The notes under the pieces: generated by a model
What the model saw: the letters and a program-made list of their open reading frames with translations, nothing else
What the model was told of the DNA's origin: nothing
The model's database searches: none
From: Stachybotrys elegans
Lineage: Eukaryota; Ascomycota; Sordariomycetes; Hypocreales; Stachybotryaceae
Assembly: GCA_020746835.1 (NCBI GenBank)
Contig: JAGPNK010000006.1
Span: 496,001-560,000, forward strand
Direction: 5' to 3'
DNA: 64,000 nucleotides
Part shown: positions 1-64,000 of the stretch, piece after piece
Numbering within the stretch: the stretch's first letter is position 1
Layout of the letters: each line of letters opens with the position of its first letter
Made by a program: the position numbers and the translations under genes

Positions 1-3000
1 GAGGCCATGACGATAGGACGCGTGGTAAACAGAAAGGTTAATAAAGGCAACGTTGGTCTAGGCTACTTGGACCACCCGCCAGTGGGGATACCGATGTGCT
101 GGGACGCCTCGTGTCGTCAGGTCCCTCCTACGGACTGCATCGTGGCAACACGAAAGCTGTAGGTGGCCAACGTCAGAGCGTTGCGCTGGAGATGACAAGA
201 AGGGGAGGGGGGGTGATGGCAATAAGAAAATAAAAAGTAAAAAAAGCCGAGGCAACGTTGCCCACCGGGATAGCATAGCTGATAGCATCATCAACATTTC
301 CTCGGCACGTCTTTGCAGCATACTATTGGATCGCACTATTGCACCACTGCTTGAGGCTCATTTCGGTCATGGCGGGCAGGCTCTGTAGGCGTATCCGTGT
401 GCATGAGCCGGGCCACATGGCGACAGCTGTGTATGTACGGATACCGCACAGCTTTCCCAGCAGGTCATAACGTGCCATGGTGCCCAAGCAGGCAGCCACA
501 CACCAGACTCGGGTTAGGGCATCGGGGATCAGGGGGGCTGCCCAGCTGACCAGGTCCGCGGGGCAGCGTAGCCTTTGCGTGTCCAAGGGCTGGGTCAGCT
601 ACCGTTTGCGGATGCTAGGGGGGGTTGGACAGGTGTGCCTGGGGCTGAAAACCAGGTGTGTGCCTGTCTAGTCAGCAGCTCGCCAAGGTGCTGGCCGATA
701 TCCAGCTGCCAGTCCATACGATCCCTGCCAATGGGCTCGCCTCCTTGCCTGATACCAGCCTGGCTTGCGCACGCACACGGGGAGTTGATCCCGATGCCAG
801 GGCGGGCGGGAGCGAATGGAAGAGCTGCCGCAGGTCCAGATTGGGTCGAGTTGAAACACGCATTCCAAGTTGGAAGAGCAGCTGTCATCCACTCGTTTGT
901 GCGTCGACGGCAGTTGTTTGATCTTGGATAGTAAGCTGTTGCATGGAGTAGCGATACATACATGATCAGCGTGGGTGGACAAGGCAGAAAGAAGATGGAT
1001 GGGGCGTGTAGACAAAGACGACAGCCTTCAAAACAGGCTGTTTGACAACGCCTCCCGCGACCAATGCAGGAACTTGCACATTCGGCTGTAGAGGACTTTG
1101 TCAACCTGCGACGCCGCCGTTGCCGTTGCCGCTGGTAGACAGTTTTAAAATTACCAGCAAATATACCAGCCAAGCAATCAACGCATATCTGTCCCGTGCT
1201 CTGTGTCTTCCAATCTATTGTACTTTATTTCGCACAGGCAGGTCCCGGGTAATGAAGGAGGAAATGAGCAAGGCAAGGAAATAAATGGCACCAGCCACAT
1301 GGAGTGGCCGTGGCACCACAAACCCACGACATGCAGCCACACAGGGTTGGCAGATGAGCAGGGAAGGAAGGAGGAGGAGGAGGGGAGGGAGGGGCAGGAG
1401 GGGCAAGTCAAGTCACGGAACGGGAACCTGTGCACCACTCAAGTGCTCGTCACGCAGCCTCCAACCATCCATCCATCTCCTATCCTTCCGTCTATCGAGA
1501 AGGTCGAGCAGCGCACCCGGTTTCAGACAGGGTGTCCACGCTCCAATCAGATATTCCCGTGCCCAGATCTCGAGGCCCCTTCATCCAACCTTGAAATGGG
1601 CCAGGAGGCACGGATTCGTGATTACAGCGTTGCGTCCAATACATTAGCCTGGCCATGACATCGGCTGCCACCTTTGAGTCCTTTTTTGCCATGCAGCATC
1701 GAGTATCGGAGAGGCACTCATGACACGAAGCCCGACGAAAGCTAGCCACGCTACAACAGCTAGAACAGCTGCTACGGTATGCAGTCTCCAGCATGGCATG
1801 CAAAGATGCAGAGGTTTTTCCTCATGGCCGAGGCGGTGAACCCGCGGTGACCGAGGCGAGAAGAGCCCAGAGCCAACCAGGCCCATCCACTAGTGATCCT
1901 GACTCCCCACCAGGGCCCGATTTGATCGGCTCCAGGCCCCAGATGCGGGCCCGGCGAACCCTTCCAGCCTTCCTTCCCCACGCCCAACACGCTACAGCCT
2001 AACCCTCTTTGCTCCCTGAGCCAGTCGCATGGTGCCCGGCCGTGTCCCGGTGCCAGCTAGTCATCCACGGCCTGTGGAGAGCAGGTGGCTGGATAGCATA
2101 CCGGCCGCCTGTAAGTGGATGGCAGAAGCAAGCCTTTTTTTCCTTCCAGCGGTGAGTAAGGAGAAATGTGAACCATCTCGACCGGCGGCCTCGCTGGATG
2201 CACGCCCTGCCCCCCTCCCGATCAAAACGTACCCACCAGCCGGAACCGGACGGAGGAGGCTGCGAGTGTATGTACAAAGGGCGGCGATACGGAGGGAATG
2301 GGGACAGAATTCGAGCCATGTGTGATGTGCATCTTCTCAGGGGATAGTGGAGCTTGGAGCAGCCATGGAACGGCGGACTGAGATTTCAAGCAGCAGTCCG
2401 CCACGGCACAGCACGAGGATGGGATCCAACGGAACGTACAAGTGCGAGTCCAAGTGCGAGTGTGATTGTGACGGTGACGGCACCATTCCAAACGGACCAT
2501 GTTCACCCCCTACCTCGTTGTGAAGGATGTAATCAAGTACAGTACCTGGCTACGGAGAGGGACCGACAAGTTCAGTCAACAATTGCCCATCCTCCATACG
2601 ACAGATAACCTTATCAACGCGTGGGTCATGGGCCGTGGGCCATGGGCGTGGCCATGAGCGTGGCCAGGTCAGCCAGCCACTCAAGCAGTCAGTAATGTCG
2701 AGGACTCATGCATGTCTTGGTTTGTTGCCTGCTCAGCTGTCGTGGTGGCCCTGAAATGTTTTGGCAAAAAAGTGGTCGTGCGACGGTCTGGCCGAGCATC
2801 AGGAGGTATCAGTGTTGCATCGTTATCTGGTGAACGTGGAGTAGGTGAGACAAATTTTCACGACGAGGTATACCACATACAAAGTACATACATAGACGGC
2901 AAGGGACGAGGAAGAGGGGGTGGTTCAAGCCGCATCGGGAAAGTCATGGCGCCACGAGATGCTGCATTTCTGCACTGGCGTCGCGCACTGTCTGTCCCAG

Positions 3001-4990
3001 GGGAATTTACTGATGTGTCGTTGGCGGGAGAGAGGGCCACGGCGTTAGTAGCCGGCTGGGTTGTGAGTTGTCTCGCATAGCATGGCATGGCATGGCATGA
3101 CATGACATGGGATCGAATAAACAAAAAGTAATACCGCAGCGACTCGTCACCGCCAAGTAGGCCGGGCGGTCTGTATCCGGCCAAGTGACAGTGCATGACT
3201 CCGACGAGGGCGAGGCAAAATGTGGTTCGGCATAATACCGACCAGTGGTACCGTACGCAGCGGGGACACGAACGGACCAAGAGAGGCGAAAAGAATGCGG
3301 ATGAGTTGGTGTAGATGGGACGAGATGAGAGTACAAGCTTGGCTCCCGTGCGGGATGGGTTCAGAGGAAGCCGATCTATCAAGATGCTAGATGGACATCT
3401 AACCCGATATTGGAATGCACGGACAAGTCTACGGGGTCACACGATGTATTCACTGTGGCCTTTCTTTCTTTTTTTCACTCCCTTCGTTTCTTTTCCTCTC
3501 CTTTCTTTTTGGTCAGTTTAGGCATGAAGGAGGGGTACATAGAGAGCAGAAAGACGGATATGCTTGGTGATGTAGCTGTCTAGGACGAAACATGGCTGCA
3601 CTCTGTTTCGTTTCATGGGGGGGGCACCTTTGGCAACTGGATACTGGAGGGAGATGTTCTCCGCAACAGGGGTTCACGATGTCGGTCGGTAGGTCGGTAG
3701 GTATAGCACGAACGGTGACATGACGAGCCGCGCCAACTCGGTAGACGTGTGCGAGGAATGCGCATGATTTGCATGCCGCTGCTCACCGCCCGTCTATGAT
3801 GAAGTGATTGAATCAAGTCTGTCTGTCAATTGTCAGCCGACAATTCGTCCATTCATTCAATCGGGAGGCTGGCAGCATCCCTGCTAACCACGCCAACCAA
3901 TGTCTCCATCGTCAGGTACCGAATAGAAGGGTGCTATTATGGTAAGGCAGGTATACAGCTGGAGGCGTGCGTGTCTATGTTTTTTTCTTTCTTTTCTTCT
4001 TCTTCCAGCCACCGCTATCTTGGCAAATGAGAGAGCTCGTTTTGGCTGCTAGGTACACGCTCCATACATAGACGAGGACTTGATAAGGTAAAGCACGCAG
4101 CGAGACATGCACACGGGCGGGCCAGGCACGGACAGCATCAAAGGTAGATACGTGTAACACAGCTGGTGGCCCAGAGCGCAAGGTTAGGTGAAATTGCAAG
4201 AGACATGGCAAGCTCTCCTCCAGTCATTGCGCAGCTATGCCCCCCCCACGCAGCCTCCCGCTTACCATCTACGTATGTATAGGCAAGGATGGGCGTGTTT
4301 TGATATTACCAAGGAGAGAGAGTTTGGTTTCGAAAGGAAGGCCAGCAGCAAACCAACGAGCGCGCGCATACAGCATCCATTACCTGCAACACGCAGCCCT
4401 GTGGCCGCGGGCACCCCCTCCTCATTTCGCAAGAGCCTGTGAGAAGCTGCTGGCCGGGCCGGACTGGGGTGAGGGCAATGGTTCGCTCTGGAAAAGGGAT
4501 CTGTGAACCCGTGTTTCATGATGGCGACGCTCTGGACCAATGGCGAGGCCCTGGCGAAGGGAGGGACACCAGCAGCCAGTACGCAGTCGAAAAAAGGTGG
4601 GAACAGTAGGATGCTGGGCTGCCAGCCGCCAGAACGGGTAGCCGAGCCCCCAGGCCAGCCAGTCAGCGCCCGGCGTTGCACGTTTCGTTTGCCCTTCGTA
4701 CCTACATACGGTAGCTTCTATTTTGCCCGTGGGCGACTCGCTGGGCGGCAGCCGGAATAGCCTCTCTGCTTGCCGCCCGCCGCGCTTGTTACAAGGCAAA
4801 AAATAGCAGGCGCGGGTAGCAGAATAGCAGCAAGATTTCACAATGGGCAGTGCAGTGCAGGGGGCTGTCAAAACAACAAAGAAAGGTTCCTTGAGATGTA
4901 TTAAATGGCATTGCATTCCCCGAACGAACAAGAGAAGGAAGATTCACTCACCCTCCTTCGTCCTTTCCCCCCCCCTCCCCGATTAATACA
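1..4990. other. Intergenic region, no gene seen
   Basis: No reading frame in this stretch looks like a conserved protein, and I could not assemble a spliced gene from it. It holds a short ATGGC tandem run (about 3077-3110), homopurine patches (1365-1400) and several G or C runs. It may contain distal promoter sequence for the cyclin gene to its right. The window starts inside it, so a gene end just to the left cannot be excluded. Confidence 0.55.
3077..3110. repeat. ATGGC short tandem repeat
   Basis: Four copies of a 5-nt unit (ATGGC), followed by a degenerate ATGAC variant. It is a minor microsatellite with no coding context. Confidence 0.7.
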
Positions 4991-7191
4991 GCCCGCCCTT
5001 GGCACTGTCTGGAACACGACACAAAGTATCTGTACGCAGGACGTATTCGCTAAAACACGAGATTTATCATCGTCATTATTATTTTTTTCAATTCAATCTT
5101 GCCGAAAAAAGAAAAGAAGAACGGAATACGAGCGCAGCCAACAAGAAATCCAAGGCAGACCTACGTTCAGGCAACATCTGCAAATCTTATTATTTTGTTT
5201 TCTTATTCCTTAATCTTGGTTTATTGGATAGCTGTCGTCAGCTACGCACCCCCCTTGCCCTGTTTTTTTCTTTTTCGCCACTGGGCTTGCTTTTTCGAAA
5301 CACGATCGCCAGCCGAGTTATCGCTGCGTGCCTCGTCGAGGTTCAGGAGTGCGACACCTGCCGCCCAATCAACCACCACCAACACCACCACTACTACCAC
5401 CAAGACGCACGCCGCCGGCCAACCAAGCCCGACTCACGGCCCCCCCTGATCCAAGCGATACAGGCACATAATTCATTCCCTTTTCTTCTTCTTCTGCTTC
5501 TCCTTCTCTTCTTTGCCTTCTTAAGCTATTCGTTTCCTCCCCCACCTCCCTTGGACACCTTTTCTTCTTCACTTCTACCCTTTTTTATTCTTTTACCCTG
5601 CGTGGCCTTGGTATTCAATTCCTTGTTCCAGCCCCCCCTTCACTCACTTTACTGGAAAAGGGCAGTAAAAAGGAAAGAAGAAAAAAGGATTAGGAAAAAG
5701 GAGCTTGGACAAGTTGTATAAAAACAATCCTCGTCCCTGAGCCTGTCTTCTACTATTTTCTCCTCCATCGCATTCGCTCCTCGGATAATAAGAACCCGGC
5801 AATTCAATCTTTCGCTCTCACAATATCGACAACCGTATCGGCCACCGTTATCCTCTTCCGCCAGCCCCTCCTGCCCTATTGCAGCACGCTGAATCCCCCG
5901 AACACCGTTCTTGCCGGCAAGCCCGAAGTGACGAAGCCCCATCGAAAACAAGCCCTCGGCATCGACCATCGACCATCGACCATCCAACATCCACACCATC
6001 GAAATAGAACATCTCGCGAATAACCTCCAACATCTTAATCGCGGGGTTAACGGTCTATTGTTGTATTTTCAGCCTCGAAACTTGTTTCGAATCACCACCG
6101 CTCTAGCCAGGTTTCTCGCGATCGCCTCTCCCTCTTTTTCTTTTTCTTTATTCAGCAACACTCGGTCCATTGTGCACCTGTACCGCCGGGCTCCACTCGC
6201 TCCGACCACCAGCAATTCAGCACCTCGAGAGACTTGCAAACCGAACTGCCTGAACAACAGAGTGCAGTCATACTTTCGCAGCCAGCCACACCAAACGCCC
6301 CTGCCTCTCGGCTTTTCCCACTCGTCACCATAGGGCGAGTCATCACCTCCAAGCCCCAAGCCTAGCAAACCCTGACAACCACCGATACGCCGACTTGTCG
6401 CAAGAGACACGCAAACCCTTCAGCCACGGAAACCAAAGCATCGGTTTTCCCTGTTGCCTCTCTGCCGAGTGCATTCGCAAGCTCGTGGGTCTCTCCGCCA
6501 CATACCATCATTATTCCCCATCCCGTTGGCCCTTCTTCAGCTTAGCTAACGAGGCACTGCAAACCAGTAACCAGTACAAATACCGGCACCGCCCAGACCC
6601 GTGCCTGGACCCCTGTCGCCTTCCCAGCTCGACACGCTTTGTACTGTACCTTCCCCAGTGACAAAAACACACCGTCCTGTCGCTTAACTACCGCCACCCT
6701 CCCTCCACACCACGCTACCCTCACACCCCACCACGCCCCTGCCACTTCCACTTCCACGCCCATACCCACACCCACCGAAGCCTAACCCCGGCCTGCAGGC
6801 TTTCCCGCTGGGCTCCCTTTTTGGTGCTTGTGCTTTTGGTTCTGCTCTGGTAGCCACCCACCAGACTCAGCCTCGTGCTTCAAACCACATCTACCTCTTG
6901 TCAGAAGACCGCCTGCCACATGGGCCTTGGCTTCTCGATCCGACATCTATAAGTCTACCCCCGTGCCCTGTGCCGTACCGATTTGTTCCCCTCCCACCAT
7001 TTCCCCATACTTCACCACACCGCTTTCCATCTATTTCTCAACGGGCCCTTGTTTGTCTTTTAGTGCTTTCATATATATCTACCATCACGACAAACACCTC
7101 GACACACCTCTTGCATCGTCACTCAACAGTTTCCTTCCCACCCGTCTACGGTCCACGTCTCCCTCCTCACGACCTCCACAGAAACATCAAC
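4991..7191 (+). promoter_or_regulatory. Promoter and long pyrimidine-rich leader of the cyclin gene
   Basis: From about 5.0 kb up to the cyclin ATG the + strand is strongly enriched in C and T, with repeated TTTTCTTC and CCACC blocks. This is the usual look of fungal core promoters and long 5' leaders. It contains several upstream ATGs, for example one that opens a 124-codon frame at 6828. A short CATCGAC tandem lies at about 5961-5985. The transcription start cannot be placed from sequence, and leader introns are possible. A long leader with upstream ORFs would suit a cyclin controlled at the translational level, but that is inference. Confidence 0.45.
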
Positions 7192-8331
7192 ATGGCCTCT
7201 AGACATTACGACATGCCTCTTACCGTGGATGAGCTCAACAAGGCTGCTCTGGAGCAGTTTGTCTACCAGCCCGTCGACCGTCAGATGATTGCCTACCTCG
7301 CCGATGCCGCCCTCAGTGTCATCACCTGCGACTCCAACCTGGTACCATCGACGCCCAACAGCCACCTCCCTTCGCCACCCCGAACGCCCGAGCCCCGCGG
7401 TCTGCCTTCCCGCGGTCCCCCCTCCCGCGAGGCTAAGCTGCCTACCCTCGAGGAGTTCATCACCCAGCTCGTTGTAAGCTCCAACGTCCAGGTGCCTACT
7501 CTCATGTCCACCCTCGTCTACCTCAACCGCCTCAAGTCGAAGCTCCAGCCCATGGCCCGTGGTCTTCGATGTACCAGCCACCGCATCTTCCTGGCTGCCC
7601 TCATCCTCTCCGCCAAGTACCTCAACGACAGCTCCCCCAAGAACAAGCACTGGGCCAACTACAGCCACATCTCCACCGAGTCCTACAGCTTCGGCTTCGG
7701 CCGCACTGAGGTCAACCTGATGGAGAAGCAGCTGCTTTTCCTGCTTGAGTGGGATCTGAGAATCACTGAGGAGGACCTGTACCGCGAGCTCGACCTTTTC
7801 CTCGAGCCCATCCGCCACAAGATTGCTGACAGGCACATCCGCAAGATGAGGCAGCGCGAGGAGAAGCGTCGCCAGCAGGAGATGTACGAGGCTGCCGTCC
7901 GCTACCCCAGCCCTGCATCTTCCCGCGAGAACTCTCGCTCCCGCTACGCCTATCCCGACCACACCCGTGCTGGCAGCACTAGCAGTGCTAGCAGCAGGGG
8001 CTCCGCTACCACGCCTGAGCTGAGCTACAGCAGCACCTCGAGCTCGTACGCCTCTTCCATCGCCTCTAGCCGACAGCACTCGAGGGCCACTACGCCCGAT
8101 GAGCCTGCCCGCTACATGTATGAGGGCTCTCGCGACAGCTTCTATGACGAGCCTGTCGAGATTGTCCTGGAGGGCGAGGCCATCAAGAGCCGCGGCCCCA
8201 ACGGACGCATGCTGCCTTACGAGATCACTGCCGACGAGTACCAGATGCTCCAGGACGAGGGCGCACACAAGAAGCGCCAGAAGCGTGGCGTGCTGTGCCG
8301 TCTCCTGGGCGGATCGTCTACTCGATGCTAA
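7192..8331 (+). CDS. Pcl1/Pcl2-type cyclin (Pho85 family partner)
   Basis: A single-exon gene of 379 aa. The start is the ATG at 7192 (context AACATCAACATGG); the frame is open further upstream, but that part is leader-like sequence. The cyclin box spans about residues 80-210 and contains the PCL signature RGLRCTSHRIFLAALILSAKYLND followed by NKHWANYS, then an MEKQLLFLLEWDLRI segment typical of Pcl1/2 rather than B-type cyclins. After it come a charged RKMRQREEKRRQQE helix, a long Ser-rich low-complexity region (about 240-310) rich in SP/TP sites, and a basic C-terminus. Family knowledge: such cyclins activate Pho85/PhoA kinase in G1 morphogenesis and nutrient signalling. The Ser-rich tail may be a phosphodegron region (inference). 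Assignment to the PCL family is firm; the exact paralogue is not. Confidence 0.9.
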   Translation: MASRHYDMPLTVDELNKAALEQFVYQPVDRQMIAYLADAALSVITCDSNLVPSTPNSHLPSPPRTPEPRGLPSRGPPSREAKLPTLEEFITQLVVSSNVQVPTLMSTLVYLNRLKSKLQPMARGLRCTSHRIFLAALILSAKYLNDSSPKNKHWANYSHISTESYSFGFGRTEVNLMEKQLLFLLEWDLRITEEDLYRELDLFLEPIRHKIADRHIRKMRQREEKRRQQEMYEAAVRYPSPASSRENSRSRYAYPDHTRAGSTSSASSRGSATTPELSYSSTSSSYASSIASSRQHSRATTPDEPARYMYEGSRDSFYDEPVEIVLEGEAIKSRGPNGRMLPYEITADEYQMLQDEGAHKKRQKRGVLCRLLGGSSTRC

Positions 8332-9894
8332 GGACCATGCCGTCTGTACCAACCTATCCTATCTTTTTCTATGTCTCTTGCATTACCGCAAAAGCGTGGC
8401 GTTGGTCTGCAGCCTGATGGTCCCGGGGCTTCTTTTTACATGACTTGGCTTTCTCTATGTGTCTTTTATTCTATTTCTTTCTTTTGTTCATCATGCGAGG
8501 GTTCATGACCCTCATGGCGTTTCTACAGATATCAACTGTATTTTTTTTTTCTTTTTGTTTGCGCAGGATACATGGGGCAAGGAAAGTAAAGCATTCACGA
8601 TATGGAATCACAGGGACGGCGTTTTAGGACATGGATGACCAGCAACAGGCAGCAGAGGAACCTGTAGACAGACCTCTGCGGCCCTGGCTCCAGGTAATTG
8701 GGCGCCCAGAGGGCATATCTCTCCAAGGGGGCTACCAGCCCTCGAGCAAATCAAATAAAACACTTTATAATTCTCATCCATCTTGGCATCCACATTCTTC
8801 TTTCTTGCATCCTGATTGAGAGAGTAAACGCGCCTCGCTCTTCGCCTTTTGTGACTGTAAACGGTAAAGCTGAAATGGAACCCGTAGAGGCTGACAGTTT
8901 GGGCTGTGCAAGGTCAGGCCGTTAGTTAGTAGCTGTAGCCTGTGGGTGGTGGTCATGGAGAGAAACGACCCGATGAGTCGGTGAATTAGGCAGCCAACCA
9001 GCCAACCAGCCAACCAGCCCTTTGCCGTCGCGCCCTTCCCGTTACGTGCAATAGTCTTGAACATGTCTAAGTCTCACCGCCAATTTGCCATTCAATGGTG
9101 TGTGCCTGGGAAAATAATTTACAAAGGGGGACAGAAGATGCCAGTTGCATGTGCTTCGTGTAGCAAGTATAAGCGGCATTGTTCGTTGTACAGTGGATAA
9201 TTGGCCGGTCGCCCATCCCATCCCGATCGGTATTAGCGAATCATGGTGCGCGAGTGTGCAAAAGGCACCTGCTGCCCTTGATACCATTCTAGCGCACGCA
9301 TTTCCGTATTTTTTTCTTCTTGTTCGGCGTGCCCATTCACTCTACGTTGTGGTAGCTATTCATCGGCGGATCTACCGGCGCTACATTGAGGACAGAAAAA
9401 TACGTCCAGGCATGCGCCAAGAGGGCAAGTACGTGTATGTGTGTTGCGTGGCAAACGAAGTGGGAAACGGCCGCGTGTGCATCGTCGGATTTACGGCATG
9501 GAAAAAAAAAAAGACGATGAGTGCGTTGTCTCCGAGCAGGTACTGCGATTATGGTACATAGATGGAGGAATGCCATGCATTAAAGATCCCAGCGGCGCAG
9601 CACAACAAGGTGATGATGATTACCTACACGTAAGTAGGTAGGTAGACCTGTCACTTTTCTCGCTTGGGGTTTTTTGGGGGCCAAGATCGAGAAGGAAGAG
9701 CGGGATGGAGCATGGGGCTTCTAGAAGACCTGGTCGCGGTCAGGTGACGTCGTGCGTAAAGCCGAAGTGACGAAAGGAGGTGTGGAGGATTCTCTGCATT
9801 GTGTCTTTTCTTGTGATTATCTGGGGAACACAAGCCTCACGGATCCTTCTTGGTTGTTGCAGGTTTTAGATGCGACCCGATTCCATCCCGCTGA

Positions 9895-9925
<31 letters not shown>

Positions 9926-12311
9926 ACAGGAAGAGTTGATCCTGCTATGACGGCATAGGAGGCCGGGAAAGCAGACGCGATGGTGCAACGGCAATGATTG
10001 GGTTGACCACCTCTACATAACATTGGCGATACGTTGGTGTCCCTATTTACCGTCTTAACTTAAAACCACCGTAGTCGCGATAATAGTAAAGGACGGTCCA
10101 CGCTCTGCCATGCATACATATATAGATACTGTAGATCTGTCTCTGGGGAATAACCAGTACGTCGGGACCACGATGGATATGGGCCGGTGCAACAGCCATC
10201 ACTGCTATCTAGGTTCTTTTTTATCGTCCGTCATGACGTTGGAGGCGCGAGACGGGCACCCCGGCTCTTCTGCCCTTTAGATAGCACACCAACCCGGTCC
10301 GGCCGCCTTCTGGTTCGTTTCCGTTTCAATTGTGATCGTGGGGTGCTCGAGGCGGCCAGTGCACAACGGACGGCCAAAAAGGGCAAAAGGTTGACACCTG
10401 CCTCTTGATTTTAGGTGGCCCGGTGCGGCTCCCTTGGCGACGCGCTATGCCGCTTGCGGGCACGAGGACCCTGTATCGGGGGTATAAGTTGACGACATAG
10501 CTCTAGGTTAGTGCAGCTGGGTTAGGTAGGGGCGTATAAACAACCTCCATCGAGAAAAATCCCCCGACGTACATACAAACAACCACCTCTCCAACCCTTC
10601 CGTTCTTTCAGTCATACACTCCCCCCCCTCGGAGCCTCAATCGACCGAATCCTTCTCGATCGATTCACACCTTTTGCAGTCCCATCTATGCCGGCAATCA
10701 ACTAGGACGCACCGTCCTCGCGCCTCGCGAACTCTCGGCCCACCGCGACCGTCTGTTCACCCGGGCCAAGTCGCTACCCAAGCGCACAGGGCTTTTCTTT
10801 CTTTATATGCCGATGCTGCTATTGCAGCCAAGCAATTGCGCTAGGCGCTTGTTTCAGCACCCTGCCCAGCGAGTAGAGGCCCTTTCCCTAACCTCCCGCA
10901 TGCAACTCCATAGCCTCCTCCTCCCTCCTAGCTTTGCGGGTTCGTGCGAGAGCTGGCGCCGGCTCCTTATTATTAGCCGCCATGTACTGTACATTGCCGC
11001 ACTACACGTCAGCCCCAGAGGAAGAGGAGGCCCCCGGAGGAGGAGGTAGGGGCGTGAGGTCTTCCCACTCGTTTGTGCTACGGCACATGAACCTTCGGAT
11101 GGAAACACACGTGGCGGCCCACGCCCAAAAACATCAACAAGCCGAACGTGGAACCCCTAGAAGAAGGACAAGAAGAATCCAGGCGGAGTGTTCTCACGGC
11201 CCTTAACCTCGCGATAGCGTCAACTTCAGGGGACACCGGCCCAGACGCTTGCGTAGATTCACGCCCTCTTGGCCCGGGTGCGCCGTTTGTCACGAAAAAA
11301 AAAACCACGAGGCAGCGCAAAGAATAGAAACACCATACCATGGCGCCATGCTCTGTTTTGAAATAACCACCCCCGCCCTCAGGAGATCTCGGTCAACATT
11401 CTGCGCCTCGTTCTACGACTATCCCGGGTCCACCATCACCCTCTACAGGGCCATAGAGTCCACCCGCCTCGTGGCTCACACATGATTCTGACCTTTTCCT
11501 GGCATCTATCTACCAGCCGGCCGGACTCTATCCGTTCCCTCCACCACGTGTGCTCAGGGCGCTCCTTCTCGCGTCTTCCAGCAAAGGCCGGCCTGACCTT
11601 TCAGTCTTCTTCGGCCCGTTTATACCTCGAACCATTGGTTTGAGGTATCTCCATCTATAGACTTGGCATTGGGGACTGGCTGAGGCTGTGGAGATGTTGT
11701 AGCTTCATGATCGTGACAAGGGCCAAGTATGGAGCTCCTTGGATGAAGTATTGATTTTGCGCCCCTTCGCTTGCTTGATTCTCTCCCCTTGGCAGTTCTA
11801 CGCCGAAGCGCCTGAACCAAGGCAAACGCTGCCATCTCTTCCCTTTGGTCACTCCCTTTCTTCCTTTCATTTGAGATTTCCGCTCCTTCTCGATTATGAG
11901 TATACCGTGAATAATCACCTGGCTACGCGTGAAAAGCATAGGACATTGAACACTATCATGGTAATCATGTGTGTGGTTTTTCCAAGACGGCAATCATCTT
12001 TATTGGAACCAGAGAGAAATAGAAACTATGCGGGTGTGACATGAATATTTCTTGTTGATGGCCTCACTTCCACTGGTAGTACATATCAAGAAATATCAAA
12101 CAAGAGCTCACAGCATATTTGATTTTGTCTCTTTTGTGCACTGATGAGCACCCTGTGTTCATGTTTAACGCTGATCGCCCGAATCATTACTCAATACAAT
12201 GATACCTATACTCTCAAATGCTAGTACATGTTGATACAGTAATATCCATTCCAGGACCTAAACATTCGGGCCAAAGATACAATTAGTCCCTCTCTGCTGC
12301 AATCCAATCAT
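8332..12311. other. Intergenic region with a leader-like CT-rich stretch
   Basis: This is nearly 4 kb without a convincing protein gene. It holds an 8-nt tandem repeat (AACCAGCC, about 8991-9018), a CA dinucleotide run (about 9899-9924) and, from about 10,530 to 11,600, a C/T-rich sequence preceded by a TATAAA-like element (near 10,534) that resembles a fungal transcript start. No open frame there exceeds about 90 codons. The stretch 11,990-12,311 is AT-richer and probably holds the 3' end of the copper ATPase gene, which ends at 12,312 on the other strand. Confidence 0.5.
9899..9924. repeat. CA dinucleotide microsatellite
   Basis: An uninterrupted run of about 13 CA units in intergenic DNA. 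Confidence 0.9.
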
Positions 12312-15300
12312 CTACTTCTTCAACCGGCTCGGACGGAACCCCAGCAGCGGAACCTTAGACCGCAGGCTGAGACTGCTTAGAACGACGCTGATGCTGGATA
12401 GAGCCATGGCCAGGCTTGCCCATACGGGATCGAGTGTGATGTGGCTGCCACCGAACCCCTTGAGCGCGTACAGACACCCGGCGGCCACGGGCAGCGCCAG
12501 TACGTTGTAAACGGCCGCCCAGGCAAAGTTGACCTTGATGCGGCGGAGCACGGCGCGGCTCAGTTCCAGCAGCACCAGCACGGCCTCGAGTTTCGACGTG
12601 GCCAGCACAAAATCGGCGCTCGATACCGCCACGTCGCTGCCCGAACCAATGGCAATGCCCACGTCTGCCATAGTCAGTGCTGGCGAGTCGTTGATGCCGT
12701 CACCCACCATGGCCACCGTGGCCCGGCGGCTCGTGTCCTCAATCCCCATGCCGGCACCGGCGTGTAGGCTGGCCTGCAAATACTTGACCTTATCTGCTTT
12801 CTCGGAGGGGAGCACCTCGGCGAGCACCTGGTCCTTGGGGATTCCAATGCGCTGAGCGACAGCCTGAGCGGTTGTGATGTTGTCACCGGAGAGCATCCAA
12901 ACTTGGGTACCGCGTGCCTGGAGAGCCTTGACTACAGAAATGGCCTCCGGACGAATCGGGTCAGAGATCGATAATGCGGCGGCGAGAACCCATGCGCCGT
13001 CCCGACCCTTGACCACCACCAAGGCGATGGACTTGGCCTCGGTCTTCCACGTTTGCAGTACTACTGCGACGGACTCAGGTACGGAGACACCGAGATCTCG
13101 CAGAAGAAGTTCGTTGCCGACAGCCATCTCAAGTCCTGACTGTGTGTCGCACGTCGCCTTCATTCCACGACCCGGCAACTCCTCCACTTGGCCAACATTT
13201 GCTGATCTTGCCACGGTCCTCCCGCAAAAGTCCACAATAGCCTTGGCAATTGGATGACTACTATTCTCTTCAATACCTTTGAGTGCCGAGAGCAGCTTTT
13301 CTTCGCTTACTTCCTCGATAGGTCCGTTGGGGAAAAGCAAAGAGTCGGTAACGGAGGGTGCGCCACCCTCGGTAAGTGTACCAGTCTTGTCAAAGACGAC
13401 ACAATCAATCCTGCTGGCCTTCTCGAAGGCTTCGCCACCACCCTTTGCCAGAATACCGTATTTGGCAGCAAGACCACCGCCTACAAAGATAGCCGTGGGC
13501 GCTGCTAGAGCGAGGCCACAGGGACAAGCAATGACGAAGACGGCGATGGAGAACTGTAGCGCAAAAGCTACTGCTTGTGCGGGAGTATCAAAGTGTGCAT
13601 CGGGGACCCGATTTGTCAGGGTGAGCGTGAGCCAGATGGCCCAGGTCAAGAGGGCGATCAGAGTGACGACTGGGACGAAATATGTCGTGACGACGTCGGC
13701 AATTCGTTCGACCGGCGCTCTTTTAGTCTGTCCCTCGCGCACCACTTCGACGATCTGGTCGAGCATCGACTTCCCAGAGGCTCCAGTGACCTTGATCGTG
13801 ATGGTAGATCCCTGGTTGATGGTGCCGGCAAAGACTTGGTCGTTGGTGGTCTTCTTGATAAGTCGCGACTCACCTGTTAGACTCGACTCGTCAAAGCTGC
13901 TTTCACCGACCAAGACGAGACCGTCGGTGGGCGGTGAAGCACCATGGAGCACCTTGATGGTGTCACCCAGCTCCAACTCATCTATGCCAACACTAGTAGT
14001 CGTCTGTCCTTTGGGGCCGTCCTGGATGAGGAGCGCCGAGGTAGGACGAAGTTTGGCCAGAGCCTCGACCGCATCACCAGTCTTGGACTTGGCGTACGCT
14101 TCAATCAACCTTCCCGCCAGCAGGAAAAGAGTCAAAAAGACAACGGAATCGAAGTAGAACTGGCCGTTGGAAGTCAAAATAGAGTCGTGCTTGTTCATAA
14201 CAACCATTTGAGGTTCGTAAAACATGTTGTCTGGTACGATTGAGTGGCCGCTTTTCGCCCTGCTAGTTTTAACCACGACGATCATTTGCGCAATGGATGA
14301 GAGGTAGGCAATGCTGGTTCCCAGTGACATGAGCATGTTCATGCTGCCGAATTTATAGAATCGGGCCAGAAATGGGACCCGGCTGTTACGCCGCCAAAGG
14401 CTTCGAATCTCCTTGATGGCTCTCGAGTGGAATACGTCGGCAGCGAAGAAGTACACAGGTGTTGCAAGGATGCAGAGGATGATATCCATCCGACTGAGGC
14501 CGGATTTCCAGGGCCTCATCAGGTACTGTTTGGAATGGTCCGAGTCAGGAACCAGGCTCATGTAGACGATGCCCAGCACGAAAGTCGGGACGGCAAGAAT
14601 CGCGGTCATGATTTCCCGCCACAGGAGCTCTCGTTGATGCTTTGCTCTGATGGCTCTGGAACGCTCCTCGAGGGTAGGAGGATGGTAGATGGAGGCATGC
14701 AGCGATGGATCTGCTGCCTCGATTGCTCGGAGAATATGGCGTATGGTGAAGCTAGGGACATTGGGAGTATATCGAAGCTTAAGGATGGGCTTCTTGACGG
14801 TGGGCTCGTGGGTTATATCGATGGAGGAATCGAATGCTCTCAATGTTTCGCAGACTCTGCTAGGGCATCGGTGACAGAAGATGCCGTCGATCTTGATCTC
14901 AATCTCGCGATCACCATCAGTCTTTATCTGCCCCTGCAGGTTCGTGACATTGTTCACTGAGGCGTCGTATCCAATGTCTTCAATGGCGTCGGCAACGTCC
15001 TTTTCACGGTTTGGCTCCGTGCATTCGACAGTCGCACTGTTCGCAACGAGGTTGACAACGACCTTTGAGACGTAGGGGAGCTTCTGGACCTCTTGGGTGA
15101 TGCCATTGGCGCAGCTAGCACAAGTCATGCCCCCGACGGAGAGCTGTATTCGCCAGGTAGAAGAAGGAGCAGAACCATCGTCGGCAACAACTCCGGTAAA
15201 TGATGTGTGCGAGCTGGCTTCGCCGTTGCTGGGAGGCACGGAACGATGCGACGACGCCAGTTTCGCGTTTTCCTCGTCAGATTGATCCCCCGATGCCTCC

Positions 15301-15695
15301 AGACGACATGCTTCACAGTTGTCGAGATGGGCAGCGCGAGCATCCAGCAGTGATGCTGACGGCTTGTCTGTCTGCCATAGCCGAAGCCAGGGGGAAGTCG
15401 AAGCAGCTGAGTCCGCGACCCGAGGCGTAGTCGGGTCTTGGGGAACGTCGGATTCCGTCTTGACGCCGCAGACCTCGAAGCCAGCCTCTTCCAGCGTCTT
15501 CTCCATGCCGCGAACAATGTCGAGCCCGCTGTCTCGGTGTTCGACGGTGACTACCGAGGTCACCAAGTTGGGTGATACCCATTCTATCTGGTCACCGTAG
15601 GTATCGAATAGGAGAGAGTTGATGCGAGAGACGCACGAGGGGCAATGAAGATTGCCGAGGAGGTAGGAGGTGGTGATGATTGGTGATGGAGCCAT
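12312..15695 (-). CDS. P1B-type copper-transporting ATPase (CrpA/Ccc2 family)
   Basis: Intronless, 1127 aa. Three N-terminal heavy-metal-associated domains can be read: CPSC near residue 18, a canonical GGMTCASC at about 190, and a divergent third one with CHRC. An extra DNCEAC motif lies near residue 128. The ATPase core follows: TGES phosphatase loop, the CPC ion-pore motif (residues 724-726), the DKTGT phosphorylation site (Asp769), and the hinge GDGINDSPAL with GIAIGSGSDVA. About eight membrane segments are visible. The family pumps Cu(I) out of the cytosol, either to the plasma membrane (CrpA-type detoxification) or to the Golgi (Ccc2). The HCPSC first domain and the Cys/His-rich extras lean towards CrpA-type, from memory. 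It is divergent from MET10, with 1.3 kb between them. Confidence 0.93.
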   Translation of the reverse strand: MAPSPIITTSYLLGNLHCPSCVSRINSLLFDTYGDQIEWVSPNLVTSVVTVEHRDSGLDIVRGMEKTLEEAGFEVCGVKTESDVPQDPTTPRVADSAASTSPWLRLWQTDKPSASLLDARAAHLDNCEACRLEASGDQSDEENAKLASSHRSVPPSNGEASSHTSFTGVVADDGSAPSSTWRIQLSVGGMTCASCANGITQEVQKLPYVSKVVVNLVANSATVECTEPNREKDVADAIEDIGYDASVNNVTNLQGQIKTDGDREIEIKIDGIFCHRCPSRVCETLRAFDSSIDITHEPTVKKPILKLRYTPNVPSFTIRHILRAIEAADPSLHASIYHPPTLEERSRAIRAKHQRELLWREIMTAILAVPTFVLGIVYMSLVPDSDHSKQYLMRPWKSGLSRMDIILCILATPVYFFAADVFHSRAIKEIRSLWRRNSRVPFLARFYKFGSMNMLMSLGTSIAYLSSIAQMIVVVKTSRAKSGHSIVPDNMFYEPQMVVMNKHDSILTSNGQFYFDSVVFLTLFLLAGRLIEAYAKSKTGDAVEALAKLRPTSALLIQDGPKGQTTTSVGIDELELGDTIKVLHGASPPTDGLVLVGESSFDESSLTGESRLIKKTTNDQVFAGTINQGSTITIKVTGASGKSMLDQIVEVVREGQTKRAPVERIADVVTTYFVPVVTLIALLTWAIWLTLTLTNRVPDAHFDTPAQAVAFALQFSIAVFVIACPCGLALAAPTAIFVGGGLAAKYGILAKGGGEAFEKASRIDCVVFDKTGTLTEGGAPSVTDSLLFPNGPIEEVSEEKLLSALKGIEENSSHPIAKAIVDFCGRTVARSANVGQVEELPGRGMKATCDTQSGLEMAVGNELLLRDLGVSVPESVAVVLQTWKTEAKSIALVVVKGRDGAWVLAAALSISDPIRPEAISVVKALQARGTQVWMLSGDNITTAQAVAQRIGIPKDQVLAEVLPSEKADKVKYLQASLHAGAGMGIEDTSRRATVAMVGDGINDSPALTMADVGIAIGSGSDVAVSSADFVLATSKLEAVLVLLELSRAVLRRIKVNFAWAAVYNVLALPVAAGCLYALKGFGGSHITLDPVWASLAMALSSISVVLSSLSLRSKVPLLGFRPSRLKK

Positions 15696-15919
15696 GGCGA
15701 GGCGCGTCTGAGGCGCTCAAGGCCAGTATTTTGCAGGTCAGGATTGCGCGTCAATTAGAGATAAATACAGTGCCTGTCAAAGTTGGTGGAATAATTAAGA
15801 TGAGGATTTTTCAGTGATAGCTGTAAAGTTATTTGTACAAGAGATGCAAGTGGTAGAGTTTGCATGGAGGCAGGAGCGTTTGGCGGGTTGTATTTGTATC
15901 TAATTCTGTGGCACTAAAA

Positions 15920-15929
15920 CCAGCACAAA
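15920..15929 (-). promoter_or_regulatory. Candidate copper-fist (AceA/Ace1) binding site
   Basis: Read on the minus strand the site is TTTGTGCTGG, which fits the HTHNNGCTGD pattern reported for fungal copper-responsive factors (from memory). It lies about 225 bp upstream of the copper ATPase ATG. A ten-base degenerate match is weak on its own; the location next to a copper exporter is what makes it worth recording. Confidence 0.3.
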
Positions 15930-16368
15930 TAACGCAGACAGGCATGCCGGAAAAGTATGATCCGTGTAGGGGGTGGTAGGGTCATGAATGTACCGTATCG
16001 CAAGCCACGCGAAGCATCCAGGCAAAATAAAACATGGCGTGATGAATACCGATATTTCAGTGCAGCAAATGTGATGGGTTGATATCTATCCTGAAGGTGT
16101 GGTGAAGGGGTGACGTGGATGGATCCTAGGCTCTTTCCTAGATGGTTTGTCAGGGTACTTCTAGTGGCTTCTGACTTCTGGCTTCTGGCTCAAAGGCGAC
16201 GCTGCAATGCAGGAAATGATGAGTCAAACCACATATATCAGCAACTTAGTTTCCCAACTTGGTTTATTCTCATGTGAACGCCAAGCAAGAATTAAGCCAA
16301 TACACCTGCTCCGGGATGGCCTGGTTGATGTGAGCACTCGCCACAGTTGGCAGACACTGGCACAGACG

Positions 16369-16379
16369 CACGTGATAAG
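16369..16379 (+). promoter_or_regulatory. CACGTG box fused to a GATA site upstream of MET10
   Basis: The sequence CACGTGATAAG combines an E-box of the Cbf1 type (CACGTGA) with a GATAAG element of the AreA/NIT2 type. It is about 650 bp upstream of the MET10 ATG. Cbf1-type factors act at sulfur-assimilation promoters in yeast. Function here is inferred only. Confidence 0.35.
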
Positions 16380-17027
16380 AATCTGCAGGGATTGTCTAGG
16401 CTCGCGCCACTATCACAAGTACAGCCACAGCCACAGCGCAACTACGGCCAAGTACATACATATGAGGCCCGTCGAGAACACAGTTCCAAGCGCCGTTGGA
16501 CGGACCTAGCTCTGTTGCGTGATTGACTTGCTCAACACTGCAAGGCGGAAGTCGGCGGACACCCCGACAAGCCGGATCTGGACCGCGGCAATCGGCCGGT
16601 GCAAAAATGGAGATGCAATTCGGCGGCTCGGACAAGATTTGGCATCTTGCGCCCATGGCAATCCCCCGCTAGTCCTATCTGGGCCTTAGCCCAATTGCGT
16701 GATTCTGATGAAGCATCAACAATTTCTGAGCATCCAATCTTTTCTGAGCCAGCAACAAGGCTTCCATGATGCGAAAACGGCCAAAGATGGATTCGAAAGC
16801 GCCATTTACTTTCTCCGCGCCCCAAGTGGCCCTTTTACCCTTTTGCCTTTTGTGCCCCCCCAAAAGGGTCTCGGTCCACGTCTCTCCCTTGCATCTCCGG
16901 GGTATAATTCGAATTCGACTTCGACTTCGACATTGACTTCGTCTCGGTTCCTTGCTGCCCTTTTCTGGTCCTGCACAACCCAATATTCGAGACGCTGCTC
17001 TTCCCAGAGCATCCCGCCATAGAAACC

Positions 17028-20000
17028 ATGGCTGTCGGATCGAACTCGTCGACGACCAAGTCGTCCAGCCTGCCTTTCGGCCAGGCTGTGCCCCTCGATT
17101 CCATCTCCGGCCCGACCTACGTGACGGCTCAGCTGCTGGTCCAGCAGATCGCCTTCAAGCTTTCCGACAAGGTCTACACCTACTCCCCCGAGACCTTCGA
17201 TCTTGACGCCGCCGTCCGCGACTGGGCTGCCAAGGATGGCAAGAACATCCACGGCTACGCCACCTCTGTTCTGCCCATGCAGACCAGGACCGGCGCTGGT
17301 GCTCTTGCGCTTGGCTACATCTTCTCCCCAGACTTCGATGTCTCCAGGCGTCACATCCCCCAGACCCTGGTCGCCTCGTCCGGAAGCCTGCAGCAGCTGC
17401 GCGGCACTCTGGACCAGCTCTCTCTCTTGTACGGCGTCTCCAGCCCCGTCGTCGCCCACATCGCCTCGACCGACTACTCGGCCACACAGGGCCTGGTCTC
17501 CAACTTTGACTCTGCCATGAGAATCGCCGAGGACCTGGGACTGGGTCTGGTGGCGAGCTCCTCCACCTATGAGGCTCAGCACATGTCCATTCTTTCCACC
17601 CTCCTCGCATCCGTCCTCCCCACGCTTCACATCTATGACGGCGTTCGCGTTGCCCGCGAGACCTTGAGGGTTGTCGACGCCCTCAGCGAGACTGGCGTCG
17701 CCGACGTCTACAACAAGCTCTCCTCCGAGGTCGCCAAGCTCAACAAGAGGCTGGACGATGCCGGCAAGGTCCTTGAGCTGCTGAACCTCTTCAACGACGA
17801 GCTCGGCACCGTCTACCAGCCCTTCGAGTATTTCGGCCACGATACGCCCGATGTCGTCCTTGTTGCTTTCGGCAGCATTGAGACTCAAGTCGCCAAGCAG
17901 GTTCTCTCCCGCATCGCCGCTGACGGCTCCAAGGTTGGCGTCGTCAACGTCCGTATCTACCGCCCCTTCATTGAGGAGGCTTTCCTCAAGGCTGTTCCCG
18001 CCTCGGCTCGCACCATTGCCGTCCTGGGACAGGTCAAGGATGATGCGGCCGTGTCCGATGAGGCCAGCCAGTCTGCCCTTTACGGCGATGTCCTGACTGC
18101 CGTTACCTTCTCCGGCCAGTTTGAGACGCAGCCCCAGGTCGTGGATATCAAGTATACGCCTTCGCAGGCCATCACTCCCCAGGGCATCGTGGACACTCTG
18201 CACAAGGTCTTTGGCAACGACGGCGAGGTCAAGAAACTCCCCTCCCTGATTCAGGCCCAGCAGTACACCTTCTGGGATGTCGACGACTCCGCCTCCCACG
18301 GTGCCGCCAGTGCCATCGGTAGCCTGCTCTCCAAGGAGTCCACCAACAACGTATATGTATACGAGGCATTCGACAACCTCACTCAGGGCGGAGTTGTCCG
18401 AACCGACGTTCGTGCGTCCAAGAAGGCCATCGAAGCCCCCTATGCTGTCGTCGAGGCAGACGTTGTCGTTGTCGGCGACGAGAAGATTTTGAAGGAGGTC
18501 GATGTTGTCAAGAGCGTCGCCAACGGAGGCAAGGTTGTCCTGAAGCTCTCTAACTTTAACGAGGATCAGCTTGAGAAGCGAATGCCCGCTGCCTTCCGCA
18601 AGGCCATCCAGGAGAAGAGCATTGAGCTGTACATCCTCGACATCTCTTACTCACCTGCCTTTGAGAAGGACCCCTCCACCCATAAGCTGTTGACGGAGGT
18701 GGCTTTCCTCAAGGTGGCGGAGACGCCTGCCGAGGTCATCTCCAAGCTCACTCTTGTCGAGGGACACCCCCCTACCCTCCAGGAGAGCACTGACGCCGTC
18801 GAGCAGTGCCTCCGTAAATACGAAGTCCCCGCGGCCTGGGCTGAGGTTGAAGTGGACGCCGCTGGTGCCCAGCTTCCTGCCTCGATCCAGCCCAACAGCT
18901 TCGTCCCCTTCGAGAAGGAGGAGACTGAGACTGCCGCTGACCTGGGTGACTGGCAGGTCGCTGCCAAGGGCCTCGCCTTCAAGGAGGCCTTTGGCACCAA
19001 GACTGGCCTGCGTCCTGACCTCCCTGTCAAGACTGCCACCATCAAGGTCAAGGAAAACCGACGCCTGACTCCCCAGGACTATGACCGAAACATCTTCCAC
19101 ATCGAGTTCGACCTCGGCAACTCTGGTCTCACCTACAAGATTGGTGAAGCCCTGGGTATCCACGCGGAGAACGACGAGGACCAGGTCAACGAGTTCATCG
19201 AGTTCTACGGACTCAACCCCTCTGCCCTTGTCCAGGTGCCATCTCGCGAGGACAGCTCGGCCAGCGAAGTCCGTACCGTGTTCCAGGCTCTGATGCAGAA
19301 CGTAGATATCCTCGGCAAGCCGCCCAAGCGCTTCTACGAAGGCCTGGCCGAGTTTGCCACTGACGAGACTGAGAAGAAGAAGCTCGAGACTCTTGGCGGT
19401 CAGGATGGCGCCGAGGAGTTCAAGCGTCGTTCTGATGTGGACACTGTCTCCTACGTCGATGTGCTGCAGGAGTTCAAGTCTGCCCGCCCTAGCTTCAACG
19501 ATCTCGTCAAGATTGTGAGCCCGCTAAAGCGACGAGAGTACTCGATCGCCTCTGCGCAGGCTGTCACTCCCAACTCGGTCGCCCTCATGATTGTCGTGGT
19601 CGACTGGGTGGACAGCAAGGGCCGCACCCGTTACGGACACGCGACTCGCTATCTCAGTCGTCTCCAGCCGGGTGCTACTGTTACCGCCTCCGTCAAGCCT
19701 TCCGTCATGAAATTGCCCGTCAAGGATACGGCTCCGCTCATCATGGCAGGTCTTGGCACTGGCCTAGCCCCCTTCCGTGCCTTCGTGCAGTACCGCGCCA
19801 TGCAAAAGGCCCAGGGCAAGGAGATTGGCTCCATCCTCCTCTACCTCGGATCGCGCCACCAGCGTGAGGAGTATCTCTATGGTGAGGAGTGGGAGGCCTA
19901 CCTTGCAGCCGGTGTGGTCACTCTGGTTGGCAGCGCCTTTTCGCGTGACCAGCCTCAGAAGATCTACATCCAGGACAGGATGAGGCAGACGCTCGATGAA

Positions 20001-20192
20001 ATTGTCAAGGCCTACATCAAGGACGAGGGCAGCTTCTACCTGTGCGGTCCTACGTGGCCGGTGCCTGACGTGACCAAGGTGCTCATGGAGGCAATTGCGG
20101 CAGAGGCCAAGGCCAGCGGCAAGAAGGTTGACCCCAAGAAGGAGATTGAGAAGCTGAAGGAGGAGGGACGCTACGTCCTGGAAGTATACTAA
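17028..20192 (+). CDS. MET10: Assimilatory sulfite reductase (NADPH), flavoprotein alpha subunit
   Basis: Intronless, 1054 aa, close to the length of yeast Met10 (about 1035). The start is the first in-frame ATG after the stops, in good context (GAAACCATGG). The N-terminal half (about 30-600) is the pyruvate:ferredoxin-oxidoreductase-like region characteristic of fungal MET10. The C-terminal half is a ferredoxin-NADP reductase module: an FAD-binding domain from about 660 with RREYSIAS near residue 834, the NADPH-binding GLGTGLAPFRAF near 908, and a final YLCGPTW plus YVLEVY terminus. It passes electrons from NADPH through flavins to the hemoprotein beta subunit, which reduces sulfite to sulfide in the cytosol. 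Reading frame and motifs are intact, with no sign of decay. Confidence 0.96.
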   Translation: MAVGSNSSTTKSSSLPFGQAVPLDSISGPTYVTAQLLVQQIAFKLSDKVYTYSPETFDLDAAVRDWAAKDGKNIHGYATSVLPMQTRTGAGALALGYIFSPDFDVSRRHIPQTLVASSGSLQQLRGTLDQLSLLYGVSSPVVAHIASTDYSATQGLVSNFDSAMRIAEDLGLGLVASSSTYEAQHMSILSTLLASVLPTLHIYDGVRVARETLRVVDALSETGVADVYNKLSSEVAKLNKRLDDAGKVLELLNLFNDELGTVYQPFEYFGHDTPDVVLVAFGSIETQVAKQVLSRIAADGSKVGVVNVRIYRPFIEEAFLKAVPASARTIAVLGQVKDDAAVSDEASQSALYGDVLTAVTFSGQFETQPQVVDIKYTPSQAITPQGIVDTLHKVFGNDGEVKKLPSLIQAQQYTFWDVDDSASHGAASAIGSLLSKESTNNVYVYEAFDNLTQGGVVRTDVRASKKAIEAPYAVVEADVVVVGDEKILKEVDVVKSVANGGKVVLKLSNFNEDQLEKRMPAAFRKAIQEKSIELYILDISYSPAFEKDPSTHKLLTEVAFLKVAETPAEVISKLTLVEGHPPTLQESTDAVEQCLRKYEVPAAWAEVEVDAAGAQLPASIQPNSFVPFEKEETETAADLGDWQVAAKGLAFKEAFGTKTGLRPDLPVKTATIKVKENRRLTPQDYDRNIFHIEFDLGNSGLTYKIGEALGIHAENDEDQVNEFIEFYGLNPSALVQVPSREDSSASEVRTVFQALMQNVDILGKPPKRFYEGLAEFATDETEKKKLETLGGQDGAEEFKRRSDVDTVSYVDVLQEFKSARPSFNDLVKIVSPLKRREYSIASAQAVTPNSVALMIVVVDWVDSKGRTRYGHATRYLSRLQPGATVTASVKPSVMKLPVKDTAPLIMAGLGTGLAPFRAFVQYRAMQKAQGKEIGSILLYLGSRHQREEYLYGEEWEAYLAAGVVTLVGSAFSRDQPQKIYIQDRMRQTLDEIVKAYIKDEGSFYLCGPTWPVPDVTKVLMEAIAAEAKASGKKVDPKKEIEKLKEEGRYVLEVY

Positions 20193-23166
20193 GCTCGCCA
20201 GTACAGCTTGTTCTTTTCTTACTCAAAAGCAGTGCTTTCTCTTAGATGTAGCGACCCAAGGCAATAGACTACGGATTCTCTTACTTCAAGTCATGGTGCA
20301 AGTTTGACGCTCCCCCTCACTTCTCTCAACACACCTTATCTCAGTCAAAGTTACTTCAGGACGTGACACGGCTGGCCCCAAGTGCATCCGCTCCGCAAGC
20401 AAGAGATAAAGTCCTGCTTGACTTGTCTCCGAGTGCAAGGATCATAATTGCGTCGACACAGCCTTAACGGACGGCAAAGCCGACACTCTACATCCGGTAT
20501 CTAGGACATTTGTCATTGACAAGAGAGCAGGGATGAGGGTTGCAATGGTAGGACTCCCCCCCCACTCACCATAGATGATGCGATGATTCTCAAGCCTGGT
20601 CTGTGTTTCTAACCTCGTGATGCAAGCATGCCGTTCTGAGTGGTAGGCAGCTACATCACCCGCATGACTTGGCCCAGACATTGAGGCGCGCCATGGGGGT
20701 CGTATGAACGCCACCATGATACGATGCAGCATGCCAAGACTCGGTGTGATGTGCAACTCATCCAGAAGGAGCAAGAGATATCTTGCCACGGCTCAAGCGG
20801 GAAGTGCGGATGAGCTGCCAGAGCCCTCCTCTGCCTCTTCCGAGACAATAAGCACAAGACGGGCGCATGATTGGAGACTGCACGGCACCTCCCGAGGTGG
20901 ATGCGTGCATGGCGACCAGGCAGGCCCAGTCACATCCAGGCGTAGATCACCAGGATCCGAGCTGCTGATGGGAAAAGAGGAAATACAGCTCCTTCGGGAC
21001 ATCAGGCCACGCAAGAGAGAGCGTTTACAGGGGGCGGGGAGGAGAAAAGGGGGGGCGATACCATGCATGATGGCATTGTTCACAGTAAACGAGCCTGGGT
21101 TGGAGCACACAGAGTCTCTCGCAGTCACACGCATGCACATCGGGCACTTACTACAGGCCGAGGCCTCGCCTGGACGTGCCGCTCCGTGTGATTGAGGTTG
21201 ATATCCGCGTATTGGTGGGCGCGATATTTCAGCTCCATCCAAGCCAGCCATGACCTCCCACGTCGCGCCCCTATGCAGCCCATCGGCAAGCACAAGGAGG
21301 AGGGGACGCCGAGATGATCACGCATACCAATTGCATGCTGGCCATGACTGTAACCTTGCGTACAAGAAAGAACACGCGGCTAAAAGGGGGAGAACGGCGA
21401 CGCAAAAAGCAGGCAAAAGAGTTCATCTTGGGCTTGCAGCGTCGCATAGAGCCTCGCCCGCAACCGTTTCGGCGACCGGTGTAGATCTCAGAGCTGCATC
21501 ATGCAGGCTGGACCACCATTTTCGCATCGCATGCCTGACAACCAACCCAGCCCCGCGTCTGACTGAATAGCAAGGATGGCCAAAGAAGAAGCAATGAGTG
21601 GGTAGCGTCGTGGAGCTTGCTATCCTGTCTCTTCCAACACCTCTTCCGAAACAGTTGCTCGTAAACCTGTCTCTCTTTCGATGCCATCGGCATCCGGCAG
21701 CGTATCAGTTTGCCAAGCCTCGTTTCCTTCCTCCCTAGGAGCAGTCTCCGTATGCCCTGACTGGATTGAAGCATTAATTTTGCCGCCCCCCCCCCCCCCA
21801 AACACTCCGCAACAAGCGGTCTGAGAGTAGGATTTCGCTCTTTGGCGCGCGATGCTACACCGGTGAGTGAAGCTAGGGGGCAATGGGTGGGTGGAGGAGA
21901 CAATGGGAGGACTGAACAAGTCCGTGAACGCGCGCCCGCTCGCGTAGCATCGTCGAATAGCAGACGTCCAACAGAGCGGAGCGGAACGAATGTACACTGT
22001 ATTGGAAATACTAGCAGCCGAAAGGGGGGGATGGCATTGTTTCATTGCACACACACATCCAGGCTGGCTGGGTGGGATAACGGGCCTCCCGACATCAGGC
22101 TCCCCCCCCCCTTCCGTCCCTCTCCCCCGCCTGCACTGTCGCCTGACCGTCTTTTTGTGTGTTGGCCAGGGCGTACCGTAGCATGCGGTGGGATGGGCGC
22201 CAACCATGTACATGAATGGCACTCGATCGAGCCGCTTGATGCGGAAATGCCTTTTCGAAAGAGGGATAGCCAAGGGTGGCGAGAAGGTTTTCATGAATAG
22301 AAGCTGTGATTCACATTCATCACCACACAGACGGCGCGTCATCGCAGTGACGCACCCTACTTCGCCGACTCCTCTCCTTATCATCATCTCTCCCTCCCTG
22401 GAGGAGAAACTAGTCACATTGCCCGCACCCCCCCGGTCGCTCGCTTCTGCCTCGTAAATGCAAAATGGCGTGGTGAACGTGGCTGTCTATAGATGGAGAG
22501 TCAGCGGAGCGAGGGGAAAAAAGAGAGACATGTCTTGTCCATGCCGCCTTTGAGCCCGTCAGACAGACCCCGACGCGCCAATTGGACCACCAGACGTTGG
22601 CCCTTATCATTGCGACAAAGTGAGGCTGAAATGGATGCGCAATTGGAAGCAAGCGTGCCGTGGAAAGTGGTAAATTGGTACGAGGCATACAGGGGAGGTG
22701 AATCGGCCACGACCCCTGCCACCTGATTCGTTGGAGCAGATCAGATAAATATGCCATGCAATTCCAAGCCAAGTGACAAACTATGGAACCCCTCATTGAT
22801 TCAGACTACAGCTATTGCAAAACGTAATGTAAAAGGCAAGATAAGCAGAAAAAAACACAAACTAAAAAACAAAAAAAACAAAAAGCAAAAAGCAAAACAA
22901 AAAGAGATCCGAAGCTCCTTGTCCAGACCTGTCGATCGTTGCTTGCCCATAGGTCTCAGTCTTAGACGCCCGTATACCATGCCCATATCCCATCCATCTA
23001 TACCGTCGATTGCAGTGTTCCAAAGCCCCACGACCCCCATGATTCACTGGGGTCTGTGGCAGCTTCGCAAAAGAGAGTCCATGTTTCCCAGACGTCTCGC
23101 GTCTGGTCGTTTCTCTTCTCCTGCGCCCTCAGCCCCCCTGCTGCTGGGAGCCAGAGATTGGGCCTT
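20193..23166. other. Intergenic region, no gene seen
   Basis: Three kilobases between the ends of MET10 (+) and the amine oxidase (-). All longer open frames here lack recognisable domains and run antisense to each other in GC-rich, low-complexity sequence. A C14 tract lies at 21,786-21,799, and an A-rich stretch (22,845-22,905) may belong to the 3' end of the oxidase transcript. Confidence 0.55.
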
Positions 23167-24610
23167 TCAGGCCTTGGCAAAGTCCTGCAGGTCGCCAATG
23201 ACCTGGTACGTGGGGTTCGCAGAGTGGTCGTCATTGCCAGCCCTGTCCCAGGCCCATCGCGCTGCGTACTCGGGGTCCAGTTGGTGGGATACCATATCTG
23301 CGATATACTCGCCAATCACCGGCAGGAACTTCCAGCCGTGGAAGGATCCACCTGTAGCGATGTAGAGTCTGGGGGAATGAGGATGCGGCGTGATAAGGAA
23401 GTCGTGCGTCGGTGTGGAGGCGTCCCTAGCATATGCACGTCAGTACATGGTCTTTTGAGATCCAACGAATGGACAAGGGCTTATTCACCAGCACATGCGA
23501 TAGTTCTCGATCGCCACACCCTCCACTTCCTTGCCGTAGAGTCCCTTCATTGTCTTCTGGGCCTTCTCCTTGAAGAACTTGATGTAGTCTGGGCCAGTCC
23601 AGACCTGGTGCTCATCATCGTCAGGGACCAGGGACATCTTATCGCCGGTGGCGGGGAAGACAGCGTAGTTGGTGAAGCAAAGGTCACAGTTGAACTTGAA
23701 GGTGCCATCCTCAAGCATCGACATGCTCTCACCTGTGCGTCATCAGTGCCATGCACCCGGGAATAGACCCAAGTCAGGTCGGGGGGGGGGGGGGGGGTTA
23801 CGTACCCTTGACTTCTGGCAAGCAATTCTTGAGCACGGGCACCCTCTGGAACTTGGCCCTCTGCTCCCCGTGGAGTGTGGTGTGGAAGCTGACGGCGCCC
23901 GTGGCAATGATCCGGTCGCCAGCGTGAAGGAGCTTGTTCTCAGGGGCACTCGCAGCCAATAGGGCTGGAGTGCGAGCCCCTGTGCATAGAAGAACCTTAT
24001 TCGCCCGAAGGATCTGATCTGTTTCAAGCACCACCCCCTGGCACTCGCCGTCGGGCCCGAGAAAGAGCTTGGTGGCGGTGCCCTGAACAAACCGGACCCC
24101 TCGTTCAGCCCCAAGCTTGAGAACGGCGCCAAGAGCCTTCTCTGCCTCCCCGTAACCCACATTTGGGTTGTACAGGACATGGGAGAGATCGCCAAAGTTG
24201 GTATCGGCAAAGACGCCGTTCCAGCCCTGACGAACCTCGTCGACCGGCATCATCCTGGCATCGCTATGGATCCCCAGGTTCTTATAAGAGGCGATGCTCT
24301 CAGGGCCGAAGTTGGAAGGGTCTGCTCTGAGCATGCCAACCTCGTGGTAATATTCCTTGTAGTTGTCGTGGTGGCGCCACAGAGGCATGGCCTTCTGGAG
24401 CATGCGCATGTAGAGGGGGTCCGGATAGTCATCGCGGACAATCTTGTTGATGTCATGAGAAGCAGCCCTGGGGTTGGGAGACGAATCGAGATCAAGCAGG
24501 GCTATGTTTTTGTAGCCCCGCTTGACCAGTTCGAAAGCCGTGGCGGCGCCGAAGTTGCCGGCTCCGACAACAAGGACATCAATAGGCAGCCGGGGTGGCT
24601 CTTCTTCCAT
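23167..24610 (-). CDS. FAD-dependent amine oxidase (sarcosine / fructosyl-amine oxidase family)
   Basis: Three exons: 24610-23806, 23732-23489 and 23425-23167; 435 aa. Introns of 73 and 63 nt have donors GTACGT and GTGAAT and acceptors CACAG and GCTAG; phases 1 and 2 agree. The N-terminus holds the dinucleotide-binding fold VVGAGNFGAATAFEL (residues 14-28). Later features are RMCWD, whose Cys349 is the probable covalent FAD attachment site, and GGSFHGWKFLP close to the C-terminus, both typical of amadoriases and sarcosine oxidases. Such enzymes oxidise the C-N bond of N-methyl amino acids or Amadori products, releasing hydrogen peroxide. No clear C-terminal peroxisomal SKL signal is present (it ends DFAKA). 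The substrate cannot be decided from sequence alone. The first intron contains a C17 tract. Confidence 0.88.
23781..23797. repeat. G17 homopolymer (C17 in the sense of the oxidase intron)
   Basis: A 17-nt homopolymer starting at the ninth nucleotide of intron 1 of the amine oxidase gene, read on the minus strand. Length may vary through slippage or sequencing error. Confidence 0.9.
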
Positions 24611-25961
24611 TGTGTAGCACTGGGTTGAGCCGGGGGGGCGCAATGGGAAAGGGAGAAATGAGCGGCGCAGGAGTAGAAGAGGGAGAACTGAAGGGGGGTT
24701 TATGAAGCAGAGAAGGTAGAGAGAGGATATAACAGTTCGACAAAGAGGTTTGGCTCTTACACAGCTATAGTAGCCAAGAATAGAGGTGATGAGGATGAGG
24801 ATGAGAATGAGAATGAGGATGGGTGAACTGGACCATGAAGTAAGGGGAGGATAGAGGGCTTTATATCTTCCCAACAGGTCGAATGAAGAATAGGTTACGG
24901 GGGGAAGGCAAGCCTTGCCAAGGGTCGGTCAGTCGCCCCCAGCTCAAGACGACGGATCAGAGGCAGAGAGCCACAGGACCACGGGGCAAGTACTGGGCAT
25001 CGCGGCAAGCGTGGCATCCAGAGGCCAATGAGCGGGAGCCATGGGACGAAGGATGCCGGTATGTCCTGCAAAGTCAGATGTCTCAATTCGCGCGTCCTAT
25101 ACATATCACGACATGTACTCTGGAGGACGGGGGGTGGGGGAGGGCCAAGTCCAAGTCGCGCGACTCGCGGGGCGGGAGAAGAGGCAACAGACAATGCATG
25201 ACGGCACCAAGAGCTAAGGTCAGGCCAGGTCAGGCAAGATCAGGCGAGGAGCACGTCTCGGGAAAGAAGGAAAAGCAAAACTCGACCAGCTGGTGGCATG
25301 GTGGAGGACCGAAAAGGGCAAAGGAGAGGCCATCCGCCCAGGACATGCTTGACATGGTCAAGGTTGGATGAGGCGGCCGGGCAAGGAAGAAGCAACTGCC
25401 TCGTAACGCAATTGGGAGAGCTGGCGAGATGGCCTGGCACTTCCATCCTGATTGCAGCGCTAAGACTGACACCATAGGCCTAGGCCTTCCGACTTTCCGA
25501 TGTCTCTTTTCTCAAAGCTCTCGCAGCCGCTCGGCTCTTGTCACGGCCTCGGCTTGTGTCGACGTCCAAGAGCCGAGCCAGGTTGATGACTGGGGGGTTG
25601 TGATTGTGTGTGTGGCTTGAGACAGTGATAAGGTACCTACCTACCTAGGTACCTGGTCAAGTCGGATCGATGTTGGGGCTTGTTCCAGTCTCTAAAGAAT
25701 CGGGCAATAGAGAAGACTAGGGTGCGGTAGGCTCGAACGTCTCAAGATGATCCCCGGCTGATGAAGCGAGCAGGGAGATGTTATTGCGCACCGTATCCGT
25801 ACATACTCACCTACCCAGAGAATCCCACCGGCGACAGGGAGTACCAGAAGTACCGTCTGACGACTGTTAGCCGGAGCAAACGCCGTCGTTGCCTTGGCTT
25901 GGCATTTGGGCCTTCTTGTCTCTTTCCTCAAATCTTCGACCGGGACCCTTCGCCTGATCAA

Positions 25962-25972
25962 GTACTCCGTAC
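25962..25972. repeat. GTACTCCGTAC dispersed inverted-repeat element
   Basis: Reverse complement of GTACGGAGTAC, a word that occurs at four places in this window and always in intergenic DNA. Confidence 0.6.
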
Positions 25973-26927
25973 CTTGTGTGCCAGGGAGGGGAAGACGTAC
26001 CTATGTAGGATAGGAGAAGCCGGGTGGCACAGCCAAAGTAGACGGCATGCGGGTCAGGCTTGCTAGAGGGGAGGAGGGGGGGGGGAAACTGGTACGGTCC
26101 GCAAGCACCCCCAGCCATCCGCACCGGCGGCATCCCACGTGCACAACCCAATGACCATTTGGGGCCCTGGGGCAGCTGCCTGGGGGTAATGGGATTGTAT
26201 GGCTGTGGGGACCATCCTCGACCACGTCTCCTCCAGGACGTATGTACTCATCCGATTGTGATGGCGACCAGCCTCTGCCTTGGATCGGCAAGGCATTGTG
26301 CTATGTAAGATTCCCCTCAGCTTCCCCGCCGCCTCGTAATTGGTTGCCGTTGTCACACGGCGTATCAGGCAGTCCAGCCAACTTATCGGAAGCTACCGGA
26401 CTGGTACTGCGGTACCGCGGTGTGATCATACGTCGTATTTACAGCATCACATTAGAATGCCATCCTGTCTTTGTGGGTCAGCTCAGCGAACTGCCTGTCA
26501 CATTGCCTTGGTGCCGAGGGACATGAGGGAGGGAAACAGTGTTGCTTTCATGACCACGCTGGCATGCAGCCTGAAGAACCGGAGAGTCCATAAGTTGTTT
26601 CATGTAATTGGGGGGAGGGGGTGGGGAGAAGATGGAGAGAGTAGCGCTCTTCGAGGCAAGGGAAAGGGGAGAGGAGGAACGCTATTCCCAAGTAAGTAAG
26701 GGTAGGGCGAGACATTGGCTCAGGCAGGAAGCAAGGGCCTCACAGAAAGTAATACCTTGTTCCGGAATGGTGGTTCCTTAGTGCTAAGGCACCCCAGCTT
26801 AGTACTACTCCTGACAACCTCCAAGTACTACTAAAGGTAGGCATCTACATACCTCCTAGGAGGTAGTTCCGTCCTGCTAATAGATACATACATACCTATT
26901 TTAATACAAGCGCAATGCATCAGGGCA

Positions 26928-26938
26928 GTACGGAGTAC
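26928..26938. repeat. GTACGGAGTAC dispersed inverted-repeat element
   Basis: An exact copy of the element, followed by TAGGTACTTAG in a region of TACCT/AGGTA words. Confidence 0.6.
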
Positions 26939-28550
26939 TAGGTACTTAGCACCTCTACACGCACCCTCTTCTGGTACTTTGGGTCAGCGAGAATCCCGGC
27001 GCTCTTGGCTGCAAGGGAATCTCCAGGTGTATGTAAGTGTAAGTGACGTCGATCCTGCGGTGGCTTCGATTGCTGCTTCCAAAAGAACCTTGATCCTGGC
27101 ATGAAACCCAATAACCTGGTAGTTCTGGGATGCAAATCGTGGAGCACTTACTGTGAGGTAGGTAACTGCAATACTGCACCAAATGTACCAAGACACCATA
27201 TAGGTAGGTACATGAGTAGGCACCTACCCACGGAGTCGGCCGATGGGGCGTACGGGCATGTTTGAATGGACCCAGATAGTCCACGAAATCGGGGGCCCAG
27301 GCCGAACTCTGGCTTTGGGCATCTCGTCTACGTCCACCTCGTCATCGTCAATGCCCACCTCGTCAATCTCGTCCATGCCTCTTCTCCATATCCGGACCCT
27401 GTGATGCTGCGGATCCACTGAGCTGTTTATTGATGCCAATTGCACTTGAGTTGCTCCATAGCATGCCATGTACGTGCTATCTCTTGCCCCGTTCTTTCTG
27501 ACGTCTTGCCCAAGACTGTATACAACGCTCTCTATTACGGATAGCATCCTCCAAAATGGGTGTCATGTGCAAGAGATGCTGCCGTGGCCATGCCATGCAT
27601 ACCCAATTATGTCTTCATTGCATATACGAAGTAACCGACGCTATCAAGATGACATGGGTGCTTCCCAGGACTTACTGCGTAGTATAACAAATTGTCCCAG
27701 GAGGCCCTTGAATGGGCCTTCTCTTTGATGCAACATGACGAGTGCCCTCGAGCCACTTGGCCTTCACCGCCAGAAAACTCACTCACATCACACTCTTGTC
27801 TTGTAAAGGTTGAGAGAGCAAAAGTTTCCATGCACATGTAGGACAGCACGGCATGTCGCCTCCCGTACCTGTCAGTTGCATGGCACCAATAATTTGCCCA
27901 ACGAATGGGCTGGCGGAGACGGTGGGCAGATGCCATTCCCGATCTATGCACGCAACCGTCCGTTGCAACATCGGTGAAGCTGCTGGTCCAACTTGGCCAA
28001 TCTTGGCGAAGTCAACTCTGTCTGGTAATTTCACGCATCTGCGCCGGCCACTGTCACTATCCTATGGCCCGGCATGGCTTACAGACTACTTCTATTCCTT
28101 CTTCTGCCAGCGCCACAGGCCGATCGCGCAATCCAGGCCCGCCTTGATACCCGACCCTTATTTCCCGCACTTGGCTGCTCTGGACTCAATGCCCATGGGT
28201 CATGTCTATCGCATCCGCCTCTGTATGGGGCCCGATTCCTGTTGTAATTCAACAAGGTTGTCAGCTGCCAATATGCTCATCGGAAAGCCAAGAGCTCGGT
28301 CCACCAAAGCCAGCCTGATACATGCGACTTGCCTGCCTGGCGGCATGTTCACATGATCGTTGATAGCTATGGGCTGGAAGACCCCGACATCCCCCCTGCA
28401 CCGCCAACAAATCGTGGTCCACGATTTGCCGGCCAGGCCAGAGATGGTTTGCACATCAACCCTACATCTCAAGATTGTCAACAGCCCTCGTGATGCTCTG
28501 TTAGCCTTGAGTGTTGGCTATGACCCAGTGCAGGTCAACATGTTCCCCTA

Positions 28551-29765
28551 TCATGTCGGTGGATAATGCTTCACGGTTTGTATGTGTCTCATTAACCCAT
28601 CTCGCCGTGCGAATTTGCGCTTTTTCGGTGGATTTGGACATCCTGCTTTTTCGCACTTCCAGGGCTTGCGGTGCTTGTTGCAATGCTGACTGTATGTGCA
28701 TCAGTATTCATAATCTTGTCATATATTGGTACATGGTATTGCAGCGCAGTTGCAAGCCTGAGGGCGGCAGAAGCATAGCGACGAGGTGATCAAGAAACGA
28801 GGATTGTTGGGGGGGGGGGGGGGGGGGGGACGGAGCTCACATAAAGGCAGAATTGCGGTCGAACATAACGATTTTACCGTCCTTATCCACGCCACCCTTG
28901 TCGCAGCGGAAGGCTTTAGGGCAACGATAGGAACCCTTGCCTCGCTTCTCCAACATGGCCATATCGATATTCAAGAACTTTGTGTCGTCGTCATCCGAAT
29001 CATCCATTGCCAGTGCCGCAGCCAGTGCCGCAGACTTTTCGTCCGTAGGCGGCGAGCCGGCTTCCGGCTTGGTAGGGTCAGGCAGCACCTGGCGGCCCTT
29101 GAAAGGTGTAAAATCCTCGCCTGCAGAGGGCACCTTCGAGGCAGCTGGAGAGGTGGCCATGGTTGTGCTGGAAGGTGGGCTCAGTGGCTCTATTTCTGCT
29201 GACAAGGTCGTCAAAGTACCACCGATATTCACGGCAGCATTGGGTTCCGAACGCCACACGTTCTGGACGTCGCGAGAGAACTGTGCGGTCAACTCTCGTA
29301 TCTTGCTGTGAATCGCAAAAGTTAGCTCAGAGTACGAAGCAAGACCACGAATGGGTGGTCCGGGTCATCGTACCGTAGTCTTGTGAAGTCCATGTCAAAG
29401 CCAACCACAGCCTGTGTCTCTGCCATGCCAGAAATGATTTTCGAGGCAAGCACCACCTCCGACACGGCGGGCTCCAGGTGGGGCCCTTTCGTCAAGTGCT
29501 CGGTGAGGCGTGCCCACAGCTCGGCGGTCCGCATCAAATACTCGCCTACATCGTTGAGCAAGTGAGAAGCTGGGACGTCGTCGGTGGGTGGTGGTACGGG
29601 ACCGTGTATCAGAGTCGCTGGAGGCGACGGTGCGGGGGTTAGGACAGACGGGGTCATATCCCGGGCAGCCAGCTCCAGATTCTCTTTGATCACCCTCGCC
29701 AGGGCGCCAGATTTTTGAGGGCCATGGACGAGAGACTCGAAAAGGGATGAGTCTAGTGGTAGCAT
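28551..29765 (-). CDS. Two-finger C2H2 zinc-finger protein
   Basis: Three exons: 29765-29374, 29305-28841 and 28689-28551; 331 aa. The 68-nt first intron has donor GTACGA, branch GCTAAC and acceptor CACAG. The 151-nt second intron has donor GTGAGC and acceptor TACAG and contains a C21 tract. The first 240 residues are Pro/Ser-rich with a predicted helical middle and show no known domain. A short acidic patch (DDSDDDD) precedes two C-terminal zinc fingers. Finger 1 uses C259, C265, H288 and H292; finger 2 uses C298, C303, H321 and H327. They are joined by an RKPWKC linker, with a basic PKKRK stretch that could serve as nuclear signal. Intron 2 cuts finger 1. The protein is likely nuclear and DNA-binding; its targets are unknown, and I do not recognise the family. 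Confidence 0.82.
28809..28829. repeat. G21 homopolymer inside an intron of the C2H2 gene
   Basis: Read in the sense of the gene this is C21, starting at the twelfth nucleotide of intron 2. Confidence 0.9.
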
Positions 29766-32508
29766 GGTGTGTGGGAATAGTTGGGTAGAGGTGATGTATT
29801 TGACCTAATACCAAGCCAACCAAGTCAGGATAGAAGTGCCTAAATATAGCACTGGTGCTTCACTTCCAGCTGAGATGAAGACTTCCTTCGATAACAGACT
29901 GGCCAGTAAAGGGGACAGCATGGAGCTTGTCCTCGACCTCTTCGAAACGTGGGGTCGTAGCTACCCCAGAATTCCGAACTCAAGGGTTCAGCGCCTCCTC
30001 AGGTCGCGATGGCGGACGAGGCGGCTGGCTTGTATCACGCTGTGGAGTGTGCCGGTGGACAGTGGCGGCGGCAGCTTCTCATGGGCCGCAATGTAGCACC
30101 AGTCTCTGCCCCAAGTCAAACGTGGGCACAGGCACCAGCGTGTGGGACTTGGCAAAGGAATGATACCACGATATCAGACTCGGGACGGCGCGCGAGGCGG
30201 CGCGCGGGACGGCGGAATACTGGAGCCGTCGTTGATGGGACGGGGCACAATCGAGCGCGGACTTGATAAAAAAGACTGGTGTCGAGAGAGGTAGGCGTGG
30301 GCTTGGGAGACCGAGAGCAACAAGCACAGGCGCCCCGCTTACTAAGAGCAGGGATGGATGAATCGATGGATAACTTCAATTGTCTGCCGTGCGATCGGGA
30401 CAGCGCGGAGGATTTCTGTGGCCCCAGACAAGGATCGGGGGTCAGGCCAAGCAGGAGAGTATGGAGGAGGCTCGAGCAGATGAAAGATGGGGGAGAGAAG
30501 AGGATAGAGCGAGTGGGCGAATAGGTTGGCCAAAAAGGAGAAAAAGGAATATAAATATAAATAAAATAAAAATAAAAATAAATAGATAAATAAATAAAAC
30601 GGTAGAGAAAAATGAAGGAGGTGGCCACCGGAGAGCTAGGCGGCCTAGGGATCAGCCCTCCCAAACCTTGAAGAAGGGAAAAGCGCGGTTGGTAATGGTG
30701 AGTAGCCGAGTTGAGGATCAGCAACGGGCAGCTTGTAGCTGTAGGAAAGGTCGTTGGCAAGAGGAGTCTCAAGGATCGCAGATGCGTCTCTCGTAGCGCG
30801 GTGAGTGAGGAGGCAGTGATTGTGGTAATAATGATGGTGAAGATTGGTGGTGTAGTCGCAGTTCAGCCGGTCGAGAAAGGGGACACTCGGGCTCTGCGCG
30901 CGTGTGCGTGATCTAAGACAGGTCTCTGCGACGAAGGCCCACGTTGGGCGAGGCTCCTTATGAGGCTCTTGGAGGGCAATCAAGCAGAAAACAAAGAGGC
31001 AGATGGACTGGCCAGTTCAGAATCGACGATGCCTGCGGGGGGTGAAGCTGACGGGAAGAAGGCGAGGGCTCCCCGGAGAGAAGCGAGACAAGAGGCAACT
31101 GCCAGTTCAGTTCAGTCATGCTGCAAACAGGGAGGCGCGGAGCATCTATCCTGGTGCCAAGGCAGGGAACGAGCGTGGGGGGGGGAAGAGGCAACGGCTG
31201 TCCCAGTAAGGAAATCGTGGCCAGGTGAATATCACTGGACCTTGCAACGGCCTGGCCTCTGGGCTGCCTGGTCTTTCTAGGCAAAACGCACCCTCGTCTG
31301 GGGTTGGATGTTAGCTCTTCCAGATTCTCAAGAGCATAATACTAACTATCGCAGGAGCTGGAACATCACTTGAGCGCTGACTCGAGGGCTGCCGCCTGCT
31401 AGCAGCCAGCAGATACAAAGGTTGGCCAGGCGAGTTCCGACCCCTCCAGCACCTATTGCTTACCTCCCTTTTGTCTTCAATAGTGTGTGGCCAGATGGAG
31501 GGCGTGACCTGAGCTATGAGGTAAGTTATGCATCTCTCCTGGCACTGTGGCCGCGTTGCAGCCAGACACGGCTTGCTGCTGGGTCCATGCAGCCATTTAT
31601 CGATTTGGAAGTGCTACGCGGAATGGAGGGGACAGTAAGACTGCAACCCCCCCTTCTAGGTTTCTACTTGTCCCAGGCCCCAGCTCCATGAGGCCAAGTC
31701 GAGCGTCACACCGCATCATAGGGTGGGAGATGGGAAAGTAAAGCGAAGCACAGAGGCTGGAGGGAGAGAGACGCACCCCTCGATCGGCAGTGGTTACGAA
31801 GGCGCAATTCGCTTCGGCGTACCGAGTACGATACACCAGCCGTGTTGATGACGGCTGGAGACGCTAGCATCTCGGGCCCCTGTTGGGCGAGGCGGGCGAA
31901 GGGCCCACCTTGACCGCTATGTTCAGTCCATCACCCACACCGCGTTTGCGTGTCTTCCCCACCCCGGCTATTTCTTTTCCCCTCCCTTGATATGAGGACC
32001 TGACAGCATGGTACACGGGCGCTACCGGCACTAGCCAGGAGATGAGGCGGATCTAGCGCTTCCACAGATAACCATGGGCTGGCTGTCAGCATGCCGCCAC
32101 CTCTCCAGGTGGGCTGTGGCAGTTGTGGTCTGGAGCCGTTGAGAAATGAGGGAGACGGGGGCACATACGAGCTGATCACCTTATTCCCTCGATCCACCTC
32201 CAGCCAGCCATCGCAGACCCCGGAAGACGTGCGCAACATCATCTGCCAATCATTTTTAGGTTTTGAAAGCGAGGGGCGAGAGCAAGACAATGCCCCACAT
32301 TCAGGAGGTTAGCAGCCCAAGGTGTGCCTGCCGCCGGCATTAGTCCCAGCAGATAAGGAAAATGAAGCGAAAGTCAAACCAGCATCTGGAGGATGAAGGA
32401 GGAAGAAAAAAGCAAGTCTACAAGTCCATGACCGCTAGATGTTGTGTTATGGAGGGTAAGCACAGGCATAGGGCCCAGGGAGAAGATTGCTTCATTTATC
32501 ACATACGA

Positions 32509-32521
32509 GGTACGGAGTACC
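32509..32521. repeat. GGTACGGAGTACC dispersed inverted-repeat element
   Basis: Here the element extends to GGTAC-GGA-GTACC, a 5-bp inverted repeat around GGA. An AG microsatellite follows 36 nt later. Confidence 0.6.
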
Positions 32522-32557
32522 TACCAACAACTCCTGATCGGAACGAGGCATGCACAT

Positions 32558-32580
32558 AGAGAGAGAGAGAGAGAGAGAGA
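32558..32580. repeat. AG dinucleotide microsatellite
   Basis: An uninterrupted run of about 11 AG units in intergenic DNA. Confidence 0.9.
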
Positions 32581-34362
32581 GGAGAGGTAGCTTTGATCAG
32601 CTTGGGCTCGACCTCAGCCCCGTTGGTTTTGTTTGCAATCCGACGAGACACTGTTCCAGCTCCTATCCGAAGGAATGCTTATGGTGCAGCTCGGTGTCTT
32701 TTGTTGCCGGTCCCCGTAATAAGTCTTGCCACTATTGCTTGCTTGCTTTTTCGACATGAGGCAAAACTCTAGGAAATGAATGGCAAGCCACCAACCCATG
32801 TTGGAGCCGGCATTCGTATGAGGGATAACTTTTCACACTGCAAGGGATAACGGCATCGGCGAGCAACTACCATCCGTCCATTTTATGTGGCTTCGTTCAA
32901 CTACAAGTACGAGGAAAGGCGGCAGTATCCACCGCACCTAAGCGCACCCTTCCTCCATCTCGGCACCTCTCTGGGCGGCACTTAACAAGCACTCATCAAT
33001 TCCTGGCATCACTGGCAGATCTTGTAGGGTTAGAAACTTCCATCTTCTCACCTCCCCCGTACCTAAATTAACCACGCTGTCCCACCTTATTCGGTTTCAA
33101 CGACGCCTGCCCCAGCCACGCCTCGTACCTTCCATCCATTCCCTCGTTACCTTCCCGCCTTCCCGCCTTCCCACCTTTGCTCATTACATTCAGCCCTTTC
33201 ATCCTGCTCACCTGCCTCTCCATTGCCTTGACGCTTATTCTGGCCTCGGGCTACGAAGAAGGCTCTTCTCAGCACAGCCAGGTGCCTTGTTTCCCTCCAT
33301 TCTACCTACCTGTATCTATTGCCAGCGTACGGCGTACTACCATCGAGCCACAGCCATCTCCCTGAGGATAAGGCTGCACCCTGTCTCGCGGCGGGCCTCG
33401 ATACCTTAGTACCTTGTTTACCGAATGCCCAAGCTGCCCTTCTCGCTCCCGCTCACTATCCCACTTTGTCCCCCCTTCTCTTCGCTCCGACTTGCGCGGC
33501 CTCGAAAAGACTGCCATTTGGTCCCCGCAGCAGCACCACCGTTACGCGCCGCTTCCGGGCTACGTTGTTTGTAGGCGGTGTCCGATCGCCCTTGGCTTTT
33601 CCTGTGTCTTTCTGGGGGTACCCTCAGGACAGACTGTTGTCTCTTCTCTCACCGGAATCCGATTCGGCTATCTTCGTTTATCCCAGCTTCACCCCTCCCC
33701 CCTCGATCCTCTCTGTTTCGGGCGCCTGTTGGTTACCGAGCTGCACACTACTTTGGGAGAAAGCCTGTGCTGCTGCTGGTTGGTTGGTCGTCCGACTTCT
33801 CGATCTGTAACTGGGTCATTTACTGACAGCGAGGGTGATAGACTGCATCGGGCTTTGGAGAGCTCGCCTTGGCGACTTTGGCCACTTGTCAACCGTTGGC
33901 AATCAGAGCAACGCACAAAACTGCTGTTCTGACCCTATTCTTCTCTTAACTTGTTAGGAGGGCATTCCCCATCATCATCACGCTTGAATACTCGTTGCTG
34001 CACAAAGCACGGACCAGGGCCTTTGGAAAGAAAACAACACTCTGCTGCGCATCGTTTTGGGTGGCGTATCAAGTCTGGGTTGCTTGGTCCAGACCTCGAT
34101 TTAACTTATCCGCTGGGACCGTCCCAATATTCAACCCCTGCTCATACCAACTTACACACACCTCACTGGACCAGCTTACTGTTGTGCTCCTCGTGTAGTC
34201 CGCATAGACTGCCTTCTTCGTATACAGCTCATCTCCCGGTGGGTAGACAGTGTATGTAAGTCCACAGTTCAGCTTACAGCATTACGCAGCCCGACGAGCG
34301 ATGCTCTCTGCTCTTTTTTCAACCCCAATATTCTTTCGCGTCGCTTGTCTTTGCTGATAAAC

Positions 34363-37300
34363 ATGCCCTCAGCAACCATGAGTTTCCCTGACCACTCGGA
34401 GCGAGTTGCGAAGCGCATCAAGTACTCGCCACATGAGCCAGACGATGGGCTAGAAAGCAGCCGCCTCTCAAGCATTGAAGCGTCATCGCCGACCGCATCA
34501 ACGTCTGGGTGCAGTTATCCGGACACGTCCAATGGCCTGCCAGGCCAGAATCCGTGGCCTCCACGGCCATGGTCTTCATCGTCATCACTTCCCCCATCCC
34601 CGTCTACTCCGCGCTTCCAGCTGCCTCCCCCGATCCCAACAGAGCCACGCAACGTCAGTTTTCTGGCAACGCCATCTCTGTCGCCGAGCTTCTCACCAGG
34701 TAAGATCCTCCTCAACCATGTGCCTGACGCGAATCTCTCTGCGCTCTTGCCTGAAATACCGTTGTCCTTGCACCACTCTTGTCCGCCAGCTCCCCTTAGG
34801 ACGGGTGTAACCAGCATTCCATCCCTCCCGGGCTGCCACTGCTCTGTGATAGAGGAGACAAGAGGAAACAGCAAATAGGATGGCAATAAGCCTAGCCACC
34901 CCGGCATGGCTCCATTTCTTCCCACCCCATTCCCTCTCCATTCAACTCTCACATGTATCGGGCGGAAGCTACTTGGCACTCTTTTATCCAACTTTCTTCC
35001 GACCGAACTAGAGAACCTCAAATAGTGACCGGCCCGTCCATAGGCGCCAGCCCATCTTTTAATATCATGCCGAGACAACTGAATTTACTGACATGGACCC
35101 TAGGCTCCTCTGGTCCCGCCCACTCCCACTCACCCCCGATGTATTCTTCGCAGCCAAGCGCCCCTCGGCCCCTCGACGCGGCGTCGGTCAACCCTCCGGC
35201 ACGCTCTCCCCCACGGCCCCACGACCAGGTCCAGCACAGCGCTCCTTTCCGGAGCACCGACTTTACTAGCCCATTCAAAGATTGTCTTGAGGCTTTCGGC
35301 ACCCTCCCGTTCCCCCGCTATAGCCGGCCGCCGAATGGGCAAATCAATGGTTATGTCAAGTTCAACTGGACTGGAGAATCAGCCAGGGGCTCGAGCTCGG
35401 GTTCTGGTACCCCGAAACCACGTTTTTATCCCCCTCTTCCGTCGCCAGACCAAATGCAGAGCTCAGGATCCATTCGGACTTCTGCTTATGGTCTTACTGG
35501 TGTTCTCCCTGGTCAGACCACTTCTGAACCGAGGGCACAGTCTGCCGTCTTCAGCCCTGAGGGATCGCCGTACACGGAGCTCTCACCCACCTCCCCAACT
35601 TCACCAAGCACTGCATCCAGCGCCTCCTCGCCGCCGTCGACCAGGTTGACAAGATCAAGATCAACCAGATCTCCGAGTTCAACGATCTCGTCAAGATCCA
35701 CTGGATCAACAGAGTCAACTAGGTCGAGTGTTTCGCGCTCTTCATCGCGGACTTCTGTGACATCGGTCCAGCTGATTAAACGAGGCGAAGGCCCGGCACT
35801 TCTCCCGCCTCTCTTTGGCCTAGACACCAAAATGGACAATGCAGACAGGAAATTATGGGACTTTTGTAAGTTGAATATTTACACTGGGTATTATCGCCCA
35901 GTCTCCCTCTGTCGCACAGAGCAAGTCGTTCATCCGTAGCTAATACTCTCAGACATCAACAGTTGGTGCCCTGGAAGGAGTATCATCAAGGTGACCAATC
36001 TCTGGGAGCAAGACTTCGCAAAGATGCATTCGGTGGAAGGAATTCTTTCTGCTATACAGAGTATTGCTGGCATATATATATGCGACTACTTCCCAAGGGA
36101 TTCCATCACGACCCGGGTAAAACACCGATTTGCCATGGCCGAGAATCGTTTGGCAGTCCTGATGGGCAATTCCGACATACTCGACACCACGCCTAACGGG
36201 ATTGATGAGCTACTGACTCTTTTCGTCATTCTTTCCATGCAGGATGTAAGTGTGATCCTGCCTGGCTTCAGCATGCTACCACGCGTCAAGCACCCGTACT
36301 GATTAATGTAGATTATCCTTGTTGAGCTGCGACGAAAGAGGCCCTTTGGTCCGCGATGGCTCGAGGGATTCAAAACCTGCGAGCGTATTCTGCAAGCTCA
36401 CGATCAAGGAGTGCGGTTCTGGATCCCCAGCAACGTACAGCTCAGCTCGCTGCGCAGCTCGCATTTTGTCATTGTAGGCCGTGCTCTCATCCTAGCACAG
36501 CCTCTGGTGCCTTTGCCTCCACCAGCTGACTTCGATGCCGCCAAAGAGAGTTCGCGGTTCGGCTGGCTTCTGTACGGTACGAGAGAAGAGACCTATGAGA
36601 TCCACGGAGGATGCGGCTTCTCAAAGAAACTGCTTCACGTCATGAGCCAAATAACATTTTGGTCGGCGAGACTGCAGCAGGAAAGAGAAAGCCCCATGAC
36701 TCCAGCTGTGGCAGTAGCTTTGTATCAAGAGCTCGCCGGTATGAAGCAGTGGGCACCTGACGTGATCGACTGGGAATCGGCAAATCAGTATCCTCCGCCA
36801 CTGAACATCTTGAAGACGTTGGATCACGATTTCCTGGTGAACACACCGAGGGGTATCACTGTTGTTACAGCAGAAGCATGGCGGATTGCCGCCATGATAT
36901 ATCATCAATGCCGCCTCCTAAGGTAGGCCCTGTCCCTTCAACGTCGACGTTCGATACTGATACAAGCGTAGACTACCCCGCAACCATGCCGAGGTTCTGG
37001 CCAACATGGATGACCTGTGTTCCTGTATCCGTGTCATGCCAACACACGGAGATCATTTCACAGCCCAGGCGCCTCTTTTCCCCGTATTTCTACTGGGATT
37101 GATAGCCACAACAGACGAGCATCTTGACACCTCCATGGCTTGGTTCAATGCTGTCCTGAAAACCCCAGTCCGAAGCGTGAGTCATGCACCATTTATCCAG
37201 ACTGGATGTGCCAAGTTTAACAGTAAACAGAGCGTGCCGCCACTTTTTGAGGGCCTACAAAGAATACGGATGTGGATAGATACTGAAGTCCCAATCGGAG

Positions 37301-37404
37301 ATACCCACAATCTTCCGCCCGCCATCCGCAACAGACGACCGTGGTGGGAACGTCTGGTCCTACGAATACAAGAACGAGAAGAAGAGTTGTTCTGCTTGAC
37401 ATGA
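34363..37404 (+). CDS. Fungal_trans_2-domain regulator without a visible zinc cluster
   Basis: Six exons proposed: 34363-34699, 35104-35865, 35953-36245, 36312-36922, 36972-37176 and 37231-37404; 793 aa. Introns are 404, 87, 66, 49 and 54 nt, with donors GTAAGA, GTAAGT, GTAAGT, GTAGGC and GTGAGT. The first 400 residues are Ser/Pro/Thr-rich and disordered, starting with a basic VAKRIKYSP. The conserved part starts at KLWDFYINSWCPGRS and runs to the end, matching the Fungal_trans_2 (PF11951) pattern, with internal IQSIAGIYICDYF and a C-terminal SVPPLFEGLQRI. That domain is normally found in Zn2Cys6 transcription factors, but no CX2CX6C cluster is visible in exon 1 or upstream. It may act without DNA binding, or an upstream exon was missed. 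The last intron is 54 nt and frame-neutral, so its use is uncertain. Confidence 0.82.
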
Positions 37405-37473
37405 GCCACAGGGGCTAATACCCCCTTTCTATTCCCCAGTCCAGCCGTCTTTGGTCTGCTCGCGGTTTCATGT

Positions 37474-38676
37474 TCAGTTTACCCCCGACACGGCACTATC
37501 GGTGTCCTCGTGGTCTCCTTTACCACGCTTAATCATGTATTGGCCTTAATTATGTTAGTATATCAGAGATCACCTCGCAATGGGAAAACTCACGGAAGTC
37601 GGAGTCGGGCGCTTGGTACACCTCAAGCACGGCCAAACCAGCTTTGCGGCACATCATGCGTACATTCTCTTCGTCATATTTGTGGGAATCGAACCAGTCA
37701 AACTCTTCGCCCTCGTTGATTATGCGGCCCAAGTTGCGGAGGCTGAGGTCGCGTTTGGCCCTGAGGTAGAAGCGATGTCTCGTTGTGGGCACCTCTTCAA
37801 GTTCAGCCAAGAGTTCCCAGTCATCTTCATGGAACCAATCTTCTCCAGCGACGTGATTCAACCGCTTGAATCCGTTCAGGAAAAACTCGTCAAACAACGA
37901 CTGGCTTGTGTGGTATGCGGCCCAGATCTTCTCTTTGTGGTTGGCGATGAGGTGGCCGTCCATACCCACCAAGAGATAGTCATCCGGTCGAAGAAGGTTG
38001 GCCCAGGCCTTCAAGTGGTTGAGAGCTTCAGGCCACGGATCGTTACAGAGAACGGACCCCAAAGACAAAAAGAGTCTTGGAGACTTGATCCCTTCGACAT
38101 GCTCCATGCCATTTCCAAACGTGCCCCACAGGCCTGCACAAGCCACCACGTCGTTGATACCGGAATGTCTGTCAACTAGGTATTTGACACCACGCTCCAG
38201 GGACGCTTTGGAGATGTCCAGAGCGAGATACACCGCAGGCAGCTTCGCCTCCTCGACTTTGCGAAGCAGGTGCTCAACCTTGGAAGTGTCACTATATCCG
38301 TCAGCCGACTTGTCATACTAATTATCCCCCTCGAAAAGGCGATAAGATGCTCGGGGACTACTGACCCTGCTCCTAGGTCAATCATGGTGACACCTGGGGA
38401 TAGGCGCTTGACCACTTCCGCCCCATACGCGTCAAAGATGGCTATCTCATCTGCAGTCTGATAGAACTCGTCGGTATTGATGATCTGTGCCCAAATGTCC
38501 AGTCCTGCGTCGTCATAGAGGAGCTCGTCAGGCAGCACCGGCACTGGCCCAGAGGAATGTTTATGCTTGAGGGCCTCGAAGAGCCTTTCACGAACATTGT
38601 TGAAAACTTTACGCCCGCCAATGTCGCGAACCTCGCCATGGCCAATGTGCGTGGTCATCGCAGCTAATGACCCCAT
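37474..38676 (-). CDS. SAM-dependent methyltransferase of the EasF/EgtD type (Methyltransf_33)
   Basis: Three exons: 38676-38366, 38291-37594 and 37544-37474; 359 aa. Introns are 74 and 49 nt; the second has a textbook TACTAAC branch and acceptor TTAAG. Motif I is MIDLGAGDTSKVEHL (from residue 98), followed by YLALDISKASLERGV and ACAGLWGTFGNG, the pattern of the histidine-specific methyltransferase domain shared by ergothioneine synthases and the ergot enzyme 4-dimethylallyltryptophan N-methyltransferase (EasF). The correct C-terminus, DFRQYMIKRGKG, appears only after removing the last intron; reading through it gives a shorter false end. No prenyltransferase or other ergot gene is nearby, so the substrate (an aromatic amino acid or histidine derivative) is unknown. 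It ends 69 bp from the stop of the convergent Fungal_trans_2 gene. Confidence 0.86.
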
Positions 38677-40089
38677 GGCTGTTGGTTTGCAAGAGACGTT
38701 TCGAAAGTTCCTTATGCCGACGACAACAATCAAGAAGAGGGAATATCCAACCTCTAGGAGAGAAAAGAGGAGAAGTGAAGGATGCTGTCGCCAGACCAAT
38801 ACCGTGCCGTCACTTTCACCGACAGTCGGTACACGATCAATGGCAATCTATACTGTAAACCAGGGGCGCTTGAAGGATGGTAAAGAATGGCCATGGGTCG
38901 GGGGAGGTGAAGAGAAATTTATAGTCGAGCCATGGGCAGCCCAGTCACTACATCGACAAACCGGCCTGTAGCTACATCAGCACGGGTCGGGCTTATTGCC
39001 ACTCCACACCCGAACCAGCAGCTCTGCTGCTGTTCTGATTTATCGGCGGTTCTCGGATTCCCAGCTTCAACGCCACGTACCAATTACAAGCACCCATGGC
39101 TCGGAGGGGGGCAGAGAAATCTTCTTTCCCAGCGCCTTTTTGATGACGGACCTGCAGGCCAACGGGTAAACGTCGTCTCACCTACCTGGGTACACAAGAG
39201 CCTTCCTCGACAGGGGACCTCAAGTACGTAGTGAAGGATGTTTTGATCGAATTGAAACGGCAAAGTCCACGGCACCTGGCCAGAAAGAGTTCACCCTACA
39301 TTAGGGTGCTGCATAGAAGTGGCTTTGCCCGCACGGATCCCTGTCGGCGGATGATGATTACCTGAAAGTGGGAGGGGGTGTGAAAATGGAATGCAGTGCA
39401 GGATGCAGTCCCAGTACGCCTCGGTTGTGGGTGTCATGCACAGAATGGATCAGCTCGCTCACACTCTGTTCTCACCATCCTTGGTCTCACGATCCGTCAG
39501 CCCCATATGCCGCATCTCCGATGGACTTGGTGGCTGGTGGCCTGCTTACATACCGTAGGAGTCTCAACCACACTTTGTCTTTGGAGCCGCATCCAAGGGT
39601 CGCGGGCCTTGGCATTTAGCTCGAGAAGAGCAGCATCAACCGCAGAGAAGGGGAAAAAGGCCTAGGCTTTTCGACATTCGGGTTCCCCAGGCTGGCCTTG
39701 TCTTCCACTCCGCACCAGGGCATTTCAGAGATACGGGACTGGAGAAAGGTGGAACCTTGTTATTACGCATGCTGCATTTGTTCATGTACAAGCAACCTGC
39801 GGGTCGGCTTGAAGACGGAGGTGGTAGATAAAGATGAGAGAAGCTCATGTAACATGGGATACCCGCTACTGAAAGAGCGGCGTAGTCGTGGCTCTTATGG
39901 AAAGAGACGCAGTGGTATTCACGACGTATCAACGTCGAAACAGATACTAGCATTGCTTGCCTTGTTTTGTTATGGTTGGCGGGCAATGCTTTTCTTTCTT
40001 TCTTTTTGCCTTTTCAAGCTCCCCTTTTCAGCATCTAGGGTCATGGTATTTGTTTCTTTGGGGAAAATCACAGCTGTTGAGCCAGGAAA

Positions 40090-40104
40090 GGGGGGGGGGG
40101 GGGG
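40090..40104. repeat. G15 homopolymer
   Basis: Intergenic homopolymer with no adjacent splice donor on either strand. Confidence 0.9.
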
Positions 40105-43100
40105 TTGGCAGGATATGACGCGCGTATTTCTGAATTCATTTATTTGCAGTTGACCACACCATCCGAGTAGATTGTCTTGTATGCCTCTCAATGGGTCCGG
40201 TAATTTAACACCTAGTGCTGGAAGCTCGCGTCTGCGATATGGGATACTTGTCTGGCAGTATGGCCGCCGTAAGTGATACACACAGGAAGTGCGCATCGCC
40301 AAGCTCCCCCACGAATGCAACCCTGCTCTGATGGGGATTGGGGGCTCCCCCAGACGGACCCTATTTCCTGTGCTTACGGGTGAGTGGGCGCATGAATTAT
40401 GCTGCTGTGATATGGGGATAGGGCATTCGTATAATTATTGCACGTCGATATGGAGCACATCAGTCGCATTAATAAACAAGAGCGCCAGGATCGCAGCCCG
40501 CGCCCTTAGCGTCAAAGGCGGGATCACTACATATAGGAGGTGGCCAGGGGAGAGTCTTGCACCTAAACCACGGTTTATCGTTGGTAGAGCACGGCAAGTC
40601 AGCCCTCGAGCCTTGCGATTGCTCCGTCGCTGTCGACCCGGGTTGTAGGCCGCATTGGGCCTGTTTCGCGATGCATGGTCGCCAAGCAAAGGCAGCCCGA
40701 TGGTGGAGCGAGCTTGCGTGTTCTTCCCAGAGGAAGATGCTTGGTCGAGACGACTGGGGCGTGACCTTGAGGGCACCCGGGCTTACTTAGACACGACGTG
40801 GACGTAATATGTAGGTCGGGAGAAGGGCACAGCGCGACGCCGGAAAGAAGCCCTTGTCGGCACAGGCATCAAGGATGAGGGCCCGTACAATCTTCGAGTC
40901 TGGTCGCCATAGGAGTGGAGCCATGTATAACAGGTATTTCGGACGGGCTACGGCATCAAGGCTGCTGCGGTACTGGCGGTGGTCGCTCACGGTTCCGCCA
41001 GGATTTGCTCTCCGCAAAGTATCCGGCGGCTGTTCCGGTCTAATGTGAATCAACATGAGAGAAATGGATGTGGCATCCGCAAATACTAATGCATGCAAGC
41101 AAGAGAGGCAACGGCCTCGTCAGGGATGTGACTTATTGATGGTGGGGCGAGCAGCCCATAGCCTGGTGTGCGTACGCGCTTTGGGAAGAGTGGTATGTGG
41201 GGATGGGATATGGGATCGAAACTCACTTATAAGTCAGATGTGACGGGCAGCAGCTAAACTGATTTTGTATGTTATCCACGATTGCAGGAACGGCAGTGGT
41301 AATGGCCAGATTGTTGCACAATAGCGGGCGGCGTGCATGAGTAGGGTTAACCATCCTCGCTTCGCGGGGATAAGGCTGCTTGGATCCATGGTTCCCGAGG
41401 CACGCGGATTTGGGATATGCGTGAGAAGTTGCGGTGGGCTAAGCATTGTACCTAGTATGTCAGTCCAGCCCCCTTCTTAAATTTAAGAAGACAGACATCA
41501 AGGTAATGCTGCAGTCGGTTGGATCGAGATGACCAGCGGATGTTGATTAGGAGCGCTGGGGCGCCGCTTGGGGTCCTCCTGATGGCGATAGTGGCAGCCA
41601 GCCAAGGGTAATCGCGGGTGGTGGGGTCCAGTGGATTGCCTCGGGAACATCGAATGGATCCTTCCATCGATAATGAGAATTGAAGTATGATATAGGTACC
41701 GCAGAGGTCCCTGACAATGTATACTTGAGCGGACAAGAGACCCAGGTTGAGACACGCTGTTCTTCCGCGCATTGTCCGTCTTAGGCCATTCCGGGATTCT
41801 TCCATGCAGAAGCGGCCGGTCCTTTCATTGGAGCCTTTGGAAGAAGGACATCCTGATATTGGTTCCTGGAGGCGGGTAAAGCTGGTCCTAGAAGCCCAGT
41901 ACAGTCAAGAGAGGTGAAAAGGCTGAAGCCCTTGCTGGAAATGCTCCTTGTCCCATTCCGCCCAAAGGAAGTGTGTGCGCAAGTGAACAAGCGGTCATCA
42001 TCGTAGCGAAGATCGATGGGTCATCACCACGACGTCATGCAGAAAGTGATGCGTGCATGGCTCCAATGCGGGTTGTCGTGCATATTCAAGCCATAGTCGC
42101 ATGGGTTGGGTCTGGACTGACGGTTGCGCAAGGATCTGCATTCAGCTGCCACGGGTGTTTTCTTGATATCGAACGAAGCATGCGTCTTCTTCTGCGCTGC
42201 CACTATCAGCCCTTTTGACTCACCTTTTGTCGTATTCTCAAAATCGTTGGTCTTGGTTGGCGCGGCTTCCTGGAGGCTGCATCTGGATCCTCCTATCAGA
42301 TCATGTTGGCAGTGGCTTCACCCAATCTCATGCCTTTGGTTGATATGTCAAGTGTTAATTGTTACCCAAGAAACAGACTGGTTCCCCCCGTGCATAGCTT
42401 GGCGATGACGAGGCCCCATCCTGCCTACAGACAGGCAAGTTAGTTGTAGACGAACAGTGACCTTGAAAACCGGATGCGACGCCATCATGCACACCACCCT
42501 CCTCTTCAGCAAAAAGGCAAGGGTATGATAAGCGCCTTACCAAGTGAAATCAACCGGAGCGGGACTTTCGGGTCTCTTCCATATTCTTCTGCCATTCCTT
42601 CGTTCTCCCTTTCCTCTTTCCTCTTCTCTCTTCTCTCCGAACCACTCCGCATGATGATGGTCCATTCAACTGGCGATATGTTGCAGCACAGTTGGTTTGT
42701 AATTGTCTCCAATGGAGTGACCGGAGAATGAATTGCTAACGGGGGCAGGTGACGTGTCATATGTTGCCCGCGCCGAGGCAGTCCGCAATCCCGGGAATCG
42801 TAGTCGGTTTTCTGATGCATTTGACGATGTTGGTGCTGTTGGGGATCCACGATAAGTGATGCAGCGTCCGAACCGACCGCCAGGCCCTGCCTCGTCTAGC
42901 TCATCTGCCAAGCTGCGGGTTGGTGGTGATCCATGATCGCCAGCAGCAGAGGTAGGTGGCTGTATGCATGGAATGAACAAGGTTCGAGTCCGTCGACGAC
43001 TCGACACCGAAGGAAGTAATTCACGAGTCCCGATGTTGTTCCACTTTTGATCAGCAGGCTGCCGGTCCGTGTGTGAGCGCAAACAGCTGTCCCGGAGGAG

Positions 43101-43273
43101 GACTCCGGCGCCCCGGTCGGTGCTGGGATTTTGAGGGATAAGTGCTACGCGATAAGATGTTGGTGCTTCTTCTGAAAATCAGCCCCGGGGTTCCTTGGAT
43201 TCGCAAGCATTTCCTCAGAATCCCGGTGGAGGGGCTAAAACGGCAAGACACGTTGAGAATTGGAAGGTACTTA

Positions 43274-43286
43274 GGTACGGAGTACC
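43274..43286. repeat. GGTACGGAGTACC dispersed inverted-repeat element
   Basis: Same 13-nt extended form as the copy at 32,509, also flanked by TAGGTAC-type words. Confidence 0.6.
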
Positions 43287-45374
43287 TCATGGTAGGGCAC
43301 TTCCGGAAAGAGGCGCCCATCACCTAACCTCGTCAGCAGGTTGCATTAACGAGTTTCTTGGTACGTGAAGGTTTCCCCTCTCTAATCCTCCTGGATGAGC
43401 TCTCCCATCGACATGGTATTTCCTGTCCCGATCCCCCCACGTCCTCCTTTCCGTGCCTGAACTCTATCGCCCCATCTCATACAGTGATCTCATCCCCGAT
43501 GGGCATGTTTCCTACATGGGGAAAAAGAGAGGAAAATTAAAAGAAGAAGAAAGGGCCTGTTCTCCAGTGGCTCGGTGCTCAGGTGGAGAGGCCGTCACAC
43601 GACCAAGAGAACCCAAAACCTCAGTGAGCATCCTTTCTTCAGCCAGGGTCTGTCGAGGTTCGCATTCACATTTGCCCTGCCTCAAGACTCCACTGTCAAG
43701 CCGACAGGATGAAAAGTTTGCAAGGCACCTGATCCGATTTCTATCCATGCAGCATTGGTTCAGCGAGGTGCAGTTCTTCCTCGTCAACACATTATTCCCG
43801 TTTACCTTGTCAACCGGTGGGTATCGATTCCACCAGCCTGCAGGTTGCGCCCAACTAGGCAGTTGGAGTATTCATGATTGTCCATCGGCGCACATCTCCT
43901 TGATGCCAGGACCATACCATATCATGCCCGCCCCTTGCACGTTGGCGGAATTCTGAGGCATGCCACATACGCCGAGTACATACACGCCCCTACATATGCT
44001 CAGATCGGGCTCGCTTAAGCATATGACCCTTCACCTTCTCCAACACGAAGGATCTTTGTCGCCTCTGATCTTTCTTTGCTGACACCCAGACTGATTTTTT
44101 TATTTCCCCTTCGCATCGAGCTCCGCACTGTTGGAAGATGGTGTGATCCATCCCGCTGGATGTCAGATGCTCTTTCTTACTCCCGTGGCAGCCGAACGGA
44201 GCCAGCCTTCTCTTGCTGCTTCGAAAGCCGGAGATGCTACTCATCACCACTTCTCAGCTGGGCGAATTGCGCACTGCATATGTGTTTGGTCTGCTGATTG
44301 TGCTGACGCTCGTCACCCATCGCCTAACCTGCGACCCCCCAGCGAGTTCCAGCCACTCGTCATCGACAGTGCGCGCAAAGCCGCACTTCGGGCTATCGAT
44401 TCGCTGGTCAGGCCTCCAAAAATCGCCTGGGCGCAAACTGATGGCTTTCTTCTTGCTGACACCACGTGCTTAAGATCCAGATTTCCTCTGTTTAGCCTGC
44501 CGACAACGCTCCCCAGTATGTAATTCGACCCGGGTTTCCTGATAGATACCACACATCAGCGGACCCATGGGCTTCCAATGGCCGCCTTGGGTGTGGGTGG
44601 TACAAGCTCACACGAGGCGGCCGGCATGTGAGGCGAGGAGGGGCGTGTCATTACCAAAGGCTCCCAGAGCCTCGGTGTCCAATGGTGATTGGCATAGCTC
44701 CATGGTCGATATCTTCCCAGCAGATGTCCACGTACCCGCCGTTTCGTTGCAATTGCGACTAGAGGACGCCACCCGAACACCTATCGCAAGCGCCAGGTGA
44801 CCCCTGCTGCGTGGTCGAGATGGGTTGGTTACACTGTTCTCATACTTCCCGGTCCATGGTCATCCTTTGGATACGTGTTGTTGCCTTCTCGACGATCCTT
44901 CCAATTCTGCTGGCTACAGAAACCTACTGGGGGGAGGGGCTTATGCATGCGCAGTTCTTTGGACCTTACCCAGTGAATGGAATCCTCGTTGTCGTTCTAC
45001 CATGGGGGAGGGGGGGGATACGTGATGACATGCATATGTAGGTCATACTTTAGGAGGAAGGCCAAGCATCGCCCGGGGGTCAGGCGTATTCCTTCAGGGC
45101 CGTGGGGGCTGCGAGAGAGAGTAGCCCCTGTAGGCGGCCTGTGGCCAACAGCAGATGGCACTGTGGCAACAGCTGGCTCACCCAGTGTCATGTCAGGGGC
45201 CAAGCAGAGCGTCCCGATACAGTCTATGTGTGCCTTTCTATTGGGGATTCCTGCGAGCTTACTCCGACTCCTCACTATTTACCCATGTTTGGTTCGATAT
45301 GCTGACCGTCAGATTTCAAATATTCATCTCAAATCGTCATTCTGCCTTTCAGAAGAAGCCTTTGTCTTGGGAAT

Positions 45375-46417
45375 CTATGATTCCCAGAAACCAGGGAAGA
45401 GGTACTCAATGCGCTTCATGGCCTCCTCGCTACGACCCTCGGGCTTCGTCATGAACTTGATAGCTCCCTGAGAGCTTCCCTGCCAGTGCTTGGCCATGAC
45501 GAGGTCGCTGTGCTCAATCTTGGACAGCTGGTCGAGGACGCCGGCAACCAGCCTCTTGGCGTTCTCGCTGTTGGCCTTCATGTGCTTAATGACCATCTCG
45601 ACATTGACATCCTCGGATGAGTGCCAGCAGTCATAGTCGGTGGCCATGGCAATGACCTGGTAGGCCAGCTCGGCTTCACGAGCGAGCTTCGCCTCGGGAA
45701 GCGTGGACATGTTGATGACGGAGCCGCCCCACGAACGGTACATGTGAGACTCGGCTCGGGTCGAGAATTGAGGACCCTCTGCATCGCTTCATGAGCCAGT
45801 GTTTTTGACGGGTCTTGCCAGGTTTCTACTCACCCATGACAATGACGGTACCCTTGTCGTGCAGAACGACGCCTTCGCCCTCCATGTGCTGGGCGCACTT
45901 CTTGACCACGGCAGCAAGACCAGCGTCAAAAGGGTCGGCGAAACCGACATGGCCAACGGCGCCGCCCTCGAAGAAGGTAAATGGACGGATACCCTTGGTG
46001 CGGTCAATGACCTGGTCTGGGACGACAAAGTCCATGGGCTTGATCTCCTCCTGCAGGGATCCGACGGCGGAGAAGGCGACAACGCAGCGCACTCCGATGT
46101 GTCTCAGGGCGGCGATGTTGGCGCGGTTGGGGACCTCGTGAGGAGCGAACTGGTGGTACAGGCCATGGCGGGCGAGGAAGGCTATGTTGGTGCCGTTATG
46201 TTCGAGGATGTGGATGGGTGACGAGGGAGCGCCCCACGGGGTGATTGGGTTGAGAACCGCGACAGGTTTGTATCCGTCAAGCTGGGCGAGGCCAGTTCCG
46301 CCAATGACGGCGATATGGACGGGCTCTGATATGCGTGTCAGCGCCTATGTCTCTCTATAGTACGCACAGAATGTGAGGCCGGCCAGTACTGTCAAACGAG
46401 GTGGGAAGATCAGCCAT
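45375..46417 (-). CDS. MEU1: S-methyl-5'-thioadenosine phosphorylase
   Basis: Three exons: 46417-46390 (28 nt), 46325-45834 and 45778-45375; 307 aa. The tiny first exon gives MADLPTSFDK, matching the expected fungal N-terminus; introns are 64 and 55 nt. Family landmarks: VIGGTG phosphate-binding motif near residue 16, SAVGSLQEEIKP, PDQVIDRTKGIR, FFEGGAVGHVGFADPFD, EGPQFSTRAES (174-184), SVINMSTLPEAKLAREAELAY and the catalytic-loop ATDYDCW. The enzyme cleaves methylthioadenosine with phosphate to adenine and methylthioribose-1-phosphate, the first step of methionine salvage after polyamine synthesis. Reading exon 1 on to the next donor would put the junction out of frame, which decides the short exon. 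Confidence 0.94.
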
Positions 46418-47522
46418 TGTTGTGGCTTGGAAGTGGTGATGGCGGGGTCGAGGTTCGGGATGGCTCTAGATCAGCTAAGACGGCGAGGCTGGGAAAACAA
46501 AAGACGAAGCCGAAGTATCCAGAGAGAGAGAGAAAAAGTAGCTCACGGATGGATCTGATTGCGATTAGTAGTGTAGGTGGTGGGGTTGGCGACTTGGATT
46601 GCCAGACATGTTTTCTTGCTACCCCGCCATCTGGATGAAGTTGCTTGGGTCAGCGCTGGAGGGGTAGAGACGATTGGCTGCGTGGTGCAGGCCCTGTAGG
46701 GGCAGTTCGTCCAACAGCGGGTGTCCAACATGACGCCATCTGCCGTGGTTTGTGGTACCCGACACTGCGTGACAAGAGCCTTGAACGACAACGAGCATGG
46801 TTGGGGGTTATCCATAAAGAAGCCAATAGCGGTTTGCCGCGATATGTGCAGGCTTGGTACCGTGAAGGCCTAGGTGCGGAAAATGTACTCGGGCGTTACC
46901 CTAGCCCTCCACGTCCGAGCCAACACAATCTTGTTCGACAGGTAGTACAGAGTGACAAGGAAAGGGATGTCAAAATGAACTCTATTAGCGCAGATATTTT
47001 GACGAATATCATGGCGAACAACCAGCGAAGCCTGCTTTGACCTTGACATTTATTAGTGCCTTGGTTGGTACCTGTTAAGCCAAGTCATATACGTATCTTT
47101 TCGCCAAAAAGACGCTGTATTTTCTGATGACGATGCCAACTTACCCAGCGGTATAGTAGGTAATGATTATTCACCGTCTGCCCGCCTAGCAATCCTAATC
47201 CTCCATCTGGCGCAATCCAAGCAGCCTCCCAAATTCCAGCATCATCGTGCCAGGCGCTGGTAGTGAACCAGATTCGTACCTCATCGGACCTGCATGCCTG
47301 CCTACTTTTGTCGAATTGTGCTTACCAACAACCCTCGACCGCCACCTTCCTGACAGCCATCGGGATCCACCAGGGAAAAAAACTAGGCGACCACCACGCC
47401 GAATTAGTAGTTCACTGGTGAAGCCCGAGGCTGCTCGCCCTACATCATATAATCACTTACCTACCTAGCCACAACTTCTCTGCACACTCAGCGTGAACTC
47501 ACCCACGGGACTTCCACGCGCC
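46418..47522. promoter_or_regulatory. Divergent promoter between the phosphorylase and the His/Asp-rich protein gene
   Basis: About 1.1 kb between two outward-facing start codons. No ORF is supported. The right third is C-rich with TACCTAC words just upstream of the ATG at 47,523. Confidence 0.55.
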
Positions 47523-48969
47523 ATGACTGAGGAGGAGGCTGCTCTGGCCCGGCTGCCTGACGAGGCCGAGATGCAGGCAGATGCGAAGCGCCGAGGCATC
47601 AACGGCAACTCTGGCGAGAGCATCGAGGAGCGGTGCTTCTCGGCCGCCCTCATCTGCCTCGAGGGCCATTTCACCCAGTCTCCACCCATGGGACCCTTGA
47701 CCGCCGCCAGGGTGAACTCGATGATTTCCAAGACGCTGGAAAAGACGCACACAGTCAGGAGAGCAAGGTACGGCTACTGTGGCCAGCATCGAGGTCGCCT
47801 TCTGCTCCGCTAACCACCCTCCCCCCTAGAGAAAGACTCGCAAGAAATGTTGCCATCTGGATCTGGCTCACCCGCATCTTCGCCGCCGCCATCCCCAACC
47901 TGACGCAGAAGTCGGTCGGGCCTCTGACAAGTCTCAACGACCCGGACAAGGGCGTCACCTCGCAGGAGAGCACGGCCTTGATCATCATGCATCATGCCGC
48001 CATCAAGGAGGACCTCGGCATCCTCATCAAGCTCATGCATATTGCCCGCAACCTTCTCGTCAACGCCGAGCCCGAGGTCCCCCAGGACATCTGCGCCGCC
48101 GTGCACTTTGACCAGATGGTTTACCAGACCATCATTCTCTGCGTCAATGTCACGAGCAAGGGGTACGATGGCGAAATCCTAGACGATGCGCAGCGAATGA
48201 AGCTCACAGACATCACCGATTTGTGTAAGCGAGCGCTTCTTCTCTCGATGCCACCCAGCCCGCGCCAGCTAATCGCAGCACAGACAAAAAACTTCTCATG
48301 ACTTCGCTTCAGCAGGCTCATAACTGGACCGCCAAGCATGACAGGAACAAGATGTCCTTCTGGTATGATGTGCTGTTCGACGACGATGGCGCGTATTCGT
48401 CCGAGGAGTCCATCAGCGACTCGGCCTGTTTTCGCCCAGAAACTGCCAAGCACCAGGTGCAACACTGGCTTGATCGCAACTCTAAGCTTTGTCCTACGGC
48501 GCGGAGACTGCTGAAAGAGTACTCCCAGAATTACGCAGACAGGCCTCCCGGCAACCTGGCCCCCATCCGGCCGTTAGCCTGGAACTGGATGCCCGATGAC
48601 TCAGTCGATGTCTCGGCCCTGGTGGACGACAGCGAGGATAAGATCAACCCCGTCTGGAACCCGGACGAGCCCAACCACTTCGAGAGGGACAAGGCCTACG
48701 GTCGTGTATCCCGGGAGATTGACACGTGGTGGCTGCGTGCTCGCGACCCCAACTACGATAGCTGGACCATAGGGATGCCGACAGTCGAGATGGCTCAGTC
48801 TCGGACTGAGCACTGCAAGAACAACCTCATGCATCGTTATGCTCATTCCTACAGGGCCGAGCACTCCCCACAGCCAGAAGACATTGTGTCTGAACATGAC
48901 CATTGCCCAGGTTGCAGTGAATGCCACCACCATCTCGACGATGAAGAGCATGACCATGACCATGACCAT

Positions 48970-49049
<80 letters not shown>

Positions 49050-50607
49050 TCACGATCACGATCATGATCATGACGTTCACCATCACCATCATGACCACGA
49101 CCACGACCATGATCACGACCACGACCACCATCATGACCATGATCATCATGATTGCGATCACCATCACCATCATCATCATGACCACGATTACCCCCACGAG
49201 TATGTGGACGGCATGATGGAGGATGACGATCTAGACGATGATGACGCTTCGTATGGCGAAGGTCCACTGACAGGCCTGCTGACTGAGGTGCCCAATATTT
49301 TGGAGCCCAAGCAGATTGAGGCTCTGCACATGATTATCAAGTCTTGCATCCTAGATAATGCCGGCTCGGGCCTGACACGAGCTGGAGAAAATCTCCAGAA
49401 AACACGGTGCCGCATGTTTTTGGCACTAGATTGCGGCAAGAGCCTGTTCCGCGAGATGCTTGTCTTCATCGCCTTGTGGGAGAAGGACGAGCAATCCCTC
49501 ATCTTCCAGGTCACTACCCAGATTGTCGAAGCTATCCACCACAGCGCTCTCATCCCCTACGCGTGGAACACCTTGAGGATACCCAAAGACATCATATCTC
49601 CTGCGCAGACTGTGCTGCTGCGATTGGTCAACCACATGTTCCGCGCACGTGTTAACAACACCGCCGCGTCGCAGGAATCGAAGGACAATGGCAAGGACAT
49701 CAAACTGGTGCACTTCTTCTTTAGCTACTTCCGCACTCGAATCGTTCCAGAATGCGCTGCGTTGATGCACCTCCAGGCCCAGATACGGGAGGAGCGGCGT
49801 GACCCAGCCGATTTCCCCGTCGACGGTTGGGATATCGAGAGAGCCAAAGATGGCCTTGCCCAGTATCTCGACTTCCTTACAACTGTAGCTGAGATGGCAG
49901 ACACGAGAGCCAAGCTGATTGAGTGGGAGGCTGTGTACGACCTCATCACGATCCTCGTCGGACTAGAGGCGGGCGTCCCAAAGAAGCCTCTCATCGAACT
50001 GCCCAAGAGGTCTCGACAGGCGGGCGGCAATAGCGTCGATCCTATGGTGGAACGACCCTACGCGACCGGAACCGACAGCGACTCTCCGTCCCCCCCGCCG
50101 CCGCCATTGCAAGAACCGCCACACAAGTTCCCCTGGTCGGGCATCAAGGGGCAGATCTTTACCATCATCGCTACCCTACTACAGCCGCCACTCGGCCAGA
50201 GCAGTCCCGGCAACCCGGAGGTGCAGGCGCAGATGGTCAAGTACAACGGCATAGTGCCGCTACTCAACTGCTGCGCGTACGACGACCACAACCCTTTTGC
50301 CAAAGAGCGCGTGACCATCTGTTTGAAATGGCTGCTTGACGGCTCTGAGGCAGCGAATGACTTCTTTCGGGAGCTCGTTAGCCTTTCACCTCCACCCAAC
50401 TCGAAGCCTCAAGCCGACGGAAGCATGGTGTCCATGCAACGCGTCGATGGCATCCAGGGCGAGGTGAAGGTGCAGGTGCGCCCTAGACCGTCCGCGGTGG
50501 AGCGCCAGATGGCCCTAGAAGCGGAAGTAATGGCAAGCAGGGCGGCAGAACTCAACATTGGGTCATCCAATAGCACGGGGAATATTGAAGAAGATTTTAT
50601 GGCATAG
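47523..50607 (+). CDS. Large protein of unknown function with an 80-residue His/Asp repeat
   Basis: Three exons: 47523-47767, 47830-48224 and 48284-50607; 987 aa. Introns of 62 and 59 nt have donors GTACGG and GTAAGC, branches GCTAAC and GCTAAT, and phase 2 then phase 1 junctions. I recognise no domain. Residues 1-430 are mixed alpha-helical with many Trp and Tyr, as in folded proteins (SFWYDVLFDDDGAYSSEES). A CPGCSEC cluster then leads into a run at residues 436-515 made almost only of His and Asp: 21 HD pairs, one Val, then His-rich blocks. After that, about 460 folded-looking residues follow, interrupted by a Pro run (PSPPPPPL). The H/D run should bind Zn, Ni or Cu ions. It is encoded by a GACCAC hexanucleotide microsatellite, so its length may vary between strains. 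Flanking codons are normal, so the gene is real. Confidence 0.85.
48949..49188 (+). repeat. GACCAC/CATGAC hexanucleotide repeat coding for (His-Asp)n
   Basis: 240 nt of in-frame repeat. The first 126 nt encode 21 perfect His-Asp pairs with shifting codon use: CATGAC at the start, CACGAC in the middle, then CACGAT and CATGAT. Purifying codon drift at fixed amino acids suggests the peptide rather than the DNA is being kept. Confidence 0.93.
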
Positions 50608-51074
50608 CATGATAGATAGCATGGTCAAGGAAAGGCGTTCGGGATGGGGGATGTGGGATGGGTGGTTTATATTGCACAAACCTGGGGTTGTGATTGGTAG
50701 AGGTATTGACTCAAAGCCTGTAGTATATAATGGGCCAATATTGCATACATGCCTCAAGTGTGTAGGTTGTTAATGCGTCGTGATGTGCATTAATTATGTT
50801 GCTGAATATTACTTATTCAAAGGAATGAGACACCTGGAGCTGAGGCCGGCAAACCCTCATAAGGTAATAGGCCAGATATGAAGGGGATGCAGACAAGCAA
50901 AGCTGAGCCAAAAGACTCCATCCGATGAGAATCTAGATAATAGCGTGGTTACCTCATAAAATACTACGGAGTAAGAAAGCTGATACTGTGCTCCGGATGT
51001 ATTGCTTTTCTTGATTATGTAATAAAACAACTCGCTAGCTCCATCTTCATGTCCGTCAAAGACTCCCATCTCCA
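50608..51074. other. Intergenic region before COQ3
   Basis: AT-rich 3' end of the upstream gene and the short COQ3 promoter. A partial copy of the dispersed element (CTACGGAGTA) lies at 50,964-50,973. No gene is seen. Confidence 0.6.
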
Positions 51075-51995
51075 ATGATGAGAGCAAGCGTATCGTCCGC
51101 CAATCCCTTAATGGCTTCCTTACTCCGGCAGGCCAGGACGGGCTTGGCCAGGCTGAGGCCTGTACCCAGTCCCGTCGTCGCAACTGCTCATCCGGTGCAC
51201 CCCCGCGGCGCCGCAGTCCATCTCCAAGCTCGTCGACGAAACCACTCCACCACCACCTCATCGTCGGTCAACCCAGACGAAGTCTCCCACTTCAACACGC
51301 TCGCGGCCGAGTGGTGGGATCCCTACGGTTCCTCGCGCCTCCTGCACCTCATGAACCCGCTACGCCACGACTTCATCAACGCCTGCCTAGCGTCCCAGCC
51401 CGACGCGCCGCCGGTCCGCCGAACATACCTCGACATTGGCTGCGGCGGGGGCATCTTCGCCGAGAGCGCGGCGCGGCTTCCCTCGACCATCAGCGTGACG
51501 GCCATTGACCCGACGCCCTTTGTGCTGGCCGTGGCCAAGGCGCACGCCCGCAAGGACCCGGGCCTGGCGGCGAAGCTGACGTACAAGCAGACGTCGGTAG
51601 AGGAGCTCCCGGTGCCGGCGCCGGGCGAGGGGTACGACGTGGTGTCCGTGTTCGAGGTCATCGAGCACGTGGACCGGCCGGCCGAGTTCCTGGCGCGGGT
51701 GCGGCCGCTTGTCAAGCCGGGCGGGTGGCTCGTCATGAGCACGATTGCGCGGACGTGGGTCAGCTGGTTCACGACGAACCTGATGGCCGAGGACGTGCTG
51801 CGGATCGTGCCGAGGGGCACGCACGACTGGAACAAGTACATCAACGCCGAGGAGCTGCGGCAGTTCGCCATGGATGAGGGCTGGGGCAGCCCGCGCGTCA
51901 TGGGGGTTGTCTATGTGCCGGGCGTTGGGTGGAGGGAGGTGCGTGGGAGCGAGAAGGTGGGAAATTACTTCTTTGCGATCCGAAGGGAGAAGTGA
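51075..51995 (+). CDS. COQ3: Ubiquinone biosynthesis O-methyltransferase, mitochondrial
   Basis: Intronless, 306 aa. The N-terminus (1-60) is rich in Arg, Ser and Ala with no acids, as in a mitochondrial presequence. The COQ3/UbiG signature EWWDPYGSSRLLHLMNPLRHDFI (79-101) is followed by SAM motif I LDIGCGGG (119-126), then VFEVIEHVDRPAEFL and MSTIARTWVSWF, all diagnostic of the family. The enzyme carries out both O-methylations of the polyprenyl-benzoquinone ring on the matrix side of the inner membrane. Two ATGs stand in tandem at the start (51,075 and 51,078). GC content of the second half is markedly higher than in its neighbours, but codon use is otherwise ordinary. Confidence 0.95.
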   Translation: MMRASVSSANPLMASLLRQARTGLARLRPVPSPVVATAHPVHPRGAAVHLQARRRNHSTTTSSSVNPDEVSHFNTLAAEWWDPYGSSRLLHLMNPLRHDFINACLASQPDAPPVRRTYLDIGCGGGIFAESAARLPSTISVTAIDPTPFVLAVAKAHARKDPGLAAKLTYKQTSVEELPVPAPGEGYDVVSVFEVIEHVDRPAEFLARVRPLVKPGGWLVMSTIARTWVSWFTTNLMAEDVLRIVPRGTHDWNKYINAEELRQFAMDEGWGSPRVMGVVYVPGVGWREVRGSEKVGNYFFAIRREK

Positions 51996-52245
51996 GGCGG
52001 TGGGAGGGCATGGGCCTGTATGATTTTGTATTGGTACTGTATAATATGCATGCATATATCGGACATGGACATTGGGAAAAGCTTGGTTGGCCAAGTCACC
52101 AGTACAAGAGGACATTATCGAATCCTGTCTCTGAAGGCCAATGGCTAGTAGAGACAGCCAACATCATACAAGTGGACTCCTCGCATCATTCAAATCGTGG
52201 GTATCATGATTGTTTCACACATGCTATCGTACATGGAAGGCACGC

Positions 52246-53458
52246 TCATCGCCTTTCCCTCTTGGGCTGGCGGCTTTGTCTGCGGTTCGAGGCACGCACC
52301 GCCAGCTCCGAGTCGCCCTCGAGATTCTCGTCGTCGTCGAGGTCCTCGTCACTAGCGTGGGCAGCCTCGGCGCGATGGATCCTCCGGAGCATGGCCTGGT
52401 TGAGGTGGAAGTCTGTGTCAAAGTCGGCGCGGGCGAAGCTCTGCACGAGGTGTCAGCGATACAAACGTTTCACAACATAGCGGGGAGTGCGGGGGTAGTG
52501 TACGGACCTGAGAGCAGCCCGTCTGTGGGCATTGCACAGCGCCCTGCCGAGGGAGATAGTCCAGCAGCGCCCCCTTCTCAAACGTGTGCTTGCAGTTCCT
52601 GTTGCTGTAGGGCTCCTTCATGACGCGCAGCGTGAGCGGGCACTTGAGGCTGACGACCTCGCGGGCGACGGCAATGTCGTCGTCGGAGCCGTCCATCTCG
52701 TCCCCGATGCCGCTCATGACTGGCTGGCCGTCGGAGCGGAACCAGCGGGAGGCGTCGGGCAAGGGCGGGCCATCCTCGCCGACGGCGGCATCGTGCCAGA
52801 GCTTCTTGAAGCCGGCGTAGTCGTTGTTGACGGCGTAGCGTTGGTGCATGCTCATTCCGCCGTATTCCTCGAGCTTGCCCTGGCGTCTCTCGCGGAAGGC
52901 GCCCAGGGTGCTGGGCACGGGCGGGTACTCGATATCGCCGTTCTCATTCTCGAGACTGGCTTCGTCGGGCGGCGGCTGCTGCGTGGCGGCATGCGTGTAC
53001 AGGTCGCCGAGGACGGCTACCTCATCCTCCAGCTCGGCCTTGTGGTCGACAAGCTCGCGGACGGCACGCTCCGAGTCGCGCGTGAGGGCCTCGACGTCGC
53101 GCTCGAGCTGGTCAATGTGGGCCTTCAGACGGTCCTCGTCGGCGGTGCTGGCGGCGACGCCCTTGGCCTCGCGGGCAGCCTTTTGGCGGGTGAGGCGCTC
53201 GCGCTGATAGCGCAGCCGCTCGTGCATATCGCCGACGCTGCTGCCGAGGGTGCGGAGGGACTCCTTGAGCTGGAGCTCGTAGGGCACGGCGGTGCGGTTG
53301 TTGGAGAGCTCGCCGAGGGCGCGGCGGGCCGACTCGTCCAGCGGGCATGACGGAGGCTCGTACTCGGGGAGGGCGGTGGTGGTGCGGCGCGGGGTGGAGG
53401 AGGAGGACGGGGAGGAGACGACGGGGTTGCCGCTCCGGTTGAGCAGCCGGCGTGACAT
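52246..53458 (-). CDS. NSE2: SMC5/6 complex SUMO E3 ligase, SP-RING protein
   Basis: Two exons: 53458-52508 and 52440-52246; 381 aa. The 67-nt intron is phase 0 with donor GTCCGT and branch CTGAC. After a Ser-rich start, residues about 85-185 form a coiled coil (LTRQKAAREAKG onward, heptads of Leu and charged residues), the part that docks on Smc5. The SP-RING follows with LKCPLTLRVMKEPY, ligands C273, C289, H291, C310 and C315 (NCKHTFEK, QCPQTGC). The C-terminal exon gives an acidic patch (DEDLDDDEN) and a basic QPKRERR end. The family SUMOylates repair and cohesion proteins during homologous recombination. It is also known as MMS21. The start was chosen at the first ATG of the conserved frame (MSRRLLNRSG). 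Confidence 0.9.
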
Positions 53459-54411
53459 GGATGGCGGTAGTCGGCGGCGGCAGCGGCCGAGGGATGTAGA
53501 GTAAGGAAAGGGTGGATTGGTTGTGTGCGTCGTCACATGTGCACGATGGGAAAATTGTCCTGGCTGGAGCGCTATCGATACGCGTTGGATGGTGGGGAGA
53601 CGCGACGTGGAGTGGCATGTCCAGTCAATTGCCGAGTGGAGTCACGGGATCCAAGGGGCTAACTAAGCCTGGAAAATGGAGAGAGAAAGAAAGGCTGCAC
53701 TAAAAGCACTAAAAGCACTAAAAGCTTGACTAAACAGCCAGCACGAGGGTATGAGGCCAGAACATTACGCATCAAAGATGGGCCTTTTCTTGTGTCGGCA
53801 TTGCGATTCCCTCATCGTGACGGCTGGCAGCGCGTGGTGTGTCGGCTGCGGACGGCACTGCACGTGGGATGGACAATTCGTTTCTGATGATCAGATGATC
53901 ATTGCCTCTTTTCCGGCTTGGGTGGTGCGCTACAATGTGTCAAATGAGGCGGTTCGCATGCGGTACGTAGACAAGATACATATGTATGTGAGCTATCACT
54001 TTTGGGCTTGTTCTTTTTTTTTTGTTTTTTTTTTTTTGTTTTTCTATGGACGCTAGTGATGACGACATGATGATGGAATTATTACCCTACGAACAGACGT
54101 GAGAGAAGAGGAAAAGTCCACTCTGGTCGCAGGGCAAAAGTACAATCCGGCATGGCCCAAGATTCGTCGGGCAGCTGCAATTGATGGGAATCGGCACGGC
54201 TGAGGGTGTGGGGATGGGAGTCAGACTCAGAAAAGAGAAACCCGAGTGTGATGGCGTCAATGCATCCAAGACAGGTACCAATAGCGGTACGTGCATCGAA
54301 AGGCCTAGAACGGTCCTTGGGAGGTGGGTGCATTTGCCCCATGGGTTTGTTTGGCAGGTCTGATTCTTGGACGGAATCGCGATGGGCTGAAACGAGGTAG
54401 ATGCTATCGTC

Positions 54412-54424
54412 GATTTGATCGATG
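54412..54424 (+). promoter_or_regulatory. Candidate light-response element (GATTTGATCGATG)
   Basis: Two GAT words, the second within GATCGA, resemble the white-collar-complex binding sites described at Neurospora light-induced promoters (GATC/CGAT pairs, from memory). It lies about 1.15 kb upstream of the VIVID-like ATG. Confidence 0.35.
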
Positions 54425-54565
54425 GGTGCCGCCGATGGCAGAACGGCAGCAGCAACAGCATGGGCCGTAATATGATGGGGGGGAGGGAAAGTCTCAGCAA
54501 AAGGGTTCTCCCCGTCGATGACACCAGCGGGTTCGGTGATGGGCGCGCCAACTGCCTCTGTCTGC

Positions 54566-54582
54566 ATCGATCGGCCATCGAC
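54566..54582 (-). promoter_or_regulatory. Second candidate light-response element
   Basis: On the minus strand this reads CGATGGCCGATCGAT, i.e. CGATG and CCGATC spaced as in white-collar sites. It lies about 1 kb upstream of the LOV gene and 140 bp from the first candidate. Confidence 0.35.
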
Positions 54583-55568
54583 GCTCCAGGGCCCGTCATC
54601 GGTCCAATCGGCTGATGTCTTGGGAGCCAGGCCGCAAAGAGGTGTTAGCGCGGCCACGCCATAGCGCACCCATGTCGCTAACAGCTGCGGCGCCACCTTT
54701 TCAGGGTCCAGTTCCTGCTTCGATCCCCGTCCGCACCGGCCGTCGTCACGATCTCAACTTCCTTCACCTAATCTCGCCATCTCACCACACCACGCCCACT
54801 CTTTTTTCCCCCTTCTCTCTCCTGTCGTCCAACCGATGGAGTGCTTTGATGCTAGCCCACTCCCCTGGCTTGGCCCTGCTACACAGATCAGCCCAGCAAG
54901 TAAACATATTCATACAGTACATGCGGTACTCGGTACTGCGGCCTCGCCCTTGCGACGCCCCCTTCCAAACCATGCTCTCCCCGGCCTTGTTCCGCTTCCT
55001 TGCTGCCCATCCTCTTGGCCGTACCGTGTACCTCGATCTGGAATCAAAGACCACGTCTATATCCGTACTCCCATCTTCGATTCCACATCCATGTTCATTT
55101 GCTGCCCACCTTTGCCGTATAACCGTAATTCATCCCACCTCGCTTTCTTCCGTCCTCCCCTGCCCTTGAACCAGAAACCTCCTGCGAACCTGGCACTTTG
55201 TCCCCATTTGCAACTGTTTCCCACTTGGCCAAATCAGACCACACGTCAAGATTACATTACGTCCCTCCGTCATCCCACCTCCTGATCCTGGACCCCGTTG
55301 ACCGTCTTCCGAGTCCGGCACGCACTTGCATCTTATACGTCTGATCTTGCTTTCCCACTACTACCAAGGACGGCAGCGCATTTTACTTGAGCCCCAGGAA
55401 TGCGAGCCCTTGGTCACTGAACGTCTTGGCCCGCGCCAATCTGCTCTTCGCTGGATTCTATCTTCTATAATACTTGATCCGGGACCGTCCTTCTCACTCA
55501 TCTTCCTTCTCTCACCCTTCATCCTCATCAGCACATTCCTCGCTTCACCTCTCGATCTCAACAACACC

Positions 55569-56319
55569 ATGAAGCCTTTGCCCCTCAAGCACTGCATCAT
55601 GACTCAGACCAGCAACCCAACCCCGAACCCTTGGGAGGCACGCGCGCTCGATGTAAGCAGACGACGTATACTCATATGAGGCCCCTTCAACTTTCCACTA
55701 ACTCCTCATTCTTTGGCAGTATCACTTCCCGAATCAGCCTCTCCAGCCCTCCAGCAGCAACTCACAGCCCAACCACAACGGCCAGTGGAGACAGACTCAG
55801 GATCCAGTCATATATCCCGGCCTGTACTCGGCCTCTGGCTTTGACATCTTGAACCTTCTGGTATGTTGGTATTTTCAGATTCTCAGCGTATGCCGCTAAC
55901 ATGTGGTGCAGTTCCAGGTCATTTCTCGTCCCAACCCCAAGATAGAACTAGGACCTGTGGACTCCTCCGTGGCTCTCATTCTATGCGACCTTGAGTCGGC
56001 CGACACCCCCATCGTCTACGTCAATGACTCCTTCTGCCAGCTCACCGGCTACGCCCGCTCCGAGGTCATCGGACGCAACTGTCGCTTTCTTCAGACACCT
56101 CCCAACCTCTCACAACACCATTCTGCCATCCCTGTTGCCGATCAGATGGTTCTTCATCGCCTGAGCCAAGCCGTCAAGGCCCGCGAGGAGATTCAGCTCC
56201 AGGTCGTCAACTACAAGAAGAATGGACGACGCTTCGTCAACATCCTCAGCATCATTCCCGTTGAACTTGGCCCCTCTGGCTACCGCTACGCTGTTGGTTT
56301 CCAGGTCGAAGCCGAGTGA
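55569..56319 (+). CDS. VIVID/ENVOY-type LOV blue-light photoreceptor
   Basis: Three exons: 55569-55652, 55720-55860 and 55912-56319; 210 aa. Both introns are phase 0 (67 and 51 nt) with CTAAC branches. The N-terminus carries NPWE, then SGFDILNLLFQVISRPNPKIELGPVD, which lines up with the N-cap and A-beta strand of Neurospora VVD. The LOV core contains GRNCRFLQ, so Cys132 is the flavin-adduct cysteine; the VVD-type insertion loop after it is present, and the end is KKNGRRFVNILSIIPV then YRYAVGFQVEAE. The protein should bind FAD, dimerise in blue light and damp white-collar signalling (photoadaptation). Translation could also start at the second Met (55,599), which gives the shorter MTQTSNPT start closer to VVD. 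Confidence 0.95.
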
Positions 56320-57195
56320 AGGGACAACCACTCTTGCACAGGAGCCTACTTCTTATTGTTTTCATTTGCAACCGAGCGCGTAACAGAATGGCTCGGGGAG
56401 TTCACCTCATCTTCACTCGCTTCAGGATCATTACTGCGGACGCGTTGGTTTTTGCTATTAGGCACTATGATACCCACAAACTGTCTGCCTTCATTCTTCT
56501 TTCTTCCGTTGATACTAGCGATTTCTTTATTACGACTCAGACATGAGGAGTCAGGCAACGGCCATCGTATGGACCACCACTTAGATTATTAGCATGAGAC
56601 AATTCAGGCGGCGTTTATAGCATAGCGTAGTTCCTTTACATATATATATACGTCGGACAGGTTCCAAATCTTAAACCATCCAAAGAATCCATTAGAGCCA
56701 CATGCGACTCCTTAAGAAATAGCCTTTTGGTCCTATACTTAGCTTCCTAGGCTACTCTTAGATAACAATCAAGGCTACCTTCATAAGATGAAGATAGCCT
56801 TCATCCAGCACATACGACCATACCTACCAGGAAATACGGGGTCCCGTCCGCTCCCCCCTAGTCAAACTGGTAAGGGGCAGATTAGTAGTTGGGTCGGTGA
56901 CGACCAGCGAACACCGGCTGTTGTATGTTTTTGTTCTTTTTGCCATTTTTGGCATCGTAGCTACATGTTATTTGGCTGGCGTGGGTATGGGGAGGTACAA
57001 GACAAGGTGGCATGCGGAAGCCTCAACTTCAGCCGTACCTTCATGAATAAAATGTTGACTTTGTTCAAAAGGGCTCGGATGCTGCCAGCAGATCTTCCTC
57101 ATTGCCGATTGACGTTGACTCTTGCCGGTCGTACATTATCCCCGTCGATGGGTTTTGGGTTTGAGAAGACCCAGCGTCTTCCACCCCAATGCTTT
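56320..57195. other. Convergent 3' region between the LOV gene and the glycosylase
   Basis: Holds the LOV 3' UTR, a TATATATATA run at about 56,641-56,650 and the hairpin listed separately. The frame at 56,788 on the plus strand is antisense to the glycosylase and not real. Confidence 0.6.
56771..56801. terminator. Hairpin in the convergent 3' region
   Basis: Arms of 14 nt (56,771-56,784 and 56,788-56,801) are inverted repeats with one mismatch and a 3-nt AAG loop. In RNA this would fold into a strong stem-loop. It sits 450 bp past the LOV stop and 395 bp past the glycosylase stop. A role in 3' processing is a guess; it could also be a chance palindrome or the end of a small element. Confidence 0.35.
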
Positions 57196-58497
57196 TCAGG
57201 ATCGCCCTCGCCTCCGCTTCCTAGGGCCATCTGCCAGTTTCTCCTCCTTGACTTCATCTTCCTGCTTAGCCGCCTTTGTCCTCTGCCTTTTCAGTGGCGG
57301 CCCCTCGTCAGGCTCCTCCTTGATCTTGGAGCCGGTGCTGCGGCCTCTCCGAACGGCAGGTTTGTCCTCCTCCGGCTCAATGACCTCTGCTTTGGCAGTC
57401 GGGACCACCCTACCCGTCTTCTTCTGCACCGCCGGGGCATAGCAGCTCGTACGCCCACCCACCGTGATAAATGCCAGCTTCTCTCCGTTCGGCAGCTTGT
57501 TTGCGCCCGCCTTGCCGCCCTTGCCCCACCGGTAGTTGAACAGCCAGTGATCGGGAAACTCGTCCGAGTCTCCGAGCTTGTCCACGGCAGTTTGACATAC
57601 ATAGCGGATGTTTTCGTACAACGTCTTGATCTCGGCATCGCTGAACTCGTTGCAATACTGCTCAGGGTGGAATTTTGCTTGGTACAGGGTTTCGTCGGCT
57701 ACCCAGTTGCCAATGCCACTAATCACAGTCTGGTCGAGCAGGAGGGCCTTAATAGGGACACGGCGTGCTCTCATCTTCCCGTGCAGGTACTCCTCGGTGA
57801 ACTCATCCAAATCGATGACAGGATCGGGTCCGTTTTCCACTAGGGGCGAGTGCTGCCGGATGTCATCTCCTGGGCAATGGACGAGCCGTACTCGTCCGAT
57901 TCTCCGGGGGTCGGTAAAGGCAACCTCTACCCCATCCCTTCCCTCGGTTTTGAGGTGAAACTTCCAGAATTTCGGTGGCCAGGCCTCCATTTCGCTCTCC
58001 TTCATCTTCTTGTAGTAGTTGGTGTAGGCTGTCTTCTCGCCTCGTATGTGAACCCACCCTATACACGTCAGCTGTAAGGCATACAGTTGCGATAAATACA
58101 CGTACCTGTCATCCCGAAATGCATGACTAAATGAGGGGGCTTCTCCAATGTGATCCTGCACATCCATTAGCTGAAGTACACGAGATGGCTGACTGGTGAC
58201 ATACCAAAAATATTTGCCCTGGCTCCCTGCTGAGACGACCTGCTGGCTCAGCTAGACGTCCCTCTGATGCGGGTCAATGAACCTACCTTTTTCCCCTTCA
58301 GAGCCTCCTCCACCTCCGGGCCACTCGTACCAACTTTTCCAAAGACATTGGTGTCTTCAATGGCGGCAACGGTAGCTATGCGCTTGCCCACTAAAGATTG
58401 GCGCAGGAAGTGGACGATCCGCGCAACTATCAAACTGGTCAACCGTATTCTCGTGTAAACCGTTGGATTCGTCATTACCTTCTGCGATCTCAGGCAT
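57196..58497 (-). CDS. Fpg/Nei-family DNA glycosylase (formamidopyrimidine-DNA glycosylase)
   Basis: Five exons: 58497-58479 (19 nt), 58426-58287, 58239-58205, 58155-58106 and 58058-57196; 368 aa. The four introns are 47-52 nt. The 19-nt first exon encodes MPEIAE, so the catalytic Pro2 and Glu3 sit alone there. Further landmarks are the conserved Lys62 in GKYFW, MHFGMTGWVHI, DPRRIGRVRLV, a helix-two-turn-helix region (IKALLLDQTVISGIGNWVADE), and VGGRTSCYAPAVQKKTG, a zincless-finger hairpin with Arg284 instead of four cysteines. The basic tail (KRQRTKAAK, KRRRGRS) should target the nucleus. The enzyme excises oxidised bases such as 8-oxoG and FapyG, with beta/delta-elimination. It is divergent from the snoRNA host gene. 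Confidence 0.92.
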
Positions 58498-58740
58498 CTT
58501 TCGGGAGTGAGGTAAAGATAGCTAAAACTCGAATGGAGGGCCAAGATGCTTCGCCTGATGGACGGTCATCGGCTCTCCCCCTAATGACGGGGCCGCGCCC
58601 TGGCGATGGCAACCACGTGAAATGAAGGGCGCTAGAACCCAATTCGTCACGATATTGACACGACAACCCGTGACTTTGGATTACCTAATGACCCATCTTC
58701 CCCACCAAAAGATTGTATTTTCTTCGCAGCTTTTTTTCTG
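58498..58740. promoter_or_regulatory. Shared promoter region of the glycosylase and the snoRNA host gene
   Basis: About 240 bp separate the glycosylase ATG (minus strand) from the pyrimidine-rich start of the snoRNA host transcript (plus strand), so both are likely driven from one short divergent promoter. No TATA box is obvious. Confidence 0.45.
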
Positions 58741-58833
58741 AGCTCTGAATTTTCTCTCTTTGTTCTTCACCAACAATGTGAGCTTCAAGGTATGCGAATC
58801 TTCTCGTTCTGCTTCTCTCTTCCTCCCCTTTGT

Positions 58834-58907
58834 ATGATGACACACCAAACCGCAAACTAGAGTCTTTGACCTCTTGGAATGAAACCAACATTTTCACGTC
58901 AGTCTGA
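58834..58907 (+). ncRNA. C/D-box snoRNA 1
   Basis: Box C ATGATGA (58,834-58,840) and box D CTGA (58,904-58,907) delimit 74 nt. Bases 58,853-58,864, just upstream of a TTGA D'-like box (58,866-58,869), are complementary over 12 nt to the conserved GACUCUAGUUUG segment of 25S/28S rRNA, as I remember it. Under the +5 rule the target would be the U after GAC. I do not know a yeast methylation there, so the target is tentative while the snoRNA itself is well supported. Confidence 0.7.
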
Positions 58908-59077
58908 AATACGACTGTTTCGCATCACATTCTGCAGACAACATGCCAGAATGCTTGCTAATGCGACTGCAGATTTTGCCGCCTCTTGGCTGGCCCGAAG
59001 CCTCTTCACATGGTACGATGATGGCCTACGCGCCATTGGGTAAGTCAAATTTCTCTCTACTCATCCCGCACCCTGTT

Positions 59078-59158
59078 ATGATGATCATTTTCTTTACAAT
59101 ATACGCTGGAAATTACCGACTGAGATCTTCCTTGACGATATTAAATGGCTTTGTCTGA
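59078..59158 (+). ncRNA. C/D-box snoRNA 2, snR77-like (18S U578 guide)
   Basis: Box C ATGATGA (59,078-59,084), D' CTGA (59,120-59,123), C' TGACGA (59,133-59,138) and D CTGA (59,155-59,158). The bases before D' pair with 18S rRNA around CGGUAAUU: eight base pairs (guide 59,111-59,118), a one-base bulge, then five more. The fifth base upstream of D' (A at 59,115) pairs with the U of CGGUAA, which is U578 in yeast numbering, the snR77 target (from memory). Confidence 0.8.
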
Positions 59159-59272
59159 TTACACTCGCCCTGTTTACATTGTTGCTGCCCTCTCCCTCCA
59201 AGGCTCTTGACTGACCTTTGCAAAGACTTAGTAAGGTACGATACATAGCGATTCCTTCCATCGCCTCATCAA

Positions 59273-59354
59273 ATGATGAACTGGCACTGGGCTCCGAACA
59301 AAGCATGAGTCGATAAGCCATTTTGCGGCAGGCCTAGAAAACCTCGCCCACTGA
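59273..59354 (+). ncRNA. C/D-box snoRNA 3, target unresolved
   Basis: Box C ATGATGA (59,273-59,279) and box D CTGA (59,351-59,354), 82 nt. A D'-like CCGA lies at 59,294-59,297, preceded by GCACTGGGC, complementary over 9 nt to a conserved 25S segment (GCCCAGUGC). Nine bases can match by chance, so no target is claimed. By position in the cluster it would correspond to yeast snR76. Confidence 0.6.
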
Positions 59355-59505
59355 TCGAGCAATCCTCTACATACATTTGTCGAATCAAGCTGCTCGAACA
59401 AGCATTGACCGGCTACAGTATCGTAGACTCATGCATCATGCAAGAATGAGTGTCTCGTTGGACCATGTGGTAGGTTTTCTTGTTCTTTCAACCCATCCAA
59501 GCATT

Positions 59506-59583
59506 CTGATGATTCAGATGACGAGTCTTATTCGAGTTTTCGATGCAGACACCATATTTACCTACCATTCATGCATTACCTGA
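59506..59583 (+). ncRNA. C/D-box snoRNA 4, target unresolved
   Basis: Box C CTGATGA (59,506-59,512) and box D CTGA (59,580-59,583), 78 nt, within its own intron with a GTAGGT donor and TTTCTCAG acceptor. I could not find a guide that fits the +5 rule. Position in the cluster would match yeast snR75. Confidence 0.55.
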
Positions 59584-59703
59584 CTTTGCCATTCATCACT
59601 TCCTCTTTTGCCAGTCGGTCGCATTCAGTCACTGACTTTTCTCAGACGTCCACAAATTAACTGTAAGTTGATGCTGCATGCACTCCTCCACCACCATCAT
59701 CGT

Positions 59704-59778
59704 ATGATGAATGCGAATAAAAGACAAGCATATGTCCGAGCTTCGCTTTGAAGAGAAACTATCCGCATATCCTTCTGA
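59704..59778 (+). ncRNA. C/D-box snoRNA 5, snR74-like (18S A28 guide)
   Basis: Box C ATGATGA (59,704-59,710), D' CCGA (59,736-59,739) and D CTGA (59,775-59,778). Bases 59,722-59,734 are perfectly complementary over 13 nt to the 5' end of 18S rRNA (CAUAUGCUUGUCU). The fifth base upstream of D' (T at 59,731) pairs exactly with A28 in yeast numbering, the snR74 target (from memory). Confidence 0.85.
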
Positions 59779-59905
59779 CTAGATGGATCATTCCTCGACA
59801 CTCTGGACTCAGTGTATGGCAACCAGCTGACTGAAGCCAGCGTAATGCCTCATACTATGAGACAAAGGTTAGTCAGAACACCCTCCAACCCTGCACTAGA
59901 ATTAT

Positions 59906-59984
59906 ATGATGTTACAATATCACGACGGTCAACTTAGCCATATGCTCTGATGATAACGCCTGTGACAAGGCATTTTATCCCTGA
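59906..59984 (+). ncRNA. C/D-box snoRNA 6, target unresolved
   Basis: Box C ATGATGT (59,906-59,912, one deviation), D' CTGA (59,947-59,950) overlapping C' TGATGA (59,949-59,954), and D CTGA (59,981-59,984). Spacing to donor and acceptor (38 and 66 nt) matches the other members. No rRNA target was identified; position would match yeast snR73. Confidence 0.6.
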
Positions 59985-60127
59985 TATTCGTGTCTTCCCG
60001 ATCTTCTGTTATGTGTGCTTGTCCATGACTGCCGCTAACTCAATCAATAGGTTTCATAAATGTGCCTTCACATTGCCAGAGGTTCACTTGCCTTTCCCGA
60101 CAACCTGAACCGTCAGGAGCTTGCTCG

Positions 60128-60702
60128 GTAAGGATGTTAGAAGAAGCACTTGTGCCGACCATAGGCCACTTGTCACGAGCCGCCCCCGGCTTATTATGAG
60201 ACACACGTTTGGATGCCTGAACACGGCGTAGTACGAGCCATTGGTCCTAGCTGGGATGCGCACCACCCATGCGATTCAAGCGGATCGCATTTGGATGACA
60301 TGGCATATCCATCAAGCTGCAATCAGGTCCGATGCGACTGGACTGGAGGCAAACCATTGTGATAGTGTGAGCCCTGCCTGGATACCCTTCCAGTTGGCTG
60401 CCCGGGGTTGAGTACTAAACGTATATACAAGCGCGTTGTAATCAAGTAGTATGTGGGCAGAAATGTTGGAAACTATCAATACAAAGAAGTGCCATTTCCA
60501 TCCAGTCCATCTCTCCCAGTGTTGTGCTCTTGAATGGTTATTGTACCAAACATGTTCATCGTAAGTCGTTCATCGCTTTACATACATAGGAACCGTGACC
60601 CGCTGACAGCCTTCTCGTCAGCCTTGAAAGAAGAGATTGCCTTGTCCCATCTGGACAGGCCGCCTGGCGTATACAACGCCACTTGCTACTAAAGGGTGAT
60701 AT
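60128..60702. other. Region between the snoRNA host gene and the Clr5 gene
   Basis: May hold the 3' end of the host transcript and the 3' UTR of the convergent Clr5-domain gene. I looked for a seventh snoRNA (a box C followed by CTGA at 70-85 nt) and found none that convinced me. Confidence 0.45.
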
Positions 60703-61722
60703 TCACCAAGTGCCCACGTTGGATATGGCGGCGCTTGAGCTTTGTGATGAACCAAGATCCAAAGTCTCCCGATACGCCGGCACAAGCTGCGGAGAGGGCG
60801 CATCGTTGGCGCGCAACTGTTGTACGCTGTCGCTGGTGTCGCTACCGGTGTAGGAGGCCGTGTCGGATCTGTAGTAGCCCCAGCCGGTATGGTCCATGTA
60901 CTGAGGCAGCCGGGCAGGGACTTGCAGATACGAGGCAGCCGGCTCCTCACCTCGACTCGCGGGCGGCGACATGTGGCTACAGCAGACGGAATTAGCGGGC
61001 GTTGGGGCCCAGGATGGGAGTTGGCACATACTGCGAGCCACTGCTGCTTCCCCAATTCGCGGACCGGCCGTCGTGGAAGTGCCAGCTGCCGGGGTCGGTC
61101 ATGGTACCTCCTGTCCTGTGGTGATGATGATGGTGATTATGGGGTCCCTGGTGGTGGCCCCAGCGATGGCTTGTGCTGGGATAGACGTCGCCTCCGGGCG
61201 GACTGGGCAACGTCGGCAGGGAGAGGCGATGGCCACCGCGGTAGAAGGAGTTGGAGTCGAGCCTGTGGGCACGATAGCCGTCGTCCGAGTGCCTCCTGAT
61301 GGCGTAGCTGTACTCGCTGTGAGAGAGGCCGGCAAAGGGGCGACTGCTCTTGAGGGCGGAGGAGGAGAGCATAGGCGTCTTGGGAGGAGAGGAGGAGGAA
61401 GCTGATGAGAGCATGTCGGTGATGGAGGAGCGGCGCTGCTGCCTCTTCTTGCAATTGTACTTGCCAACGCCCCAATCGTCAAAGTGCTGGCGATAGGACC
61501 GTATGCTAGATGGGCGTGTCAGTCTTTGTCTGATGACGGGGCGTGCCATGGAGTTGACAGCAAGAAGGGTACGGGAGAAGGGGGGGGGGGGGGGGTTCGG
61601 CCTTACGAAGCTTCAAAGCCATGGCGTTGGCGCATGATTTCCTTGACATCATGGAGTGTCCGGCCTTCCTGGATGTATAGGCGGACAATCTCCTGGCGGA
61701 ACTCCTTCCAGGGCTTCGTCAT
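60703..61722 (-). CDS. Clr5-domain protein
   Basis: Three exons: 61722-61607, 61505-61032 and 60976-60703; 287 aa. Intron 1 (101 nt, donor GTAAGG, CTGAC branch) holds a C16 tract; intron 2 is 55 nt (donor GTATGT, branch GCTAAT, acceptor TGTAG). The Clr5 domain (PF14420) fills residues 1-60: WKEFRQEIVRLYIQEGRTLHDVKEIMRQRHGF then YRQHFDDWGVGKYNCKKR. The rest is Ser/Pro/His-rich and disordered, with a poly-His patch (NHHHHHHR). Skipping intron 2 would end the protein after 209 residues, but the last exon reads well (SYLQVPARLPQYMDHTGWGYY) and stays in frame. The domain is common in filamentous fungi, often fused to ankyrin or other modules; its role is not established. It may bind DNA. Confidence 0.87.
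61580..61595. repeat. G16 homopolymer inside intron 1 of the Clr5 gene
   Basis: In the sense of the gene this is C16, starting at the twelfth nucleotide of the intron. Confidence 0.9.
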
Positions 61723-64000
61723 GGCGGCGGTTAGCGGGAGGTGAGGTCCGTTGGCGGAGAGGTGATGTTTCCGTGTGTATATATTTTTGTGGCGCGCGCA
61801 AGGGACAAGATCCTTCGATGAGATGAGGAAGATGATGGTGAAGATGGGATGAGGGAACGTGCGAGGCGAGAAGGAGACCAAGGAAGGACCAACAAGGTGA
61901 ATAGGAAGAAATAAAATAGAAAACGGGAATGGATAGGTCAATGGGCTCAGGAGGCTCAGGAGGCGAGGAAGAAGTTGGGGGGGTATAAGAAGCTAAAACC
62001 GAAGAAAGGGAAAGGGTGGGAATCAAGTGCTGTTAGATGATTCCAAGTCGGGCTCTGAAGAAGAGAGCAGCATACTCATATCATGCCAATGGGCTGGGCT
62101 GGCTATCTTTGCTGTTGGCCATGTGTGTTGTATGTATGCGAGTGCGTCTCTGTCTGCATATGTAAGTGTATGTTGGTTGTGTGGCTCCCCCCCCCCTCTC
62201 CCCCGATAACTTGCCACGGCTGGCTTCCCCTTGGCCCCCCTTGTAACCCGACCTCTCTATCTGTCTATCTCTTTTTGGGGTGTTTATATTTATGTCCCTG
62301 CTTCACAATTGCAAATCGGACGCGGCAGAAGAGGGGGGGGGGGGGGGGACAAGGCGACGAATCAAGCAGAGACGGCAAGGACAACTTTGGGGGCCAAAGG
62401 GGTGCGTCAGCCTTGATTCAGGCTCTGGGGGATGCCCCCCTTCGACCGCTTTGGGGGCTGAATGGACTTTGCCGCCCCTCTCGTCTTGTTCATTCCCCTC
62501 CCCTTTCCCCCATCTTCTGCCATGTATTGGTTTGCTCTTGTATCTGGTGTGGTTTGCTACAGGCGTCGAGGCATATGTCTGCTCCCCGTCCTCGGGCAAG
62601 TCTAGACACAAAACCGAAGAAGAGATAAGGGGGGGGGGGATGCGGCTCAGCTGTGCTCATGGTGACGCAGCCTTGCGGTCTCCTGGTGAGAGCTAGCTCC
62701 TCCGTCTGGTGTTTCTGTGTGACGTTGCAGGGATGCGAGGAGGAGAGGAGGACACCACCAGGACGTCACTTGAGGCGGACGAAGCAGGTGGGAGGGTCGG
62801 GCTGGCTATCTTTGTTCCTCCGGAAGATAGTATCTATGTGCGGTTATAAGCCCGGCCGAGCTTCTAAAAACCGCCCGCGGTTGTCTCCAGTCGTGGCATG
62901 GTACATGAGGAAACAAAGGTACTGCGGTTGGGGGCCAAGACGGGGGGACACGTCGTATGGTAGAGTTGCACTCGCAACAGAAAAATAAAATAAAAAATAG
63001 CCAGGCACAAAGAGATGGAAATAGAGGAATAGAGGGATAGCAGAGAGGAGTCGACGGCTAGGTCCGCTCGTCGGGATGCCCCCCCCTCCATCATGATCCG
63101 CGCACCACCACAGCCTGCCTGCATGCCTTGTTGTCTGCCGCCCCGTCTTTTTTTTCCCCCTCCCCGGGGCAGGCAGGCAGGCATTCAGAGAGAGAGACAC
63201 GGCTGCATGTTCCAAGTCACCAGGTACCTACCATTCAGCCTCACGGGGCTACATCTTGCACCGCCTGGATGGGCGGCGGGAAAGGAGGGACCTCCCGGAG
63301 GCGGGGTGGCACGGCAGACGTGCAAAAAAAAAAGAGAGGTGTTTTGAAACGAAACAAAATATGGATCGCATCATGTTTGAAAATCCCATGGAGCTGTGCA
63401 TGCGGAGAAAAAAGGAAAATGCTTGCTCGATAGCCTGCGGGGGGGGAGGATGAGGTTGAGGTTGAGGTTGAGGTCGATGCCTTACAGGGCACATTTGTGC
63501 AGACCGGTCGGACGCCTTTTTCGGTAGGACGCCTGCATGTCTCTCCTTCTCTCTCTCTGTCTCCCTCTTGGTGCATTGCGATTGCCTCGGGCAGTGCCCT
63601 GGTGCATCGCGTGCGGGCGTCGCTGCAAAACCCCGGGCGAATCAATCCACGAGTAGAAATCTTGCCCAGCTCGACTCCAAGGTGCCCGCAAAGAATGGGA
63701 AATCAAAAGGAGGAAGAATAAATGCTGCTATTTTTTGTTTGGGGCTATACAATGCACGCACATTGCCCGCGCCGCGCCGCAGCACGTTACCGAGACTCCA
63801 CTTGCCTGGCCCGATGGCGCCCCGCAACGATCCGCAAGCAGTAATCAGTGTGGCAAGCACAGATATAGAAGGAAGCACCTTTGCCTTGCCTACCCTGTGG
63901 TTTGATCATCGACAAGGTAGTCGATTAACCATTCCTACCAGGTCGGAAACAAAATATTGTGATACAGCGGGTGAGATTTCTCTTTCAATGCGGATATCTT
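61723..64000. other. Upstream region of the Clr5 gene, no further gene seen
   Basis: Pyrimidine-rich on the minus strand for the first several hundred bases, consistent with a long leader and promoter of the Clr5 gene. It contains a G16 tract (62,333-62,348) and a GAGGTT tandem repeat (about 63,446-63,474). The window ends without a further recognisable coding segment. Confidence 0.5.
62333..62348. repeat. G16 homopolymer
   Basis: Intergenic, or in the leader of the Clr5 gene. No splice donor is close by on the minus strand. Confidence 0.9.

Follow-up and report, generated by a model that had tools for sequence, protein, structure and literature searches.

We identified, on the forward strand of a 64-kb window of the Stachybotrys elegans genome (the whole 64,000-nucleotide stretch analyzed), a locus that is almost certainly the Hypocreales orthologue of fungal snoRNA gene cluster I, with a seven-exon non-coding host and six intronic snoRNAs predicted to guide seven rRNA sites (Table 1). 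The sequence-only reading of this DNA had proposed a spliced host transcript of the UHG/GAS5 kind, and that interpretation is supported, as the Rfam matches, the order of the snoRNAs and the splice anatomy fit published cluster I. It missed the identity of the gene, which is the known cluster I already described in many related fungi. Mammalian UHG and GAS5 are non-coding spliced hosts with one C/D snoRNA per intron, and the likeness of the host predicted here to these genes is an analogy of layout.

Table 1. Predicted host gene and snoRNAs of the S. elegans locus. Internal exons are predicted from splice signals. Introns are called by sequence only, run from the donor to the end of the acceptor, and each holds one snoRNA between canonical splice signals. 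Scores are in bits, with the Rfam gathering threshold in brackets. The rRNA targets (yeast numbering) are those that we take to apply.
Feature	Positions	Strand	Length (nt)	Box C; box D (CTGA)	Presumed target	Remarks
Exon 1	58741..58789	+				transcript start 58741 assumed in the sequence-only reading
Intron 1	58790..58972	+	183			GTATGC...CTGCAG
C/D snoRNA 1, snR78/snR72 double guide	58834..58907	+		ATGATGA/T at 58834; 58904	25S Um2421 (D') and Am876 (D)	RF00295 snoTBR7, 24.3 (45); guides
Exon 2	58973..59039	+	67
Intron 2	59040..59231	+	192
C/D snoRNA 2, snR77 / Afu_300	59074..59160	+		ATGATGA/T at 59078; 59155	18S Um578	RF01509, 87.4 (40)
Exon 3	59232..59235	+	4			TAAG; predicted micro-exon or near-juxtaposed introns
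Intron 3	59236..59418	+	183
C/D snoRNA 3, snR76 / Afu_513	59269..59356	+		ATGATGA/T at 59273; 59351	25S Cm2197	RF01514, 80.0 (48)
Exon 4	59419..59469	+	51
Intron 4	59470..59645	+	176
C/D snoRNA 4, snR75	59504..59585	+		CTGATGA at 59506; 59580	25S Gm2288	RF01185, 71.6 (40)
Exon 5	59646..59662	+	17
Intron 5	59663..59840	+	178
C/D snoRNA 5, snR74 / U27	59698..59785	+		ATGATGA/T at 59704; 59775	18S Am28	RF00086 SNORD27, 30.1 (52); guide
Exon 6	59841..59867	+	27
Intron 6	59868..60050	+	183			branch GCTAAC
C/D snoRNA 6, snR73	59902..59986	+		ATGATGA/T at 59906; 59981	25S Cm2959	RF01207, 36.8 (37); guide
Exon 7	60051..60250	+				60250 is the end of the scripted model rather than a mapped 3' end

The six C/D-box units lie where they had originally been placed, at intervals of 244, 195, 233, 198 and 202 nt, and a sequence scan found every unit (6/6) framed by a donor and a branch/acceptor pair, as had been proposed. 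Box C follows the donor (37-45 nt from the donor to TGATGA), and the distance from the end of box D to the acceptor is 65, 73, 64, 62, 62 and 66 nt in units 1-6, thus falling within the proposed 62-66 nt in five of the six. When the combined pattern of donor, box C, box D, branch and acceptor was scanned across the 64-kb window, six matches were obtained on the + strand, all at the snoRNA locus, and none on the - strand. The full framed pattern occurred on average 0.025 times, and at most twice, in 2000 dinucleotide shuffles of positions 58700-60200; these chance figures are somewhat flattering, since the distance ranges of the scan were fixed once the locus had been inspected. Pairs of C and D boxes that lack splice signals say much less than the full framed pattern: there are 10 on the + strand and 8 on the - strand of the whole window, six of these lying in the snoRNA region against a shuffle mean of 0.53 and maximum of 4. 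The Rfam matches do not depend on the distance limits of the scan and therefore provide the independent support.

Scanning the whole window with cmscan at Rfam gathering thresholds gave four matches, namely 5S rRNA, Afu_300, Afu_513 and snR75. A permissive search of positions 58200-60700 listed 12 matches, with six lower ones of the same clans left out. Among the 12 listed, unit 2 also matches the related families snoR77Y and snR54, unit 3 also matches RF01209 snR76 (39.4 bits, gathering 55), and the sole match of unit 1 is the trypanosome family snoTBR7, below its cut-off. Matches to mir-9416, SNORD12 and snoR35 (- strand) were taken as chance (E 2.7-3.8). Rfam scores are weak for units 1 and 5; units 2-4 are thus identified by Rfam and unit 6 nearly so, whereas the identities of units 1 and 5 are based mainly on the guide. 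In the snR76 homologue, positions 59327-59349 before box D are nearly identical to the Afu_513 consensus of Rfam, and GGCCUAGAAAACC within this segment matches the snR76 consensus too. The known target of snR76, Cm2197, is addressed by the D' guide, although it is the segment before box D that is so well matched to the consensus. The families RF01185, RF01509, RF01514 and RF01207 have one match each in the 43.4-Mb, 61-contig assembly, all at this locus, among the best 50-56 of 1341-4209 first-look candidates that were scored for the four families; the single match of RF01207 is below its cut-off. A DNA search of the same assembly with positions 58741-60140 returned one match, the query itself.

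Guides were compared with fragments taken to represent S. cerevisiae rRNA, and all pairings with 18S and 25S below refer to these yeast fragments. The longest Watson-Crick runs of units 1-6 are 12, 10, 9, 10, 13 and 11 pairs, compared with 7 or 8 for their reverse complements. Runs of these lengths were reached in 0, 9, 32, 15, 0 and 3 of 300 shuffles of the respective units, so that run length alone is no proof of the guides of units 3, 4, 2 and 6. The longest run adjoins the D' box in all units but unit 2 (5/6). Unit 1 forms 12 pairs at Um2421, and its Am876 guide, 5' of box D, has just 8 pairs; the two guides fit both snR78 and snR72, which would place the Euascomycete snR78/72 double guide in the first intron. 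In unit 2, the stretch by D' forms 8 contiguous pairs with 18S by eye and is interrupted by an extra A that it shares with the Rfam Afu_300 consensus, whereas the 10-pair run lies farther upstream and is not the methylation guide. Unit 5 has 13 contiguous pairs to the 5' end of 18S, and unit 6 has 11 pairs to its 25S site. The D' boxes were selected by eye, in knowledge of the sites expected. On this basis, the guide base given by the D/D'+5 rule can pair with the base expected to be methylated at six of the seven sites as scripted; the remaining site, Gm2288 of unit 4, fits D'+5 when the CTTA at 59527 is taken as D', one base after the scripted position. All units thus possess C and D boxes and a guide that follows the D/D'+5 rule, unit 4 upon this re-reading of its D' box.

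The neighboring divergent gene encodes a formamidopyrimidine-DNA glycosylase. Among the 120 listed of its 1673 matches, the best is a protein from Stachybotrys elegans with 86% identity; the named relatives recognized in the list are Hypocreales and other Sordariomycetes. Because the nearest relative of this neighbor is from Stachybotrys elegans, the locus is probably a Hypocreales orthologue of cluster I. Other features of the surroundings include a 5S rRNA gene (56810-56929, 90.7 bits) that precedes the host gene by ∼1.8 kb on its upstream side, a PAS-domain open frame (55900-56316, + strand) with a GRNCRFLQ motif of the type that characterizes LOV photoreceptors (e.g. Vivid/ENVOY), and a Clr5-domain open frame (61606-61992, - strand). 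No tRNA genes were found in the window by ARAGORN. Plasmid records searched at the nucleotide level yielded a single match with E 0.4, taken as chance. A scan with a bacterial promoter/terminator model, which is inapplicable to a fungus, gave one promoter-like and one terminator-like site, fewer than in shuffled sequence (means 3.7 and 1.4).

Cluster I is defined as snR78-snR77-snR76-snR75-snR74-snR73-snR72 in Luo 2013 (PMC3596301), which also describes the recombination of Euascomycete snR78 and snR72 into a single snR78/72 intron and cluster host RNAs that are without long ORFs after splicing. The S. elegans locus has the same snoRNAs on one strand in the published Euascomycete order, snR78/72-snR77-snR76-snR75-snR74-snR73 (units 1 and 5 being assigned mainly by their guides to the yeast rRNA fragments), each in a predicted intron, and its predicted host likewise has no long ORF. 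Liu 2009 (PMC2780460) reports six C/D clusters in N. crassa, five of them conserved with yeast; the hosts are likened there to UHG and gas5, and clusters I and II are described as alternatively spliced. Homologues of our units, CD5, CD24, CD12, CD7, CD21 and CD31, appear in Table 1 of that study as intronic snoRNAs of chromosome VI, together with the homologous methylation sites, and we infer that they form one N. crassa cluster. The Neurospora clusters resemble the S. elegans locus in their homologous snoRNAs and, as predicted for our locus, in UHG-like hosts with short ORFs only, and unit 1 is comparable to both CD5 and the snR78/72 of Luo 2013. A difference concerns CD24, the snR77 homologue, whose U5 guide reported in Liu 2009 has no counterpart in unit 2: against the U5 of the S. 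elegans genome itself, the longest Watson-Crick run is 6, and within the D-guide part it is 5. In T. rubrum, a SNORD52/U52 and an snR77 homologue lie within 2 kb on one supercontig, according to a study of that species.

The spliced exons might instead encode a small protein, the snoRNAs merely riding in its introns, and in the spliced model (58741-60250) one frame, counted from the assumed start, indeed runs for 61 codons without a stop. However, this frame contains no ATG ahead of its final 17 codons, its 61 residues have no Pfam match at E<=1, and of the frames that begin with ATG in the spliced model up to 60250, the longest has 26 codons. The assumed transcript has its first ATG at 58776, directly followed by TGA, with positions 58776-58781 forming a minimal start-stop ORF. 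A protein-coding host was set aside on the lack of an early ATG, the 26-codon maximum and the missing Pfam match, and we consider it extremely improbable.

A further possibility is an unspliced polycistron cut by an endonuclease, as in Saccharomyces cerevisiae, where this enzyme is Rnt1/RNase III; the splice-like signals would then be chance or relics. Unspliced primary transcripts are the source of these clusters in S. cerevisiae and its close relatives, whereas in Euascomycetes every snoRNA of clusters I-III is reported to lie in an intron (Luo 2013, PMC3596301), and mature cluster transcripts of Neurospora were cloned as RT-PCR products (Liu 2009, PMC2780460). Moreover, donor, branch and acceptor recur at regular distances in 6/6 units of our locus. 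Given these regular signals and the intronic published relatives, we set the unspliced polycistron aside as very improbable. For a spliced cluster I host, by analogy with the published relatives, RNA polymerase II would make one host transcript, from which the spliceosome would take out six introns; each intron would then be debranched and trimmed to one box C/D snoRNA in its snoRNP, and the snoRNPs would guide 2'-O-methylation at the seven rRNA sites.

Compared with cluster I as presented in Luo 2013 (PMC3596301), the S. elegans locus adds a further species and has an exon 3 predicted at 4 nt. This exon is the one unusual detail of the locus, and internal exons of the clusters that are small or lost have already been published in the same study. 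Its size makes it possible that introns 2 and 3 are forced into a fixed order of removal, or are excised jointly as a single intron with both snR77 and snR76 inside, which we nevertheless regard as rather unlikely. If true, the output of snR77 and snR76 would be tied to one splicing decision, and introns 2 and 3 around exon 3 would offer a natural test of micro-exon splicing.

No general view is changed by this locus, since the gene and its organization have been in print since 2009-2013. It provides the positions of six snoRNAs that would escape an annotation based on proteins, and it indicates that this lineage has kept the ancient cluster I in its intronic form, with the full set of Euascomycete units.
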